This document shows positions 1 through 64,000 of a DNA stretch of 64,000 bases, piece by piece. Below the pieces are notes generated by a model. The model did no database searches. It was not told the origin of the DNA and saw only the letters and a list, made by a program, of their open reading frames with translations. Location: NCBI RefSeq assembly GCF_014083945.1, contig NZ_CP046444.1:2914001-2978000 (forward strand). The letters run 5' to 3'. The number at the start of each line of letters is the position of its first letter. Position 1 is the first letter of the stretch. Position numbers and translations under genes: made by a program. Source of the DNA: Granulicella sp. 5B5. GTDB taxonomy: Bacteria > Acidobacteriota > Terriglobia > Terriglobales > Acidobacteriaceae.

Positions 1-903
1 CGGAGTGACGCCGGCCTGTGCGGCGAGGAAGTGGAAGGGTGCGGGGGACTGGTCGAGGGTGATGGAGGAGGAGCGGAAGCCGAGGGTTTCGCCGTAGCTG
101 CAGAGGACGAAGAAGAGGCCGGAGAGGAGCGCGGACTGGACGACGGCTCGGGGGATGGAGCGGAGAGGGTTTTTGGCTTCGGCGCCGAGGGTGGTGGCGG
201 ACTCGAAGCCGACGAAGCTGAAGATGGCGAGCATGACGCCGAGGCCGATGCCTCGGAAGCTGAGATGGTTGAGGGCGAACTGGGCGTGGTCGAGGTGCAG
301 GCCGTGCTTGAACAGGGTGACGGCGATGACGGTGGCGATCAGGCAGACGGAAAAGGCCTCTATATAGAGCATGAGGCGAGCGGAGATCTGGACGTCGCGC
401 CAGGCGACCCAGCCGGCCCCGGCGGCGGCGATGAAGACGAGCAGGAGCGGCGGGACGGCGGCAGCGTGGGCACCGAGGAGGACGTCGGCGAAGGCAACAA
501 AGCCTCCGATGACGGCGGACGCGGTGGTGATGTAGGCGAAGAAGAGCGCCAGGGCGGTGATGGAGGAGCAGATGGGCGGGAGCGAGATGCGGGTGTAGAC
601 GTAGAGCGAGCCGGGCGAGGAGGACTCGCGCGCGAAGGCGGCGATGGTGAGGCCGATCAAAATCATGAGCAGCATCGCGATGAGGTAGGCGAGGGCTGTG
701 CCCTGGCCGGCGAGCGCAAAGACGAGCGGGATGGTGAGCGCGGGCGAGGTGCTGGGGGCGATGGTGGAGATGGACTGGGCGAGGGTTTCGACGGGCGAGA
801 GGATGGCGTGGCGCAGGCCGAAGGTTTCGGGCTCAAAGGACTCAAGGGCGAGGAGCTTGGCGCCGTCGGGGTGGGGGGCGGATTCGAGGGTGTCGGTGGG
901 CAT
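1..903 (-). CDS. Amino-acid permease, APC family (3' end outside window)
   Basis: The frame is open from an ATG at 903 to the window edge (301 codons), so the C-terminus is missing. The N-terminus (about 35 polar residues) leads into SPVETLAQSISTIAPSTSP and an unbroken series of hydrophobic helices, including AYLIAMLLMILIGLTIAAFA and the stretch FRGIGLGVMLAIFSFVGFES. This unwound-helix motif followed by FVGFE(S) is the usual signature of the APC amino-acid/polyamine/organocation superfamily. The protein should be an inner-membrane secondary transporter for amino acids; substrate cannot be read from the sequence. No good Shine-Dalgarno lies before the ATG, so the exact start is uncertain. It diverges from phoB across a 475-bp gap. 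Confidence 0.8.
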   Translation of the reverse strand, partial: MPTDTLESAPHPDGAKLLALESFEPETFGLRHAILSPVETLAQSISTIAPSTSPALTIPLVFALAGQGTALAYLIAMLLMILIGLTIAAFARESSSPGSLYVYTRISLPPICSSITALALFFAYITTASAVIGGFVAFADVLLGAHAAAVPPLLLVFIAAAGAGWVAWRDVQISARLMLYIEAFSVCLIATVIAVTLFKHGLHLDHAQFALNHLSFRGIGLGVMLAIFSFVGFESATTLGAEAKNPLRSIPRAVVQSALLSGLFFVLCSYGETLGFRSSSITLDQSPAPFHFLAAQAGVTP

Positions 904-1378
904 GTTTGAAGAGGAGTAGATGAGTAGTGAGTAGAGAAAGGTAACGGCAGAAGCGGATTTGTCCTTCCCTCTCGACTTCGCTTAGGGGAATGACAAGCCA
1001 GAAACGCAAAAGCAAAAGCAACGGCAAGTGCGAAATACAGGGGTCTCTCTGCTCCGGCTGCGCCTCCGGTCGAGATGACGGACGTCTTGTGGGAGGTGGA
1101 GATTCTTGTTGCGCCGGGGTTGAGGAGCGTCGGGGCTTCCATTGAGCCGGGTAGGGGGTTGCGTTGTGGTTCTCCACAGCATACCTTGATCGGGAATGGA
1201 GTAAGAGAGGGGTATGTCACAGGATTCATCGTCCTTTAGCAAAGGTGAGGGCCGGACGCGCTAGGCTTTTAACTGGAAAACCGGCGTGTGAAGAGACCGA
1301 AGGGCCGCGCAGTGGCACGGTAGGGAACGGACGAAGGCTTCGTAAGAGACTGGTTCGGAAGAGACAGGAGCGACACAG
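904..1378. other. Intergenic region with dispersed-repeat fragments
   Basis: Divergent gap between the permease and phoB with no supportable gene. It holds a copy of the CTCCGGTCGAGATGAC repeat (about 1040-1086) that recurs inside the LamG gene at 29346-29422 and 31026-31145. It also holds a GAGGAGTAGATGAGTAG run (913-929) that recurs at 39036-39052. A small perfect palindrome, ACGAAGGCTTCGT, sits at 1331-1343 about 36 bp before phoB and could be an operator or a chance event. Confidence 0.5.
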
Positions 1379-2137
1379 GTGACTCAGGCGATCTATGTCC
1401 TGGAAGACGATGCGGACATCCGGCGGCTGGTGCAGTATCAGCTGGAGGGTGCGGGGTATACGGTGCGGGCGTATCCGCAGCTGAGCACGATCGTGCAGGA
1501 CGCGGAGCGGCAGCGGCCGGCGCTGTTTCTGCTGGACATTATGTTTCCTGGGGGCGACGGGCTGGACCTTTGCCGCCGGTTGCGGCAGAACCCGACCCTC
1601 GCCAGCGTGCCGATCATTTTTTTGACGGCGCGGGCGGCGGAGAACGACCGCGTGACTGGGCTGGAGCTGGGCGCGGACGACTATATTACGAAGCCGTTTG
1701 CGATGCGCGAGCTGCTGGCAAGGGTGAAGGCCGTGCTGCGGCGGTTCGAGCGGCCGGAGACGCCTTCGACCAGCGCGGTGCTGTCGATCGAGGCTCTGGA
1801 GATCGATGGGAACTCGATGCAACTGCGGGTGAACGGCGAGCTGGTGACGACGACAGCGACGGAGTTTCGGCTGCTGGATTATCTGGCACGGCACCCGGGA
1901 CGCGTGTTCAGCCGGGACCATCTGCTGGATGCGGTGTGGGGCGATGCGCGGTTTGTGACGCCGCGCAGCGTGGATGTGTATGTGCGGAGAATCCGGGAGA
2001 AGATCGAGACGGACCCGGAGACGCCTCGCTACCTGAAGACGATGCGTGGGGCAGGATACCGGTTCGACATCCCGAAGGGGCGTGCCGAGGGCGGTGAGCC
2101 TGCCGAGGTGGGCGCGGCTGAAGGCGCGAACGATTAG
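1379..2137 (+). CDS. phoB: Response regulator, PhoB/OmpR family
   Basis: 252-residue DNA-binding response regulator. The receiver domain (about 1-120) has the acidic pair E9/D10, phospho-acceptor D53 in LLDIMFPGG, T83 and K105 in the TKPF motif. The winged-helix output domain (about 135-232) contains TEFRLLDYLARHPGRVFSRD and ends in RGAGYRF, as in PhoB. A 20-residue polar tail is extra. The GTG start at 1379 is supported by AGGAG at 1367-1371, 7 bp upstream. It is followed 10 bp later by the histidine kinase and then by the whole pst-phoU set, so it almost certainly controls phosphate starvation genes, and the Pho-box-like repeats at 3686 and 7157 are its likely targets. Confidence 0.93.
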   Translation: MTQAIYVLEDDADIRRLVQYQLEGAGYTVRAYPQLSTIVQDAERQRPALFLLDIMFPGGDGLDLCRRLRQNPTLASVPIIFLTARAAENDRVTGLELGADDYITKPFAMRELLARVKAVLRRFERPETPSTSAVLSIEALEIDGNSMQLRVNGELVTTTATEFRLLDYLARHPGRVFSRDHLLDAVWGDARFVTPRSVDVYVRRIREKIETDPETPRYLKTMRGAGYRFDIPKGRAEGGEPAEVGAAEGAND

Positions 2138-2147
2138 TCTTTAGCGC

Positions 2148-3542
2148 ATGGGCTCCTTTTTAAAACGCAGCTTGTTCCTGGCGTTGCTGTGGCGCTCGGC
2201 GGCGGCCGTGGCCGCAGTGGGCGTTGCGGTGCTGCTGCTGCCGAAGCCATGGATGGTGGTGGTGGCCGGGTTGGTGGCCGCGGTGGCGGTGGCGACGGAG
2301 ACGACGTACTCGATTACGACGGCGCTGGAGGAGCTTGAGCCGATGGTGTTGGCGTCGCAGGAATTAAGGACGCTGCCGGAGCCGCCGTATCGACAGATGG
2401 AGGGGATCGTCGATGCGCTGAATGTGAGCAGCGCGGAAGCGGCGCGGCAGATGGCGTCGAGCGCGGAGAGCCGGCGGAAGCTGGAGGCGCTGCTGGACTC
2501 GATGCAGGACGCGGTGACGAGCGTGGACGCGGCGGGGCGGATTGTGTGGGCGAACCGGCAGATGCAGCGGCTGATGACAGAGTCGTCGGGGTCGGTGCGG
2601 GCAGGGCACTCGCTGGTGCAGACGATACGGGCGCCGGAGGTGCTGAAGTGCGTGCAGCTGGCGCTGGAGCAGGGCAAGTATGCGGAGGAGCGGTCGGTGT
2701 CGCTGCCGATTGGACGGGTGTTTGCGGTGAGCGCGAGTCCGATGCCGGAGGGCGGCGCGGTGGTGGTGATGCAGGACCGCACGCGGATTGAGCAGGTGGA
2801 ACGGACGCAGCGGGAGTTTGTGGCGAATGTGAGCCATGAGCTGCGGACGCCGCTGACGTCGATCTCGGGGTATGTGGAGATGCTGCTGGAGGACGAGCGG
2901 ACGGCAGACACGTTTACGCCGCAGGTTCGGGAGTTTCTGGAGGCGATCCAGAAGAGTGCGAGGCGGATGGGGCGGCTGACGGACGACCTGCTGGCGATGG
3001 CGCGGGTGGACTCCGGCGAGCAGAAGCTGAGGCCGAAGCCGGTGAAGGTGACGACGCTGATCGACGAGACGGCGGTGGCGGTGGCCGGGCTGGTGAAGGA
3101 AAAGGGTGGAGACCTGGGGATCGGGGAGCATCCGGAGACGACGGTTGTGGCGGACCTGGACGCGCTTGTACAGGTGATGAGCAACCTGGTGGAGAATGCG
3201 TTGAACTACGGGCGGCGGCCGACGGCGTTGCAGAGCGGCGACCGCGGGCCGGATGAGGCGGCGGTGGTGTTGAGCGCTCGTGAGGTGACGATCGAGGACG
3301 GGCGGGCGATGGTGGAGTTCTGCGTAGAAGACTTTGGGCAGGGGATTCCGTCCGAGCATTTGGGGCGGCTGTTCGAACGGTTCTACCGGGTGGACAAGGC
3401 ACGGAGCCGGGAGTCGGGTGGGACGGGGCTGGGGCTGGCGATTGCGAAGCATATTGTGGAGTCGCACAGAGGACGGATGTGGGTGGAGAGTGAGCTGGGT
3501 GTGGGGAGCCGGTTCTTCTTTACGCTGCCTGTGGCCGAGTAA
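2148..3542 (+). CDS. phoR: Phosphate-sensing histidine kinase PhoR
   Basis: 464 residues. Two N-terminal membrane helices (about 7-30 and 36-52) are joined by only a few residues, so like classical PhoR it has almost no periplasmic sensor and probably senses through PstSCAB/PhoU. A PAS-like segment (about 107-212) precedes the HisKA domain with H230 in [15 protein letters not shown]. The ATPase domain has the N box at 346-350 (NLVEN), DFGQG at 395-399, the F box FERFYR and GTGLGL at 425-430. All catalytic motifs are intact. It starts 10 bp after phoB, so the two are co-transcribed. Confidence 0.92.
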
Positions 3543-3569
3543 CAGGGTGTTAAGGGGTGGGCTGCGGTG

Positions 3570-3603
3570 TTCACCCCTGTAGTTACACCGGCTTTACCCC
3601 TGT
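3570..3603 (+). promoter_or_regulatory. Direct repeat TTCACCCCTGT/TTTACCCCTGT
   Basis: TTCACCCCTGT at 3570 and TTTACCCCTGT at 3593 form a direct repeat 23 bp apart just after phoR. The core resembles the GTTCACC Pho half-site but the spacing is one base off two 11-bp turns, so it is only a weak candidate binding site. Confidence 0.2.
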
Positions 3604-3684
3604 GAGGCTGAGGCAGGGCTGTGGACAGAGGACGGCGGGTGGGTTGCGGGTAAAAAATGGTGCCAAATTCGTAATCTTGGGGAT

Positions 3685-3724
3685 TTTCATTCTCTATTCA
3701 CATCGCTGAAGGCCTCTGTTCACA
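3685..3724 (+). promoter_or_regulatory. Candidate Pho box before the porin
   Basis: TTCAT at 3686, TTCAC at 3697 and TTCAC at 3719 are spaced 11 and 22 bp, i.e. units 1, 2 and 4 of an 11-bp direct repeat. Known PhoB/PhoP sites are direct repeats of a TTCAC/TGTCAT-like half-site with an 11-bp period. The site is 115 bp before the porin start and downstream of phoBR, as expected for a PhoB-controlled promoter. Confidence 0.55.
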
Positions 3725-3837
3725 GAGGCGGCGGAAGCTTAATGCAACGGATAGGTGAAGCAAGATGACCGAATCTGCGGCCAGAAGAATGAGCCGGACA
3801 GGGATCGGTACGTCTTAGCGCTATCTCGCGAGGAATA

Positions 3838-5730
3838 ATGAGAGCTCTCAAGTTTGGAATCGCTGCTTTGGCCGCTGCAGCAATCGTCGGTGTGCCGAGT
3901 GCGCATGCGCAGACGCAGTCGAACCCCTGTAAGACGACCGTACGTCATCACAAGGCAAAGAAGGACGAGATGCCTTGCGAAGACCTGCGCAAGCAGTTGG
4001 CGGACCAGCAGGCGCAGATCGACGCGCTGAAGCAGCAGCTGGCAGACATGCCGAAGGCACAGCCGGAGTCGGACCCGATTGCGACGCCGCTGGCACAGAA
4101 GGCGCAGCAGACGGCGGACACAGCACAGCAGACGGCGAACAATGCGTCGGCAGCTGCCAGCACGGCCGATGCGAAGGCGACGGACGCGGACGCGAAGGCT
4201 GTCTCGGCCGACAAGAAGGTCGATGCCCTGCATGACGAGGTCTACTCGCCGAGCGCGCTGCACTACAAGGGCATCACGATCACCCCGATCGCCTTCGCGG
4301 CGGCTGAAGGTGTATGGCGCCAGCACACGGTGAACTCGGACATCAACACGCCGTTCAACAACATTCCTCTGCCGAGTGCGTCGGAAGGGCATACGAGCGA
4401 GCTGAACTTCTCGGGCCGCCAGAGCCGCCTGGGTGTTCTGTTCCAGTCGCAGGCGACGCCGACGGCGAAGCTGACCGGCTATTACGAGATGGACTTCCTG
4501 GGAACGGGCACGAGCTCGAACAACAACCAGTCGAACAGCTATGTGATGCGTCAACGCCAGATCTGGGGTCAGGTTGCCCTGCAGAACGGCTTTACGATGA
4601 CGGGTGGCCAGATGTGGTCGCTGATTGCTGAGAACCGCAAGGGAACGGACGCGCGGACCTCGATTCAGCCGAACTCGATCGATTCGCAGTACCTCGCAGG
4701 TTACAGCTGGACACGTCAGCCGGGCTTCCGCATCCAGCAGCGTTTTGGCGATGAGAGCACGAAGGCGCTGACGCTGGCGGTTTCGGTGGAGCAGTCGCAG
4801 ATCACCGGTTTCACGGTGGCGTCGACGGTGTCGGCGGCTATCCCGGTCAATTACTACTTCGGTGGCATCGGCCAGAACGGCGGTCTGTACAACGCGGCCG
4901 CGGCGAACGGCGGTACGAGCAACATCACGACCTATGCGAACAACGTCGCTCCTGACGTGATCGTGAAGGCCGCGGTGGACCTGCCGAACTTCCACGGCGA
5001 AGTGGGCGGCCTGGGCCGCTTCCTGCGCGACTACTACTTGCCGATCACGGCATCGGGCGGCACGGCTGCGGCGCCGACCTACACGTACGCCAGCACGTAC
5101 TCGAACCACACCTCCGCTGCTGGCGGTGTGTTCGGCAGTGCACGTGTGTACCTGGCTGACAAGAAGATCGAAGTTGCGGCGCAGGCGATGGTTGGCCAGG
5201 GCGTGGGGCGTTATGGCTCGTCGCAGCTGGCGGACGCGACGCTGCGCCCGGACGAGACGATTGAGCCGATCCGCAACTACCATGGTCTGTTCTCGCTGGA
5301 GACGCATCCGACGAAGAAGTTCGATGTATTCGGCTACTACGGCGGTGAGTATGCGCAGCGCACGGTGTACACGACCTCTCAGGGTGACCTGATCGGTTAT
5401 GGCCCAGGCAACCTGGTCGACAGCGGCTGCTACAACCTGCCAGCTGCGCCTTCGACGACGGTTGGCGCCGGCAATGGTGGCGGTCTGGGTGCAGGCAGCT
5501 CCTGCAACTCGCCGACACGGTACATTCAGGAGGCGATGGCAGGCGTGATCTGGAAGCCGATCGTGAGCCCGAAGTATGGCCGTCTGCAGTACTGGGTGAC
5601 CTACAGCTATCTGCAGCGCAACCTGTGGTCGGGCAACAACGTGCCGGCGACCGGTCCGATCACCAGTCCCACGGGCGCACGCGCGACCGAGCCGATGGTG
5701 CATGTCTCGATGCGCTACTACATCCCCTAA
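3838..5730 (+). CDS. Outer-membrane porin with N-terminal coiled coil (phosphate locus)
   Basis: 630 residues. A signal peptide ends at AHAQ (about 24). Two cysteines at about 31 and 47 are followed by a heptad-rich coiled coil and an Ala/Thr/Asp-rich segment (about 48-140: QAQIDALKQQLAD, then repeats such as AQQTANNASAAASTADAKA), and then a long beta-rich domain with alternating aromatic residues typical of a porin barrel ending RYYIP. A coiled coil before a 16-18-strand barrel is the architecture of OprO/OprP and DcaP-type trimeric porins. Lying between phoR and pstS behind a Pho-box-like site, it most likely admits phosphate or organophosphates through the outer membrane. Substrate is an inference. 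AGGA at 3831 supports the ATG. Confidence 0.75.
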   Translation: MRALKFGIAALAAAAIVGVPSAHAQTQSNPCKTTVRHHKAKKDEMPCEDLRKQLADQQAQIDALKQQLADMPKAQPESDPIATPLAQKAQQTADTAQQTANNASAAASTADAKATDADAKAVSADKKVDALHDEVYSPSALHYKGITITPIAFAAAEGVWRQHTVNSDINTPFNNIPLPSASEGHTSELNFSGRQSRLGVLFQSQATPTAKLTGYYEMDFLGTGTSSNNNQSNSYVMRQRQIWGQVALQNGFTMTGGQMWSLIAENRKGTDARTSIQPNSIDSQYLAGYSWTRQPGFRIQQRFGDESTKALTLAVSVEQSQITGFTVASTVSAAIPVNYYFGGIGQNGGLYNAAAANGGTSNITTYANNVAPDVIVKAAVDLPNFHGEVGGLGRFLRDYYLPITASGGTAAAPTYTYASTYSNHTSAAGGVFGSARVYLADKKIEVAAQAMVGQGVGRYGSSQLADATLRPDETIEPIRNYHGLFSLETHPTKKFDVFGYYGGEYAQRTVYTTSQGDLIGYGPGNLVDSGCYNLPAAPSTTVGAGNGGGLGAGSSCNSPTRYIQEAMAGVIWKPIVSPKYGRLQYWVTYSYLQRNLWSGNNVPATGPITSPTGARATEPMVHVSMRYYIP

Positions 5731-5744
5731 ACCTGAAGCCTGAC

Positions 5745-5795
5745 GGTACGCAAGGGGCCCTGTCGTTGCGATGGGGCCCTTCGCTACTGGTGGGT
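5745..5795 (+). terminator. Hairpin after the porin, possible terminator
   Basis: AAGGGGCCC (from 5752) can pair with GGGGCCCTT (to 5781) with one mismatch. There is no strong T run, so it could be a weak terminator or an mRNA-stabilising stem between porin and pstS. Confidence 0.3.
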
Positions 5796-5980
5796 GATAT
5801 GGCTGGCAAAGCGATGGAATTGCAGGGCTTTGCTGAAAACGAATGAGAATGTAACACCCCTGCAATGTGGCTGGATGAGCATGGACGAGTACCCCGGGTG
5901 AAATATCGTTTCGTGCTATGAAGTCGAGTTTTTCCCGTTGGAATTTCAATCAAGATGAAGCAGTAAACAGGAGCTTTCAA

Positions 5981-7003
5981 GTGAAGACAAATATCCTCTC
6001 AGCGTTTCTGCTGTCCGCCTGCGTGGCGACCGCGGGTGTGTCCGTGGCGAGCGCACAGCACCTGACCGGTGCGGGCGCGTCGTTCCCGAACCCGATCTAC
6101 TCCAAGTGGTTCTCGGAGTACAGCGCGTCGCATCCCGGTGTACAGATCAACTACCAGTCGGTGGGTTCGGGCGCGGGCATTCGCCAGGTGTCGGAGAAGA
6201 CGGTGGACTTCGGTGCGAGCGACGGCCCGATGACGGACGCGCAGCTGGCGGCGTCGAAGGTGAAGCTGTACCACATCCCGACCGTGCTGGGCGCGGTGGT
6301 GCCGGTGTACAACGTTCCTGGCGTGAAGGCGCCGCTGAAGTTCGCTCCTGAGGTGATCGCGGACATCTACCTGGGCAAGATCACGAAGTGGAACGATCCC
6401 CGCCTGACGAAGGACAACCCCGGCGTGAGCCTGCCGGACCACACGATCCTGCCGGTGTACCGTTCGGACGGGTCGGGCACGACGTACATCTTCACGGACT
6501 TCCTGTCGAAGGTGAGCCCGGACTTTGCTTCGAAGATCGGCAAGAACACGTCGGTGCGCTGGCCGCTGGGCATTGGCCAGAAGGGCAATGAAGGCGTTGC
6601 CAGCATGGTGCGCAGCAGTGAGTACGCGTTCGGCTACGTGGAACTGATCTATGCGAAGGCGAACAACATGCAGTATGGCTATGTACGCAACGCCGCGGGC
6701 AAGTGGCTGCTGGCTTCGACCGAAGGCGTGACAGCCGCGGCTGCGGGTGCGGCGAAGAACATGCCGGCCGACTATCGCGTGTCGATCACGAATGCTCCGG
6801 GCGCGGATGCGTACCCGATCTCGTCGTTCACATGGCTGCTGATCCCGGTGAAGTCGGATGATCCGGCGAAGGGAAAGGTGCTGAAGGACTTCCTGACCTG
6901 GATGCTGGATAAGGGTGAGGCTGAGGCGAGCAGCATGACGTATGCTCCGCTGCCAGCGTCGGTGGTCAAGATGGAGCGGAAGACGATCGCGACGATCCAG
7001 TAA
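5981..7003 (+). CDS. pstS: Periplasmic phosphate-binding protein PstS
   Basis: 340 residues from a GTG at 5981, chosen because AGGAG lies 7 bp upstream (5969-5973) and because this start gives a clean signal peptide, MKTNILSAFLLSACVATAG... cleaved near VASA-Q (25). A longer in-frame start at 5918 would spoil the signal. Phosphate-ligand motifs are present: GAGASFPNPIY (30-40), FGASDGPMT (77-85) and YRSDGSGTTYIF (160-171). It delivers inorganic phosphate to the PstCAB transporter. A strong hairpin follows the gene, which would let pstS be transcribed above the level of pstCAB. Confidence 0.94.
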   Translation: MKTNILSAFLLSACVATAGVSVASAQHLTGAGASFPNPIYSKWFSEYSASHPGVQINYQSVGSGAGIRQVSEKTVDFGASDGPMTDAQLAASKVKLYHIPTVLGAVVPVYNVPGVKAPLKFAPEVIADIYLGKITKWNDPRLTKDNPGVSLPDHTILPVYRSDGSGTTYIFTDFLSKVSPDFASKIGKNTSVRWPLGIGQKGNEGVASMVRSSEYAFGYVELIYAKANNMQYGYVRNAAGKWLLASTEGVTAAAAGAAKNMPADYRVSITNAPGADAYPISSFTWLLIPVKSDDPAKGKVLKDFLTWMLDKGEAEASSMTYAPLPASVVKMERKTIATIQ

Positions 7004-7009
7004 GCGTGC

Positions 7010-7053
7010 TGGCCCCCGGAGCGGCTGTATTGCTCACGGGGGCCAACAGTTTT
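7010..7053 (+). terminator. Terminator/attenuator between pstS and pstC
   Basis: TGGCCCCCG (7010-7018) pairs perfectly with CGGGGGCCA (7037-7045), followed by ACAGTTTTA. Position right after the pstS stop suggests partial termination, giving more pstS than pstCAB transcript. Confidence 0.65.
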
Positions 7054-7154
7054 ATGCCCGGCTGGAAGGTAAAACTCCGCAGCAGGGCGAAGAGCCGGCG
7101 TAGAGCCCTATAAAGGCTGATTTATCTATGCGAAAGACCGGCCGAATGCAGCCG

Positions 7155-7183
7155 AATTCACGGTCTGTTTACAGTCCTTTCAT
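7155..7183 (+). promoter_or_regulatory. Candidate Pho box before pstC
   Basis: Three half-sites with an exact 11-bp period: TTCAC at 7157, TTTAC at 7168, TTCAT at 7179. The array ends 28 bp before the pstC ATG. The period and half-site sequence match the direct-repeat design of PhoB/PhoP operators, and the same half-sites occur before the porin gene. Confidence 0.72.
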
Positions 7184-7211
7184 AAAGTAGAGGCAGCGTC
7201 TTACGCAGTCT

Positions 7212-8273
7212 ATGAGTGAATCCAATTCCATCCCGATGCGGCAGACGGTGATTTCGTCCGAGCTGAGGAACGCGCCTGACGGCGACGGTCCGAAGGCGGT
7301 GACAGCCCCTGCCGAACCCTCCGCGATCCGCCAGTTTCTGCAAAACAAGAGTGCGGGCAAGCTGCCAGATGGTGCGTTCAGCTGGCTGATGCTGGTGTGC
7401 GCGTTGAGCATCTTCGTGATCGTGCTGCTGATTGTGTTTGTCCTGATCAGGGACTCGCGGCTCTCGATCCATGCGTTTGGCTGGAAGTTTTTTACGGGCA
7501 CGGTGTGGGACCCGGTCTCGGGCGATTTTGGGGCGCTGCCGTTTATCTATGGCACGGTGGTGTCGTCGCTGCTGGCGATTGCGATGGCCGTGCCGCTGGC
7601 GCTGCTGGTGGCGATCTTTGTGCTGGAGATCTGCCCGAACTTTCTGCGTGGGCCGATCTCGTTTTTGACGGAGCTGTTGGCGGCGATCCCAAGCGTGGTA
7701 TACGGCCTGTGGGGGGTGTTCGTGCTGGTGCCGCTCATCCGCGACCAGGTGGGACCGGTGCTGGAGAAGACGCTGGGGTGGACAGGGCTATTTGCTGAGC
7801 CGAACTTCGGCGTGGGCATGTTTACGGCCGCGGTGATCCTGGCGATCATGATCTTTCCGGTGATTTCGTCGATCAGCCGCGATGTAATGCGGGTGGTGCC
7901 GCCGAGCCAGCGTGAGGCGGCGCTGGCGCTGGGCGCGACGCGGTGGGAGATGATCCGGATCAGCGTTCTGCGGAACTCGCGGATCGGGATTGTAGGTTCG
8001 GTGATCCTGGGGCTGGGCCGTGCGCTGGGCGAGACGATGGCGGTGACGATGGTGATCGGCAACCACCCGGACATGGCGAAGAACCTACTGGCGCCGGGGT
8101 ATACGCTGGCCAGCGTGATTGCGAATGAGTTCACCGAGGCGACGGGCGACCTGTATTTGAGCGCGCTGATCGAGATTGGGCTGGCGCTGTTCCTGGTGAC
8201 GATTGTGGTGAATGCGATTGCGCGGCTGCTGGTGTGGGCAGTGACTCGCAACAATGCGGCGGGGGCACACTAA
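7212..8273 (+). CDS. pstC: Phosphate ABC transporter permease PstC
   Basis: 353-residue inner-membrane permease. A long cytoplasmic N-terminus (about 55 residues) precedes the first helix FSWLMLVCALSIFVIVLLIVF. The rest has the usual six helices and the permease EAA loop EAALALGATRWEMI (235-248), then LGLGRALGETMA, the PstC/PstA family signature that contacts PstB. The stop TAA overlaps the ATG of pstA (TAATG at 8271-8275), so translation is coupled. The N-terminal extension is longer than in E. coli PstC. Confidence 0.95.
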   Translation: MSESNSIPMRQTVISSELRNAPDGDGPKAVTAPAEPSAIRQFLQNKSAGKLPDGAFSWLMLVCALSIFVIVLLIVFVLIRDSRLSIHAFGWKFFTGTVWDPVSGDFGALPFIYGTVVSSLLAIAMAVPLALLVAIFVLEICPNFLRGPISFLTELLAAIPSVVYGLWGVFVLVPLIRDQVGPVLEKTLGWTGLFAEPNFGVGMFTAAVILAIMIFPVISSISRDVMRVVPPSQREAALALGATRWEMIRISVLRNSRIGIVGSVILGLGRALGETMAVTMVIGNHPDMAKNLLAPGYTLASVIANEFTEATGDLYLSALIEIGLALFLVTIVVNAIARLLVWAVTRNNAAGAH

Positions 8274-9163
8274 TGAGCAGTCTGCCGATACGATCTGCGA
8301 GTACTGAGAACTTTTTGAGGATGAGGCGCAACGCAGCCAACCACGTGGTGACGGGGTTGGCGGTGATCGCGACGATTGTGGTGCTGGCGCCGCTGGTGGC
8401 GATCCTGGGCTATCTGCTTTACAAGGGGTTCAGCTCGCTGAACTGGGCGTTCTTTACGAAGATGCCGGTGCCAGTGGGTGAGATGGGCGGCGGCATGGCG
8501 AACGCCATCGTGGGCTCGGGCGCGATTCTGGCGCTGGCGAGTGCAATGGGGATTCCGCTGGGGATTGGTGCGGGTGTGTACCTAGCTGAGTATGGGCGCG
8601 GGTCGTGGTTTTCGACGGCGGTGCAGTTTACGGCGGACGTGCTGAACGGCGTACCTTCGATTGTGATGGGCATTGCAGCTTACTCGCTGATCGTAGCGAA
8701 GCAGCACCACTTCTCAGGGTTTGCGGGCGGCGTGGCGCTGGCGATCATGATGGTGCCGACGATTACTCGCACGACCGAAGAGATGCTGACGACGGTGCCG
8801 CAGATGGTGCGCGAAGCGGCGCTGGGGCTGGGGATTCCGAAGTGGCGGACGGTGATTTCGGTGAGCCTGCGGACGGCGATGCCAGGCATTATTACAGGCT
8901 GCATGCTGGCGTTTGCGCGCGTGGCCGGTGAGACGGCCCCGCTGCTGTTTACTGCGCTGGGCAACCAGTTCTGGAACACGAACCTGAATCAGCCGATCGC
9001 GGCGCTGCCGCTGCAGATATTTACCTATGCGGTGAGCCCGTATGATGAGTGGCACAGGCTGGCGTGGGGTGGAGCTTTGGTGTTGATTGTGATGATTATG
9101 GTCTCTGTGACGCTGGTGCGAGTGGTTACCGGACGTGGGACGCTCAAGGGAGGGCAGCACTAG
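8273..9163 (+). CDS. pstA: Phosphate ABC transporter permease PstA
   Basis: 296 residues from the ATG at 8273 that overlaps the pstC stop by one base; an in-frame upstream start would overlap pstC by 40 bases and is not needed. Six membrane helices with the EAA loop [14 protein letters not shown] at 181-194 and [14 protein letters not shown], typical of PstA. It pairs with PstC to form the phosphate channel. Its TAG stop overlaps the GTG start of pstB. Confidence 0.95.
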
Positions 9164-9921
9164 TGGGAGTCGGTATTCAAGTTGAGAACCTGAACGCGTG
9201 GTATGGTTCGACGCAGTCGTTGTGGGACATCAACCTGCACATTCCAGCGAACCATGCGACGGCGCTGATTGGGCCTTCGGGCTGCGGCAAGAGCACGTTC
9301 GTGCGCTGCCTGAACCGGATGCATGAGACGAACCCGATTGCGCGCGCCGAGGGCGTGGTGCGGATGGGCGACATCGACATCTACAAGGACGCGAGCCCGG
9401 TGGAGATCCGGCGGCGGATCGGGATGGTGTTTCAGCGGCCGAACCCGTTTCCGACGATGTCGATCTATGACAACGTGGCGAGCGGGCTGAAGCTGAACGG
9501 GTTTCGCAAGAAGCGCGTACTGGATGAGGTGGTGGAGAAGTCGCTGAAGAACGCGGCGCTATGGGACGAGGTGAAGGACGACCTGAAGAAGAAGTCGGGA
9601 TCGAGCCTTTCCGGCGGCCAGCAGCAGCGGCTATGTATTGCACGTGCGCTGGCAGTCGACCCCGAGGTGCTGCTGATGGATGAACCAGCAAGTGCACTGG
9701 ACCCGGTATCGACAGCGAAGATCGAAGACCTTATCTTCAAGCTGAAGAGCCAATACACGATTGTGATCGTGACGCACAATATGCAGCAGGCAGCGCGTGT
9801 GGCCGAGAATACCGGATTCTTTTTGACGGGCAAGCTGGTGGAGTTCGCGCCGACGACGAAGATTTTCACGAACCCCTCGGACAAGCGGACGGAAGATTAC
9901 ATCACAGGGAGGTTCGGATGA
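9163..9921 (+). CDS. pstB: Phosphate ABC transporter ATPase PstB
   Basis: 252 residues, the normal PstB length, from a GTG at 9163 that shares one base with the pstA stop (TAGTG). GGGAGGGC lies just upstream. Walker [10 protein letters not shown] (37-45), Q-loop in [17 protein letters not shown], signature LSGGQQQ (149-155) and Walker [12 protein letters not shown] (170-180) are intact. It powers phosphate uptake through PstCA. Its last codons overlap the phoU start (ATGA at 9918-9921). Confidence 0.96.
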
Positions 9922-10592
9922 CGCGGATACGGTTTCAGCAGAGCTTGGACGAACTGAAGGAGCGGCTCCTGGTGATGGCGGGCCTGGTGGAGCAGGCGAT
10001 CCAGCGTGCGACGGAGTCGTACTCGTCGCGCGATGAGAGCCTGTGCGAGCTGGTGCTGATGTCGGAGCCGGCGATCAACCGCATGGAGCGGGAGATCGAC
10101 AGCCTGGCGCTGGACCTGCTGGCGATGGAGCAGCCGATGGCGGTGGACCTGCGGTTCATTATCGCGGTGATCCGCATCAATGCCGACCTGGAGCGCGTGG
10201 GCGACCAGGCGGTGAACATCGCCAACCGCGTGCAGGAGCTGGGCAAGCAGCCGAATGTGGAGCTGCCGGTGGACATTCCGAAGCTGGCGAACCTGTCAGG
10301 TGCGATGGTGCGCAAGGCGCTGCAGGCATTTATTGAAGGCGACGCCGAGATGGCGGAGAATGTGCTGAAGCTGGATGACCAGGTGGACGATATGAACCGC
10401 GATGCGTTCAAGGCGCTGGGCAACCTGATCAAGGAGAAGCCGGAGCTGACGCCGCAGGCGCTGAATGCGCTGATCATCTCGCGGAACCTGGAGCGGGTGG
10501 GCGACCATGCGACCAACATTGCGGAAGACGTGATCTTCTGGGTGAAGGGCGCGGATGTGCGGCACCACGCGGAGCAGGACGCGACGGCTTAG
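9918..10592 (+). CDS. phoU: Phosphate signalling regulator PhoU
   Basis: 224 residues made of two tandem three-helix PhoU repeats, each with the family metal-binding signature: [18 protein letters not shown] in repeat one and [15 protein letters not shown] in repeat two. PhoU links Pst transport activity to PhoR and represses the Pho regulon in phosphate excess. Start overlaps the pstB stop by 4 bases. A canonical terminator follows, so phoU closes the pstCAB-phoU operon. Confidence 0.95.
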
Positions 10593-10614
10593 TCGGGTTG
10601 TAGAGAGTGAAGAG

Positions 10615-10646
10615 ACGCCGAGCCTTTGGGGCTCGGCGTTTTGCTT
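10615..10646 (+). terminator. Rho-independent terminator after phoU
   Basis: ACGCCGAGCC (10615-10624) pairs perfectly with GGCTCGGCGT (10630-10639), loop TTTGG, followed by a T-rich tract (TTTGCTTT). Ends the pst operon. Confidence 0.88.
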
Positions 10647-10699
10647 TGTGGTGGGTTGAGGGTTGTTCAGATAAGCGAGAAGAAGGCAAGGCAAACGGC

Positions 10700-10758
10700 G
10701 GGCTGAAGCCCATTCCTTTATCAAGGCTATGAGACCCGAGCCTGAAGACTCGGGGTAC
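10700..10758. repeat. Twin-hairpin repeat copy 1
   Basis: Hairpin 1 is GGGC-TGAA-GCCC (10700-10711). After 23 nt comes hairpin 2, CCCGAGCC-TGAA-GACTCGGG (10735-10754), with one C-A mismatch, flanked by TATGAGA on the left and GTACC on the right. Same architecture as copies at 26605, 27914, 29448, 30146, 49364 and 54260. Confidence 0.8.
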
Positions 10759-10800
10759 CGATTTGTGGCCGGTTTGCCGGATGGTTGGTGGTGCTGGAGC

Positions 10801-12240
10801 TTAATTCGTAGCGCGGATGCGGGCTACGCGGAGAGCGACTTCAGCATCGACCCGATGAATGTCTGCGTTGAGGAGTTTTCCGTTGCTGACGAGTTGCGTG
10901 CCGCCAACGAAGACGCCTTCGAGGTCGGGCTCGGAGGCGATGAAGACGAGTGAGGCGTAGGGGTCGGAGACGGGGCCGAAGCTCGTCGGGTCAATGATGA
11001 GGAAGTCGGCGAGTTTGCCGGGTTCGAGGGAGCCCAGCTTGTTGGCGACGTTGAGGACGTCGGCGCTGCCCATGGTGTGCAGGCGGAGGACGTCATACGG
11101 GGACATGATGGTGGCGGACTCGTACTTGTCGCGAATGGCGTAGAGGCCGGTGCGCATGTTTTCGAAGGGGTCGGCGAGGTCGGCGGAGGCTTCGCCGTCT
11201 ACGCCCATGCCGACGCGGATGCCGGCCTTGAGGTAAGCGGGGATGTCGGGGACACCGCTGGCGAGGCGGCCGTTGGAGAGAGGCTGCCAGCTCATGGCGG
11301 CACCGGCTTTACCGGTTGCAGCGATGATGACGGGCGTGGTGTGGATGAAGTGGCCGAAGATGAGATTGGGACCGAGGAGACCGCTGTCGGTGAACCAATG
11401 GAACTTGGCCTGCTCCTCGGCGGCGGATTCGGGCGGTTCGAGGTAGTGGGACTGGTTGGCGAGGTGGAACTCCTGCATAAGGGCCTTGTCGAGGTAGGCC
11501 TGGTTCTCGGTGTTGGAGAAGGCGGCGTAGCCGGAGATCATGGTGGAGAGGTATTGCCGGGTGCCTGCTTTGATGGAGGCCTGCTGCGCGTAGTCGAGGA
11601 AGGCTTTGAGGGGGAGGCGGGCCTGCGCGGCGGTGTACGCGGGGGTGATGCCGGGCGCGGTGGCCTGGCCGTCGTCGTAGCCGTGGACGAAGCGGATGCC
11701 GGAGTCCATCTCGGCCTGGAAGGTGTAGCCGTCGCAGGTGTGGGCGACGTCGGGCGAGGGATGGCAGACGCTGGCGCCGCCGTAGTCGAAGCTGTAGGCG
11801 GCGGTGATGCCGTGCTGGAGGTGGTCGAGGGCGCCGTCGAGGGTGAACCAGTAGAGGTCTTCGGGGCGGGCTTTGTTGCCGCTGTCGTTGTAGACGGCGG
11901 TGAGCCAGCCGGTGAGTGTGCTGTCGGCGGCGAGACCGCGGAAGGGGGCCTGCCAGAGGTGGGAGTGCGCGGAGATGAAGCCGGGGATGATCCAGTGGCC
12001 GTGAGCGTCGATGACGCGGTGGGCGTTGAGCTGCGGTGGCGGCGTGCCGGCGGCGATGGTGAGGATGGTGCCGTCGGTCGCGACGGTGAAGTAGCCGAGG
12101 AAGGGCTTGCGCTGTGCGGGCGCCATGGTGAAGAGGAGGGCGTCTTCGACGAGGAGTTTGGGCTGCTGTGGAGGTGTCTGTGCATGCGCGCTGAGAAAAA
12201 GAGAGGCAGCAAGGAGCGACGCGATGAGTTGGGAACGCAT
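10801..12240 (-). CDS. Secreted metal-dependent amidohydrolase (TRZ/ATZ type)
   Basis: 479 residues. Signal peptide MRSQLIASLLAASLFLSAHA-Q (20). The amidohydrolase fold is marked by the metal pair H92/H94 in FISAHSHLW, then FIHTTP, the WQPLSNGRL segment and GVDGEAS, which correspond to the PLSN and G-D-G-A-S signatures of the SAH-deaminase/chlorohydrolase branch, and LGSLEPGKLADFLIID near the C-terminus. It hydrolyses or deaminates a small C-N bonded substrate in the periplasm; substrate unknown. AGGTAG sits about 9 bp before the ATG. It diverges from the M14 peptidase with a 90-bp gap holding a 15-bp tandem repeat. Confidence 0.85.
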   Translation of the reverse strand: MRSQLIASLLAASLFLSAHAQTPPQQPKLLVEDALLFTMAPAQRKPFLGYFTVATDGTILTIAAGTPPPQLNAHRVIDAHGHWIIPGFISAHSHLWQAPFRGLAADSTLTGWLTAVYNDSGNKARPEDLYWFTLDGALDHLQHGITAAYSFDYGGASVCHPSPDVAHTCDGYTFQAEMDSGIRFVHGYDDGQATAPGITPAYTAAQARLPLKAFLDYAQQASIKAGTRQYLSTMISGYAAFSNTENQAYLDKALMQEFHLANQSHYLEPPESAAEEQAKFHWFTDSGLLGPNLIFGHFIHTTPVIIAATGKAGAAMSWQPLSNGRLASGVPDIPAYLKAGIRVGMGVDGEASADLADPFENMRTGLYAIRDKYESATIMSPYDVLRLHTMGSADVLNVANKLGSLEPGKLADFLIIDPTSFGPVSDPYASLVFIASEPDLEGVFVGGTQLVSNGKLLNADIHRVDAEVALRVARIRATN

Positions 12241-12263
12241 GAAGCTGTTCTACCTGAGAGCGG

Positions 12264-12308
12264 GTTCGCAAACAACTGGCTCGCGAACAGCTAGTTCGCA
12301 AACGACTG
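12264..12308. repeat. Three 15-bp tandem repeats in a divergent promoter
   Basis: GTTCGCAAACAACTG (12264-12278), GCTCGCGAACAGCTA (12279-12293) and GTTCGCAAACGACTG (12294-12308) are three head-to-tail 15-mers between two divergent secreted-hydrolase genes. Each unit contains an imperfect GTTCGC/GCGAAC dyad. Position suggests operator iterons rather than coding sequence. Confidence 0.7.
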
Positions 12309-12318
12309 GAGGCGGGGG

Positions 12319-12331
12319 TATAAAGTCTGTA
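12319..12331 (+). promoter_or_regulatory. Candidate -10 element giving a leaderless M14 transcript
   Basis: TATAAAG (12319-12325) ends 5 bp before the ATG at 12331. If it is the -10 hexamer, transcription starts at about the A of the ATG. The nearest GGAGG (12308-12312) is 18 bp from the ATG, too far to be a normal ribosome-binding site. Confidence 0.4.
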
Positions 12332-15285
12332 TGACTTCGTGGAACCGGGTTGTCCCTTTTGTTGCGGCGTTGTGTGTGTGCGCCGTTGTCTCCGCTGCAG
12401 CGCAGAGCCTGGATGGCAACTATGCGCGGGACCCGAACCAGCCGATCGACAAGGCGTACAGCGCGAAGATTGCGGAGTACACGACGGACCCGCATTTTCT
12501 TTCGCCGCTGGTGAGCGAACTGCCGGCGTCGAAGACGGTACCGACGCCTGAGAAGCTGCTGGGGGATGTGTCCGGCGCGCCGAACACGCTGCCGTATGCG
12601 GAGGATGTGTACAAGTACTTCCGATTGCTGGCTGCGAGCACGCCGCGGGTGCAGGTGTTCACGATTGGGCATACGGAGGAAGGCCGCGAGCAGATTGCAG
12701 TGGCGATTGCCGATGAGAGCCTGCTGAAGGGGGCGAAGGAAAACAATGAGCGGATGGCGAAGCTGGGCGATCCGCGGACGATTGGGCTGGACGATGCGAA
12801 GGCGCGGCCGCTGATCGATGCTTCGTATCCGGTGTACTACATTACGGGGACGATCCACTCGACGGAGACGGGAGCGCCGACGGCGTTGATGGAGCTGGCG
12901 TACCGGCTGGCGGTGGATGACTCGCCGTACATCAAGTACATACGGTCGCACATGATCGTGCTGATTACACCGGTGGTGGAGGTGGATGGGCGCGACCGGA
13001 TGGTGGACATCTACAAGTGGCACCGCGCGCACCCGACGGAGCAGTGGCCGCGGCTGGCGTACTGGGGCCACTATGTGGCGCATGACAACAACCGCGATGC
13101 GATGGGGATGACGCTGGACCTGACGCGGAACGTGCTGAACACGTATCTGGACTGGCATGCGCTGGTGCTGCATGACCTGCATGAGTCGGAGCCGTTTCTT
13201 TACGACAACACGATCGGCGACGGACCGTACAACGCGTGGGTGGACCCGATGCTTGCCGATGAGTGGGCGGAGATTGGCTGGAACAACGTGGCGCAGATGC
13301 AGAGCCTCGGAATGCCGGGTGTGTACACGCACGGCGACTTCGATACGTGGAGCCCGGGCTATCTGATGTTCCTGGCGGCGATGCACAACGGCATCAGCCG
13401 GCTGTATGAGACGTTCGGCAATGGCGGGGCGGACACGGAGAAGCGCATCCTGTCGCCGGAGGAGTATTCGCGCACGTGGTACCGGCAGAACCCGCCGTAT
13501 CCGGTGGTGATGTGGTCGCAGCGGGACAATAACAACTATGAAGAGACGGCGCTGCTGACGACACTGAACTATTTTGCGCAGCACTCGCGGCACTTTGTGG
13601 AGGACTACTACATCAAGAGCAAGCGGAGCGTTGAGAAGCCGACGCTGGATGGCCCGGCCGCATACGTGCTGCCTGCGAACGTCGCCGAGGCGAACCGCCA
13701 ACTGCAACTGCTGGAAGTGATGAAACGGCAGCATGTAGAGGTGCAGCAGTTGAGCGAGGCGACGACGGTGACTCTGCCGGCGGCGAAGCGTGGCGAAAAG
13801 CCGACGACCGAGACAGTGCCTGCGGGTAGCTACGTGGTGCGCATGGATCAGCCGTATGCACGTGCAGCAGACGCTCTGCTGGACCGGCAGTACTGGGCGC
13901 CGGATGATCCGCAGAAGCATCCCTATGACGACACGGGGTGGTGCTTCAGCGAGCTGTTCAACCTGCATGTGCTGCGGGTAACGGATGCGAAGATGCTGGA
14001 TGCGAAGATGAGCCTTGTGGCCGAGCCGAAGGTGGCGGATGTCGCAGGCGCGGGGCCAGTGCTGGCGATCGATAACACGACGCAGGTGTCTTTGCTGGGG
14101 CTGGTGTACAAGCTGAAGGGCACGAAGATCGCTGTTGCTGAGAAGGGGTTTGAGGCGGATGGGAAGCATTTTAATGCGGGATCGCTGCTCATGGATGCTA
14201 GCGATGATGCTGAGAAGACGATGCGTCAGTTGCAGCTGACGGGTGTGCGCTTGGCGGCGATGCCGACGGTGGCGACGCATCCTGCGGTGACTCCACGGAT
14301 TGCGTTTATGCATACGTGGCAAGGGACGCAGACCGAGGGCTGGTGGCGCTATGCGTTCGATCATGTCGGTGTGCCTTATGACTACATGAGCACGCAGACG
14401 GTGGCGAAGATGGATGACCTGCGGGCGAAGTATGACGTGATTGTGTTTGCGCCGGTGGGCCGGTCGTCGTTCGACAGCATTGTGAACGGGATGCCGAAGT
14501 ATGGCAATGCGCTGCCGTGGGAGAAGACGGCGCTGACACCGAACCTGGGCAGGCTGGACTCGACTGCGGACATGCGTGATGGACTGGGGTATGACGGGCT
14601 GGCGCATCTGAGGGCGTTTGTGGAGAAGGGCGGGCTGCTGATTACATGCGAGGACACAGCGCGGTTCGCTGTTGAAGCGGGGCTGGCACCGGGTGTAACA
14701 GTGGCTCCGGCGGGGCAGACGCGTGTGGTGGGGTCGGTGTTGAATACAGTGTTTGTGAGCTCGCAGAGTCCGGTGGCGTGGGGCTATGGGGTGAGCGTGC
14801 CGGTGATGAGCGCGGAAGGAATGGCGTTCAATGTGAGCAATACGGTGGGAGGTGGCGGTGGGCGCGTGCTGATGGACCCCTATGCGCGGCGGCCGACAGG
14901 GCGCGGCAGTGTGGATGACAGCGATACGGTGCAGGGACGCAAGGCTGTGGAGCCGGAGCGGCTGGTGAAACAGAAGCCGTGGGAACCGCGTCCGTTGAAT
15001 GAGGACCAGATGCGCAACAACCCGAGTGTGATTCCGGTGGCGATGCGACCGGAGGTGGTGCTGCGGTTTGCAGATGCGAAGTCGCTGCTGGGGTCGGGGC
15101 TGCTGGAGCATGGGGAGGCGATTGCGGAGCATGCTGTTGTGGTGGATGCCCATGTTGGCGAGGGCAATGTGCTGCTGTTTGGGAACAACCCGGTGTATCG
15201 CGGGGAGACGGTGGGGAGCTATCCGCTGGTGTTCAATGCGATTTTGAATTTTGGGCATCTGGAGAGGTCTGCGGCGGCGAAGTAG
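12331..15285 (+). CDS. Secreted zinc carboxypeptidase, M14 family
   Basis: 984 residues with a signal peptide ending near SAAAQ (25). The N-terminal half is an M14 catalytic domain: zinc ligands H176 and E179 in TGTIHSTETG, and a third histidine in LHDLHESEPF (H281 or H284). The C-terminal half (about 430-984) is a large beta-rich region and a type-1 glutamine amidotransferase-like segment, as in other long bacterial M14 peptidases. It should trim C-terminal residues from exported or environmental peptides. It lies with an Oar receptor and an S9 peptidase, which fits peptide scavenging. No close Shine-Dalgarno; the transcript may be leaderless. Confidence 0.85.
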   Translation: MTSWNRVVPFVAALCVCAVVSAAAQSLDGNYARDPNQPIDKAYSAKIAEYTTDPHFLSPLVSELPASKTVPTPEKLLGDVSGAPNTLPYAEDVYKYFRLLAASTPRVQVFTIGHTEEGREQIAVAIADESLLKGAKENNERMAKLGDPRTIGLDDAKARPLIDASYPVYYITGTIHSTETGAPTALMELAYRLAVDDSPYIKYIRSHMIVLITPVVEVDGRDRMVDIYKWHRAHPTEQWPRLAYWGHYVAHDNNRDAMGMTLDLTRNVLNTYLDWHALVLHDLHESEPFLYDNTIGDGPYNAWVDPMLADEWAEIGWNNVAQMQSLGMPGVYTHGDFDTWSPGYLMFLAAMHNGISRLYETFGNGGADTEKRILSPEEYSRTWYRQNPPYPVVMWSQRDNNNYEETALLTTLNYFAQHSRHFVEDYYIKSKRSVEKPTLDGPAAYVLPANVAEANRQLQLLEVMKRQHVEVQQLSEATTVTLPAAKRGEKPTTETVPAGSYVVRMDQPYARAADALLDRQYWAPDDPQKHPYDDTGWCFSELFNLHVLRVTDAKMLDAKMSLVAEPKVADVAGAGPVLAIDNTTQVSLLGLVYKLKGTKIAVAEKGFEADGKHFNAGSLLMDASDDAEKTMRQLQLTGVRLAAMPTVATHPAVTPRIAFMHTWQGTQTEGWWRYAFDHVGVPYDYMSTQTVAKMDDLRAKYDVIVFAPVGRSSFDSIVNGMPKYGNALPWEKTALTPNLGRLDSTADMRDGLGYDGLAHLRAFVEKGGLLITCEDTARFAVEAGLAPGVTVAPAGQTRVVGSVLNTVFVSSQSPVAWGYGVSVPVMSAEGMAFNVSNTVGGGGGRVLMDPYARRPTGRGSVDDSDTVQGRKAVEPERLVKQKPWEPRPLNEDQMRNNPSVIPVAMRPEVVLRFADAKSLLGSGLLEHGEAIAEHAVVVDAHVGEGNVLLFGNNPVYRGETVGSYPLVFNAILNFGHLERSAAAK

Positions 15286-15568
15286 CGACCGCTGCGGCCT
15301 TCGGGTCGCGGGTGATGTTTGGTGGGATCAACAATTGCGCCGAGGGGTGCAGCTATAACTCGCTTTAGGTGAGATTGTTGGTTGCAAGCTGGGCCTAAAA
15401 CGGTTAAAACTATGTCAATATCCGATACGCCGTATTTGATTTGTGATTATGCGGATTCCCATGCCGGCAGAACCGACCCTCCAGCCATGATGCTGGAGCG
15501 ATGTACCGACTGCATTTCGGCGACAAGAGACTAGACAGTTTTGGCACCTACCTTTGGAGGCGACGTTG
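15286..15568. other. Intergenic leader of the first receptor gene
   Basis: No gene seen. GCGACC...GGTCGC just after the M14 stop (15287-15311) can fold into a stem. A perfect hairpin CTCCAGC-CATGAT-GCTGGAG lies at 15479-15498, about 70 bp before the receptor start, and may be in its 5' UTR. The stretch is noticeably AT-richer than its neighbours around 15385-15450. Confidence 0.4.
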
Positions 15569-18500
15569 ATGCGACGCATTTGTGGACTCGTATTTCTTAT
15601 TGCCATGGTGTTTGCAGGCCAGGCGTTCGGCCAGAACGCGAACACCTCACTGCGTGGGATGGTGAAGGACCCGTCGGGTGCGGTCATTCCGAGAGCTACG
15701 ATCACGCTAGTAAACAAGGCTGCGGGCCAGACGCTGAAGGCGACGTCGGGCTCAAGCGGTGATTATCAATTGCCACAATTGCCGCCGGCGACGTACACAA
15801 TCACGGTGACGGCGCCAGGTTTTGGCAGCCAGACCAAGATCGCTGAACTGCTGGTGGACCAGCCGGCGACGATCAACTTCGCCCTGTCTGTGGGCGGCAG
15901 CAATGAGGTGGTGGACGTGAGCGCCGCCGCGCAGACGCTGAATACGAGCGACGCGTCGCTAGGTGACGCGAAGAGTAATGCATTGATCCAGGCGCTGCCG
16001 AGCGAGACGCGAAACGTGCCGGACCTTCTATCGCTGCAGCCGGGCGTCCTGTCGTTTCCTCCTCCCAGCAATCCGGCGTTGGCAGACAGCCGGAGCGGTG
16101 CGGTGAACGGTGGCCGTTCCGACCAGGGAAACATTACCCTCGATGGCATTGATGACAACGACCAGGTACGCGGTCTCGCCTTTTTGGGAGTGCTGCGAGA
16201 GACGCAGGATTCGGTTGAAGAGTTCCGCGTAACGACGGGGAATGCAAATGCGGACCAGGGGCGTTCTTCGGGCGCACAGGTCTCACTGATAACAAAGTCA
16301 GGCACGAACCACTTTCATGGTGCGGCGTATGAGTACTTCCGGCCGACGAACACGGTGTCGAACGACTTCTTCAACAAGAACAGCCAACTTGGCTCGGGAG
16401 AGGAAAACCGGCCACCGAAGCTGATCCGCAATACGTTCGGCGCGGATGTGGGTGGCCCGATCATCAAGGACAAGTTGTTCTTCTTTGCCAACTACGAGGG
16501 ACAGCGGAAGGCGGAGAGCGCCATCGTAAGCCGCGACGTGCCCACGGCGCTTTACCAAAAGGGAACGATCAGCTATACGGGCGATACCCTGGATGGCAAC
16601 GGCAACCCAACGGGCGACACCGAAACCGATACCATCACGCCCGCGCAGCTTGCGATGATCGATGCGTCGTGCGCGGTCTGCAATACGGCGGCATATAGTC
16701 CGGGACCGGGTGTGAACCCCAATATCCTTAGCTATTTTGCGAGCCTTCCGGCTGCCAATACGAATAACCCTGGCCTGTACGGTGACGGGATCAACATTGC
16801 GAACTACACATTTGCTTCGCCGAATCCCAGTACGCTCAATACGACGATCGTGAAGATCGACTACATACCGTCCTCGAAACACCACATTTTTGGCCGCGGC
16901 AACCTGCAGAAGGACACGACCGGTGACGTGGAACAGTTCCCGGGGGAGGGCCCTTCGGACACGCTGGTCGACAACACCAAGGGCATGACGTTTGGAGATA
17001 CCTGGACGATCAATTCTCACCTTGTAAACGACATCCGTTATGGCTACATCCGGCAGGGGTATGGGCAGTCAGGTGTGGGGTCGGGTGATTACGTGGACGT
17101 CCGTTACATCTCGGCTCCAACGGCGGAGACGCGCAGCACGATTGCGAGCGTGCCGGTGAACAATATTGTCGATAACCTTAGCTGGAGTAAAGGGAAGCAC
17201 AATCTCGAGTTCGGCGTGAACTGGCGGTTGATCCATCAGAACCGTACATCGGATGTGAATTCCTACAATTCAGCATCGACCAATCCGCAGTGGCTCTCAA
17301 CCACTGCGCCCCCTCAGCCTGATTCGATCGGACTGAATCCTGTGGATGGAAATTTTTCTTCTTCATATAATATTGCGTACGCCAACTTGGTGGGCACAGT
17401 GCCTTCTGTTACCAATCAATACAATTACCAGGTGACGAGCCCCGCAGGCGGCGCGCTGCTGGCGGACGGAACGCCGATCTCACGCCACTTCAGCGCCAAC
17501 GAGTTTGAGGGGTTCGTGCAGGACCAGTGGCAGGTGATGCCGACCCTTACGATTACGGCCGGCATCCGGTACACGGTGCTTCAAACGCCATGGGAGACGC
17601 ATGGTCAAGAAGTCACGCCCACGATCGATACCGATACATGGTTCAAGGCGCGTGAAGCTTCGGCCCTGCAAGGGGTTGTGAATGAGCCAGACTTATCGTT
17701 TGCGCCCGCCGGCAAGTATTATGGGCGTCCTGGCTTTTATCCGAAGAACAAGAATAATTTTGCTCCGCGCATAGCGATTGCGTGGGCACCAAATTCCAAG
17801 ACATCGGTGCGTACCGGGTTTGGCATTTACTTCGATCATTTTGGCGAGGCGCTGGTCAACATCTTCGACCAGAACGGAGAGTTCGGATTGTCCTCGTCGG
17901 TGACGAATCCGGCAGGCGTTTACGATACGGAGTCGTCACCGAGGTTTACAGGGCGCCGCAACTTCCCATTCACGAACGGCGCAGGCGCGGCGCAGACGAC
18001 GTTCCCCTATACCTATCCTGAAGGAAGTGAGCAGATCTCCTGGGGCATCGACAATAAGCTCAAGACGCCGTATACCGAGGCGTTCGACCTTTCGGTGCAG
18101 AGGGTTTTGCCGGGTGGGCTCACGCTGGAGGCGGCGTACGTCGGACGGCTGGGGCGGCATCTGTTGAGCCAGCAAGATCTGGCTGAGCCGGTCGACTATG
18201 TCGATCCGCAGGGCGGTGGGGATTACTACACGGCGGGCACTGCGCTCTCGAAGATTGCCAATGCGAACGGTGACGATGCGAGCGCGAATGTGGCGCCCAT
18301 TCCTTACTGGGAGCACCTGTTCCCGTTCCTCGCGAATACGGACTATAACGGCGAGAGCGCGACGCAGGCTTTCTATTCAGATGAATGGGCGCCGAATATG
18401 GAGTATCTCGGAGCGACGACCGCGCTTTCGGATGTCGATTATGGCTGCGCTTTCGATTTTGGATATTACAACTGCCCTGCCGGTTATCAGTCGAAGTTCT

Positions 18501-19336
18501 GGCAGCCGCAGTTCGACAGCCTCTTCTCACTGACGACGATCGGGATGAGTTACTACAACGCCCTTGAGGTCTCGCTGCATCATCCGATGAGCCATGGGCT
18601 GCAGGGCGATGTGAGTTATACCTTCTCCAAGTCAATCGACTTCAGCTCGGACGCCGAGCGTGCGACGTCGTTTTCGAGCGGTGTTGCTACCAGCGGAGCC
18701 ATTATTCAAAATACCTGGAAGCCGTATCTGAACCGTGGAGTTTCCGACTTCGACAGCAAGAGCCTGATTACTGCCGACTATGTGTATGCTCTGCCAATCG
18801 GCCGTGGCAAAGCGGTGTGGAACGGAGCGAGCCGGCTGGCGGATGAAGTTGTCGGAGGATGGCAGCTTTCGGGCATCTTCCGTTACTCGTCTGGATTGCC
18901 GTTCTCGCTTTACGAGCCCGGATATACGACGAACTGGACCTGGGGCGGCTATGGTGTCATCACCGATAAGAGCCAGGTGAAGGTGCATAAGCATCTGGAT
19001 AGTTCCGGCAATCCGGTGTTCTTCGACAATGCTTCGGCGATCAGCGGCGGCGCCTACAACGGATCTCCGGTGCGCGTGCCGTATCCGGGTGAGGCGGGGA
19101 TGCGCAATCCACTACGCGGCGACGGTTATATCGATCTCGACTCCGGATTGGCGAAGAGCTGGAAGGTATCGGACTGGGGGGCGCTGAAGTTCACGTGGGA
19201 GGTCTACAACGTGACGAACACAAACCGGTTCGATCCGCAGAGCATTGCCACAACGCTGACGTACACCATAGGAACGGCGGGCTCGCTGCTGACGCAGTCT
19301 CGGCGTATGCAGTTCTCGATGCGGTACGACTTCTAG
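15569..19336 (+). CDS. Oar-like TonB-dependent receptor 1
   Basis: 1255 residues. Start ATG at 15569 has GGAGG 8 bp upstream; a TTG five codons earlier is in frame but overlaps that site. Signal peptide MRRICGLVFLIAMVFAGQAFGQ, then a carboxypeptidase-regulatory-like beta sandwich (about 25-110: LRGMVKDPSGAVIPRATITL), a plug-like region with LDGIDDNDQ and ITKSGTNHFHGAAYEYFR, and a long outer-membrane barrel ending in the aromatic sequence MRYDF. This is the Oar/CirA-like receptor type abundant in Acidobacteriota. It probably imports oligomeric substrates; between an M14 and an S9 peptidase, peptides are the likely cargo (inference). Confidence 0.88.
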   Translation: MRRICGLVFLIAMVFAGQAFGQNANTSLRGMVKDPSGAVIPRATITLVNKAAGQTLKATSGSSGDYQLPQLPPATYTITVTAPGFGSQTKIAELLVDQPATINFALSVGGSNEVVDVSAAAQTLNTSDASLGDAKSNALIQALPSETRNVPDLLSLQPGVLSFPPPSNPALADSRSGAVNGGRSDQGNITLDGIDDNDQVRGLAFLGVLRETQDSVEEFRVTTGNANADQGRSSGAQVSLITKSGTNHFHGAAYEYFRPTNTVSNDFFNKNSQLGSGEENRPPKLIRNTFGADVGGPIIKDKLFFFANYEGQRKAESAIVSRDVPTALYQKGTISYTGDTLDGNGNPTGDTETDTITPAQLAMIDASCAVCNTAAYSPGPGVNPNILSYFASLPAANTNNPGLYGDGINIANYTFASPNPSTLNTTIVKIDYIPSSKHHIFGRGNLQKDTTGDVEQFPGEGPSDTLVDNTKGMTFGDTWTINSHLVNDIRYGYIRQGYGQSGVGSGDYVDVRYISAPTAETRSTIASVPVNNIVDNLSWSKGKHNLEFGVNWRLIHQNRTSDVNSYNSASTNPQWLSTTAPPQPDSIGLNPVDGNFSSSYNIAYANLVGTVPSVTNQYNYQVTSPAGGALLADGTPISRHFSANEFEGFVQDQWQVMPTLTITAGIRYTVLQTPWETHGQEVTPTIDTDTWFKAREASALQGVVNEPDLSFAPAGKYYGRPGFYPKNKNNFAPRIAIAWAPNSKTSVRTGFGIYFDHFGEALVNIFDQNGEFGLSSSVTNPAGVYDTESSPRFTGRRNFPFTNGAGAAQTTFPYTYPEGSEQISWGIDNKLKTPYTEAFDLSVQRVLPGGLTLEAAYVGRLGRHLLSQQDLAEPVDYVDPQGGGDYYTAGTALSKIANANGDDASANVAPIPYWEHLFPFLANTDYNGESATQAFYSDEWAPNMEYLGATTALSDVDYGCAFDFGYYNCPAGYQSKFWQPQFDSLFSLTTIGMSYYNALEVSLHHPMSHGLQGDVSYTFSKSIDFSSDAERATSFSSGVATSGAIIQNTWKPYLNRGVSDFDSKSLITADYVYALPIGRGKAVWNGASRLADEVVGGWQLSGIFRYSSGLPFSLYEPGYTTNWTWGGYGVITDKSQVKVHKHLDSSGNPVFFDNASAISGGAYNGSPVRVPYPGEAGMRNPLRGDGYIDLDSGLAKSWKVSDWGALKFTWEVYNVTNTNRFDPQSIATTLTYTIGTAGSLLTQSRRMQFSMRYDF

Positions 19337-19365
19337 GGCTGGATTATTTCTTCCTAACGATGGAG

Positions 19366-19397
19366 CGGAGAGGCGATACGTCTCTCCGTTTCGTTTT
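19366..19397 (+). terminator. Terminator after receptor 1
   Basis: CGGAGAG (19366-19372) pairs with CTCTCCG (19382-19388) around a 9-nt loop and is followed by TTTCGTTTT. Separates the receptor from the S9 peptidase gene. Confidence 0.8.
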
Positions 19398-19446
19398 GAG
19401 GTGAGTGCTTGAGTAAGTTGTGGTTGTATGTTTCTCTGGGTGGACG

Positions 19447-21516
19447 ATGAGAACGTTCCTTTGTGCTGTTGTGGTTGCTGTTCCTTTGATCGTCCAGGCG
19501 CAGACGAAACCGGCGATTACGCTGGATGAGTTTTTCAATGCGACGGATGTCAGCTCGGCGCGGATTTCGCCGGACGGGGCGGCGGTGGTGGTGGGGGTGA
19601 ATGCTCCGGACTGGAAGGGGAACCAGTTTACGGACGATCTTTGGGTGTGGACGCGGCAGAGCGGAAAGCTGGTTCCGTTGACGCATGGAGGGCGTGACAC
19701 CGCGCCCGCGTGGTCTCCGGATGGGAGGGCGGTGGCGTTCCTATCCGACAGAACGCTGCCGGGGGACGATGACAAGAACCCGACGACGCGGGTGTGGGTG
19801 GTGTCGGCGAGTGGCGGGGAGGCGATGCCAGCGTATCGCGAGGCGCTGGATGCGCATAGCTTTGCGTGGTGCGCGGATGGCACGAAGCTGATTGCTGCGG
19901 TGACGGAGCCGCTGTCGAAAGAGGCGCAGGATGCCCATGACGAGGAGTGGAAGGATGTGATCCGCTGGCGCGAGCAAGAGCGTGGCGATGTGCTGCTGGC
20001 GCTGCCGGTGACGCGGGTGTTGAGCCCGAGCACGGTGCCGGCGATGATGCATCCAGAGGACAAGGCCGCGCATGACAAGCCGGAGTATCCGGCAGGGAGT
20101 ACGGTGCTGGCGCGCAGCGCGTTCACGGTGAATGAGGTCGTGCCGTCGCCTTCGGGGAAGTGGATTGCGTTTGAGACAGGGCCGGTGTCGCAGCGGCTGG
20201 AAGACCCGGCGGATACGGAGATGTACCTGGTGGCTGCCGAGGGTGGGAAGCCGAAGCGACTGACCAAGAATGAAGCGCTGGAGAGCCAGCTGCAGTGGAC
20301 TCCGGATGGGACGCATATCGACTTTCTGGTGCAGGCGGCGGGCGGGGCGGTGGAAGGGCCGTATCGGGATGTGCAGGGGCGGTTGTACTCGCTGGATGTG
20401 GCGACGGAGAAGGTGACGCGGCTGGGTGGTGAGTTTGCGGGGTCGTGGAGTGACCCGGCCGTGACGGAAGATGGCACGGTGCTGGCGACAGGATCGACGG
20501 GGATTGAGCAGGCGATCTATCGCGTGGAGGGGAGCTCGGCGACGAAGGTGGTGACGGAGCCGGGGCACTACAGCAAGCCGGATGCTGCGCTGCATGCGAA
20601 GGCGGTGCTGTTTGTGCACTCGCGGATCAATGTGCCGGCGCAGGTGTTTGTGGCTGACGATGTCGCCGGTTTGGGTGGCGCGAAGGCTGTGACGGCGTTC
20701 AATCCGGTGTTTGCGGAGCGGGTGCAGGTGCCGTGGAAGCCGTACAAGTGGAAGAGCACTGATGGGACCGAGGTGGAGGGCGTGCTGCTGTATCCGCCGG
20801 GGAAGATGGGAGCGAAACATCTGCGGATGCTGACGCTGATCCATGGCGGGCCGGCGGATGCGGATGGCGACCACTTTGGCGCGGACTGGTATGACTGGGC
20901 GACGTATGCAGCGTCGCATGGATGGCTGGTGTTTCGGCCGAACTATCGCGGGTCGAGCGGGTATGGAGATGCGTTCATGCTGGGGATTGAGCCGCATATC
21001 GTTTCGGCGCCAGGGCGGGACATTTTGAGCGGAGTGGATGCGTTGGTGAAGGATGGCATCGCCGATCCGGACAGGTTGGCGATCGGCGGGTACAGCTATG
21101 GCGGGTACATGACGAACTGGCTGATTACGCAGACGACTCGGTTCAAAGCTGCCGTGACGGGTGCGGGTGCGGTGGAACATGCCGCGAACTGGGGCAATGA
21201 CGATTTGACCTATGATGACGCGTGGTATCTGAGCGGAACTCCGTGGGAGAAGCCAGAGCTGTATGAGAGTGAGGCAGCGCTGTTTCAGCTGAACAAGGTG
21301 AAGACGCCGACGCATATTGTGGGCGGCGATGCGGATGATCGCGTGAGCTACTTTGAGGATGTGCTGCTGGAGCGCGGGCTGCAGCGGCTGGGGGTTCCGC
21401 ATGAGTTGCTGGTGTTTCCGGGGGAGAACCATCCGCTGGACAAGAACCCCTGGCATGGATACATCAAGGTACGGGAAGAGATGAAGTGGCTGGATAAGTA
21501 CGATCCCAAGGAGTAA
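19447..21516 (+). CDS. Secreted S9 prolyl-oligopeptidase family peptidase
   Basis: 689 residues. The start at 19447 gives the signal peptide MRTFLCAVVVAVPLIVQAQ. A WD40-like beta-propeller (about 30-400, with repeats such as SPDGRAVAFLS) precedes an alpha/beta-hydrolase domain with the catalytic triad near S550 (GGYSYGGYM), D630 (GGDADDRVSY) and H662 (GENHPLDKNP). This is the dipeptidyl/acylaminoacyl-peptidase layout. It should release dipeptides or N-blocked residues in the periplasm, matching the nearby M14 peptidase and Oar receptor. Confidence 0.9.
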   Translation: MRTFLCAVVVAVPLIVQAQTKPAITLDEFFNATDVSSARISPDGAAVVVGVNAPDWKGNQFTDDLWVWTRQSGKLVPLTHGGRDTAPAWSPDGRAVAFLSDRTLPGDDDKNPTTRVWVVSASGGEAMPAYREALDAHSFAWCADGTKLIAAVTEPLSKEAQDAHDEEWKDVIRWREQERGDVLLALPVTRVLSPSTVPAMMHPEDKAAHDKPEYPAGSTVLARSAFTVNEVVPSPSGKWIAFETGPVSQRLEDPADTEMYLVAAEGGKPKRLTKNEALESQLQWTPDGTHIDFLVQAAGGAVEGPYRDVQGRLYSLDVATEKVTRLGGEFAGSWSDPAVTEDGTVLATGSTGIEQAIYRVEGSSATKVVTEPGHYSKPDAALHAKAVLFVHSRINVPAQVFVADDVAGLGGAKAVTAFNPVFAERVQVPWKPYKWKSTDGTEVEGVLLYPPGKMGAKHLRMLTLIHGGPADADGDHFGADWYDWATYAASHGWLVFRPNYRGSSGYGDAFMLGIEPHIVSAPGRDILSGVDALVKDGIADPDRLAIGGYSYGGYMTNWLITQTTRFKAAVTGAGAVEHAANWGNDDLTYDDAWYLSGTPWEKPELYESEAALFQLNKVKTPTHIVGGDADDRVSYFEDVLLERGLQRLGVPHELLVFPGENHPLDKNPWHGYIKVREEMKWLDKYDPKE

Positions 21517-21548
21517 AGGCAGCGAAGGATGCTGTAAGCTTTTGGCGT

Positions 21549-22373
21549 ATGGCAAAGACAAGTGAAGCGGACGCGAAGGTGAAAGCGCCTCGCGCTGGCA
21601 AGACGAAGACAACCAAGAGTTATGCGGCCCCTGCGCTGGAAAAGGGGCTGGACGTGCTGGAGTTGCTGGCGCGGCAACCGTCGGGGTTGACGAAGAGCCA
21701 GTTGGCGCGGGAACTGGACCGCACGGTGTCCGAGATATTCCGGATGCTGGTGTGCCTGGAGGAGCGCGGGTATATTGCGCAGCTGGCGGAGGACAGGTAC
21801 TCGCTGACGCTGAAGCTGTTCCAACTGGTGCAGGAGCATCCGCCTACAGAGCGACTGCTGGTGGAGGCGCTGCCGGTGATGGACCACTTGGCGCATGTGA
21901 CGAAGCAGTCGTGCCATATGGGCGTGCTGGAACTGGGTAACGTGAGCATCCTGGCGCAGGTGAATCCGCCGACGCGGATTGGGTTTTATGTAAAGCTGGG
22001 CTCGACGGTGGACATTATGGACTCCGCCAGTGGGTATGTGATTCTTGCGCATCAGAGCGAGGTGCAGCTGGAACGGATTCTTGAGGAGTGGAGGCGTGAG
22101 ACGGACAAGAAGGCGCCGCGCGATCTGCACACTCACCTGAACCGCATCCGTAAGCTGGGTTACGAGAAGCGCGCGAGCTATGAGGTGAAGGGCGTGATCA
22201 ACATCAGCTTCCCGATCCTCAACCAGCATGGGTGGGCGATCGGTGCGCTGACGATTCCGCATATTCAGTACAGCAGCTCGTCGTTGAAGATGAGTGATGT
22301 TGTGGAGGAGCTGCGGAAGGCCGCGGCGGAGATTACGGAGAAGCTTGGGGGCAAGCGGCCTGAGGCTGCGTAG
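21549..22373 (+). CDS. IclR-family transcriptional regulator
   Basis: 274 residues. A basic N-terminal tail (about 25) precedes a winged helix-turn-helix (about 27-90: ALEKGLDVLELLARQPSGLT, then SQLARELDRTVSEIFRMLVC) and the IclR effector-binding domain (about 95-265, with VISFPILNQHGWAIGALTIP-like core). IclR proteins usually control adjacent sugar-acid or aromatic catabolic genes, and here it sits beside the L-fuconate module, so it is the likely local regulator. Its gene reads toward, not away from, the catabolic genes at 22536-24688. Confidence 0.9.
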   Translation: MAKTSEADAKVKAPRAGKTKTTKSYAAPALEKGLDVLELLARQPSGLTKSQLARELDRTVSEIFRMLVCLEERGYIAQLAEDRYSLTLKLFQLVQEHPPTERLLVEALPVMDHLAHVTKQSCHMGVLELGNVSILAQVNPPTRIGFYVKLGSTVDIMDSASGYVILAHQSEVQLERILEEWRRETDKKAPRDLHTHLNRIRKLGYEKRASYEVKGVINISFPILNQHGWAIGALTIPHIQYSSSSLKMSDVVEELRKAAAEITEKLGGKRPEAA

Positions 22374-22489
22374 GTGCGGCTATGCCTATGGCGTCAGGCT
22401 GATTCCAGGATGATGCGTGTTGGTGTGGCGCACGTGGCTGAGCAGCGAGTTAATGTTCGGGTTGAGGATGCCGTTTCTTAGCATTTCAG

Positions 22490-22530
22490 CAAGTAACAAG
22501 TAATTTAGTTGGTAGTTGCCAGTTACTTCG
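22490..22530. terminator. AT-rich hairpin between convergent genes
   Basis: AAGTAAC (22492-22498) can pair with GTTACTT (22522-22528) in the gap between the convergent iclR-type gene and the hydrolase gene. Possible bidirectional terminator; it also carries the GTTGCCAGT motif found in the duplicated elements at 27082 and 49047. Confidence 0.3.
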
Positions 22531-22535
22531 TCTGT

Positions 22536-23366
22536 TTAGTCGACGAAGCAGGCGCGGTTGGTGAGTGTGCCGATGCGCTCGATCTCGATGACCATCTTCT
22601 CGTCGTGCTTGAGCCAGCGCTGCGGGGTGCGGCCAAGGCCGACGCCGGGAGGCGTGCCGGTGCTGATGATGTCGCCGGCTTCGAGCGAGACGATGCTGGA
22701 GAGGTACTCGATGAGTTGTGGGATCTTGAAGATGAGGTCGCGGGTGTTGGCGTTCTGCATGACCTCGCCGGCGAGGGTGAGCTTGATGTCGAGGGCGTGG
22801 GGGTCGGGGACCTCGTCCCTGGTGACGATGACCGGGCCCATGGGCGTGAAGGTGGGGAAGCTTTTGCCGAGGACCCACTGCGATGTGGCGAGTTGCACGC
22901 CGCGGGCGCTGACATCGTTGACGATGGTGTAGCCGAAGACGTGGTCTTCCCAATCCTTGGCGGCGATGCGGTGACCGGGTTTGCCGATGACGACGGCGAG
23001 CTCGGCTTCGTAATCAGGCTGCGTGGCGTTGGGTGGGATGATGACGTCCTCGTCCGGGCCAACGATGGAGGAGGTGAGCTTGAGAAAGACGGTGGGGACT
23101 TCCTGCACCTTCATCTTGGATTCTGCGGCGTGCTCGACGTAGTTGAGGCCGATGCCGAAGATGCGCGGCGGATGCTGGAGCGGTGCGAGGAGGCGGACAT
23201 CAGCGAGCGGGACCGTGGCTGTTTCGAGCGCGGGATGGCTGGCGCCGCTCTGGATGTAGGCGAGGACGGCGTCGGGGGCTGAGCTAATGATGGGACGGAT
23301 GTCATCGCCTTGAAGAAGGCCGCTACGGGTGACGCCATCGTGCTGCAGGTAGGTAACGAACTTCAT
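22536..23366 (-). CDS. FAH-family hydrolase, probable 2,4-diketo-3-deoxy-L-fuconate hydrolase
   Basis: 276 residues. Fumarylacetoacetase-like fold: N-terminal cap, then the catalytic domain from GIGLNYVEHA with metal-binding DYEAELAVVIG, YTIVNDVSARG and the C-terminal STGTPPGVGLG. Located 23 bp downstream of an L-fuconate dehydratase and near an SDR dehydrogenase. In the non-phosphorylating L-fucose route the dehydratase product is oxidised by an SDR enzyme and cleaved by an FAH-family hydrolase to pyruvate and L-lactate, so that role is assigned here by context. Related enzymes act on other diketo acids. Confidence 0.8.
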   Translation of the reverse strand: MKFVTYLQHDGVTRSGLLQGDDIRPIISSAPDAVLAYIQSGASHPALETATVPLADVRLLAPLQHPPRIFGIGLNYVEHAAESKMKVQEVPTVFLKLTSSIVGPDEDVIIPPNATQPDYEAELAVVIGKPGHRIAAKDWEDHVFGYTIVNDVSARGVQLATSQWVLGKSFPTFTPMGPVIVTRDEVPDPHALDIKLTLAGEVMQNANTRDLIFKIPQLIEYLSSIVSLEAGDIISTGTPPGVGLGRTPQRWLKHDEKMVIEIERIGTLTNRACFVD

Positions 23367-23389
23367 GTACTATCTCCAGGTGGTCCAGG

Positions 23390-24688
23390 CTACTTCCAGA
23401 CTGCGCCTTCAGGGAAGCTGTAGCTGGCCAGGGATTCAGGGTGGATCTCGGCGCTATAGCCGGGCGCGTGCGGGACCATGTAATGCCCGTGACGAATGAC
23501 GACGGGCGTGACGAAGTGCTCGTGCAGGTGATCGACATACTCGATGACACGATTCTCGAGTGTGCCTGAGATTCCAAGATAGTCGAAGATGGCGAGATGC
23601 TGCACGTACTCGCAGAGACCGACGCCGCCAGCGTGGGGGCAGACGGGCACACCGAACTTTGCGGCCATGAGCATGATGGCGAGGTTTTCGTTGATGCTCG
23701 CGACGCGGCAGCTGTCGATCTGGCAGACGTCGATGGCGCGGGCCTGGAGGAGCTGCTTGAACATGATGCTGTTGTGGCAGTGCTCACCGGTGGCGATGCG
23801 GGTAGGAGCGGCTTCGCGGCGGATGCGGGCGTGTCCAAGGATGTCGTCGGGGCTGGTGGGCTCTTCCATCCACCAGGGGCCGACTTCGGCGAGCTGCAGG
23901 GTGCGGGTGATGGCCTCTTCGACGCCCCACTTCTGGTTGGCGTCGACCATCATGCGGTTGTGGGGGCCGATGGCTTGGCGCATGATGCGGGCGCGGCGGA
24001 GATCGTCTTCGGCGTCACCGCCGACCTTAAGCTTGAAGTGTGTCCATCCGTCGGCGAGGCCTTCCTGGCAGAGGCGGCGGATCTTGTCTTCGCTGTAGCC
24101 GAACCAGCCGGCGGAGGTGGTGTAAGCGGGGTAACCGTCGGCTTCGAGCTGCACGAGTCGCTCGGCGCGACCGGACTGCTTGCTGCGCAGGATCGCGAGG
24201 GCTTTGTCGGGCGTGAGCGCATCGGAGATATAGCGGAAGTCGATGCAGGCGACGATCTGCTCGGGTGTCATGTCGGCGAGCAGACGCCAGACGGGCTTGC
24301 CTTCAGCCTTGGCGTAGAGGTCCCAGATCGCGTTGAGCAGAGCGGCGCAGGCGAGGTGGATGACGCCCTTTTCGGGGCCAAGCCAGCGGAACTGGGTGTC
24401 GCCAGTGACCTGCAGGTAGAAGGCGTTGAGGTCCGAAGTGATGGAGCCGAGGGTGCGGCCTTTGACGTTCGCGGTGAGGTAGGTGAGCGCGCTGGCTACG
24501 AGGTCAGTGCCGCGGCCGAGCGTGAAGGTGAGGCCGTGGCCGGAGAGACCGGCGTCGGTCTCAAGGATGCAATAGGCAGCGGAGTAATCGGGGTCCTTGT
24601 TGACGGCATCCGAACCGATGCTCTCTCGCGAGGTGGGAAAGCGGAGATCGATAACACGAACGTTGGTGATGGTGATGGCCACGAGCAT
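23390..24688 (-). CDS. L-fuconate dehydratase (enolase superfamily)
   Basis: 432 residues. Mandelate-racemase-type enolase: N-terminal capping domain and TIM barrel with the catalytic K-x-K pair K219/K221 in HFKLKVGGD, metal ligands D249 (MMVDANQKW), E275 (WMEEPTSPDD) and E302 (IATGEHCHN), and H352 in PHAGGVGLCEYVQH. Spacing and motifs match the characterised Xanthomonas L-fuconate dehydratase group. It converts L-fuconate to 2-keto-3-deoxy-L-fuconate. It heads a two-gene minus-strand operon with the FAH hydrolase and diverges from the SDR-mutarotase operon. Confidence 0.88.
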   Translation of the reverse strand: MLVAITITNVRVIDLRFPTSRESIGSDAVNKDPDYSAAYCILETDAGLSGHGLTFTLGRGTDLVASALTYLTANVKGRTLGSITSDLNAFYLQVTGDTQFRWLGPEKGVIHLACAALLNAIWDLYAKAEGKPVWRLLADMTPEQIVACIDFRYISDALTPDKALAILRSKQSGRAERLVQLEADGYPAYTTSAGWFGYSEDKIRRLCQEGLADGWTHFKLKVGGDAEDDLRRARIMRQAIGPHNRMMVDANQKWGVEEAITRTLQLAEVGPWWMEEPTSPDDILGHARIRREAAPTRIATGEHCHNSIMFKQLLQARAIDVCQIDSCRVASINENLAIMLMAAKFGVPVCPHAGGVGLCEYVQHLAIFDYLGISGTLENRVIEYVDHLHEHFVTPVVIRHGHYMVPHAPGYSAEIHPESLASYSFPEGAVWK

Positions 24689-24935
24689 CCTTGACGTAGA
24701 GTGGAGCGCAGAGGTTGATACAGACGCTTCAAAGCAGTGTAGAACGGCTATGCAGGCTGGATGGAGTATAGAAGTTTAGGTCGATTTTCGTCAATGAAAT
24801 ATAGATTGCATGGGAGAATTATTGTAACGCTGCGCCGAGAGCGGTTGACACTGGTCTATGCAGGTCGTTAGAACTCGATGCGGCGACCACGGGCACAGTG
24901 CCGATGGGGCCGAGAGCAGGCGAAGGGAGCAGAGG
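24689..24935. promoter_or_regulatory. Divergent promoter region of the fuconate module
   Basis: AT-rich core at 24775-24830. For the plus strand, TTGACA (24845-24850) and TTAGAA (24868-24873) form a sigma-70-like promoter with a 17-bp spacer. ATTTTC-GTCAAT-GAAAT at about 24783-24799 is an imperfect dyad and a candidate site for the IclR-type regulator. Not a proven operator. Confidence 0.4.
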
Positions 24936-25691
24936 ATGTTTCGACTGGATGGGAAGAGGGCTGTGATTACCGGGGCCGCGAGCGGCATCGGGATGGCGAT
25001 GGCGGAGTTGTTTGCGGCTAATGGCGCGACGGTGGTGGCCGTGGACCTGGATGCGGAGAAGGCCGAAACCACGGCGAAGCGGCTGGGCGTGTATGCCGAG
25101 GGGTATGGGTGTGATGTAGCGGACGAGCAGAGTGTGATGCGATGCTTCGAGAAGATCGGCGGGCCGGTGGATATTCTGGTGAACTCTGCCGGTGTTGCGC
25201 ATGTTGGAACTTTGCGGTCGACAACGGTGGCGGACATGGACCGGCTGTATGCGGTGAACGTGCGCGGCACGTATCTTTGTATGAAGGCTGCGATTGAGCC
25301 GATGGTGAAGCAGGGCAAGGGCGTGATTTTGAACCTGGCTTCGATTGCGGCGACCTCGGGACTGGCGGACAGGTTTGCGTACTCGATGACGAAGGGTGCG
25401 GTGCTTTCGATGACGTTGTCGGTGGCGAAGGATTACCTGGCGTCGGGTGTGCGGTGTAACTGCGTGTCGCCGGCGCGGGTGCATACGCCGTTTGTCGATG
25501 GGTTCGTCGCGAAGAATTATCCGGGGCGCGAGGCGGAGAAGTTTGCAGAGCTGGGTGCCTCGCAGCCGATTGGACGCATGGGCAAGCCGGAGGAGATCGC
25601 AGCGCTGGCTTTGTATCTGTGCTCGGATGAAGCCGCGTTCCTGACCGGATGCGACTATCCGATCGATGGCGGATACTTCAATTTGCGTTGA
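24936..25691 (+). CDS. SDR dehydrogenase, probable 2-keto-3-deoxy-L-fuconate dehydrogenase
   Basis: 251 residues from the ATG at 24936, supported by a purine-rich AGGGAGCAGAGG just upstream; longer in-frame extensions lack conservation. Rossmann motif TGAASGIG (12-19), NSAG (83-86), catalytic S136, Y149 and K153 (YSMTK). NAD preference is suggested by D37 after the second strand (VVAVDLD). Closest match by context and motifs is the dehydrogenase that oxidises 2-keto-3-deoxy-L-fuconate to the diketo acid. It is followed after 9 bp by a mutarotase gene. Confidence 0.82.
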   Translation: MFRLDGKRAVITGAASGIGMAMAELFAANGATVVAVDLDAEKAETTAKRLGVYAEGYGCDVADEQSVMRCFEKIGGPVDILVNSAGVAHVGTLRSTTVADMDRLYAVNVRGTYLCMKAAIEPMVKQGKGVILNLASIAATSGLADRFAYSMTKGAVLSMTLSVAKDYLASGVRCNCVSPARVHTPFVDGFVAKNYPGREAEKFAELGASQPIGRMGKPEEIAALALYLCSDEAAFLTGCDYPIDGGYFNLR

Positions 25692-25700
25692 GTGAGGTGA

Positions 25701-26612
25701 GTGTTGGATGCAGCGTCGTTAGCGAAGCGGTTCCACCTGGTGAAGCTGGTGAGCTTCGATGAGCAGAACGGTCTGACGAGGGTGCATGTGCACTCGGCTG
25801 AGGCGACGGCGACGATCTACCTGCAGGGCGCGCACCTGACGGCGTGGCAGCCCAGCGGGCGGGAGCCCGCGATCTTTTTGAGCAGCAAGTCGGAGTTCGC
25901 GGTGGGGAAGCCGATCCGGGGTGGGGTGCCGGTGGTGTTTCCGTGGTTTGCCAATGACAGCAAGAAGGACCGGGTGGATGGGCATCCGGGGCCGTCGCAT
26001 GGGTTTGCACGGATTCAGGACTGGTCGTTGGATACAGTGGAGCGGCATGGTGACGATGTGCGGCTGGTGTTCACGCAGGGGCCGACGGCGATGAGCCGCA
26101 GTATGGGCTACGACGCGTTCCTGCTGACGCTGGAGTTCCTGATTGGGCCGACACTGACGATGGCGATGACGGTGAAGAATACGGGCTCGCAACCGCTGCA
26201 CTTTGAGGATGCGTTCCATACCTACTACAAGGTGGCCGACATTCACGAGGTGGTCGTGAAAGGGCTGGAGACGACCTCGTTTATCGATAAGACCGATGAC
26301 TTCAAGGTGAAGCCTGCGGCGGGAGAGCCGCTACGGTTTACCAAGCGGACGGACCGGATTTATAACGATACGATCGCGCCGATCACGATCGACGATGTGG
26401 CTGGGCGGCGGAGGATTGTGCTGCACAAGAAGGGGTCCGACACGACGGTGACGTGGAACCAGTTTGGGGAGCTGCCGGACCTGGGGCCGTGGGACTGGCA
26501 TGAGTATGTGGCTATCGAGACGGCGAATGTGGGGCGGAATGCGGTGACGCTCGCCGCTGGGGCGAGCGCCACGCTGGTGGCGCATTCGGTGGTTGGTCCG
26601 CTCCGGGGCTAA
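25701..26612 (+). CDS. Aldose 1-epimerase-like / D-hexose-6-phosphate mutarotase
   Basis: 303 residues, galactose-mutarotase beta-sandwich of the YeaD type: GAHLTAWQPSG near the N-terminus, then RGGVPVVFPWF with the conserved arginine, SHGFAR with the catalytic-type histidine, and FEDAFHTYYKVAD. It interconverts sugar anomers, fitting an L-fucose or hexose pathway. Start is GTG 25701 or TTG 25704, with GAGG at 25694-25697; the TTG has better spacing. Odd feature: the last codons (LRG) and the TAA stop at 26610-26612 lie inside a twin-hairpin repeat, so the repeat has replaced or trimmed the original C-terminus. Confidence 0.85.
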   Translation: MLDAASLAKRFHLVKLVSFDEQNGLTRVHVHSAEATATIYLQGAHLTAWQPSGREPAIFLSSKSEFAVGKPIRGGVPVVFPWFANDSKKDRVDGHPGPSHGFARIQDWSLDTVERHGDDVRLVFTQGPTAMSRSMGYDAFLLTLEFLIGPTLTMAMTVKNTGSQPLHFEDAFHTYYKVADIHEVVVKGLETTSFIDKTDDFKVKPAAGEPLRFTKRTDRIYNDTIAPITIDDVAGRRRIVLHKKGSDTTVTWNQFGELPDLGPWDWHEYVAIETANVGRNAVTLAAGASATLVAHSVVGPLRG

Positions 26613-26666
26613 AGCCCCTTTTGTTGCGGGGCTGATTCGGGGGCCTGAAGGCCCCTGCTCCCTCCC
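26602..26666. repeat. Twin-hairpin repeat copy 2, overlapping the mutarotase stop
   Basis: Hairpin 1 GGGGC-TAAA-GCCCC (26605-26618) has TAAA as its loop and this TAA is the mutarotase stop codon. After 21 nt comes hairpin 2, GGGGCC-TGAA-GGCCCC (26640-26655), then TGCTCCCTCCC. Hairpin 1 is followed by TTTTGTTG, so it could also terminate transcription. Nearly identical to the copy inside the LamG gene at 29448-29510. Confidence 0.85.
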
Positions 26667-26711
26667 GAAGAGCGGGGCTTTGGAACCGGGTCTGAGAGGT
26701 AGACCTTGGAG

Positions 26712-27059
26712 CTAGGCCTTGGGGGCGTAGTCCTCGCGGTAGGGGGTGAAGATGTCGAGGACTTCGGAGTCTTCGAGGGCCGAGGCCTGGTGCTCGATGT
26801 TGCCGAGGACGATGAAGCTGTCGCCGGAGCCGACGAGGAAGGTGCCGGCGGGGGATTCGAACTGGATTTTGCCGCTGAGGATGAAGACCATCTGCTCGTG
26901 GGGGTGGGAGTGGCGGGCTCCGACCCAGCCCTTTTCCATGCGGTGACGGACGAGCATGAGGTTGTCTGTGTAGGTCATGACCTGGCGGCGGAGGCCGGGT
27001 TCGGGGACGGACATGCCGGCGTCCTGCGAGGGGATGACAGGGGTGACTTGCTGCGACAT
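26712..27059 (-). CDS. Cupin-domain protein, KdgF-like
   Basis: 115-residue single cupin. Metal-binding motif 1 is RHSHPHEQMVFILSGKIQF and motif 2 is around GNIEHQASALEDSEVLDIF. The HSHPHEQ pattern and length resemble KdgF, a cupin that linearises unsaturated uronates, but many small sugar-acid cupins share it. AGGAGAAACC lies just before the ATG. It is read away from the mutarotase gene and its upstream region is one copy of the ~300-bp duplicated element. Confidence 0.7.
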   Translation of the reverse strand: MSQQVTPVIPSQDAGMSVPEPGLRRQVMTYTDNLMLVRHRMEKGWVGARHSHPHEQMVFILSGKIQFESPAGTFLVGSGDSFIVLGNIEHQASALEDSEVLDIFTPYREDYAPKA

Positions 27060-27081
27060 ACGGTTTCTCCTGGGCTGGTGA

Positions 27082-27403
27082 GGATACCCCCTCCCCCTCC
27101 CTATGTAGATGAGCTGTTCTGTGGAATCAGCGACTTACGGGGTGATCCCGGGGGTAAGTGACTGATTCTGGATATGGTTACGGGTATGATATTGCTAACA
27201 AAGGGGATAGGGTATAGCGCCAGCTGGAAGCGGGTTTGCGGCTTTCAGTTGCCAGTGAGCCAGTTTTCCAGTTGGCCAGTTTTGTTGCCTACTTCCATTG
27301 TAGAAGGTTCGGTCCTATTTTCATGTAAATGGTTTTGGCGGGTTGGTGGTTTGGTTTGTTGGGGTTGGCGGTTTGAGGGAGCTTGCAGGGGTTGACAGGA
27401 TTT
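27082..27403. repeat. Duplicated intergenic element, copy A
   Basis: About 320 bp that recur at 49047-49347. Shared blocks in order: GATACCC-C-rich-CTATGTAG, a conserved hairpin, TATGGTT..GGGTATGATATTGCT, several CAGTTGCCAGT/CCAGTTTTCCAGT units, and GGGTTGACAG near the end. The hairpin arms are AATCAG-CG-ACTTAC (27125-27138) and GTAAGT-GA-CTGATT (27154-27167). No convincing open reading frame is conserved between copies, so it is read as a non-coding element or RNA. Confidence 0.7.
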
Positions 27404-27419
27404 CTGGACGGGAAGGCAA

Positions 27420-27905
27420 TCAGCGGCGGGCGTGGAGCTCCTTTTCAGCGGGGTTCTGGGTACGGTCGAGGGAGCCGATGGTGATGTGGTTGTTGAGGAG
27501 CGTGATTTCAGGGATTGGGCCGGGCATCTCGATGGTGAGGGTGTCGGTGGGGACGTCGGTGTTGGCGGGGAGGGGTAGCGTGACGGTGGTGGTTTTGGGG
27601 ATGAGGTCGAGAGGGGCTTTGAGGGTGGGGATGGTGGCTGTGGCGAGGGTCTTGCCGTCGGCGTCGCGGAGGATGAGTTTGGCGGGTTGTGTGTCGATCG
27701 CGCCGAGGGAGTGGACGATGACCTTCATGGTGCGGCCGGTGACCGTGACGTCGTCCGAGCTGATGCCGAGGTCGGGGCGCTGCCAGTAGGGGGTGCCTTT
27801 TTGTTTGAGCGTTAGTTCGATGAGTGTTGTGACGCCGGGCTGGAAGGCGATGGGGAGGGATGAGGAGCGCTCGAAGTTGACGAGCTTTGTCGTGGCGGGG
27901 AAGAG
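27420..27905 (-). pseudogene. Out-of-frame C-terminal domain of the LamG protein
   Basis: Read from just after the repeat at 27914, this stretch encodes RGLLFPATTKLVNFERSSS, then a CARDB-like beta domain with PYWQRPDLGISSDDVTVTG and TMKVIVHSLGAIDTQPAKL, ending EKELHARR. It has strong third-position GC and no internal stop, but is in a different frame from the 27812-31948 gene. It is best explained as the original C-terminal domain, cut off by the last repeat insertion and a nearby 2-bp shift. An ATG at 27728 would permit only a 102-residue remnant. Confidence 0.65.
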
Positions 27906-30900
27906 CAGACCTCGGGGGTTAAAACCCCCTCATTCTTAGCTGCCCCTGTGAGACCCGAGCCTGAAGGCTCGGGGTACCCGAGGGTCGCTGGGGCCGAAGA
28001 TGGCCGGGCCGAAGATGTCAAGGCTGAAGGTGCGGGGGTTGAAGATGCCGGGGTTGATGGATTTGTCGTGCACTGAGAGATCTCCCATTGGCCGGGGTCG
28101 ATTTGGCCGCCGGTCATCTGGGCGGTGATAGGGGCCTTGTCCATGTTGTAGGCGATGATTTTGATGTGGGTGGGGGTGCCGATGGGGACGAGGATGCCGA
28201 TGCTGGTGTCGGGAGTTGGGTCGTCGGGGGTGGGGTCGAAGCGCCAGCTTACGGCGTTGCCGGGGAAGTCGTAGTTGCGCATGAGGGCGACGCCGCCGAG
28301 GCGGCCGCGCTGGAGCTCGCCATTGTTGAAGTAGACGCGGTCGATCCAGAGTGAGCCCTGGCGGTTGACGAACTCGCGGTCGTGGGCGGTCTGGAGCTGC
28401 GAGGTGTAGAGCTTGTCGAGGTAGGTGGTGTCGCCGGTGAGCTGCCACTTGAGCTGGTTGGTGGTCTCAGTGGCGACACCGGAGTCGGTGCGGCGGTTGG
28501 AGGGTTTGGAGTCGAGGAGGTCTTTGCCCCATGTGTCGCGGACGTGGAGCTCGTCGAGAGCGTCGGCGTTGATGGCGAGCAGGGCGGTGGTGGGGTTGTC
28601 GTTGAAGGGCGCGAGGTACTTGGTGTCGTGGGTGAACTCATAGGCTCCCCAGAGGACGAACCAGGGCTGCAGGCCGTTGGAGGGGAGGTCGGCGTTGGTG
28701 TGGAAGTTGACGGTGAAGTGCATTTGCATTTTGCCGTTGGGGCCGGGGCGGCGGTGGGCGAGGAAGCCGTCGGCGGTTTCGGTGATCATCTTTACGGCTT
28801 CGGGGTTGCCGTTGTAGTCGGCGAGGAGGATGGCGGGGTGGTAGACGAAGTAGCTGCGGTCCTTGGCCCAGCCCCAGACGCCGCCGGTGGCCATCTTTGT
28901 GCCGCTGTAGTAGGCGGACTTGATCTGGCGCTGGCCGGCGGAGTTGTAGCCGGTGAGCCACTCGGCTTCGCGTTTGGCGGTGAGCATGGCGCGCTCGATC
29001 TCTTTGGGGTTGCCGTAGTCGATCTGCATGGACTCGCCGAGCATGTTGAGGCCGTCCTCGTAGGAGTGGAGCTCGTCGTACTGCGCGGTGGCGAGGCCGT
29101 TGGTGAACATGCCGTTGTTGTAGATGGCTTCGAGGCCGCGCTCAAGGGAGGTTTTGAGCTTGCCGGGGTTGGAGCCCATCATGGCGAGGCCGGGCCACCA
29201 CTCGAAGAAGTCGGAGTCGTCGGAGAGGCCGCCGCCCATCTCGCCGTCGGAGATCTGGCGGTTGTCGACGTACCAGTCGATGAGGGAGCGGAGTTCGGCG
29301 AGATCGCGGGTCTGGAGCCAGGCCCACTCGGGGACGGTGGCGGGTTTGGCGTCTTGGGTAGAGAAGCGGGTCTCTCCGCTGCGGCCAGCGGCCTCCGGTC
29401 GAGATGACACATTTTGGATGGTGGGGACGGTGGCGGGTACTTCCTCCGGGACTAAAGCCCCTTTTTGTGTGGGGGCATTAGCAGGGGCCTGAAGGCCCCT
29501 GCTCCCTCCCAAAGCGCCCGGCGCTGGCGGCGCGGGTGGCGGGGTGTAGGCGGCGTCGGGCTGTTCGGGGTTCTTTTCGTGCCAGTATTCGAGGGCGAGT
29601 TTGTTGGTGGGGTCGACGCGGAGGAGGTCGGTGATGTCGGCGTCGAAACGATTAAAGAGGTTGAGCTTGCGGCTGTTGACGGACTCCTCGGTCATGTTGG
29701 CGTAGTTGTCGCGGACCTGGGTGAGGCGGTCGGCGATGTGCTCGGGGAGCGCTTCGTCGTAGGGCTTGAAGATGAGGCGGATGTGCGCGCCTTCAAGGGA
29801 TGCAGTGGAGAACTCCGGTGAAGCGGAGGCGATGGTGAGGTAGAGGCTCTGGCCCTTGGGCAGGATGCGGTCGCGGGTGTCGAGCCAGAGGGTGTGGGGC
29901 TCGCCGGGCTTTACGGAGAAGCTGAAGTTGAGCATGTCGCGCATGGGCCAGAGGGGGTCCTTGATGGTGATGTTCATGGGGATGTACTGGCCGTGCGTGG
30001 GCTTGAGGTTGAACGCGGGGAGGTCGATGGCGATGCCGTCGAGGCCGGCGTGGAGGTTCTCCCAGGTGTAGCTGGCACCGTGGCCTTCGTCGGCCTGGAG
30101 GGAGCGGAAGTCGGAGGGGATGATGATGTGGACGAGGGGGAGCGAGGGGGTTAAAACCCCCTCTTTTTTAGAAGATGTTATGAGACCCGACGCTGAAGCG
30201 TCGGGGTACCTGATTGTCGTCGGGGTCGTCGGGGTCGACGGGGCCGAGGATGTCGAAGTTGAGGAATTCTGCTGGCCGTGGCCGATGGAGGTGCGGCCGC
30301 CGCCGACGGAGGCGCCGGGCATGGCGATCATGGTGGCGCGCTGGCCGGCGGGGTAACGGCCTTCGATGAAGTGCGCGAGCGGGGTGACGGTGGGGTTGTC
30401 GTAGGCGGCGTGCGTGGTGATGGCGTAGGAGAGCGTGGCGATACCCGCAGGTGGATTGCCGGGGTGGACGTAGTAGGCGGAGAACTCCTGGATGGGCCAC
30501 TCGTAGTCGGTGTTGGTGAAGCGGACTTTGCCGCCGGTGATGGGCTTGGCGAACTCGTGGGTGGTGAGCTGTTCGCCTTTGGGGCGGTCGAAGAGAGTTT
30601 TGGCGAGGAGTGGCTCGGTGTCTTCCTGGTCGGGGTCGGCTACTGCGTCGGGGCCGCTGCTGGGCGTGAGGAGAGCGACGGTGCCGTAGGCTCCGCCCTG
30701 GATCTCGAGGTGGTTCCACTTCTCGTTGGGCATGTAGAAGGTGACGGACTTGCCGGAGAGGGCGTAGCAGTCCCAGTCGGGGAGCTGGAAGTAGTCATAA
30801 CGGCCAGGGAGACGGGAGCGGTTGTAGACGCCGGGCCAGGTGGTTTCGGCGATGCCGTCGGTGCCCTTCCACCACCAGCGCTTGAGGTCGTAGGCGTCGT

Positions 30901-31948
30901 TGATCTCGACTTTGCGGATGACGGTGTCTTCGGCGGGGAGTGCGGCGGGGATGTCGTTGGGGTGGTCCCAGCCGTGGTTGTAGAGGAAGGCGGTGAAGCG
31001 GGTGGTGGAGGAGATGGCTTCGGTGGTAGAGAAGCGGGTCTCTCCGCTGCGGCCTGCGGCCTCCGGTCGAGATGACACATCATGGGTGGGGCGCTCTGTG
31101 GGAGATGACACTTCTTGGGTGGGGTGTGGCGAGGGAGATGACACATCATGGGTGGGGCTTAAGAGTTGCGGGATGTTGGTGGGGGTTTCGTGCTGGGCTA
31201 GTTGGGCGATGTTGGTGTCGGAGAGGGCGCGGTCGTAGATGCGGAGCTCGTCGAGGTCGCCGCCGCGGTCGTAGTTGTAGCTGGACTCGACGCCCTGCGG
31301 AGAGATGATGCGGGAGTTTGGGCCGAACTGGTCGAGCGCGGTGTCGAAGCGGCCGGTGGGTTTGGCAGTGGCTTCGAGCTTGCCGTTGACGTAGAAACGG
31401 ATGCCGGTGGTCTCGTCCCAGGAGAGGGCGATGTGGGTCCACTGGTCGGAGGCGGGGAATTTGGGGAGCGTGACGCTGACGCGGGTGCGGGCGAGGTTGA
31501 CGTCCGTGACGAAGGCGTCGAAGCCGTGGCCGTTGTAGTCGATGCGGAGCCAGACCATGTCCCAGGAGGAGTGGTCGCCGAAGCCGACGCGGAAGATGGG
31601 GAACTGGGTTTCGTCGACGGGGGTGCGGGAGCGCCAGTCGAAGGCGAGGGTGCCGCGCTGGGAGTAGATGTTGCCGGGAGCCCAGTAGCTGAGGAGCTGG
31701 TTGTCGCCGCACTGGAGGTAGCTGCCTTTGGCGCCGTTGGGGAGGATTTTGACGTCGTGGAGGTAGTTGGGGTCGGCGAGGCCGCTGGCGGCGTAGTCGG
31801 CGCGGAAGCCGTGGTCGCCGGATAGGTAGAAGAGCAGGCCGGGCTCGGGTGCGCGGGGCGAGGCGATGGGTGTGCCTCCGGGCATCTGGGCGGCGAGTGA
31901 AGCGGTGGCGACGAAGAGGACGGGGCCGAGGAGATGCTTGAGGCGCAA
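27812..31948 (-). CDS. Giant secreted LamG-domain protein interrupted by dispersed repeats
   Basis: 1378 residues from a TTG at 31948, with GGAG 7 bp before it and a good signal peptide, MRLKHLLGPVLFVATASLAAQ. A LamG/concanavalin-like domain (about 30-255: YVNGKLEATAK, DLDELRIYDRALSD) is followed by a second beta domain (HGWDHPNDIPAALP, YMPNEKWNHLEIQGG), a third (about 600-720), and an alpha-helical region (EWWPGLAMMG, DELHSYEDGLNMLGES, YYSGTKMATGGVWGWAKD) like an (alpha/alpha)-barrel glycoside-processing enzyme. Domains are joined by low-complexity linkers encoded by dispersed repeats (31026-31165, 30146-30210, 29448-29510, 29346-29422). The 3' end runs out of frame after 28075 and the CARDB-like C-terminus is lost. 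Function unknown, probably polysaccharide-related. Possibly a decaying gene. Confidence 0.65.
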   Translation of the reverse strand: MRLKHLLGPVLFVATASLAAQMPGGTPIASPRAPEPGLLFYLSGDHGFRADYAASGLADPNYLHDVKILPNGAKGSYLQCGDNQLLSYWAPGNIYSQRGTLAFDWRSRTPVDETQFPIFRVGFGDHSSWDMVWLRIDYNGHGFDAFVTDVNLARTRVSVTLPKFPASDQWTHIALSWDETTGIRFYVNGKLEATAKPTGRFDTALDQFGPNSRIISPQGVESSYNYDRGGDLDELRIYDRALSDTNIAQLAQHETPTNIPQLLSPTHDVSSPSPHPTQEVSSPTERPTHDVSSRPEAAGRSGETRFSTTEAISSTTRFTAFLYNHGWDHPNDIPAALPAEDTVIRKVEINDAYDLKRWWWKGTDGIAETTWPGVYNRSRLPGRYDYFQLPDWDCYALSGKSVTFYMPNEKWNHLEIQGGAYGTVALLTPSSGPDAVADPDQEDTEPLLAKTLFDRPKGEQLTTHEFAKPITGGKVRFTNTDYEWPIQEFSAYYVHPGNPPAGIATLSYAITTHAAYDNPTVTPLAHFIEGRYPAGQRATMIAMPGASVGGGRTSIGHGQQNSSTSTSSAPSTPTTPTTIRYPDASASGLITSSKKEGVLTPSLPLVHIIIPSDFRSLQADEGHGASYTWENLHAGLDGIAIDLPAFNLKPTHGQYIPMNITIKDPLWPMRDMLNFSFSVKPGEPHTLWLDTRDRILPKGQSLYLTIASASPEFSTASLEGAHIRLIFKPYDEALPEHIADRLTQVRDNYANMTEESVNSRKLNLFNRFDADITDLLRVDPTNKLALEYWHEKNPEQPDAAYTPPPAPPAPGALGGSRGLQAPANAPTQKGALVPEEVPATVPTIQNVSSRPEAAGRSGETRFSTQDAKPATVPEWAWLQTRDLAELRSLIDWYVDNRQISDGEMGGGLSDDSDFFEWWPGLAMMGSNPGKLKTSLERGLEAIYNNGMFTNGLATAQYDELHSYEDGLNMLGESMQIDYGNPKEIERAMLTAKREAEWLTGYNSAGQRQIKSAYYSGTKMATGGVWGWAKDRSYFVYHPAILLADYNGNPEAVKMITETADGFLAHRRPGPNGKMQMHFTVNFHTNADLPSNGLQPWFVLWGAYEFTHDTKYLAPFNDNPTTALLAINADALDELHVRDTWGKDLLDSKPSNRRTDSGVATETTNQLKWQLTGDTTYLDKLYTSQLQTAHDREFVNRQGSLWIDRVYFNNGELQRGRLGGVALMRNYDFPGNAVSWRFDPTPDDPTPDTSIGILVPIGTPTHIKIIAYNMDKAPITAQMTGGQIDPGQWEISQCTTNPSTPASSTPAPSALTSSARPSSAPATLGYPEPSGSGLTGAAKNEGVLTPEVCSSPPRQSSSTSSAPHPSPSPSSPASQHSSN
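27914..27979. repeat. Twin-hairpin repeat copy 3, in the 3' part of the LamG gene
   Basis: Hairpin 1 GGGGGT-TAAA-ACCCCC (27914-27929), 24-nt spacer, hairpin 2 CCCGAGCC-TGAA-GGCTCGGG (27954-27973) followed by GTACCC. On the minus strand it is read as GYPEPSGSGLTGAAKNEGVL in the frame of the LamG gene, but contains a TAA (27936-27938) in the frame used by the downstream C-terminal domain. Confidence 0.85.
29330..29438. repeat. Dispersed repeat flanked by a 16-bp duplication, inside the LamG gene
   Basis: GGGGACGGTGGCGGGT occurs at 29330-29345 and again at 29423-29438, exactly 93 bp (31 codons) apart. Between them lies a copy of the GGTCTCTCCGCTGCGG...CTCCGGTCGAGATGACAC repeat, with the internal hairpin CCGCTG-CGGC-CAGCGG. 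The unit is a multiple of three, so the LamG frame is kept. The flanking duplication looks like an insertion scar or a repeat-mediated duplication. Confidence 0.75.
29446..29512. repeat. Twin-hairpin repeat copy 4, inside the LamG gene
   Basis: Hairpin 1 GGGAC-TAAA-GCCCC (29448-29461, one mismatch), 19-nt spacer, hairpin 2 GCAGGGGCC-TGAA-GGCCCCTGC (29481-29502, 9 perfect pairs), then TCCCTCCC. On the minus strand it reads GSRGLQAPANAPTQKGALV in the LamG frame. It is the same subtype as the copy at the mutarotase stop. Confidence 0.85.
30146..30210. repeat. Twin-hairpin repeat copy 5, inside the LamG gene
   Basis: Hairpin 1 GGGGGT-TAAA-ACCCCC (30146-30161), 24-nt spacer with TCTTTTTT, hairpin 2 CCCGACGC-TGAA-GCGTCGGG (30186-30205) then GTACC. 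Compared with the copy at 27954 the two stem bases that differ (AGCC/GGCT versus ACGC/GCGT) change on both arms. It reads YPDASASGLITSSKKEGVL in the LamG frame. Confidence 0.85.
31026..31168. repeat. Dispersed repeat with a 33-bp tandem array, inside the LamG gene
   Basis: A copy of the TCTCTCCGCTGCGGCCTGCGG repeat family ends in GAGATGACAC at 31069. GAGATGACAC then recurs at 31102 and 31135, giving an exact 33-bp period. On the minus strand this encodes three 11-residue units beginning PTHDVSS, PTQEVSS and PTHDVSS. The array forms the linker after the LamG domain. Confidence 0.75.
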
Positions 31949-32050
31949 AGGGGTGCTCCGAAAGCTGCAGGCGTTTGGCGACGCGCGCAGAGGGGTGAGG
32001 CAAGTCGGAGGGATTATTCGCCTGTCAGACAGGTGTTGGCAATGGAGAGG

Positions 32051-32082
32051 TAGGGAGCAGGGAATAGGGAGTAGGGAGTAAA
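32051..32082. repeat. Heptamer simple repeat TAGGGAG
   Basis: TAGGGAG, CAGGGAA, TAGGGAG, TAGGGAG in tandem, then TAAA, upstream of the LamG gene. A related three-unit run lies at 49021-49045. Confidence 0.7.
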
Positions 32083-32102
32083 TTCCGCGGAGTGGGCTGG
32101 TC

Positions 32103-32146
32103 GCAAAAGCCGCGGCCCGCGTTCCCAAAGAGCGGAATGCGGGCCG
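32103..32146 (-). terminator. Terminator of receptor 2
   Basis: On the minus strand GGCCCGC (32145-32139) pairs with GCGGGCC (32120-32114), extended by a TTCC/GGGAA inner stem, and is followed by GCGGCTTTTGC. It lies 26 bp after the receptor stop. Confidence 0.7.
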
Positions 32147-32171
32147 GCGGTGTTGGTTGGATTGCCGTTGG

Positions 32172-35100
32172 TTAGAACTGCAGCTTGAGCGCGAACTGGA
32201 GCTCTCGGGGCGTGTAGTTCGGATCGACGGCGTTGCCGGCGTTGCCGAAGGTAGTGCTACCGAGTTGCGCGGCTGAGTTGTTGTTGTTGGGGATGAAGTA
32301 GTCGGGTGTGTTGGTGATGTCGAAGGCCTCCACACGGAACTGAGCGTTGACGCGCTCGGTGACGGGGAAGTCCTTGAAGACGGAGAGATCGATGTGGCGG
32401 AAGTGCGGGCCAAACTCAGAGTTGCGCTGAGCGTTGCCGACGGTGCCGAGAGGCTGGGGCGCGTAGTTCGCTGTGTTGAACCACTCGCTCAGCTTGTGCG
32501 GGTTGCCACCGCTTGCGACCATGTTGGGACGGTCGTTGCCGCCGTTGTTGTAGGGGACGGCGCGGTTGCCGTAGACGTTGCCCGCACCGTCGCCGGTGGT
32601 GGTGACGTCGTTCTGGCCGCCGTTGTAGACGGTGATGGGTTTGCCGCTCTGCCAGACGGAGAGTGTGTTGAACTCCCAACCGTGGAGGACCTGTTTCTTG
32701 ATGCCGGTGAAGCTGGCTCCGAAGGGCAGCGTGTAGTTGAGGGTGAGTGCGAAGCGGTTCTGGATATCGTTTTCGGCGACACCGTAGTCGATCTGGCGAA
32801 TGCGGGTGGGATCGGCGTTCGACCAACCCTGATCGCCTTCTTCAGAGAAGCCGACGATGTCCGAGAGCGCCTTGGCCCAGGTGTAGTTTGCGTCGAAGGC
32901 GAGGCCATGGACGAAACGGCGCTGGAGCGAGGTCTGCAGAGCGTTGTAGTTGGAGATGCCTTCGCTCTGCATCCAGCCGACGCTGCCGAGGTTGGGGAGC
33001 TGGCTGTTGAGCTTGAAATCGCCCTGGGTGGCAGTGAAGCCGGGTGCGAAGGGATCGAAGGGTGCGGGCTGGTTGATGTTGTTGATGGTCTCCGGCAGGT
33101 GCTGGCCGATGTTGCCGACGTAGCCGATGGTGAAGACGTTGGCACCGAACTGCTGCTCGACCTGCAGGTTGAACTGCTGGATGAGCGCGGAGCGGAACTT
33201 GGTGTCTTCCGCCTCGAAGGAGAGCGCGTTGATGGCGGAGAGGTTGGTGATGCTGGGCGCGGCAGGAAGCGGCAGACCAGCGTCGAAGGTGTGGGTGGAG
33301 TCGTTCGCCGCGGTGAAGCAGGCGCCGGGGTAGTTGGACTGCGGCAGATTGCCGTAGGCAGCGCCGGTCTGCAGCGTGAGGGCCAGATCCGACTGTCCGC
33401 AGACTGGCGAGTAGACGGAGACGAAGGGAGCGTTCTTCAGATCGGCGTTGGAGGTGTAGTTGCCGGGGAAGAAGCTGAGTCCATAGCCGCCGCGCAGGAC
33501 GGTGGTGGGTGTGAGTGAGTAGGAGAAGCCGACACGAGGTGCGACATCATGGTGGTCGGTTTCGATACCCGCTGTGGAGCTGACACCGTTCTGGCCGGCG
33601 ACGAGCAGGGCAGAGTTGACGGTGGCGGCAGTGGAGTTGATGGCCTTATTGAAGTCGAAGTTCGAGATGTGATTGTGGGCTTCGGAGAATGGGGTGAAGA
33701 CGTCATAACGGAGACCGTAGAGGACAGTCAGCTTGGGTGAAACCTTCCAGGAGTCGAGGGCGAAGCCGCTGGGCTCCCACGAGCGATAGTCAGGCGGGTT
33801 GAGGTCGTAGTTGCGGCCCTCCGAAGAGAAGGCCCCAACGAGCGACGAGGCAAGCTGGTTGATGTACGTCTGCTTGGTGTTGCCGTTGACGTTGTCGTTG
33901 GTGAGGCCGAAGCCGTACTGACCTGCGGCGAACGAACTTTGGATGTTGCGCGCCTGGCGGCGGATGAGCTGACCGCCGATCTTGACGCTGTGGTTGCCGA
34001 GTGTCCAGCTGACGACGCCGGAGTACTGGTAGGTGTTGTCGACGTCCTGGAGGGGAACGTAGGCACCGTCACCGATGTCGGGGAAGGAGCCGAACGAGAT
34101 CGGCGTGAGGAAGTTCGACAGCGTGTTGAAGTTCATGTTGTCGCCGAAGCCGACCTTGGTGTCCGCGTTGAGGCCGTAGTTGAGCGGGGCGGAGAAGTTA
34201 TTGATGCGGGTGTAGGTGGCACGCAGATCGAGAAGCAGATTTTGATTGAAGATGTGCGTGAAACCGAGCCCGTACTGATAGGCCTTGTCGGTCGCCGGGC
34301 CGGAGAAGTTGTAGCGGCCGCCGGAGATCTGTAAGCCGCCGACGGTGCCGAGGCCCGGGGGGGTAAAGGTATCGACCTTGTTATAGGTGAAGCGGCCGAA
34401 GAGGAGATCGTTTGCGGTGAAGCGATGATCAACGCGGGCGTCGACGGTGTTGGAGAACTGGGTCTTGCTCGGGCTGATGACTTCGTTGTTGGTGATGTTG
34501 GAGTTGGTGGGCGCCGGGTAGAGCTTGAGGTAGTTCAGCGCGATGGGGTCGATGCAGTTGGCATTGGTGGTGCAGTAGGAGGCCACGCCATCGGTGCTGG
34601 CATTGAGGATGGCCTGGGGTGAACCGCCGTTGAGGCTGTTGATGTCGTCATAGAGATCGAGTGTTGGGACAGTGTTGGAATACGTCACGCCAGAGACGTA
34701 ACGGAAACCTTCGTAGTCTGCGAAGAAGAAGGTGCGGTCCTTGATGATGGGACCGCCGATGGAGCCGCCGAACTGGTTCTGGCGAAGCTCCGGTTTGTTG
34801 CCGGTGCTCTGGAGGACGTTGCGGGCGTCGAAGACGTCGTTGCGGAAGAACTCATAGGCCGAGCCGTGGAACTGGTTGGTTCCGGACTTGGTGGTGATGC
34901 TGACGACGCCGCCAGCGGTGCGGCCGGCTTCGACGGAGTAGCTGTTGGTCTGGACGGTGATCTCCTGAATGCCTTCGACGTTGGGGCGGACACCGATGGT
35001 GCCGATGATGCGCTCGTTGTCGTCTGCACCGTCGATGATGTAGTTGTTCAGGGTGTCGTCCTGCCCGTTGACGGAGAAGGATGCGGAGATGCGGCGATCG

Positions 35101-35687
35101 TCAGGGCGTCCGCCGGAGGTGAGGCCATTGCCGGGGCCTTCGTTGGCGCCGGGAACGATCTGAACGAGCTGGACGAAGTTGCGTCCGTTGAGAGGAAGGT
35201 CCTGCACGGCTTTGGCCGTGACGGTGGAGCTGACGGTGGCGTTATCGGCCTGGAGGAGTGGGGTCGTCGCGTCGACGGTGACGGTATCGTTTTCGCCGCC
35301 GGTGGCGAGATGGACGTCAGCACGGGCACGGTCGCCAGCCTCAATGGCGAGATTGGAGACGGTTGAGGTTTTGAAGCCGGAGGCGTGCACGGTAACGATG
35401 TACCGGCCGACCGGCAGAAGGGTAAAGAGGTAGTCGCCGGTGGAGTTGCTGACGGCGTTGCGTTGTTCGTGGGTATCCACATTCTGCAAAGTCACTTTCG
35501 CGTTAGGAACAAGCGCGCCGGTGGGATCGGTGACGGTGCCGACGATATCGGCTGTGGAAAGCTGGGCCATCGCGGTGGTGCAGGCGAGGACGAGAACTGC
35601 AAGGAAAGCGGTGAAGCGGCTGAGCCTTGTGATGCGCGGTCTCCACTGGCCAGTAGAGTGAAAAGTGCCTTTTGGGATCGATATCAT
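32172..35687 (-). CDS. Oar-like TonB-dependent receptor 2
   Basis: 1171 residues. Long N-terminal signal (MISIPKGTFHSTGQWRPR leads into a hydrophobic helix ending TTAMAQ), a carboxypeptidase-regulatory-like sandwich (about 42-125: IVGTVTDPTGALVPNAKVTL), a plug with LPLNGRNFVQLVQIVPG and DGADDNER, TTKSGTNQFHGSAYEFFRND, and a barrel ending ALKLQF. AAGGA lies 7 bp before the ATG. It sits between the LamG protein gene and a divergent membrane regulator. Cargo unknown, probably a carbohydrate given the neighbours (inference). Confidence 0.88.
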   Translation of the reverse strand: MISIPKGTFHSTGQWRPRITRLSRFTAFLAVLVLACTTAMAQLSTADIVGTVTDPTGALVPNAKVTLQNVDTHEQRNAVSNSTGDYLFTLLPVGRYIVTVHASGFKTSTVSNLAIEAGDRARADVHLATGGENDTVTVDATTPLLQADNATVSSTVTAKAVQDLPLNGRNFVQLVQIVPGANEGPGNGLTSGGRPDDRRISASFSVNGQDDTLNNYIIDGADDNERIIGTIGVRPNVEGIQEITVQTNSYSVEAGRTAGGVVSITTKSGTNQFHGSAYEFFRNDVFDARNVLQSTGNKPELRQNQFGGSIGGPIIKDRTFFFADYEGFRYVSGVTYSNTVPTLDLYDDINSLNGGSPQAILNASTDGVASYCTTNANCIDPIALNYLKLYPAPTNSNITNNEVISPSKTQFSNTVDARVDHRFTANDLLFGRFTYNKVDTFTPPGLGTVGGLQISGGRYNFSGPATDKAYQYGLGFTHIFNQNLLLDLRATYTRINNFSAPLNYGLNADTKVGFGDNMNFNTLSNFLTPISFGSFPDIGDGAYVPLQDVDNTYQYSGVVSWTLGNHSVKIGGQLIRRQARNIQSSFAAGQYGFGLTNDNVNGNTKQTYINQLASSLVGAFSSEGRNYDLNPPDYRSWEPSGFALDSWKVSPKLTVLYGLRYDVFTPFSEAHNHISNFDFNKAINSTAATVNSALLVAGQNGVSSTAGIETDHHDVAPRVGFSYSLTPTTVLRGGYGLSFFPGNYTSNADLKNAPFVSVYSPVCGQSDLALTLQTGAAYGNLPQSNYPGACFTAANDSTHTFDAGLPLPAAPSITNLSAINALSFEAEDTKFRSALIQQFNLQVEQQFGANVFTIGYVGNIGQHLPETINNINQPAPFDPFAPGFTATQGDFKLNSQLPNLGSVGWMQSEGISNYNALQTSLQRRFVHGLAFDANYTWAKALSDIVGFSEEGDQGWSNADPTRIRQIDYGVAENDIQNRFALTLNYTLPFGASFTGIKKQVLHGWEFNTLSVWQSGKPITVYNGGQNDVTTTGDGAGNVYGNRAVPYNNGGNDRPNMVASGGNPHKLSEWFNTANYAPQPLGTVGNAQRNSEFGPHFRHIDLSVFKDFPVTERVNAQFRVEAFDITNTPDYFIPNNNNSAAQLGSTTFGNAGNAVDPNYTPRELQFALKLQF

Positions 35688-35721
35688 TATGATTCCTTTG
35701 GGGTTGCTATTTTGTTGTAGT

Positions 35722-35739
35722 ACCCGAACAAAATCGGGT
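35722..35739. promoter_or_regulatory. Palindrome upstream of receptor 2
   Basis: ACCCGA-ACAAAA-TCGGGT, a perfect 6-bp inverted repeat 35-52 bp before the receptor start. Candidate operator; the arms also resemble hairpin 2 of the twin-hairpin repeats but the loop does not. Confidence 0.4.
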
Positions 35740-35911
35740 GCGAGGTTCGGCGCAGAAAGCTGTAATTGAGAGGCATTCTGAACCGCGGAGGACTATAGGA
35801 GCGCCGGAGAGCGACTGTATAGGTTGCTTCTGGTATGGACCTGAAGGTAAAGAGGAGTTTGGCTTAGTTTCACGGGAATGTTGAGGAGGTAAAGATCGGT
35901 AAAAGGGTGGA

Positions 35912-35941
35912 TTGTCAGTTGCATGAGATAGCCGCTATGCT
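35912..35941 (+). promoter_or_regulatory. Candidate sigma-70 promoter of the membrane regulator
   Basis: TTGTCA (35912-35917), 18-bp spacer, TATGCT (35936-35941). Transcription would begin about 35948, leaving a ~20-nt leader with GAGG before the ATG at 35969. Confidence 0.45.
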
Positions 35942-35968
35942 TTCGTGAGTCGAATGAGGCATAACCAG

Positions 35969-37294
35969 ATGAGCATTGAGACCTACGACAGGGCCCCGTG
36001 GATACCTAAGACAGAGGAGGAGAAAGCTGCAGTACGGAGACAGCTGAACCGACTGCTGGAGACCAGCCACTTCAAGAACAGCAAGCGCTATCCGGCGCTG
36101 TTCCGGTTCATCGTGGAAGAGACTCTGGAGGGGCGTGGAGAGTTTTTGAAGGAGCGGCTGCTGGGAGTGCGGGTGTTCGACCGGGCGGCGGATTACGATA
36201 CGGCGGCGGACCCAATTGTGCGGGTGACGATTGCGGAGATCCGGAAGCGGATCGCGCAGTACTACCACGAGGAAGCGCATGAGTCGGAGATGCGGATCGA
36301 GCTGTCGCCGGGGCGGTATGAACCGGAGTTCCGGCTAAGGCTGGAGACAGGGCGCGAACGGCTTTTCAGCATACAGGCGACGGAGGAGGCGTTTTTACCT
36401 GCGGCGCAGGCAGCGGGAGCTGAGACGACGGAGAGTTTGGCTCCGCGACGTTCGACACGGGGCCGGTCGAGGGCCCTGCGATGGTGGGTATGGGGGACAG
36501 TGACGGCAATGGTGCTGTTGACGTCGGGTTGGCTGGGCTGGCGCTGGATGCATCCGGCGGCGCTGGAGCAGTTCTGGACGCCGGTGCTGGGGCAGCGCGG
36601 CGATGTGATGGTGTGCGTGCCGATGGCGACGGGCTGGGCGGGAGTGCAGGCGGATTCGAAGGTGGTGTCGGGTGCGCTGGTGCGGTCGACGAACCAAACG
36701 GCAGCGCCGGCGGGGCAGGGACAGACGTTTCTGGAGCACGAATCGCTGGGGGAGAACGTGGTGTTCTCGGATGTGCGCGCAGCGATGCGGACCTCGGAGT
36801 TTGTGATCGAGCATGGGCGCGCGACGCATCTGTTGATGAGCACGGATGCGACTCTGGATGATCTGCGCCAGGGACCTGCGGTGCTGATTGGCGGCCTGGA
36901 CAACCAGTGGACCATGCGCACGCTGGCTCCGTTGCGGTTCCAGTTTGCAGGGAGCGATGAGAATGGGTTTCGGATTGTGGATTCACAGCATCCGGAGATG
37001 AGGGACTGGTGGCTGGACCTGCGGAAGCCTTATGCGACGGTGGACCGCGACTATGCGATCGTGGCGCGGATCCATGACGCGACGACTGGTGAGCCCGAGG
37101 TGATTGTGGCGGGCATAGGGGTAAGTGGGACGGTGGCGGCGAGTGAGCTGCTGGCCGATCCGCAGCGGCAGGAGGAGCTGCGGCTGAGGATTGGGCCGGG
37201 GTTTCGGGATCGGGATTTTGAGGCGGTGATCAGCACAGATGTGGTGAACGGGATGACCGGTGCGCCGAAGATTGTGGCTGTGGCGATGTGGTAG
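35969..37294 (+). CDS. Membrane-anchored regulator-like protein of unknown function
   Basis: 441 residues from the ATG at 35969 (GAGG 9 bp upstream; in-frame GTG 35945 and ATG 35954 are alternatives). The N-terminal domain (about 15-125) is the acidobacterial motif LNRLLETSHFKNSKRYPALF, then LKERLLGVRVFDRAADYD, DPIVRVTIAEIRKRIAQYY and ELSPGRYEPEF. One transmembrane helix (about 174-192, WWVWGTVTAMVLLTSGWLGW) follows, then a periplasmic C-terminal domain of about 240 residues. In Acidobacteriota such proteins are often annotated as putative transmembrane transcriptional regulators. It diverges from receptor 2, which hints that it senses or controls that uptake system. No enzymatic motif is visible. 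Confidence 0.7.
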   Translation: MSIETYDRAPWIPKTEEEKAAVRRQLNRLLETSHFKNSKRYPALFRFIVEETLEGRGEFLKERLLGVRVFDRAADYDTAADPIVRVTIAEIRKRIAQYYHEEAHESEMRIELSPGRYEPEFRLRLETGRERLFSIQATEEAFLPAAQAAGAETTESLAPRRSTRGRSRALRWWVWGTVTAMVLLTSGWLGWRWMHPAALEQFWTPVLGQRGDVMVCVPMATGWAGVQADSKVVSGALVRSTNQTAAPAGQGQTFLEHESLGENVVFSDVRAAMRTSEFVIEHGRATHLLMSTDATLDDLRQGPAVLIGGLDNQWTMRTLAPLRFQFAGSDENGFRIVDSQHPEMRDWWLDLRKPYATVDRDYAIVARIHDATTGEPEVIVAGIGVSGTVAASELLADPQRQEELRLRIGPGFRDRDFEAVISTDVVNGMTGAPKIVAVAMW

Positions 37295-37425
37295 GCCGGC
37301 GGCTACCGCTTACCAGTTAGCGTCTCATTGACGGGTCTGCCAGAGCCCGGCCGGGTGCCGAGCAAGCGCCCGAGCAAAGCCGCAGCATCATGCTGAAGCG
37401 CGTCGTACGAGTGCAAGGGTGGAAG

Positions 37426-37590
37426 CTACTTTTGCCAACGCCAGGATTCCGCATACCGGCGCAGAAGCAGCGCGAGGCCAGTCAGGTTGATGCACGGGAC
37501 CAGGATGATCAACGCGTTGGAGATGTGAACCCCGAAGCAAGGGAACAAGATAATTCCGTGGGTTGTCCAGTCAGGTTTGAAACGGTTCAT
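37426..37590 (-). CDS. Possible 54-residue membrane protein
   Basis: An ATG at 37590 opens a 54-codon frame: MNRFKPDWTTHGIILFPCFG, then a hydrophobic helix (about 21-46, including NALIILVPCINLTGLALLL), then a basic tail RRYAESWRWQK. The composition is that of a real small membrane protein or the end of a larger lost one. A 7-codon frame overlaps its start by ATGA, but no Shine-Dalgarno is clear. The rest of 37295-37695 shows no gene. Confidence 0.4.
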   Translation of the reverse strand: MNRFKPDWTTHGIILFPCFGVHISNALIILVPCINLTGLALLLRRYAESWRWQK

Positions 37591-37695
37591 TCATGGACAG
37601 TACGAGCCATTTTGCAATCGTTGCGCGATTTTCGATCTGTTACTAGCAAGTTCAAACAAAATAGGGGTATGATTTCGTTTCGTCTGAGGAGACCT

Positions 37696-39036
37696 ATGAT
37701 TACACGTCGCGATTTTGTGAACAGTGCGGTTGCAGGGGGTGCTGCTGCAGCCCTGAGCGTTTCAGCCAAGAGCTATGGCCAGATATTGGGAGCCAATGAT
37801 CGTTTGAACTTTGCGGTGATCGGTTTGAACAGCCGCGCGTATGCGCACCTGTCCGCGTTGAAGGCGAACAAGGCGAATGCGCGCATCTCGCATGTGTGCG
37901 ATGTAGAGTCGAACATTCTTGCGAAATTTGCGAAGGCGACAACACAGATGATGGGCGAGGCGCCGAAGACCGACCGCGATTTTCGGAATGTGCTTGCACT
38001 GAAGGAGATTGACGCGATCTCGATTGCGACGCCGGACCACTGGCACGCGCCGATGGCGATCGCGGGCGTGCAGGCGGGCAAGCATGTGTACGTGGAGAAG
38101 CCGTGCAGCCACAACCCTGCCGAGGGTGCGCTGCTGGTGGCGGTGCAGAAGAAGTACGGCAAGCTGGTGCAGATGGGGACGCAGCAGCGGTCTTCTCCGC
38201 ACACGATTGAGATGAAGAAGAAGATCGAAGACGGGCTGATTGGCGATGCGTATTTTGCGAAGGCCTGGTACTCGAATACGCGGAAGTCGATTGGACATGG
38301 CGTAGAGGCTCCGGTGCCGTCGACGCTGGACTGGGACCTGTGGCAGGGCCCGGCGCCGCGGCAAGCGTATACGAGCAACGTGCAGCCTTACAACTGGCAC
38401 TGGTTCAAGAAGTGGGGCACGGGCGAGACACTGAACAACGGCACGCACGAGGTGGATGTGAGCCGGTGGCTGCTGGGTGTGGACTTTCCGGAGCGGGTCA
38501 CATCGTCGGGCGGCCGCTATGCGTACAAGGACGACTGGCAGTTCTACGACACGCTGATGACCAGCTTTACCTATCCGGCGACGGGCTCGAACTATGGCCG
38601 GATGATCAGCTGGGAGTGCCGCTGCTGCAATGGAGAGAAGTGGTACAACCGCGACCGCGGCTCGGCTATTACGGGTACGACGGGGTCGGTGGTGATCGAC
38701 CGCGGCGGCTACGAGGTGTATGACCTGAAGGGCAACAAGGTGAGCGAGTTCACGGTAGGCAAGGCTGCGAGCTCGAACGATCTTGTGGGCGCGGACTCGA
38801 TGACGGACGCACACTTTGCGAACTTTATCGCGGGCATCCAGCATGGCGCGAAGCTGAATCAGCCTGTCTCTTCCGGCAACGTTGCGGTGACGATGCTGCA
38901 GCTGTCGAATGTGGCGTGGGAGGTGGACCGCGAACTGAAGCTCGACCAGACGAACGGCAAGATTGTGAACGATCCAGAGGCGATGAACAAGTACTGGGGC
39001 CGCGAGTATCAAAAGGGCTGGGCGCCGCACCTCTAG
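37696..39036 (+). CDS. Tat-exported Gfo/Idh/MocA oxidoreductase 1
   Basis: 446 residues from the ATG at 37696, with GAGGAG 5 bp upstream; a longer in-frame extension would bury the signal. Twin-arginine signal MITRRDFVNSAVAGGAAAA. NAD(P)-binding Rossmann domain with FAVIGLNSRAYAH and the family EKP motif at 134-136 (VYVEKPCSHNP), then the Gfo/Idh/MocA C-terminal sheet. Tat export implies folding with cofactor in the cytoplasm and work in the periplasm. It begins a three-gene run with a TIM-barrel isomerase and a second oxidoreductase. Confidence 0.88.
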   Translation: MITRRDFVNSAVAGGAAAALSVSAKSYGQILGANDRLNFAVIGLNSRAYAHLSALKANKANARISHVCDVESNILAKFAKATTQMMGEAPKTDRDFRNVLALKEIDAISIATPDHWHAPMAIAGVQAGKHVYVEKPCSHNPAEGALLVAVQKKYGKLVQMGTQQRSSPHTIEMKKKIEDGLIGDAYFAKAWYSNTRKSIGHGVEAPVPSTLDWDLWQGPAPRQAYTSNVQPYNWHWFKKWGTGETLNNGTHEVDVSRWLLGVDFPERVTSSGGRYAYKDDWQFYDTLMTSFTYPATGSNYGRMISWECRCCNGEKWYNRDRGSAITGTTGSVVIDRGGYEVYDLKGNKVSEFTVGKAASSNDLVGADSMTDAHFANFIAGIQHGAKLNQPVSSGNVAVTMLQLSNVAWEVDRELKLDQTNGKIVNDPEAMNKYWGREYQKGWAPHL

Positions 39037-39068
39037 AGGAGTAGATGAGTAGAGAAGTAGAGAAGAAG
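39036..39068. repeat. GTAGATGAGTAGAGAAG simple repeat
   Basis: GAGGAGTAGATGAGTAG followed by AGAAGTAGAGAAG fills the gap between two genes; the same start occurs at 913-929. It overlaps the stop of the upstream gene and ends just before the AGGAGAAG ribosome-binding site of the next. Confidence 0.45.
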
Positions 39069-39086
39069 GGCATAGGAGAAGCGAGC

Positions 39087-40019
39087 ATGAGTGGTTCGAT
39101 GGATCGGCGTGGGTTTTTGAAGGGTGGCGTGTTGGCGGCGGGTGCTGTGGTTAGCGCTCCGCTGATGGGGCAGATCGTGCAGGTGGAGGGGCATATGTCG
39201 CAGGCGCAGCTGTCGCAGCTGGGCGTGGAGGGCGGCAGGCCAGATGCGGTGCGGCTGGGGCTGGCGAGCTATACGTTTCGCAACTTCGACCGCGCGCAGA
39301 TGATCAAGTGGATGAAGCAGCTACACATCAACCAGCTGAACTGCAAGGACACGAAGAACCATCTGCCGATTGGAAAGACGCCGGGCGATTTTACGGCGGA
39401 GGATGAGGCGCTGGCGGACTACAAGGCGAACGGCATCACGGTGCATGCACTGGGTACGCTGTATTTTCCGAAGGATGAAGATGACGACATCCGGATGAAG
39501 TTTGAGTATGCGAAGCGCGCGGGCGTGAAGGTGATTGTCGCTGGCGACCCGGCGCCGTCGACGCTGCCGCGCATTGAGAAGTTTGTGAAGGAGTATGACA
39601 TCAAGTTCGCGATCCATAACCATGGGCCCGAGGACAAGATCTGGCACTCGCCGCTGGATGTGCTGAAGGTGGTGAAGAACATGGACCCGCGGATGGGATG
39701 CTGCATCGATATCGGGCATTGCATGCGCGCAGGGACCGATGTGGTGAAGGCCATCCATGAGGTGGGACCTCGGCTGTTCGATATGCACGCGAAGGACCTG
39801 ACGGATTACAACTCGAAGGAGAGCCAGGTAGCGGTGGGCGCGGGCAAGATGCCGATGCGCGAGATCTTTCAGGCGCTGGCGGCGGTCAAGTATCCCGGGT
39901 ATGTGGACCTGGAGTATGAGATTCATGGCGATGATCCGATGCCCGGCGCGACGGAGAGCTTTGCGTATATGCGCGGCGTGCTGGTAGGGATGGGGTATCA
40001 GAACGAGTTGGCCTCGTAG
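39087..40019 (+). CDS. Tat-exported TIM-barrel sugar isomerase/epimerase
   Basis: 310 residues from the ATG at 39087 (AGGAG 8 bp upstream). Twin-arginine signal in SMDRRGFLKGGVLAAGAVV. The mature part is a xylose-isomerase-like TIM barrel: LGLASYTFRNF, VHALGTLYFPKD, FAIHNHGPEDK, CCIDIGHCMRAG, LFDMHAKDLTD and VDLEYEIHGDDP provide the acid/histidine metal ligands of the AP-endonuclease-2 fold. Enzymes of this fold act as epimerases, isomerases or, in keto-glycoside pathways, as lyases. Between two Tat oxidoreductases, a joint periplasmic sugar oxidation pathway is plausible. Confidence 0.85.
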   Translation: MSGSMDRRGFLKGGVLAAGAVVSAPLMGQIVQVEGHMSQAQLSQLGVEGGRPDAVRLGLASYTFRNFDRAQMIKWMKQLHINQLNCKDTKNHLPIGKTPGDFTAEDEALADYKANGITVHALGTLYFPKDEDDDIRMKFEYAKRAGVKVIVAGDPAPSTLPRIEKFVKEYDIKFAIHNHGPEDKIWHSPLDVLKVVKNMDPRMGCCIDIGHCMRAGTDVVKAIHEVGPRLFDMHAKDLTDYNSKESQVAVGAGKMPMREIFQALAAVKYPGYVDLEYEIHGDDPMPGATESFAYMRGVLVGMGYQNELAS

Positions 40020-40043
40020 AGGCAGGGATCAGGAGAAAGAACG

Positions 40044-41225
40044 ATGTTGGATCGGCGCGGGTTTCTACGTGGGGTTGGAGCGGCTGGGCTGGCGACGACG
40101 ATGGCGATGGATGCAGGCGCCGTCGAGCCGGCCGGATTGCATGTGACGCATGAGGTGGTAGAGGCGCAGGCGGAAGAGAAGCCGAAGTATCACATCAAGT
40201 TTGCCGTGTGCGGGATGAGCCATGACCACATCTACGGGATGATTGGTGCAATCCAGCGCGGCGGTGGTGAGATGGTGGCGGCGTGGGCTGGCGAGCCGGA
40301 CAAGCTGGCTGCGTTCAGGAAGCGCTTTCCGGATGTGAAGATTGCGGCGTCGCAGGATGAGATCATCCATGACAACTCGATCCAATTGGTGCTGAGCTCG
40401 CAGATTCCAGTGGAGCGCGCGCCGCTGGGGATCAAGGTGATGCGGTCAGGGAAGGACTTTTTGAGCGACAAGCCTGGGATGCTGACGCTGGAGCAGCTAG
40501 CGGAGGTGCGCAGGACGATCGCGGAGACACATCGAATCTACGCGATTATGTACAGCGAGTTGCTGGAGGTGAAGGCCGCGGTGAAAGCCGGTGAGCTGGT
40601 GAAGGCTGGAGCGATCGGGCGGGTGATCCAGACGATCAATATTGCGCCGCACCAGATTTACCAGGGGCATGGCGATGCGGGTGGTGGCGCAGGGCGGCCC
40701 GATTGGTACTGGGTGCCGGAGATTGGTGGTGGGATTCTGAACGACATTGGTTCGCACCAGGTGGACCAGTTTCTTTACTACACAGGGTCGACCGAGGCCG
40801 AGGTGGTGGAATCGCAGGTGGCGAATGTGGCGCATCCTGACCATCCGAAGTTCTTCGACTTCGGCGACATGGTGCTGCGCGGCAATCGCGGGCTGGGCTA
40901 TGTGCGGCTGGATTGGTTTACGCCGGACGGGCTGGGGACGTGGGGCGATGGGCGACTGTTTATTCTGGGTACCGAAGGTTATATTGAGGTCCGCAAATAT
41001 ATCAATGTGGCGGTGAGCAAGCAGGGGAACAACCTGTTCATCGTGGACCAGAAACAGTCGCGGTATATCGACTGCAACAATGTGAACCTGCCGTTTGGAG
41101 CCTTGTTCGTGGCTGATATTGTGAACCGCACACATAATGCGCAGGACCAGACGCAGGCCCTGCTGGCGGCGGAACTGGTGATCAAGGCACAGATGAATGC
41201 GAAGCATGTGCATCTTGAGGCCTAG
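40044..41225 (+). CDS. Tat-exported Gfo/Idh/MocA oxidoreductase 2
   Basis: 393 residues, 24 bp after the isomerase with AGGAGAAAG upstream. Twin-arginine signal MLDRRGFLRGVGAAGLATTM, then Rossmann segment IKFAVCGMSHDHIYGMIGA. The usual EKP motif is replaced by DKP (FLSDKPGMLTLEQL), while WYWVPEIGGGILNDIGSHQ and the C-terminal sheet are typical. Belongs to a divergent branch of the family; it could oxidise or reduce a different position of the same sugar as oxidoreductase 1. Last gene of the apparent three-gene operon. Confidence 0.83.
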   Translation: MLDRRGFLRGVGAAGLATTMAMDAGAVEPAGLHVTHEVVEAQAEEKPKYHIKFAVCGMSHDHIYGMIGAIQRGGGEMVAAWAGEPDKLAAFRKRFPDVKIAASQDEIIHDNSIQLVLSSQIPVERAPLGIKVMRSGKDFLSDKPGMLTLEQLAEVRRTIAETHRIYAIMYSELLEVKAAVKAGELVKAGAIGRVIQTINIAPHQIYQGHGDAGGGAGRPDWYWVPEIGGGILNDIGSHQVDQFLYYTGSTEAEVVESQVANVAHPDHPKFFDFGDMVLRGNRGLGYVRLDWFTPDGLGTWGDGRLFILGTEGYIEVRKYINVAVSKQGNNLFIVDQKQSRYIDCNNVNLPFGALFVADIVNRTHNAQDQTQALLAAELVIKAQMNAKHVHLEA

Positions 41226-41298
41226 AGTCAAAGCAGGATCATAAAGAGAATTATTTGTCCTATTGAAGAAAATGGCTTGAAACGCGTATGGTACTGCC

Positions 41299-41614
41299 AT
41301 GCGAGGTTCAAGCCGTTTTCTTTTGCCAGTTGCATTGATGATGGGCGTGCCTGTCTTAATGGCGCAGTCCAAGATGCCAGAGAACGTTGTGGGTGGGGGG
41401 CTGGGCGTCGTCTCAGCAGTTGCCGGAGCCCGAGAACGCGCTTGCAGCGGAGATGCTGACGGATGCGACGATTCGGCAGGTGGTGCATCTGTCGATGGGC
41501 GGCGGGGAGTTGCGGGCGCATCTGTCGAACGCGTTTGGAGTCGTGCTGGTACGGGTGGATGGTGTGCATGTGGCGCGAGTGGCGATGGCAGCCGCGATTC
41601 CGCTGGAATGTTGA
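41299..41614 (+). pseudogene. Remnant of a secreted GDSL/SGNH esterase gene
   Basis: Signal peptide in one frame (MRGSSRFLLPVALMMGVPVL...SKMPENVVGG), then after a run of six G at about 41394-41399 the sense shifts frame to WVGGWASSQQLPEPENALA and TIRQVVHLSMGGGELRAHLS, NAFG and RVDGVHVARVA. This is the conserved beginning of secreted SGNH/GDSL esterases. The catalytic domain is missing: the second frame stops at 41614. So the gene is both frameshifted and truncated. An acetylxylan-type esterase next to GH3/GH67 genes would fit (inference). Confidence 0.7.
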
Positions 41615-41824
41615 AGTGAGCACAATGTGTGACGGGTTTGTGTCCGACGGGTGTCCGCCACGAGTGATGGTTTGACAGGCCTGGCGCACGCGGCCAGCTA
41701 TACAGCAAATGTATTGACTAATGCGCTTTAGTTGTAAGCCGAAGTGACGCTGGAACCGGTATTATTCTGAGTGCCGCGCAAGAGCACGGCCAACCTGCAA
41801 CGATTGTCGAGGATTCGAAGACCG

Positions 41825-44524
41825 ATGAAAGTCCATCCGCTGCTGCATTCGCTTCTTGCTCTCAGCTTCAGTGTCAGCCTATTGCCGGCGCAGACGGCGA
41901 AGCTGCCGTATCAGGACCCGAAGCTGTCGGCCAAGGAGCGGGCGGATGACCTGGTGTCGCGGATGACGCTGGAGGAGAAGGTGAAGGACCTGATCAACAC
42001 GTCGGCCGCGGTGCCGCGGTTAGGCGTGCCGGCGTATGACTGGTGGAACGAAGGGCTGCATGGCGTGGCGCGGTCGGGGTATGCGACGATGTTTCCGCAG
42101 GCGATTGGCATGGCCGCGACGTGGGACACGGTGGAGATCGGCAAGATTGCGGATGTGATTTCGACCGAGGCGCGGGCGAAGAACAATGAGGCGCTGCGGC
42201 ATGATGTGCACTCGATTTATTACGGGCTGACGTTCTGGTCGCCGAACATCAATATCTTTCGCGATCCGCGCTGGGGACGCGGGCAGGAGACGTATGGAGA
42301 AGATCCGTTCCTGACGGGGAAGCTGGGGGTGGCATTTGTGCGCGGGATGCAGGGGACCGATCCGCGTTACTACAAGGTGATTGCGACGCCGAAGCATTTC
42401 GCGGTGCATAGCGGGCCGGAGTCGGAACGGCACAAGTTCAATGTGGAGCCTTCGGCGCATGACCTGTGGGACACGTATATGCCCGCGTTTCGCGCGACGA
42501 TTGTGGACGGGCAGGCGGGCTCGATCATGTGTGCGTATAACGCCGTGGATGGCGTGCCCGCTTGCGCGAACAAGATGCTGCTGGAACAGATCGTGCGCAA
42601 GGACTGGGGCTTTGAAGGGTATGTGACTTCGGACTGCGGGGCGATTGATGACTTCTATGAGAAAACGGCGCATCGCTATTCGAAGGACGTGGACAGTGCG
42701 GCGGTTGCGGGTATTGAGGCTGGGACGGATACGAACTGCGGCAAGAGCTATCTCGCGTTGACGGATGCGGTGAAGAAGGGGTTGGTGCCGGAGTCGGCGC
42801 TGGATATTTCGCTGGAGCGGTTGTTTACGGCGCGGTTCAAGCTGGGGCTGTTCGATCCGAAGAGCATGGTTCCGTATGACGCGATTCCGTTCAGCGAGGT
42901 GGCGTCGGCGGCGCACCATGCGCTTGCACTGGATGCGGCTGAGAAGGCGATTGTGCTGCTGAAGAACGAGGATGACACGCTGCCATTGCGTGCGGGTGTG
43001 AAGACGGTTGCAGTGATTGGGCCGAATGCGGCGTCGTTGTCGGCGATTGAAGGCAACTACAACGCGGTGCCGAAGAACTATGCGTTTCCGGTGGACGCAC
43101 TGACAAAGGCGATGCCGGGGACGCGTGTGCAGTATGCGCAGGGTTCTCCGTATGCGGATGGTGTGGTGCTGCCGGTGCCGCGGACGATGTTTCATGTGCA
43201 TGGTGCGGCAGGCGAAGAGGGGCTGAAGGCGGAGTACTTTGCCGGAGACGTGACCGATGGCAAGCCAGTGCTGACGCGGGTGGACAAGGAGATCGATTTT
43301 GACTGGAACTCGGCGAGCCCTGTAGCGGGTGTGCCGGCGGACCATTTTGCGGTGCGTTGGACGGGGACGATCTCGGCGCCGCAGAGGGGGACGTATGACT
43401 TTTCGATGCGGCTGGCGCACTGCTATCCGTGCGGGGACCGCGAGAGGTTTGAGGTGTTCCTGGATGGCAAGCAGGTTGCGGGGTTTGCGTCAGCGGATGA
43501 TGCGGAGTATCGGGGCAGCGACACGCCGCGGTTTCAGCTGACGTTCGCGGACACCAAGCCCCATGCGCTACGGGTGGAGTACCGGCACCATGCGCCGTTG
43601 TTTGGTGCGGGTATCACGATGGAGTGGGAGCCGAAGCCGTCGGTGCTGCTGGGTGGCGCGGTTGAGGCCGCGAAGAAGGCGGATGTTGTGGTGGCGTTTG
43701 TCGGGCTGTCGCCGGAGCTGGAAGGCGAAGAGATGCCGATCAAGGTCGATGGGTTTGCTGGTGGGGATCGCACGAGCATCAAGCTGCCGACGGCCCAGCA
43801 GGAGATGCTGGAGGTTGTTGCGGCAACGGGCAAGCCGCTGGTGGTGGTGCTGATGAATGGCAGCGCGCTTGCGGTTAACTGGACGCAGGAACATGCGAAG
43901 GCGGTTGTCGAGGCGTGGTATCCGGGTGAGGCTGGCGGCGAGGCGATTGCAGATACTTTGCTGGGCAGGAATGATCCGGGCGGACGGTTGCCGATTACGT
44001 TCTACGCTTCGGACGACCAGCTACCGCCGTTTACGGACTACTCGATGAAGGGCAGGACGTACCGGTACTTCAAGGGCAAGCCGCTGTATGGGTTTGGCTA
44101 TGGGCTGAGCTATACGAGCTTTGCGTACTCGAACCTGCACTTGTCGACGAGCACGTTGCAGGCGGGTGACGACCTGACGGTTGAAGCCGATGTGAAGAAC
44201 ACCGGGAAGCGCGCGGGCGATGAGGTCGCTGAGGTGTATCTGACGCCGCCGCAGACGGATGTGTCGCCGACGCTGGAGCTGGCTGGATTTCAGCGTGTGC
44301 ATCTGCTGCCGGGTGAGACGAAGCACCTTACATTTGCACTTGATCCACGGACACTGTCGCAGGTGGATGACAAGGGTGTGCGGGCCGTCGATGCTGGCAG
44401 CTATACGCTGACGGTGGGCGGAGCGCAGCCGGTGGCGGGCAACGGTGAGACGCGCAGATATCCGGCAACGGAGACGGTGTCGACCACGTTCAACATTCAG
44501 GGACGCAGGGAGATGCCTCGGTGA
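41825..44524 (+). CDS. Secreted GH3 glycosidase with PA14 insert (beta-xylosidase/beta-glucosidase)
   Basis: 899 residues from the ATG at 41825, which gives the signal peptide MKVHPLLHSLLALSFSVSLL...PAQ; a GTG at 41771 is in frame but adds a basic tail. GH3 N-terminal barrel with FRDPRWGRGQETYGEDPFL, KHFAVHSGPE, and nucleophile D270 in VTSDCGAID; then the alpha/beta sandwich carrying a PA14 domain (about 455-600, GTISAPQRGTYDFSMRL), and a fibronectin-III-like C-terminus (YGFGYGLSYTSF, GFQRVHL). Motif pattern is like plant/fungal-type beta-xylosidases. Its TGA overlaps the GTG of the GH67 gene. Confidence 0.9.
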   Translation: MKVHPLLHSLLALSFSVSLLPAQTAKLPYQDPKLSAKERADDLVSRMTLEEKVKDLINTSAAVPRLGVPAYDWWNEGLHGVARSGYATMFPQAIGMAATWDTVEIGKIADVISTEARAKNNEALRHDVHSIYYGLTFWSPNINIFRDPRWGRGQETYGEDPFLTGKLGVAFVRGMQGTDPRYYKVIATPKHFAVHSGPESERHKFNVEPSAHDLWDTYMPAFRATIVDGQAGSIMCAYNAVDGVPACANKMLLEQIVRKDWGFEGYVTSDCGAIDDFYEKTAHRYSKDVDSAAVAGIEAGTDTNCGKSYLALTDAVKKGLVPESALDISLERLFTARFKLGLFDPKSMVPYDAIPFSEVASAAHHALALDAAEKAIVLLKNEDDTLPLRAGVKTVAVIGPNAASLSAIEGNYNAVPKNYAFPVDALTKAMPGTRVQYAQGSPYADGVVLPVPRTMFHVHGAAGEEGLKAEYFAGDVTDGKPVLTRVDKEIDFDWNSASPVAGVPADHFAVRWTGTISAPQRGTYDFSMRLAHCYPCGDRERFEVFLDGKQVAGFASADDAEYRGSDTPRFQLTFADTKPHALRVEYRHHAPLFGAGITMEWEPKPSVLLGGAVEAAKKADVVVAFVGLSPELEGEEMPIKVDGFAGGDRTSIKLPTAQQEMLEVVAATGKPLVVVLMNGSALAVNWTQEHAKAVVEAWYPGEAGGEAIADTLLGRNDPGGRLPITFYASDDQLPPFTDYSMKGRTYRYFKGKPLYGFGYGLSYTSFAYSNLHLSTSTLQAGDDLTVEADVKNTGKRAGDEVAEVYLTPPQTDVSPTLELAGFQRVHLLPGETKHLTFALDPRTLSQVDDKGVRAVDAGSYTLTVGGAQPVAGNGETRRYPATETVSTTFNIQGRREMPR

Positions 44525-47043
44525 GATATGCCTGGCTGGTGTTGTCCGCGGCGTTGCTGATGAGCGCCGTGAGTGTGGCTGCGGAGACGGGCGAGGCCGG
44601 GTGGTTGCGGTATGCTCCGCTGAGCTCGGCGGAGCAGGCGAAGTATGCCGGGTTGCCGGGGCGCGTTGTGGTGCTGGGAGGCTCAGCAATTGAGCAGAGC
44701 GCGGGCGATGAACTGGCGCGCGGACTGGGGTCGATGCTGGGGCGGAAGTTTGAGACTGAGAATGGGATGAACAGCGACGTGCTGGTGGTGGGCACGATTG
44801 CTGAGGTGGGAAAGTCGTCGGTGGGGAGCTGGCATACGAATCCAACACTGAAGGCGGGCGGCTTTGAGATCCGACAGGTGCAGAGTCATGGGCACCATCT
44901 CTGGGTGATTGCCGGTGCGGATGAGCGCGGTGTGCTGTATGGGGTCTTCCGACTGTTGGAGTGGGTGGCGGAAGAGAAGCCGATCCATGACGATATGGAG
45001 TCGCCTGCGGCGCCGGTGCGATGGGTGGACCAGTGGGACAACTTTGATGGCTCAATTGAACGTGGGTATGCGGGGCGGTCGATCTTCTTCGATGGCGGGC
45101 ATGTTCGCGGTGACCTGACGCGCGTGGGTGAGTATGGGCGGCTGCTGGCGTCCATCGGTATCAATGGTCTGAATGTGAACAATGTGAATGCCGACCTGCA
45201 CACGTTGGATGATGAGCATCTGCGTGAGTTGGCGCGGATTGCGGCTGCGCTGCGGCCTTGGGGTGTACGGTTGGCGCTGTCGGTGGATCTGTCGTCGCCG
45301 AAGGTGATTGGTGGGTTGGATACGTTTGATCCGCTGGACCCTAAGGTGGCGGCGTGGTGGCAGAGGCGCGTGGATGTTGTGTATAGGCTGATTCCCGACT
45401 TTGCGGGGTTTACGGTGAAGGCGGACTCTGAGGGGCGTGCGGGGCCTTCGCAGTACGGGCGCACGCCTGCGGAGGCCGCGAATGTGTTGGCGCGGGCACT
45501 CGCTCCGCATCACGGGATCGTGATGTATCGCGGGTTTGTGTATAACCACCATCTTGACTGGCATGATCTGAAAGCGGATCGCGCGCGTGCGGGGTATGAC
45601 AACTTTGCGTCGCTGGATGGGAAGTTTGAGCCGAATGTGGTGATCCAGATCAAGCATGGGCCGATCGACTTCCAGGTACGTGAGCCGGTGAGCCCGCTGT
45701 TCGCGGCATTGCAGCATACGAATGAGGCGATCGAGCTGCAGACGACGCAGGAGTACACGGGGCAGCAGCGGCACATGGTGTTTCTGGTGCCGATGTGGAA
45801 GACGGCGCTCGATACGGACATGCGCGCGAACAACGAGTCGACTCCGGTGAAGGAGATTGTCGAGGGGAAGAGCTTTCATCGGCCGCTGGGCGGGTTTGTG
45901 TCGGTGGTGAATGTGGGGCTGGATGCGAACTGGCTGCATCATCCGATGGCGATGGCGAACCTGTATGGCTATGGAAGGCTGGCGTGGAATCCGGATTTGA
46001 GTTCGGAAGAGATTGTGGATGCTTGGACGCGGATGACGTGGGGCAATGATGCGCGTGTGGACCGCACGATCGACGCGCTGCAATTGGAGTCGTGGCATGC
46101 GTATGAGGACTATACGGGGCCGCTGGGGCTGGGCACGCTGACGGACATTATCGGCATCCACTATGGGCCGGGGATCGAGTCGGCGGAGCGGAATGGCTGG
46201 GGGCAGTGGATTCGTGCGGACCATGAGGGTGTGGGGATGGACCGTACGGTGGCTACGGGGACGGGGTACATCGGGCAGTATCCGCCGGAGCTGGCTGCGA
46301 GGTATGAGTCGCTGGCCACGTGTCCTAACAACCTGCTGCTGTTTATGCATCATGTGCCGTATACGCATGTGCTGCACTCGGGCAAGACGGTGATTCAACA
46401 TATCTACGACTCGCACTATGAGGGTGCGGAGATTGCGGCGACGTATGCGCCGGAGTGGAAGACGCTGCGTGGGCTGGTGGATGATGAACGGTATGAGAAG
46501 ACGCTGGCGTTGTTCACGTATCAGGCTGGGCATGCGATTGTGTGGCGCGATGCGGTGAGCGAGTGGTTCTGGAAGATGTCGGGTATTGCGGATACGAAGG
46601 GGCGTGTGGGGCATTATCCGAACCGCATCGAGGCGGAGTCGATGGAGGCGCAGGGATATAAGACTGTGGCTGTGACGCCTTGGGAGACAGCTTCAGGTGG
46701 GAAGGCTGTGGTGTGTGAGGATGCGGCAGGTTGTACGCTGACGGCGAAGCTGGAGCGGCCGAAGGGCGAGTATCGCGTGTCGGTGAATTACTTCGACCTG
46801 AATGATGGGGCTTCGACGTATCGGCTGCTGTTGAACGGTAAACAGATCGCCACGTGGGAGGCGGAGATGGTGTTGCCGAGCGATAAGCTGGATGGGCATA
46901 CTGCGACGCGGTATACGCTGCCGGTGAGTGTGGCGCTGAAGCCGGGCGATGTGTTGACGGTGCGCGGCGTGCCGGATGGGAAGGAGCCTGCTCCTGTGGA
47001 CTATGTGAATGTGGCGCCTGTGGGCGCGGGAGATCGTCGATGA
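44521..47043 (+). CDS. Secreted GH67 alpha-glucuronidase with C-terminal carbohydrate-binding-like domain
   Basis: 840 residues, GTG start overlapping the GH3 stop (GTGA). Signal peptide [23 protein letters not shown]67 signatures: [68 protein letters not shown] and [16 protein letters not shown]. It removes (4-O-methyl)glucuronic acid from xylo-oligosaccharide ends. The last ~140 residues (from [15 protein letters not shown]) look like a CBM6/35-type beta sandwich, longer than the minimal enzyme. Its stop overlaps the mannonate dehydratase ATG (ATGA at 47040). Confidence 0.93.
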
Positions 47044-48248
47044 AGATCATCAGTGCCCGGGTGATGGTGTGCTCGCCGGACCGGAACTTCGTGACGTTGA
47101 AGATCGAGACGGATGAAGGGATCTATGGGCTCGGTGATGGGACGCTGAATGGGCGCGAGATGGCTGTGGCTAGTTATCTGAGCGAGCATGTGGTTCCTTG
47201 TTTGATCGGGCGCGATCCGTTCGATATTGAGGACATCTGGCAGTATCTGTATCGCGGGGCGTATTGGCGGCGGGGGCCGGTGACGATGAGCGCGATTGCC
47301 GCGGTCGACGTGGCGTTGTGGGACATCAAGGGCAAGGCGCTGAAGACGCCGGTGTATAACCTGCTGGGTGGTAAGAGCCGGCAGGGGGTGCTGGTGTATA
47401 CCCATGCGAACGGGAAGACGGTGGATGAGACCGTTGCGTCCGTGCGCAGGTATATGGATGAGGGATACCTTGCGGTGCGGGCGCAGTGCGCGGTGCCTGG
47501 AGTCGCGAGCAGCTATGGTGTGCCGAAGGGCGGCAAGCCGTATGAGCCAGCCGAGCGCGGGCTGCCGAGTGAGGATGTGTGGTCGACGGAGCGGTACCTG
47601 AACTTTGTGCCTGGCCTGTTTGAGCGGCTGCGTGCGGAGGTTGGGCATGATGTACACCTGCTGCATGATGTGCATCATCGGCTGACGCCGATTGAGGCGG
47701 CTCGGCTGGGGAAAGCGCTGGAGCCGTATCACCTGTTCTGGATGGAAGATCCTACTCCGGCGGAGTTGCAGGAGGGGTTTGGGCTGATCCGGCAGCATAC
47801 GACGACGCCGATCGCTACGGGCGAGGTGTTCAACAGTGTGTGGGATGCGCATGACCTGATCCGCAAGCAGTGGATCGACTACATACGGATGACGATTGTG
47901 CATGGCGGCGGCATCACGCACCTGAAGAAGACGGCCGACTTTGCGGCGCTGTACCAGGTGAAGACCGGGTTCCATGGAGCGACAGACCTGTCGCCGATTA
48001 CGATGGCGGCGGCGCTGCACTTCGGGTTGGCGATCCATAACTTCGGGATACAGGAGCATATGCACCACTCGGAGCTGACGGACCGTGTGTTTCCGCATGG
48101 GTACAGCTTCAGTGCGGGGTATATGTATCCGGGGGATGCGCCGGGGCTGGGTGTGGAGATGGATGAGGCTCTGGCGGCGGAGTATCCGTATCAACGGGCG
48201 TATCTGCCGGTGGCGCGCAAGCTGGATGGGACGATGACGGATTGGTAG
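47040..48248 (+). CDS. manD: D-mannonate dehydratase (enolase superfamily, ManD)
   Basis: 402 residues. Residues match the characterised ManD enzymes position for position: R147, Y159, metal ligands D210, E236, E262, catalytic H212 ([11 protein letters not shown]) and H312 ([11 protein letters not shown]). It dehydrates D-mannonate to 2-keto-3-deoxy-D-gluconate. Following a glucuronidase, it acts on glucuronate after isomerisation and reduction. Start overlaps the GH67 stop by 4 bases. No signal peptide, so uronate is catabolised in the cytoplasm. Confidence 0.95.
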
Positions 48249-48253
48249 GTGCG

Positions 48254-49018
48254 ATGAAGCCGATACTGGATGGGAAGATTGCGGTGGTTGTGGGTGGGAC
48301 GTCCGGCATTGGACGTGCGATTGCGCTGGGGCTGGCGAAGGCCGGAGCGAACGTGGTGGCGAGCTCGCGGTCGAAGAGCAAGGTGGATGAGGTTGCCGCG
48401 GAGATCGAGGAGTTGGGGCGCGCGACGTTGCGGGTGGAGTCGGATGTGGTGGACCGTGGATCGCTGGAGGCGCTGCGCGATGCGGTGATGGAGCGGTTTG
48501 GGCGCGTCGATATTCTGGTGAACTCGGCTGGCATTACGAGCAAGCAGCCGGCGCTGACGTTTCCTGAGGAGACGTGGGACGCGATTATGGAGGTGAACCT
48601 TACGGGGACACTGCGTGGTTGCCAGATCTTCGGGAAGGTGATGCTGGAGCAGCGGTACGGGCGGATTGTGAACATCGCTTCCCTGGCGACGTTTGTGGCT
48701 TTTTATGAAGTCGCTGCGTATGGGGCGAGCAAGGCTGCGGTGGCTGCGCTGACGCGGTCGCTGGCGGTGGAGTGGGCTCCGTATGGGGTGTGCGTGAATG
48801 CGATCGCTCCGGGAATCATACCGACGGAGCTGAACCGGAAGATCATTGAGACGTCGCGCGGCAAGGAACTGCTGATGCGGACGCCGATGGGGCGGTTCGG
48901 CGAGGCGGATGAGGTGGCAGGTGCTGCGGTGTACCTGGCGTCGGATGCGGCTTCGTTCACGACAGGGCAGGTGCTGGCGGTGGATGGCGGGATACTGGCT
49001 AGTGGTGTGAACCGGTAA
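48254..49018 (+). CDS. SDR oxidoreductase, probable fructuronate reductase
   Basis: 254 residues from the ATG 5 bp after the manD stop; an in-frame TTG at 48242 overlaps manD. Rossmann GGTSGIG (14-20), SSRSKSK suggesting NADP, NSAG (90-93), S143, Y156 and K160 (YGASK), and C-terminal TGQVLAVDGG. In this operon the missing step between glucuronate-derived fructuronate and mannonate is the reductase, so that role is inferred; SDR-type fructuronate reductases exist. Could instead be a gluconate-5-dehydrogenase-like enzyme. Confidence 0.8.
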   Translation: MKPILDGKIAVVVGGTSGIGRAIALGLAKAGANVVASSRSKSKVDEVAAEIEELGRATLRVESDVVDRGSLEALRDAVMERFGRVDILVNSAGITSKQPALTFPEETWDAIMEVNLTGTLRGCQIFGKVMLEQRYGRIVNIASLATFVAFYEVAAYGASKAAVAALTRSLAVEWAPYGVCVNAIAPGIIPTELNRKIIETSRGKELLMRTPMGRFGEADEVAGAAVYLASDAASFTTGQVLAVDGGILASGVNR

Positions 49019-49020
49019 AG

Positions 49021-49045
49021 CAGGGAATAGGGAATAGGGAGTAAA
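49021..49045. repeat. Heptamer simple repeat GGGAATA
   Basis: CAGGGAA, TAGGGAA, TAGGGAG in tandem then TAAA, directly after the SDR stop and directly before the duplicated element copy B. Same family as 32051-32082. Confidence 0.6.
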
Positions 49046-49046
49046 G

Positions 49047-49347
49047 AGATACCCTCCCCCCTCCCCCTATGTAGTGAAGGGATCTAGTGGAATCAGTGAC
49101 TTACGGGGTGATCCAGGGGGTAAGTGGCTGATTCTTTATATGGTTGTGGGTATGATATTGCTGGTAAAGGGGATAATGGGGAGAGCGAGCCTGCCTCGGC
49201 GTTTGCAGCGTTCAGTTGCCAGTTACCAGTTTTCCAGTGAGCCAGTTTGTTTTCCTAGTTCCAGTATAGAAGGTGGGGAGTGGGGAAAGTGTTTTTGGTT
49301 TTGGTTTGGAATCTTGGGGTTACGGGTGAAAGGGGTTGACAGATTTG
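49047..49347. repeat. Duplicated intergenic element, copy B
   Basis: About 300 bp matching 27082-27403 block by block: GATACCC-C-rich-CTATGTAG, GTGGAATCAGTGACTTACGG..., TATGGTT..GGGTATGATATTGCT, CAGTTGCCAGT units, GGGTTGACAG. The hairpin is AATCAG-TG-ACTTAC (49091-49104) with GTAAGT-GG-CTGATT (49120-49133). Relative to copy A, the T-G pair at the internal loop replaces a C-A mismatch while the 6-bp arms are unchanged. Confidence 0.7.
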
Positions 49348-49363
49348 AAGAAGGGCATACCCC

Positions 49364-49427
49364 AGGGGCTGAAGCCCCTTTCTGCTTTAGAGGTCTATGA
49401 GACCCGACCCTGAAGGGTCGGGGTACC
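49364..49427. repeat. Twin-hairpin repeat copy 6
   Basis: Hairpin 1 AGGGGC-TGAA-GCCCCT (49364-49379), 23-nt spacer, hairpin 2 CCCGACCC-TGAA-GGGTCGGG (49403-49422), then GTACC. Lies between duplicated element B and the 3' end of receptor 3. Third variant of the covarying stem (ACCC/GGGT). Confidence 0.85.
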
Positions 49428-49494
49428 TAGAAGCAACGACAAAAGCCAAGACAAGAGCAAGGACACAAGCAGATCATTCGTTGCGCTCAGGACG

Positions 49495-52329
49495 TCAGAA
49501 GGTGAAGAGGGCCTGCATGAAGATGTCGCGGTTGCCGGGGGCGGGCAGACCGAAGGGGCCGGAGGCGAGTGTCTGGGTTTTGCCGAAGAGGGGTGAGTTG
49601 ATGACGCCGTTAGGTGTGCCTCGGTTGGCGATGTTGAAGATGTTGAGAGCGCCGACGATGAAGGTGAGGTTGTAGCGGCGGGGTACGGAGGCGTCGAGCT
49701 TGAACTGCTGCTGGCTGCCGCTGAGGCCGCGGCCCTGGACGCCACCACCGCCGTTGAAGCCCTGGGGGCCTTTTTCGGTCTTGATGCGCGGGCCTATGCC
49801 GATAGCTTTGCTGATGCGCATGTGGAAGGCGACGTTGGCGGGGCCGGTGCCGAGGTTGTAGGGAACGAGAGGTTCGGTTTTGCCTGTGGGGTCGCTATCG
49901 AGGCAGCCGTATGGAGTGGTGACGACGCCGGCGGCGCCGCAGGTGCCGTAGGTGGGGCGTGCGTTGAACTGGTTGTTGCCGGTGAGGTCGTTGCCGATGG
50001 TGATGTTGTAGGGCGTGCCGGATTGCGCGGCGAGGAGTGGCGCGAAGATGATGCCGTGCGGCGCGTTGTAGGTGCCGAGGACGAAGATGCGGTTAGTGAT
50101 GCCGAAGCTGGCGCGGCCGTAGTCGAGGCCGGGGTTTTGCGCGACGGAGGGGACGGAGTTGACGCCGGCGGTGTCGGATTTGGCGTCGCTGTAGGTGTAG
50201 TTGGCGTTGACGGAGAACTTTTTGAAACGGCTGCCGATGGTGGCGATGATCTGATTTTCGTTAAAGACGCCGCCGGACTGGAACTGGTTGTTGTAGACGG
50301 TGGGCGTGGGTCCGGTGATGGTGTAGTTGCTGATGTCGAAGGAGGGCGCGGTGACGACATCGGTAAAGTACTGGTGGACGCCGCGGGTGAAGAGGTAGGT
50401 GACGTTGGAGGTGGTGTGCTTGCCGATGGCGTGGTCTACGCCGATGCCCCCCTGCATGCTGAGCGCGGCGCGGAAGTGGGAGTCGATGGTGGAGATGCTG
50501 GGGATGGGCGCGCCGGCGCCGCCGGTGTAGTTGGTGATGGAGGTCTGCTGGTTGATGCCGTTCTGGTGGATGGTCTGGATGACGTAGGGCGTGCCGGTGG
50601 CGGAGCTGAAGGAGTTGGGCACGGTGAAGCGGTCGTAGAACCAGCCGTAGCCGACGCGGAAGACGGTCTTGGGCGGGGTCTTGCTGTTGTACCTGGGGGC
50701 CCAGGCGATGGCGAGGCGGGGGCCGAAGTCGGCGTGGTCGTGGATGCGGTTCTGGGCTTCGTAGCGGAGGCCGTAGCTGATGGTGAGGCCGGGGGTCTTG
50801 CGCCAGTCGTCCTGATAGAAGAGTCCGGCGTCGAAGAGGAGAGCGCGGGCGAGAGGGTTCTGGATCTGCGTGACGAGGTACTGGGAGGGCGAGCCGCCGC
50901 AGGGGGCGCTCCCAGGAGCAGTGCTTGCTGGCTGATACTGCGAGGCGAGCTGGTAGATGCAGTTGCCGTTCTGGCCGGAGGTGGACTCGTTGGCGTCGCG
51001 GTAGGAGCGCAGGCGTGCGCCGAAGCGGATGGTGTGTTTGCCGGCGGTGGCGGTGGAGTAGTTCTGGAGCTCGAAGATGTCCTGATGGTCGCTCAAGGTG
51101 CCGGAGTTGGCGCCGCCGGTGATGAAGGCGCCCTGCACGGTCTGGGTGGTGGAGGTGTCGATGGGGGTCTGGTTATTGCGGACGCGACGCCACTGGAAGT
51201 GGGTCTCGTTGATGAGGTGCGAGTTGATGACGATGGTGTCGCTGACCTGGAGGGCGTTCTCGTAGTTGATGGAGTTGCTGGCCTGGCTCTGGAGGCTGAG
51301 GCCGCCGACGCCGTTGCCGGAGGAGGAGTTGCGATTGAAGGCGTCGCGGATGGAGAGCGTGTTGGCACTGCCGAGTTGGAAGTCGACGCGCGGGTTGAAG
51401 GAGAAGACGGAGGACGGTGTGAGGTAGAACTGCTGGATCATGTTGGCGGTGTTGGTGGGGTCGGTGGCGTCGATAACGGCCTGGGTTTGGCGGTTGAGGT
51501 TGAAGACGCTGAGGAAGTAGGAGGAGTGCTTGGTGAGCGGGCCGTTGACGTCGCCCTGGAGGAAGTAGAGGTAGTAGGGCGGGGTGTTGGGGACGAGGGC
51601 GTTGTTGGTATTGAGCGAGGAGTCGGTGGCGAGCGAGGTGATGTGGCCGCCGAACTTGTCGGAGCCGGGCTTGGTGAGGATCTCGATGCGGCCGTAGCCG
51701 ATGTGATCGAACTCGGCGGAGAAGGGGTTCTGGTTGACTCGGATCTCGCGGATGGAAGACTTGGGTGGAAGCTGGCCGCCGGAGAAGCCGTCGATGTAGA
51801 TCTGGCCGCCGTTGGGGCCGGCGGCGGGGCCGGCGAGGGCCTGAAGCTCGTTCTGGAGCTGGTCGGGGTCGTCGGAGAGCGCGTCGAGGTCGCTGCCTTT
51901 GATGACGAGCGCGCCGGAGTTTTCGTCAGGGTTGACGCTGACGCCGTTGGTTTGGGTGGTGACCTGGACGTTCTGCTGCTCGACCTCGATGGCGAGCGTG
52001 ATGTTGAGCTGGCGGAACTGGCCCGCGACGACGTTGACGCTGGTGTTGGGTGCGAGCGTGAAGCCTTTGGCCTGCACGGTGACGGTGTAGAGGCCGGCAC
52101 TGAGGCCGTGGATGCTGTACTCGCCGTCGGAGCCGGAGTGCGTGGTGGCTACGTGGCCGCTGCCGGTGAAGGTGATGGCGGCGTCGGGAATGGCGGCGCC
52201 GCTGGGGTCGAGGACCGCGCCGTGGAGGCTGCCTGTCTGCTGCGCATGAGCGGACGCAACGGTGAGAAGCGAGAGAAGCAGGCAGGCGCAAAGGGAAGAG
52301 AGACGGCGCGAGAGCTTGGTCACACGCAT
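49495..52329 (-). CDS. Oar-like TonB-dependent receptor 3
   Basis: 944 residues, shorter than the other three. Start ATG 52329 has AGGAG 7 bp upstream. Signal peptide MRVTKLSRRLSSLCACLLLS...AHAQ, carboxypeptidase-regulatory-like domain (about 32-115: LHGAVLDPSGAAIPDAAITF), a compact plug with YIDGFSGGQLPPKSSIREIR and EILTKPGSDKFGGH, and a barrel ending FMQALFTF. The QNPFSAEFDHIGYGRIEI segment is typical of a subgroup often annotated as carboxypeptidase-regulatory-like domain-containing TonB receptors. It follows the xylan operon convergently, so glucuronoxylan fragments are a possible cargo (inference). Confidence 0.87.
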   Translation of the reverse strand: MRVTKLSRRLSSLCACLLLSLLTVASAHAQQTGSLHGAVLDPSGAAIPDAAITFTGSGHVATTHSGSDGEYSIHGLSAGLYTVTVQAKGFTLAPNTSVNVVAGQFRQLNITLAIEVEQQNVQVTTQTNGVSVNPDENSGALVIKGSDLDALSDDPDQLQNELQALAGPAAGPNGGQIYIDGFSGGQLPPKSSIREIRVNQNPFSAEFDHIGYGRIEILTKPGSDKFGGHITSLATDSSLNTNNALVPNTPPYYLYFLQGDVNGPLTKHSSYFLSVFNLNRQTQAVIDATDPTNTANMIQQFYLTPSSVFSFNPRVDFQLGSANTLSIRDAFNRNSSSGNGVGGLSLQSQASNSINYENALQVSDTIVINSHLINETHFQWRRVRNNQTPIDTSTTQTVQGAFITGGANSGTLSDHQDIFELQNYSTATAGKHTIRFGARLRSYRDANESTSGQNGNCIYQLASQYQPASTAPGSAPCGGSPSQYLVTQIQNPLARALLFDAGLFYQDDWRKTPGLTISYGLRYEAQNRIHDHADFGPRLAIAWAPRYNSKTPPKTVFRVGYGWFYDRFTVPNSFSSATGTPYVIQTIHQNGINQQTSITNYTGGAGAPIPSISTIDSHFRAALSMQGGIGVDHAIGKHTTSNVTYLFTRGVHQYFTDVVTAPSFDISNYTITGPTPTVYNNQFQSGGVFNENQIIATIGSRFKKFSVNANYTYSDAKSDTAGVNSVPSVAQNPGLDYGRASFGITNRIFVLGTYNAPHGIIFAPLLAAQSGTPYNITIGNDLTGNNQFNARPTYGTCGAAGVVTTPYGCLDSDPTGKTEPLVPYNLGTGPANVAFHMRISKAIGIGPRIKTEKGPQGFNGGGGVQGRGLSGSQQQFKLDASVPRRYNLTFIVGALNIFNIANRGTPNGVINSPLFGKTQTLASGPFGLPAPGNRDIFMQALFTF

Positions 52330-52466
52330 GAGAACTCCTGAAGAGTGGCGCGGGTTAGGACGTACGTGACGGTTAACGTTCTCGCGGGTGATGAGGTTAA
52401 CTGCTGGAGCCGTGTCGGAGTGGATACGCGGGATGTGAGCTGAAAGTTCGACGTTGAGCGCGGAAG
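52330..52466. other. Upstream region of receptor 3
   Basis: Non-coding. GGTTAAC occurs at 52371-52377 and 52395-52401, two copies of the GTTAAC palindrome 24 bp apart, near a CGTACG palindrome (52361-52366). Possible operator elements. Confidence 0.3.
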
Positions 52467-54245
52467 TTAGGTATCGCGCAGGCCGAGGGTTTGTGGGAAT
52501 TCTTCGGTGTCGTCGGGTGCGGCGTCGACGGTGAACTGCTCGAGGTACTTGCGGTGCGCGAGGCGTAGGAGGAGATGCGCCACGATGAAGAAGATGGCGA
52601 CACGGAGGAGATGTGAGATTCCGGATTGCATCCAGAATTCGAGATCGACGATGACGGCGACGAAGACAGGGAAGAGGACGAAGTTGCGCAGGACCATCAG
52701 GGGGAGATCGGTGATGCTGCTTTTGCGCTGGAAGGTGAGTGGCATGCTGCGGACGGTGAAGAGGTAGATGTCGGGAAGCAGGAAGGAGATGCCGATGGCG
52801 ATGATGGCCTGCGTGAGCAGCGCGAGTGGGCCGTGGATGGATTGCGGCGACAGCGCGTGAAGCGTGATGGCTGTGGTGAAGGTGACGAGGAGTGACCAGA
52901 GCGTGATCCAGCGGCGAAGGCCGGAGAGATGGCCGGGACGCGGGCGTCCGACGAGGACTCGGAAGAGCCAGGCGGCGCGGCGATCGACGGGAGTGGACGC
53001 GATGGCGCTGAGGCCGGCGACGGTCCAGAAGGCCATGATGGGGACGGCGGCGCGGATGCCGCGGGGAAGCAGTGCGGGATGGATGTGTCCTGGCGTGATG
53101 TAGAAGATGAGCATGTTGGCGAGCGCGAGAGCGATGCCGAGGCCGGCGTACATCGCGAGCATGACGCGGTGGCGTTGCAGGCGGAGGATGGTCTGCTGCA
53201 CGAAGTAGAAGCTGGCGCGCTGTGCAGGCGACTTTGCAATGAGGCCGTGAAGGAAGGCGTTGATGGGTGTGCTGAGGGTGCGTGAGGAGTTGGTGGCGCG
53301 GGCGCCTTCGAAGATCTGGCGGACTCGGCGACGGTAGGCGAGAGGGTAGGTGGCGATGGCGAGCAGAAGCATGAGAGCGAGGGAACTCCATGCGATGTGT
53401 GCGAGCGTTGCGAAGATGGGCAGCGTTGTGGGGCCGTCGAGGATGCGCTGATAGATGCCGAGGAACCAGAATGGTGGGAAGCAGAAGATGACGGGGCTTC
53501 CCGAGGTGAGCAGCGGTTGGATGGAGCGCGAGACGGCAGGGAAGAGCAGAAGGATCGCGAGGAGGAGCATCACGCAGCCGCCCTGCAGCAGCGGAGTGAT
53601 GCGGCGGAAGAGGTTTTCGCCAATGGTGTTGAGCAGGATGCCCTGCATGGCGAGGATGGTGGCCGCGGCGAAGGTTCCGCTGATGGCGACAGCGATGGCG
53701 TGTGCGAGAAGATGGCGGCCGGTGTTGGGGAGATCCGCCACCATGGGGAGAAAGAGTGTGCCGAGGAGGTTGGTGCCGAGCAGAACGAGCGCGAGGAAGA
53801 TGGCGATCGCGAGGACTCGGGCCTGGAAGAGGCGGCGGTTTGCGATGGGCAGGACGGAGAGGACGTAGACGTCGAGGAGGTCGGGGAAGAGGAGGTCCCA
53901 CTCGTAGACGGTGGCTGCTCCCATGACGACGAAGGCGTACATGACGAAGAAGTAGTGGTCGGAGACCTGCGGCCAGAAGGGGCGCGGGTAGGGGTTCGGC
54001 GGGAAGGCGTGGTAGGCCGGGAAGAGGTACATGGCGACGAGCAGCGTGGGCAGAGCGACGAAGTAGCCGACCTGCAGGACGCGTTTGGTTTCGTCGTCGG
54101 AGGCGAGGAGCTCGTTGTGGAAGAAGCGGTAGAGGAGGTGGCGGACGAGGACTTCAAACTGCGATTGTGGGCGGCGCACTGTGGGCGTGGACTGCGCAGC
54201 GAGGGAGAGAACGGCGGGTTTGGTAGAGGTGAAGAGTGCTGGCAT
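52467..54245 (-). CDS. ABC exporter permease, large integral membrane protein
   Basis: 592 residues from the ATG at 54245, chosen because GGAGGGA lies 8 bp upstream. After a ~60-residue cytoplasmic start there are about twelve hydrophobic helices in two sets (for example VLQVGYFVALPTLLVAMYLF, ARVLAIAIFLALVLLGTNLL, and PLALLTQAIIAIGISFLLPD). No clear known-domain signature; it is read as the membrane subunit of an ABC-2-like exporter because it follows the ABC ATPase gene after ~100 bp on the same strand. The Shine-Dalgarno itself comes from a twin-hairpin repeat in the gap. Substrate unknown. Confidence 0.7.
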   Translation of the reverse strand: MPALFTSTKPAVLSLAAQSTPTVRRPQSQFEVLVRHLLYRFFHNELLASDDETKRVLQVGYFVALPTLLVAMYLFPAYHAFPPNPYPRPFWPQVSDHYFFVMYAFVVMGAATVYEWDLLFPDLLDVYVLSVLPIANRRLFQARVLAIAIFLALVLLGTNLLGTLFLPMVADLPNTGRHLLAHAIAVAISGTFAAATILAMQGILLNTIGENLFRRITPLLQGGCVMLLLAILLLFPAVSRSIQPLLTSGSPVIFCFPPFWFLGIYQRILDGPTTLPIFATLAHIAWSSLALMLLLAIATYPLAYRRRVRQIFEGARATNSSRTLSTPINAFLHGLIAKSPAQRASFYFVQQTILRLQRHRVMLAMYAGLGIALALANMLIFYITPGHIHPALLPRGIRAAVPIMAFWTVAGLSAIASTPVDRRAAWLFRVLVGRPRPGHLSGLRRWITLWSLLVTFTTAITLHALSPQSIHGPLALLTQAIIAIGISFLLPDIYLFTVRSMPLTFQRKSSITDLPLMVLRNFVLFPVFVAVIVDLEFWMQSGISHLLRVAIFFIVAHLLLRLAHRKYLEQFTVDAAPDDTEEFPQTLGLRDT

Positions 54246-54251
54246 GTGCTG

Positions 54252-54318
54252 TCCCTCCGGGGCTAAAGCCCATCTATCTTTCGGGAGTGGTGGACGTACG
54301 AGCTGAAGCTCGTACCCT
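54252..54318. repeat. Twin-hairpin repeat copy 7, providing the permease ribosome-binding site
   Basis: Hairpin 1 GGGC-TAAA-GCCC (54260-54271), 24-nt spacer, hairpin 2 GTACGAGC-TGAA-GCTCGTAC (54296-54315). At the left end, TCCCTCC (54252-54258) is the complement of the GGAGGGA Shine-Dalgarno of the permease gene. The same TCCCTCC block ends the copies at 26605 and 29448. Confidence 0.8.
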
Positions 54319-54347
54319 TCAAAGCGAGAGGCCATCGGGCCGAATTG

Positions 54348-55121
54348 TTAGGCATGGTGTGCCGCCATGGTTTCGACGAGGTCGCGGGCGATGGTTTGGG
54401 TGTCCTGCTGCTGGACTAGCTGGGCGAAGACGCTTTCGAGGTTGGCGAGTTGCAGCGAGGATTTGAGGTCGGCGGGTGGGGCGTCGGCGAGGATTTTGCC
54501 TTTGGCGATGACGATGACGCGGTGGCAGACGAGTTCGACGACCTCGAGCACGTGCGAGATGTAGAGGATCGCCTTGCCTTGGAGCGCGAGCTGCTGGATG
54601 AGGTCTTTGAAGAGGCGCGCGGAGACGACGTCGAGGCCGGAGAGCGGCTCGTCGAAGATGAGGAGCTGGGGGTCGTGGATGAGTGAGGCGGCGATGAGGA
54701 CACGCTGCTTCATGCCCTTGGAGTAGAGCGAGATGGGGGAGTGACGCCAGGACTCGAGGCCGAGGAGCGAGAGCAGGCGGTTGGCTTTCTGCTCGATGAG
54801 CGGCTCGGGCATGTTGCGCAGGCGGCCGACGAGCTGAAGGTATTCGAGGCCGGAGAGGTGGGTATAGATCTGGGCCTCTTCGGGGACGTAACCGAAGGCG
54901 GCGCGGTAGGCGGCGATGTCGCGGTGGATGCTGCTGCCGTTGAAGAGGACCTGGCCCTGGTTGGGTTCGAGCAGGCCGGTGACGATTTTGACCGTGGTGG
55001 ATTTGCCGGAGCCGTTGGGGCCGACGTAGCCGACGATCTCGCCGGGTTGGATGCGGAAGCTGACATCCTGGATGGCGGGGATGCCTCGGTAACGTTTTGT
55101 GAGCCCTTTGACTTCGAGCAT
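54348..55121 (-). CDS. ABC transporter ATP-binding protein
   Basis: 257 residues. Walker A GPNGSGKST (34-42), Q-loop region YVPEEAQIYTHLSG, signature YSKGMKQR (133-140, the SKGM form seen in ABC-2 exporters), Walker B LLIFDEP (153-159), D-loop SGLD and H-loop ISHVLEVVE. Drives export with the permease encoded downstream. It is transcribed divergently from a padR-type gene, with overlapping promoters, which is a common PadR-controlled exporter arrangement. Confidence 0.92.
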   Translation of the reverse strand: MLEVKGLTKRYRGIPAIQDVSFRIQPGEIVGYVGPNGSGKSTTVKIVTGLLEPNQGQVLFNGSSIHRDIAAYRAAFGYVPEEAQIYTHLSGLEYLQLVGRLRNMPEPLIEQKANRLLSLLGLESWRHSPISLYSKGMKQRVLIAASLIHDPQLLIFDEPLSGLDVVSARLFKDLIQQLALQGKAILYISHVLEVVELVCHRVIVIAKGKILADAPPADLKSSLQLANLESVFAQLVQQQDTQTIARDLVETMAAHHA

Positions 55122-55137
55122 GAATCACCTCGATGAC

Positions 55138-55193
55138 CCTATGTAGCATTCGGAATAGGGTATTTGTCAAGTAGCGTTCTACATAGGTATAGT
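55138..55193. promoter_or_regulatory. Overlapping divergent promoters with a PadR-like operator
   Basis: CCTATGTAG (55138-55146) and CTACATAGG (55179-55187) are perfect inverted repeats 41 bp centre to centre. Between them TTTGTCAA carries a -35 on both strands: TTGTCA (plus, 55164-55169) with TATAGT at 55188-55193, and TTGACA (minus, 55170-55165) with TACATA at 55145-55140. Each half-site covers one -10 region. ATGT...ACAT dyads are typical PadR targets. Confidence 0.6.
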
Positions 55194-55200
55194 TTTCGGC

Positions 55201-55518
55201 ATGGCGGCGGAAGCGAAACTCTCCCACACGGCGGCGATGATTCTTCAGGCGGTGAGCGCCGGGTATATCTACGGTTTTGGTGTGATGGAGATGACGGGGC
55301 TGGCGAGCGGCACGGTGTATCCGGCGATGCGGAGGCTGGAGCGCGATGGGCTGATCCGGTCGCACTGGGAGGCGCAGTCGATTGCGGATGCGGAACAGCG
55401 GCCGCCACGGAAGTATTACAAGGTGACAGTGGCGGGGAAGGCTACGCTGGAGGCTTCGCGGAGGCGGTATCCGCTGCTGGCGAAGCTGGTGCCGGAGCAG
55501 CAGGAGGAGCAGGTATGA
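55201..55518 (+). CDS. PadR-family transcriptional regulator
   Basis: 105 residues: winged helix with SHTAAMILQAVSAGYIYGFG, VMEMTGLASGTVYPAMRRLE, RDGLIRSHWE and RKYYKVTVAGKATLEASRRR, the standard PadR N-terminal domain, with a very short C-terminal helix. It should repress the divergent ABC exporter and itself through the dyad at 55138-55187. The putative -10 ends 7 bp before the ATG, so its mRNA may be leaderless. Its TGA overlaps the ATG of the next gene (ATGA at 55515). Confidence 0.9.
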   Translation: MAAEAKLSHTAAMILQAVSAGYIYGFGVMEMTGLASGTVYPAMRRLERDGLIRSHWEAQSIADAEQRPPRKYYKVTVAGKATLEASRRRYPLLAKLVPEQQEEQV

Positions 55519-57014
55519 GGCTCCGGGCTTCATGGCCGCTGCATGCGCTGGGACTGGGTGTGGTGCGGTGCGCTTCGTGGCTGGTGCCGGCGTCGCAACG
55601 GGTTGCGTGGCGCATGGAGTGGAGCGCCGAGCTGTGGCATGTGCGTGAAGTTTGCACTCCGCAGCGTGGTGTGAGTTGGAGCGGCGAGCGCGAGGTAGCC
55701 GCATTTTTGTTTGGCGCGTTTGAAGATGCGCGGTGTCTGCGGCGGGTGGAGGGGGCAGCGAATCGGGGTTGGGTGATGGGGTCGGCGGGGCGGTGTGTGT
55801 TTACGCTGATGGTGGTGCTGGCCGCGGCATACGGTGCGGCGCTGCTGCTGCCGGGGGCGTTTGTGGCGCTGCATCCGCCGGAGTACAGGGACGCGGGGCG
55901 GCTGATGCTGATCCAGAGCTCGCTGGCGGCGAGCGATACAGAGCCGACGATTACGGCGGAGCAGTACAACGTGTGGCGATCGCGGTCGCGACGGATGTTC
56001 GATGGGTTTGCGTTCTATCAGGTGATGAAGCAGCCGCTGCAGGATGCCGATGGCAAGGTGGTGAGCGCATCGGTTGCGGTGGCGAGCCCGGAGTTGTTTC
56101 CGCTGCTGGGCGGCGATGCTGTGAGCAGCGACGTTGCGCACGGCGATGTGCTGCCGGTGCTGTTGAGCAGCAGCTTGTGGCGCCGCAGGTTTGGTGGCGA
56201 TCCGGCGATTGTGGGGCGGGAGATTTCTTTGGGAGCGACGCGGGCGCGTGTGGCGGGGGTGGTGCCTGAGGGGTTCTGGCGGCTGCCGGGGAAGGTGGAT
56301 GCGTGGGTGCAGTCTCCGGACCAGAACCTGTCGCAGCAGAGTGTTGGGTACGTGGTGGCGCGGGTGAATGCGGCGGGGCGGTATCCGCATTGGAGCAACA
56401 GTTGGGAGATGACGGCTCCGCTGCCGAACGGGAACTCGGGTGAGTTTCTGTGCGTGTCGCTGGCGGACCGGACGCGCGGGCCGTTTGGGCTGTTTCTGTT
56501 TGCGGTGGTGCTGGCGTTTTTGGCGCTGCCGGCGACGACGTCGCTGCCGCTGGGCGAGTACCGCGGGGCGCCGCAGCGGCTGGCGTGGGGGACTCGGTTG
56601 AAGCGGTGGAACTTTCTGGCGTGGAAGCTGGGACTGCTGTTTCCGATTGTGTACTTCGCGTCGCTGGACCTGGCGCATGTGACGACGCGGATCGACCCGA
56701 TCGGGAGCGAGTATATCCAGCTGCTGGCGGCGTTTTCGCTATGTCTATTCGGGCTGCGGTGGGTGCTGCGCGATCAGCGGGAGCGGTGCCCGGTGTGTCT
56801 GCGGAAGCTGACCAACCCGGCGCGGGTGGGGCACCCGTCGCGGAACTTCCTGGCGTGGAATGGGACGGAGCTGATCTGCACGGGCGGGCATGGGCTGCTG
56901 CATGTGCCGGAGCTGGAGACGAGCTGGTTCGGGACGCAGCGGTGGCTGTATCTCGATCCGTCGTGGGAGATATTGTTCGCGGAGCAGGGTGTGGCTTCGG
57001 GGAGCTATTTTTAG
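55515..57014 (+). CDS. ADOP-like membrane protein lacking the FtsX permease part
   Basis: 499 residues, translationally coupled to padR. An N-terminal helix (about 93-117) is followed by a MacB-type periplasmic core (about 120-290: EQYNVWRSRSRRMFDGFAFY, SPELFPLLGGD, LWRRRFGGDPAIVGREISL, GVVPEGFWRLPGKVDAWV). Full-length acidobacterial ADOP permeases carry two such cores and two FtsX units in ~800 residues; here the FtsX units are absent and replaced by three other helices (about 323-342, 370-388, 400-418) and a C-terminal zinc-ribbon-like motif C425-x2-C428...C455-x3-H459. Function unknown; probably a derived non-transport form. Confidence 0.65.
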   Translation: MRLRASWPLHALGLGVVRCASWLVPASQRVAWRMEWSAELWHVREVCTPQRGVSWSGEREVAAFLFGAFEDARCLRRVEGAANRGWVMGSAGRCVFTLMVVLAAAYGAALLLPGAFVALHPPEYRDAGRLMLIQSSLAASDTEPTITAEQYNVWRSRSRRMFDGFAFYQVMKQPLQDADGKVVSASVAVASPELFPLLGGDAVSSDVAHGDVLPVLLSSSLWRRRFGGDPAIVGREISLGATRARVAGVVPEGFWRLPGKVDAWVQSPDQNLSQQSVGYVVARVNAAGRYPHWSNSWEMTAPLPNGNSGEFLCVSLADRTRGPFGLFLFAVVLAFLALPATTSLPLGEYRGAPQRLAWGTRLKRWNFLAWKLGLLFPIVYFASLDLAHVTTRIDPIGSEYIQLLAAFSLCLFGLRWVLRDQRERCPVCLRKLTNPARVGHPSRNFLAWNGTELICTGGHGLLHVPELETSWFGTQRWLYLDPSWEILFAEQGVASGSYF

Positions 57015-57069
57015 CTTGGGATGATCTTGTAATGCGAGTGGTCTAGGATCAAAGCCTGGAGGTGACGCG

Positions 57070-57543
57070 ATGACAGATCAAGCTCGTCCGCCGGTGCCGC
57101 CGTTTACTTATGAGACGGCGGTGGTGAAGGTGAGGAAGGCTGAGGATGCGTGGAACTCGCGGAATCCGGAGGCGGTGTCGCTGGCGTATACGGTGGACTC
57201 GCGGTGGCGGAACCGGTCGATGTTTTTGAAGGGGCGCGCGGAGATTGTGGCGTTCCTGACGCGGAAGTGGGAGAAAGAGCTGGAGTATCGGCTGATCAAA
57301 GAGATCTGGGCGTTTGCGGATGACCGCATTGCGGTGCGGTTTGCGTATGAGTATCACGATGCCGAGGGGCAGTGGTTTCGTGCGTATGGGAATGAGAACT
57401 GGGAGTTCGATGCGGATGGGCTGATGGCCGTGCGGCATGCGAGCATCAACGATGTGGCGATTGCGGAGCACGAGCGGTTGTTTCATTGGCCGCAAGGGCG
57501 GCGCCCGGATGAGCATCCGGGGTTGGGGCACCTGGGGCTGTAG
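57070..57543 (+). CDS. NTF2-like protein, DUF1348 family
   Basis: 157 residues with an ideal GGAGGTGA 5 bp before the ATG. SnoaL/NTF2-like cone fold: [80 protein letters not shown] and [11 protein letters not shown]. This is the DUF1348 (YesE-like) group of about 150 residues. No catalytic role is established. It stands alone between the ADOP-like gene and a convergent minus-strand gene. Confidence 0.85.
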
Positions 57544-57574
57544 GGTACGCTCGCGCTTGCTGCGGCAAAAGCGT

Positions 57575-57612
57575 TCACGCAAAGTACGCAAAGGAAAAGC
57601 CCGCAAGGTACG
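57575..57612. repeat. ACGCAAAGTACGCAAAGG direct repeat
   Basis: CACGCAAAGTACGCAAAGG followed by CCGCAAGGTACGCAATG: four CGCAA(A)G units in the gap between convergent genes. A common bacterial simple dispersed motif; no hairpin or gene. Confidence 0.4.
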
Positions 57613-57632
57613 CAATGTAAAACATGTAAAGG

Positions 57633-58222
57633 CTAGTCGAGGAGGCCTTTGCCCGCGAGGATTTTTGGGGTGAATTTTTCTACTCGGGCTTCGCGGGTGG
57701 TGGATTGCTTGGCGGCGGCGATTTGGAAGATGTAGGCCTTCTGACGGCCGGGGGTTAGAGCCGCGAAGGCTTTTTTCAGGGCGGAGTTGGTGTTGAGTTT
57801 TTGCTGAAGCTCTTCGGGGATGGCGTAGTCGGTGGATTTTTTTAGGGGGACTTTGGCGCCGGACTTTTCGAGGTCGATGGCTTCGAGGATGTAGGCTTTG
57901 ATGGTGGACTTCAGCTTTGTGATTTCTTTGGTGCTGGTGAAGCGGAGCTGGCGGGGGCCTGCATGTGCTCGCCGATGCGGGAGAGAAGCTGGCCGGGGTC
58001 CTTGAGCAGCGCGCCTTTGAAGAACATGAGCGCGATGTAGTCGTTGAAGCGCTGGATGAGGACGATGTTTTTGTCGCCGAGGGTGTAGCAGGGTTTGCCC
58101 CACTTGATCTTTTCGGTGAGGCCGCAGCCCTGGGCGATGGCTTGCAGGGCTGCGGTCTCCTGCGGGTACTGGTGGCGCGGGTGCTCCATGGGGGAGTGCT
58201 TAATGGTTTTCTTGACGGGCAT
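57633..58222 (-). pseudogene. YdeI/DUF1801-type protein gene with a frameshift
   Basis: Frame 1 from ATG 58222 encodes MPVKKTIKHSPMEHPRHQYP, the DUF1801 core KIKWGKPCYTLGDKNIVLIQ and DYIALMFFKGALLKDPGQLL to GEHMQAP. The sense then continues in another frame with RQLRFTSTKEITKLKSTIKA, SGAKVPLKKSTDYAIPEELQ, FAALTPGRQKAYIFQIAAAK and the end ILAGKGLLD, the YdeI/OmpD-associated C-terminal domain. The switch falls at a run of five C (minus strand, 57957-57953); six would restore one ~196-residue protein. Either a recent frameshift or a sequencing error. Confidence 0.75.
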
Positions 58223-58255
58223 AAGGACCTCACCGGGGTTGTGAGTTTTACGACA

Positions 58256-59284
58256 TCAAGAGGCTACAACGGCGGTGAGGTCGTTGACGAGGGCATCGAT
58301 GCGGGTGGGGTCGGAGTCCCAGGCGAACATGAAGCGGGCGCCGCCGCCGATGAAGGTGTAGAACTGCCAGCCGCGGGCGCGGAGGGCTTCCTGCTGGGGT
58401 TCGGAGAGCTTGATGAAGACGCCGTTAGCTTGCGGGTAGCCGAGGAGCTCGAGGCCGGGGACTTGCTGGATGCGGTCGGCGAGGGCGCGCGCACAGGTGT
58501 TGGCATGCTCGGCGTTGCGGAGCCATGCGCCGTTTTCGAGCATGCTGGCCCACGGGGCGGAGAGGAAGCGCATCTTGGAGGCGAGCTGGCCGGCCTGTTT
58601 GCAGCGGTAGTCGAAGTCGACTGCCTGGGCGGGGTTGAAGAAGAGGACGGCTTCGGAGACGGCCATGCCGTTTTTGGTGCCGCCGAAGCAGAGGACGTCG
58701 ACGCCGGCCTTCCAAGTGATGTCGGCGGGGTGGCAACCAAGGGAGGCGCAGGCGTTGGCGAAGCGGGAGCCGTCCATGTGGAGGCTGAGACCGAGCTGGC
58801 GGCAGACGGCGGAGATGGCTTTGACTTCGTCGACGGTGTAGACGAGGCCGGTCTCGGTGGGCTGTGTGATGGTGACGACGCGCGGCTTGGGGTAGTGGAT
58901 GTCGGTGCGCTTGGCGACGATCTCTTCGATGTGCGCGGGGGTGAGTTTGCCATCGGCGGTGTGGGCGACGAGGAGCTTGGAGCCGTTGGAGAAGAACTCG
59001 GGGGCGCCGCACTCGTCGGTTTCGACGTGGGCGGCGTCGGCGCAGATGACGGAGTGGTAGGACTGGCAGAGCGAGGCGAGCGCGAGCGAGTTGGCAGCGG
59101 TGCCGTTGAAGGCGAAGAAGACTTCGCACTGGGTGTCGAAGAGCGTGCGGAAGGCTTCGGAGGCGCGGGCTGTCCAAGGGTCGTTGCCGTAGGCGGAGGC
59201 GTGGCCGGTGTTGGCTTCGGCCATGGCCTGCCAGGCTTCGGGACAAATTCCGGCGTAGTTGTCGCTGGCGAACTGCTGCGTCAT
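58256..59284 (-). CDS. Low-specificity L-threonine aldolase / beta-eliminating lyase
   Basis: 342 residues from the ATG at 59284 (GGAG 5 bp upstream). Fold-type I PLP enzyme: FASDNYAGICPEAWQAMAEA, FNGTAANSLAL, H86 in DAAHVETDE, D171 and R174 in LHMDGSRFANA, and the PLP lysine K204 in DVLCFGGTKNGMA. It cleaves L-threonine or allo-threonine to glycine and acetaldehyde. A 5' leader with four successive hairpins (59300-59410) precedes it, suggesting RNA-level control. Confidence 0.9.
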   Translation of the reverse strand: MTQQFASDNYAGICPEAWQAMAEANTGHASAYGNDPWTARASEAFRTLFDTQCEVFFAFNGTAANSLALASLCQSYHSVICADAAHVETDECGAPEFFSNGSKLLVAHTADGKLTPAHIEEIVAKRTDIHYPKPRVVTITQPTETGLVYTVDEVKAISAVCRQLGLSLHMDGSRFANACASLGCHPADITWKAGVDVLCFGGTKNGMAVSEAVLFFNPAQAVDFDYRCKQAGQLASKMRFLSAPWASMLENGAWLRNAEHANTCARALADRIQQVPGLELLGYPQANGVFIKLSEPQQEALRARGWQFYTFIGGGARFMFAWDSDPTRIDALVNDLTAVVAS

Positions 59285-59297
59285 GCTTGCTCCTTGC

Positions 59298-59410
59298 GTT
59301 GGAGTGCGCTGACGTTGTTGTAGAAGCCCGGTAGTTGCCGGATCGGCCACATCCCCCTGTGTGGGGCGCCACCTTGCTGGGAGCAGGTTGGCGTTGAGCG
59401 TCAGCTCAAT
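59298..59410 (-). ncRNA. Structured 5' leader of the threonine aldolase gene, riboswitch candidate
   Basis: Read on the minus strand the leader contains, in order: TTGAGC-TGAC-GCTCAA (59408-59393); CGCCAACCTGCT-CCC-AGCAAGGTGGCG (12-bp stem, two mismatches, about 59394-59368); CCCC-ACACA-GGGG; and CCGG-CAACTA-CCGG (about 59344-59331). Four adjacent stems in ~90 nt ahead of a start codon are unusual. The CCGGCAAC segment recalls the core of SAM-I-clan riboswitches, but the full consensus is not recognised. Confidence 0.4.
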
Positions 59411-59465
59411 CTCCTGATGTCAGTGTCTAGGATAACAGGGCATGAGGACGATACAGCCGTTGTTA

Positions 59466-59504
59466 AAAACCACAGGCCGCTTGAAGAGGACTCAAGCGGC
59501 CTGG
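59466..59504 (-). terminator. Strong terminator of receptor 4
   Basis: On the minus strand CAGGCCGCTTGA (59504-59493) pairs perfectly with TCAAGCGGCCTG (59485-59474), 7-nt loop, followed by TGGTTTTT. It lies 17 bp after the receptor stop. Confidence 0.9.
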
Positions 59505-59520
59505 GTGGTTTGTGGCGAGG

Positions 59521-62500
59521 TTAGAAGGAGATTTTGAAGGCGAACTGAATGTTGAAGGGTTCGCCGTAACCGAGGCCAGGAGCGCCAGAGCCGTTTTTGG
59601 TCTGAGTGATCTCGCCAAAGGTGCCACTGCCCAGGTTGGTGATCGAGGGATTGGCAAAGTTGCGCTGGTTGAAGATGTTGAAGATCTCGACGCGGAACTC
59701 GCTGTTGACACGCTCGGTGATGGGTGTGTGCTTGAACATCGAGAAGTCCATGGTGCCGAACTTCGGACCACGGCCACCGCCATCACGCTGCTCGTTGCCG
59801 TAGACACCAAAGGTGGTCGGTGAGGATACGCCGGCGACGGGGTAAGCGTATGCAGCCTTGGCCAGGTACTGATATGCCCGAGAGGTGCTGGCGGTGATGG
59901 TCGTATTGCCAACATACGGATTGACGCCTTGTACGATGCTGACGCGGTCATGCTGCTCGTCGGTGAGGCTGTAATCTTTACCAACGAGGACACTGAGCGG
60001 TGTGCCAGTGTTGTAGTCAAACAGGGCGTTGAACTGATAGCCCTGAGTCAGACGCGGCGCGAAGCTGGTGAACTTCGGCAGCTGGTACGACGCGAAGCCC
60101 GTGAGAGTGTTGCGGATGTCGAAGGTGCTGGGGCCGTAGTCCTGGTGGATGTTATGGCTGTTCATAGGCGTTACATCGGAAGATGCATCGTCCATAGAGT
60201 GAGCCCACGTGTAGTTGGCGGTGATGGAGAAGCCGTGCTTGAGGGACTGACGCAACACTGCCTGCAGCGAGTTGTAGTTGGCGCTTGCACCAGATGTCAC
60301 CTGATTGATGCCGGCGAAGGGTTGGCCGGTGGTGACGGTTTGTCCTGGGAACGAGAGCGTGGAATCGTAGGGGCGAATGTAGCTCTTGGTCGTGAAGTTG
60401 TAGTTGATCGGCTGATTGAGATCGTAGAGCATCGCAAGACGGCGGCCCTGCGTGCCGACGTAGCCGATGGTGAAGAGGGTCGAGTTCGTTAGCTGCTGCT
60501 CGATGTTGAGGCTGGTGTTCATCGAGTACTGGATGCGGTAGTTGGGCTGCACGCCCATGGCACCGAGTTGCGGCAGAGCGGCGCCGGTGAAGGGATTGAC
60601 GTTCTGTGCCCAGGTGAAGTTGGAGATGGCAAGCGTGTAAGCGGGGTCAGGTCCGGAGGGGTTGTTCTGCGTATAAGAGTCGCCACCATTGCCGGTGTAA
60701 CCGCTGACCATGTTGGTCATGCCCGGGACGTCGTAGTAGAGACCCCATGCACCGCGGATGGCGAGTTTGTTGTTTGACAAGGGTGAGTAGGCGAAGCCAA
60801 CGCGAGGAGCGAACGCGCCGTAGTAGTTGTTGTAGAGAGGAGTTACGAATCCCTTGCCGGGGACGAAGCTGGAGAGATCGTTCTTGGCATCGTAGACGTG
60901 GCCGGGAAGGCTCCAGCGAACGCCGTAGTTGACTGTGAGCTTGGGGGTGACAGTGAAGTCGTCCTGCGCCCAGAAGTCGTAGGTATTGAGCAGATAGACA
61001 CGCTCCGCATTACCTTGCAGCAGCTTGGACGTAGAAGAGTTGGAGGGCTGACCGTTCAGATAATCGGCAAGTGCGATCATCTGCGTGGTGCAACCGGTCG
61101 TGACGCCAAAGGCAGCGTTGCAGTTGGTGTTATCGGCGGTGGTCTCTTTCGCCCAGGGGCCGCGAGTGCCATCAAAGGTGAAAGTGCCGCGGGAGTTGGA
61201 GAAGTAAAGCAAGTTCACGTTGGCGTGACGATACTCGCCGCCGAAGCGGAGAGAGTGCTTACCGAGCGTCCAGCGCAGCGAGTCGACGACCTGGCCTGTT
61301 ACATCGGTACGACCGGATGGCTGAGTTGCACCGACTTCGTCAAAGCCGGAGATAGCGATGGTGGGAGAGCCGGCTGCGATGATGCCGGTCAAGCCGAGGG
61401 TTAGGCCGTCCGCAGCGCCTGGGTTGAAGTTCTGGTCGGCGTCGTTGAAGGTCTGCAGGAAGAAGTTGGTGCCCAGCTGAACCTGGTTGAGCAGGTTCGG
61501 CTTGATGATGGAGGTCTGAATGACGGAGAAGTTGTGGATGTGCATGGGTGCCGTCTGGAAGAACTCCGGGTAGTAGGAGCCGGTGACGGCGGTCTGCTGA
61601 CCGGTGGTGCCGAGATAACGGATGGAGAGCGATTCATTCTGGCTAAAGTGGTGGTCCAGCTTAATCACACCGTTGTAACTGTTGTACTTATCGGGCGAGG
61701 TTGCGAACCAGTTGTTGGTGACGGCGCCAGTGGAGTTTGCTACGCGGGGATAGAGGGTGTTATAAAGCGCGATGCTGAGAGGGTTACCGGTAGTGGTGGC
61801 ACCGTTCTGAAGAGTGGTCTGCGGATAGCTGATGCCGTAGGCTTGGAGGAACTTGCCGGCGTCGGCGATCCAGGCGTCATTGAGAACGGTGTCGGTGGTG
61901 GAGTTGCCTGCGGAGGCAAGCTGAATCTCGCCGGCCAGGAAGAGGAAGGTATGGTCCTTCCAAAGCGGGCCGCCGAGAGTGAAGCCGAACTGGTTGTTGC
62001 GGATAGGCGGCTTGCGCGCGCCCACGGGGGCGACGGGCGAGATGGCTGCAAAAAATTCGTTGCGGTTATAGAAGAAGACGTCGCCGTGGATCTGGTTGGT
62101 ACCGGACTTGAGCACCATGTTCTGGTTGGCACCGGCGTTGCGACCCATGTCGGCTTCGGCGTTGCTCTGCATGGAGAACTGATCGATTGCCTCAATGGGA
62201 ACGAGCCCGCCGGGGACACTGGCGATGCCGCCCTGGTTGGAAGCAACGATGCCGAGGTACGCATCGACGTTGTCGGTACCGTCGATCTGGTAGTTGATGG
62301 AAGTGGTGCGCTGGCCGTTAACGGAGCCGCTGAGGTTGTCACCAGGCGTGAACTTGACCATCTGGGTGAAGTCGCGGCCGTTGATGGGCATGTCGGCGAC
62401 CTGCCTGGTATTGACGACCGAGACAAGTGAGCTGGTCGTGGTGTCGACCGATACGGCGTTGGCAGCGACGTCGACGACTGTGGCTTCCGTGCCGACGTTC

Positions 62501-62823
62501 ATCGACACCTTGACGTTGGCGACCTTGGAGACGTTGACCTCGATGTTGTCAATCTTCTGCGTCTGGAAGCCCTGGAAGGAGACCGTAAGCTGGTAGACGC
62601 CGGGAGGGAGCTCCGGGAAGTTGAACTCGCCGTCCTTGTTGGACTTGCTATCAACAACGGTGGCAGTGGCAGGGTTCTTTAGTTGTATAGAAGCACCGGG
62701 GATGACAGCACCCTGGACGTCAACGACCGTGCCAGAGAGTGCCCCTCGAAAGGTTTGCGCTCGCAACGCGGAGAATGTGACTGCGAACAAAGCGATGAGA
62801 ACAAGCCAGCGAAGACGAAGCAT
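59521..62823 (-). CDS. Oar-like TonB-dependent receptor 4
   Basis: 1100 residues from the ATG at 62823 (GGAGG 10 bp upstream). Signal peptide MLRLRWLVLIALFAVTFSAL...RAQ, carboxypeptidase-regulatory-like domain (about 28-105: LSGTVVDVQGAVIPGASIQL), plug with DMPINGRDFTQMVKFTPGDN, DGTDNVDAYLG and MVLKSGTNQIHGDVFFYNRN, and a barrel ending FAFKISF. The ~300-bp upstream region contains a Fur-like dyad. It is terminated before the threonine aldolase gene, so they are separate units. Confidence 0.88.
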   Translation of the reverse strand: MLRLRWLVLIALFAVTFSALRAQTFRGALSGTVVDVQGAVIPGASIQLKNPATATVVDSKSNKDGEFNFPELPPGVYQLTVSFQGFQTQKIDNIEVNVSKVANVKVSMNVGTEATVVDVAANAVSVDTTTSSLVSVVNTRQVADMPINGRDFTQMVKFTPGDNLSGSVNGQRTTSINYQIDGTDNVDAYLGIVASNQGGIASVPGGLVPIEAIDQFSMQSNAEADMGRNAGANQNMVLKSGTNQIHGDVFFYNRNEFFAAISPVAPVGARKPPIRNNQFGFTLGGPLWKDHTFLFLAGEIQLASAGNSTTDTVLNDAWIADAGKFLQAYGISYPQTTLQNGATTTGNPLSIALYNTLYPRVANSTGAVTNNWFATSPDKYNSYNGVIKLDHHFSQNESLSIRYLGTTGQQTAVTGSYYPEFFQTAPMHIHNFSVIQTSIIKPNLLNQVQLGTNFFLQTFNDADQNFNPGAADGLTLGLTGIIAAGSPTIAISGFDEVGATQPSGRTDVTGQVVDSLRWTLGKHSLRFGGEYRHANVNLLYFSNSRGTFTFDGTRGPWAKETTADNTNCNAAFGVTTGCTTQMIALADYLNGQPSNSSTSKLLQGNAERVYLLNTYDFWAQDDFTVTPKLTVNYGVRWSLPGHVYDAKNDLSSFVPGKGFVTPLYNNYYGAFAPRVGFAYSPLSNNKLAIRGAWGLYYDVPGMTNMVSGYTGNGGDSYTQNNPSGPDPAYTLAISNFTWAQNVNPFTGAALPQLGAMGVQPNYRIQYSMNTSLNIEQQLTNSTLFTIGYVGTQGRRLAMLYDLNQPINYNFTTKSYIRPYDSTLSFPGQTVTTGQPFAGINQVTSGASANYNSLQAVLRQSLKHGFSITANYTWAHSMDDASSDVTPMNSHNIHQDYGPSTFDIRNTLTGFASYQLPKFTSFAPRLTQGYQFNALFDYNTGTPLSVLVGKDYSLTDEQHDRVSIVQGVNPYVGNTTITASTSRAYQYLAKAAYAYPVAGVSSPTTFGVYGNEQRDGGGRGPKFGTMDFSMFKHTPITERVNSEFRVEIFNIFNQRNFANPSITNLGSGTFGEITQTKNGSGAPGLGYGEPFNIQFAFKISF

Positions 62824-63122
62824 GTGCGGAATTCCTCCAGAAACTGTTGTTCGAAATAAAGTGGAGCAAGTTTGGATACACGAATGGCGCGGCCCAAGGT
62901 GAGATCCATGGAACCGTCGTAGCGATGAGTTGTTGCGATCTGTTATCCCTGCGATGCGGGACAACGAAGTTGATGCAGCATGACGCGAAGGCCTAAGGGC
63001 TATCGCAGCGGCGGCAGCCAGCGGTATGCAGGAGCGCTTCGACGGTAGCTCCGGCGGCGAGACACGAGCTGCTTCATCCTGGAAGAGTTCAACGTCCGCG
63101 CAGAACAAAATTTGCGGTGTAA

Positions 63123-63149
63123 CTCATTGAAAATGAGAATGCGTTCTCA
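63123..63149. promoter_or_regulatory. Interleaved palindromes upstream of receptor 4, Fur-box-like
   Basis: CTCATT-GAA-AATGAG (63123-63137) overlaps TGAGAA-TGCG-TTCTCA (63134-63149). The AATGAGAAT core and TTCTCA arm resemble Fur-type operators, though the central spacing differs from the classical 9-1-9 form. It is about 300 bp from the receptor ATG, so it would need a long leader or another target. Confidence 0.35.
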
Positions 63150-63437
63150 GGTCAAGGAATTGTTTGATTCTACAAGGAAGTTGCATGCCAAGACGCGGAA
63201 TATTGTTCATATAGCCGTGTTCCGGTTTGTACTGCAGGGAAGCTTTGCCACTGTAGGGTTGTTGCTTCAGAAGAGCCACGAGATCATGCCGCTCTGCATT
63301 GCGATAATTGATAGTGTTCACGAAGGCATCCATAGGCAGGTGGATTTGGTATGGGTCTCGGAGAAGCGCGACAGACCGTTTCAGCGAAGGTGCTGAGCGA
63401 GATACAGAAGGCGGTTTTATGGAGGCATGCCTTCAGT

Positions 63438-63469
63438 AAAAAAACCACTCCAGCGTGGCTGGCGAGTGG
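63438..63469 (-). terminator. Minus-strand terminator downstream of the DeoR-type gene
   Basis: On the minus strand CCACT-CG-CCAGC-CAC-GCTGG-AGTGG (63469-63445; CG is a bulge) is followed by seven T (63444-63438). It may end the transcript that includes the DeoR-type regulator. Confidence 0.75.
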
Positions 63470-63822
63470 GTTTGTCGGTAACTATACGATCATAAAGATC
63501 CTATGAGTTATAGGCCAACGCGTCTCCCCATCCGCCGGAGATCATGCGGGGGAAACAACAACTAGCGTTGAAGAAATTGTTCATTGCGTCAAACCTATCA
63601 TGGCCAAGGTTTTTGTCAAGTATTAATCCAACAACAAGTTCTATTTCGTCTTGTTAGAGCGCTGCGAAACGGATTGAAAATCATTGCACAGCCTGCTCAA
63701 AATCAGAAGGCTGTTGTGCTTGGAGGCCTGCAAATAAACGTATCGCTGCGATGGGCACACGTCTGGGATATGCAGGAGACTGGAGCCGATGATGAGCACG
63801 AAGAGGGACGCGAAGGTTTTGT

Positions 63823-64000
63823 TCAGGTGAGGATGATGCGGGTCTTGCGGTTGCGGAAGGCTTCGACGGCGACGGGGTTGGCGCCGTCGTCGGTGATGAT
63901 GACATCGACTTCTTCGGCAGAACAGACGCGCATGGCGCTGACCTGGCCGAGTTTGCTGGAGTCGGCGACGGCGATGACCTGCTTGGAGTGGCGGACCATC
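63823..64000 (-). CDS. DeoR-family transcriptional regulator (C-terminal part only)
   Basis: The last 59 codons of a gene that enters from the right edge. The sequence RHSKQVIAVADSSKLGQVSA, then VDVIITDDGANPVAVEAFRN, matches the end of the DeoR C-terminal sugar-phosphate sensor domain (D-S-S-K and I-T-D motifs). The helix-turn-helix is outside the window. These regulators usually respond to a phosphorylated sugar. Confidence 0.8.
   Translation of the reverse strand, partial: MVRHSKQVIAVADSSKLGQVSAMRVCSAEEVDVIITDDGANPVAVEAFRNRKTRIILT

Follow-up and report, generated by a model that had tools for sequence, protein, structure and literature searches.

Small mobile repeats appear to keep lengthening working proteins in the soil acidobacterium Granulicella sp. 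5B5. Within the 64,000-nucleotide stretch of its genome analysed here, hereafter the window, a single gene for a secreted multi-domain protein holds five repeat copies, which lie at four sites and belong to three families (A, B and C). The linkers that these copies contribute are very probably short mobile repeats that were inserted after the gene split from its nearest sampled relatives and that are translated as disordered segments.

The gene begins at a TTG start codon at position 31948 and encodes a signal-peptide-like N-terminus. A LamG domain (PF13385, E 1e-14) is the only one recognised by a domain search of the protein, and relatives were found at 75 loci that range from Acidobacteriota to Opitutaceae and Bacteroidales. 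An enzymatic function was considered and dropped, as the fold-search matches were taken up by the concanavalin-A-like jelly roll at the N-terminus, and this lectin fold is shared widely and indicates no function. The original prediction had located the gene correctly, and we corrected its strand to minus. The five repeats that it had described within the gene were all found where it had placed them, and they fall into three families. The copies that it had noticed in intergenic DNA elsewhere in the window are likewise present, always between genes (Table 1). Its three twin hairpins at 27914, 29448 and 30146 are indeed hairpins, but rather than a single kind they represent two families, A and B, with separate transposases.

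Table 1. Repeat copies and gene features in the window (positions counted from its first nucleotide).
Feature	Position	Strand	Remarks
Secreted multi-domain gene, N-terminal LamG (PF13385)	27812..31948	-	ORF as now read, ~1378 aa
Original C-terminal ~150 residues	27420..27898	-	now in another frame than the rest of the gene; stop aligns with orthologue end
Family C repeat	31031..31080	+	minus-strand reading VSSRPEAAGRSGETRF; within 138-nt in-frame insert
Family A twin-hairpin REP	30145..30213	+	reading RYPDASASGLITSSKKEGVLTP; within 93-nt in-frame insert (~30146-30241)
Family B twin-hairpin REP	29446..29509	+	reading GGSRGLQAPANAPTQKGALVP; within clean 186-nt in-frame insert (29345-29530)
Family C repeat, second copy	29363..29412	+	reading VSSRPEAAGRSGETRF; shares the 186-nt insert with the B copy at 29446
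Family A twin-hairpin REP	27905..27981	+	insert 140 nt net; frame shifted, C-terminal domain out of frame
Family A, intergenic	10692..10759	+	
Family A, intergenic	49355..49428	+	
Family B	26603..26665	+	end of or after a plus-strand gene
Family B, weak, intergenic	54257..54308	+	
Family C, intergenic	1041..1079	+	

Aligned orthologues run without gaps across each insert site and lack all the linkers. The stretches private to the window protein are residues ~287-340, 598-629 and 835-896, together with the broken C-terminus. The closest view of these empty sites comes from a congener (G006, locus L151), in which the gene occupies the same neighbourhood with 81% nucleotide identity and carries none of the linkers. 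The cleanest of them reads ...CCACCCAC followed directly by ACCCGCC... in the congener DNA, where the window has 186 extra bases that contain one B and one C copy. Net insert lengths at the four sites, relative to the congener, are 138, 93, 186 and 140 nt; the first of these inserts spans about 31035-31172 and also contains two partial family C copies (31102 and 31135). The 138-, 93- and 186-nt inserts are multiples of three against all three reference orthologues, and the 140-nt insert is 2 modulo 3 against all three, which agrees with the earlier count of four copies in frame out of five. That reading also survives the two checks proposed with it, as an alignment of orthologues finds exactly these linkers missing and a genome search with each repeat recovers copies dispersed throughout.

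Across the 3.93-Mb genome, searches that each scored about 40 candidates returned 42 matches for A, 40 for B and 36 for C. A genome search with PF01797 found three Y1 transposase genes, two of which exceed the curated REP_Tyr_transpos cut-off (NF047646) and encode REP-associated tyrosine transposases (RAYTs): one (L177) is flanked by inverted copies of A, and the other (L176) by inverted copies of B. The third gene (1405-1857 of locus L175) is flanked by another hairpin type (GGGGCGTAGCCCC / GGGCTGAAAGCCC). Folding against shuffled sequences supports two hairpins in A and one strong hairpin in B, with z between -2.4 and -5.9 for the window copies and weaker values for the B consensus. Families A and B are thus short hairpin palindromes present in many copies, each with a cognate RAYT flanked by inverted copies, and 31 of 40 A, B and C copies in an unbiased sample of the genome (described below) lie outside genes, in keeping with the predominantly extragenic location of REPs. 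Judged from these sequence features, we class both as RAYT-linked, REP-type twin hairpins. GTAG adjoins the stem in about 6 of 30 A copies, with GTAC in most of the others, and B has neither; by this stem-adjacent tetranucleotide, both families would be closer to the acidobacterial TIRYT class.

Family C, which reads TGTCATCTCGACCGG...GCGGAGAGACC on the minus strand, reaches numbers like those of A and B, and no transposase gene was found for it in the genome. Its minus-strand consensus, ATGTGTCATCTCGACC, has a terminal CGTC or TGTC tag followed by AT, and lacks the 8-9 bp stem closing a short loop that the CGTC class of REPs, to which RPE-4 and RPE-6 belong, requires. We have not filed C in that class because it folds no better than shuffled sequence (z about 0), a result that leaves C unsupported as a hairpin element; the GAGATGACAC family of the original prediction accordingly does not form hairpins above shuffled sequence. 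Other repeats were seen beside these three. A family D repeat (GGTGCCCCATCTTCGCCGACGGCTTCATCGTCGGCTAAGGTGGG), read as LGAPSSPTASSSAKVGS, lies inside several genes and on both gene strands (L163, L109, L173, L082 and L192). Runs like GGGAGCAGGGAATAGGGAGTAGGG are intergenic at 32049-32080 of the window, and similar runs are apparently read as PYSLLPTP-type peptides in proteins (L162 and L164); they are perhaps another repeat family.

Repeats also lie inside the genes for MetRS, AsnRS, TrpE, NagA, an ABC exporter and an Lhr helicase. Five of these proteins (MetRS, AsnRS, TrpE, NagA and the ABC exporter) were checked against solved homologues, which lack the inserts and to which homology resumes past the repeats; by this comparison, MetRS and TrpE have two inserts each, one of those in TrpE being family D, and AsnRS, NagA and the ABC exporter also carry inserts. 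The linkers read, for example, GGSSGLQATESGSPNEEALAPG in MetRS and GGSSGLQATELGFSTNGALAPE in the ABC exporter. Spurious fusion of open reading frames over intergenic repeats is ruled out for the five proteins by alignment to the solved structures on both flanks, and congeners exclude it too in the case of MetRS and the ABC exporter. Separately, the Lhr-type helicase gene (L171/L130/L082/L192, 2.768-2.772 Mb) holds four A, B or C copies and one D, and rivals the gene reported here.

The congeners also point to repeated use of the same sites. In the ABC exporter, the loop between the first strands of the ATPase domain contains repeats in five species and is short in 21 among 26 genomes of the genus; the nearest relative, at 91% identity, is among those with an empty loop. 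B or B-like peptides occupy this loop in three of the genomes (G000, which is that of Granulicella sp. 5B5, G026 and G027), a fourth (G024) has a D and an A repeat there, and the loop of G002 (L234) has a different, CGTC-like repeat (IRHSERSAAESKN). Several congeners share the B-type insert that follows KMSKS in MetRS, and the C insert of this enzyme, in a loop of naturally variable length, is private to the Granulicella sp. 5B5 genome. Taken together, these sequences suggest that insertion recurs independently in the same loops among congeners.

Genome-wide numbers come from searches and sampled stretches, with genes called by a strand-specific gene finder. The window and the loci fetched by the repeats together hold 130 distinct copies, 32 of them intragenic, and 31 of these 32 lie in genes antisense to the repeat. 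Because these loci had been chosen by the repeats themselves, we took an unbiased sample of twenty 15-kb stretches (300 kb of the genome), in which all 40 copies have one orientation relative to the local GC skew. Nine of the 40 lie in frame inside genes, all nine on the C-rich strand, even though the two strands have nearly the same coding length (105.6 kb against 105.9 kb). These nine copies represent six genes, which makes the strand result weaker by gene than by copy. Extrapolated from nine in 300 kb, the whole genome would contain roughly 500 copies, about 100 of them intragenic and in frame. The intergenic copies are skewed too: two lie between plus-strand gene pairs and 17 between minus-strand pairs, against baselines of 62 and 46 (Fisher p 1e-4). 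All 12 closely spaced intergenic copies that were checked separate different genes, and none sits inside a broken gene. Stop codons are insufficient as the sole cause of this strand rule, as plus-strand frames are often open too.

Throughout, the leading strand is defined by the sign of the GC skew only. The skew itself is very strong, at about +0.2 to +0.37 over most of the window whatever the gene direction and with a magnitude of about 0.3 elsewhere. Its sign flips in many blocks along one chromosome, which suggests many inversions, and repeat orientation tracks the flips. Two stretches (L188 at 2.00 Mb and L195 at 3.33 Mb) have nearly zero skew and no A, B or C repeats, and are probably recently acquired DNA.

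At the protein level, one reading of family C is favoured. Its minus frames are open in 32, 32 and 25 of 35 intergenic copies, yet 12 of the 13 copies inside genes are read in the VSSRPE frame, which hardly contains cysteine, unlike the other two frames, where this residue occurs. In an AlphaFold model of the reported protein (31 relatives; model residue i corresponds to protein residue i+59), pLDDT is about 24-40 across each of the three in-frame inserts and mostly exceeds 80 in the surrounding residues, so the in-frame linkers are predicted to be unstructured. We infer that the linker peptides are translated.

The fourth insert breaks the reading frame. The original prediction had one of the five copies out of frame, and this is the copy it placed at 27914: the true, original C-terminus does not share the frame of the stop at 27812 and continues in another frame to 27420. 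Past the 140-nt insert, that frame stays open as far as a stop that lines up with where the orthologue from Granulicella paludicola ends. Such a break, displacing the C-terminus, is what might be expected of a decaying pseudogene that collects repeats neutrally and whose in-frame copies are due to luck, and the chance of at least four of five copies falling in frame is 0.045. We nevertheless consider decay improbable. Compared with a related locus (L002), the upstream ~1000 codons have a Ka/Ks near 0.13 (0.173/1.371), a ratio by which the gene does not look like a pseudogene; similar in-frame insertions occur in MetRS, AsnRS, TrpE and other proteins that must work; and the displaced C-terminus (Ka 0.26 and Ks 1.30 against L002) has not diverged further than two intact lineages have from one another (0.425 and 1.24), so the frameshift is either recent or a sequencing error. 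The latter case, in which the hairpin was missequenced or misassembled and all five copies are in fact in frame, would refine the preferred explanation rather than replace it. It is conceivable, if short of an even chance: the net 140 nt is one base below 141, the copy at 27905 holds G/C homopolymer hairpins, and the downstream frame is open up to the conserved end and still constrained, whereas the genome is a single contig with 99.8% completeness.

Two further alternatives would deny the inserts their role as new protein segments. Removal after transcription, through RNA processing or ribosomal bypassing, would keep them out of proteins altogether, and the hairpin nature of inserts within essential genes, together with the open, undecayed frame past the 140-nt insert, might favour it. 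Removal, however, would need neither multiples of three nor one favoured, cysteine-poor frame, both of which are observed, and we regard it as very unlikely. The linkers might instead be ancestral, functional parts of these proteins that merely resemble repeats. The MetRS insert after KMSKS, shared by several congeners, does indicate that some inserts are old or recurrent, but linkers are missing from the nearest relatives of the reported gene and of the ABC exporter, different repeats occupy the same loop, and the same DNA is found between genes. The orthologue alignments rule the linkers out as ancestral domains, and an ancestral origin is the least credible reading of all.

We therefore return to insertion of mobile repeats, for which a mechanism can be proposed. 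Families A and B would probably have spread by transposition through the two REP-associated tyrosine (HUH/Y1) transposases that they flank. Enzymes of the RAYT class are believed to work on the single-stranded DNA of replication forks, and their IS200/IS605 relatives prefer the lagging-strand template (PMC6006769); such single-stranded, fork-linked transposition would therefore fix repeat orientation relative to GC skew. Copies landing between genes would persist, and selection would remove most coding insertions, sparing those whose net length is a multiple of three, whose peptide is benign and soluble and which lie in tolerant loops or at domain junctions. The survivors would be translated as disordered extra segments, presumably neutral rather than beneficial. 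Several components are direct observations, namely the absence from orthologues, the frame, the identity of the repeats, their genome-wide copies and orientation, the linkage to transposases, the placement in loops and the reading-frame preference. No clean target-site signature is established because the inserts are compound, the strand bias of surviving intragenic copies is only partly explained, and the fourth insert, which breaks the frame, shows that tolerance is not absolute. A broader proposal seems to us evenly balanced: that REPs continually supply in-frame loop insertions, polarised by replication, throughout the genus, that their fork-fixed orientation goes with survival almost only in the genes of one strand, and that permissive loops of essential enzymes are recolonised by different families.

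In-frame intragenic REPs are already known as a kind, from Rickettsia and Opitutus. Rickettsia palindromic elements are dispersed, lie in frame within many unrelated genes, where they are read as extra peptides, and also occur between genes (PMC10969869, PMC3733652). The likeness to them drawn in the original prediction is apt, as in-frame insertion, unrelated host genes and a conserved reading frame are all found here, and RPE-1, RPE-4 and RPE-6 similarly combine in-frame copies in unrelated genes with intergenic ones. The Granulicella repeats differ in belonging to another phylum and, for A and B, in being linked to RAYTs; the likeness is one of behaviour, and membership among the RPEs is not claimed. 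According to Di Nocera 2013 (PMC3733652), intragenic GTAG and CGTC REPs of Opitutus terrae, Thauera and sphingomonads form dimers that encode 20-30 aa within known proteins, tRNA synthetases and enzymes of repair among them, and some genes have two. Granulicella differs from these in several ways: three to four families occur in the same genes, a gene may contain as many as five copies, roughly one copy in four is intragenic, insertion recurs in one loop in several congeners, and the strand rule is strict. The same text describes acidobacterial TIRYT/TIRtron genes (in T. saanensis, K. versatilis, A. capsulatum and G. mallensis), IS200-like tyrosine transposases whose flanking inverted repeats can be dispersed in the genome; they resemble the Granulicella genes in these flanking, dispersible repeats, and as far as that text extends it reports no protein-coding copies for those species. 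REPINs, too, consist of two palindromes and have their cognate RAYT (Bertels and Rainey 2011, PMC3116915), and descriptions of REPs place them mostly outside genes (PMC6006769, PMC12306157), whereas many Granulicella copies are intragenic. In the open-licence literature we found in-frame repeats reported for no Granulicella-like genome, and the descriptions that we did find fall short of the density, the several families in one gene, the same-loop recurrence across the genus and the strictness of the strand pattern seen here.

Protein-coding palindromic repeats have so far been mostly a curiosity of the obligate intracellular Rickettsia and a few scattered genomes. With about 100 in-frame copies by extrapolation, some of them in essential enzymes, with transposase genes present, relatives that retain empty sites and apparently independent events in the same loops, Granulicella sp. 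5B5 offers a direct test of whether new protein segments are built from mobile repeats, and of their neutrality or usefulness, in a genome where the survival of insertions is linked to gene strand.
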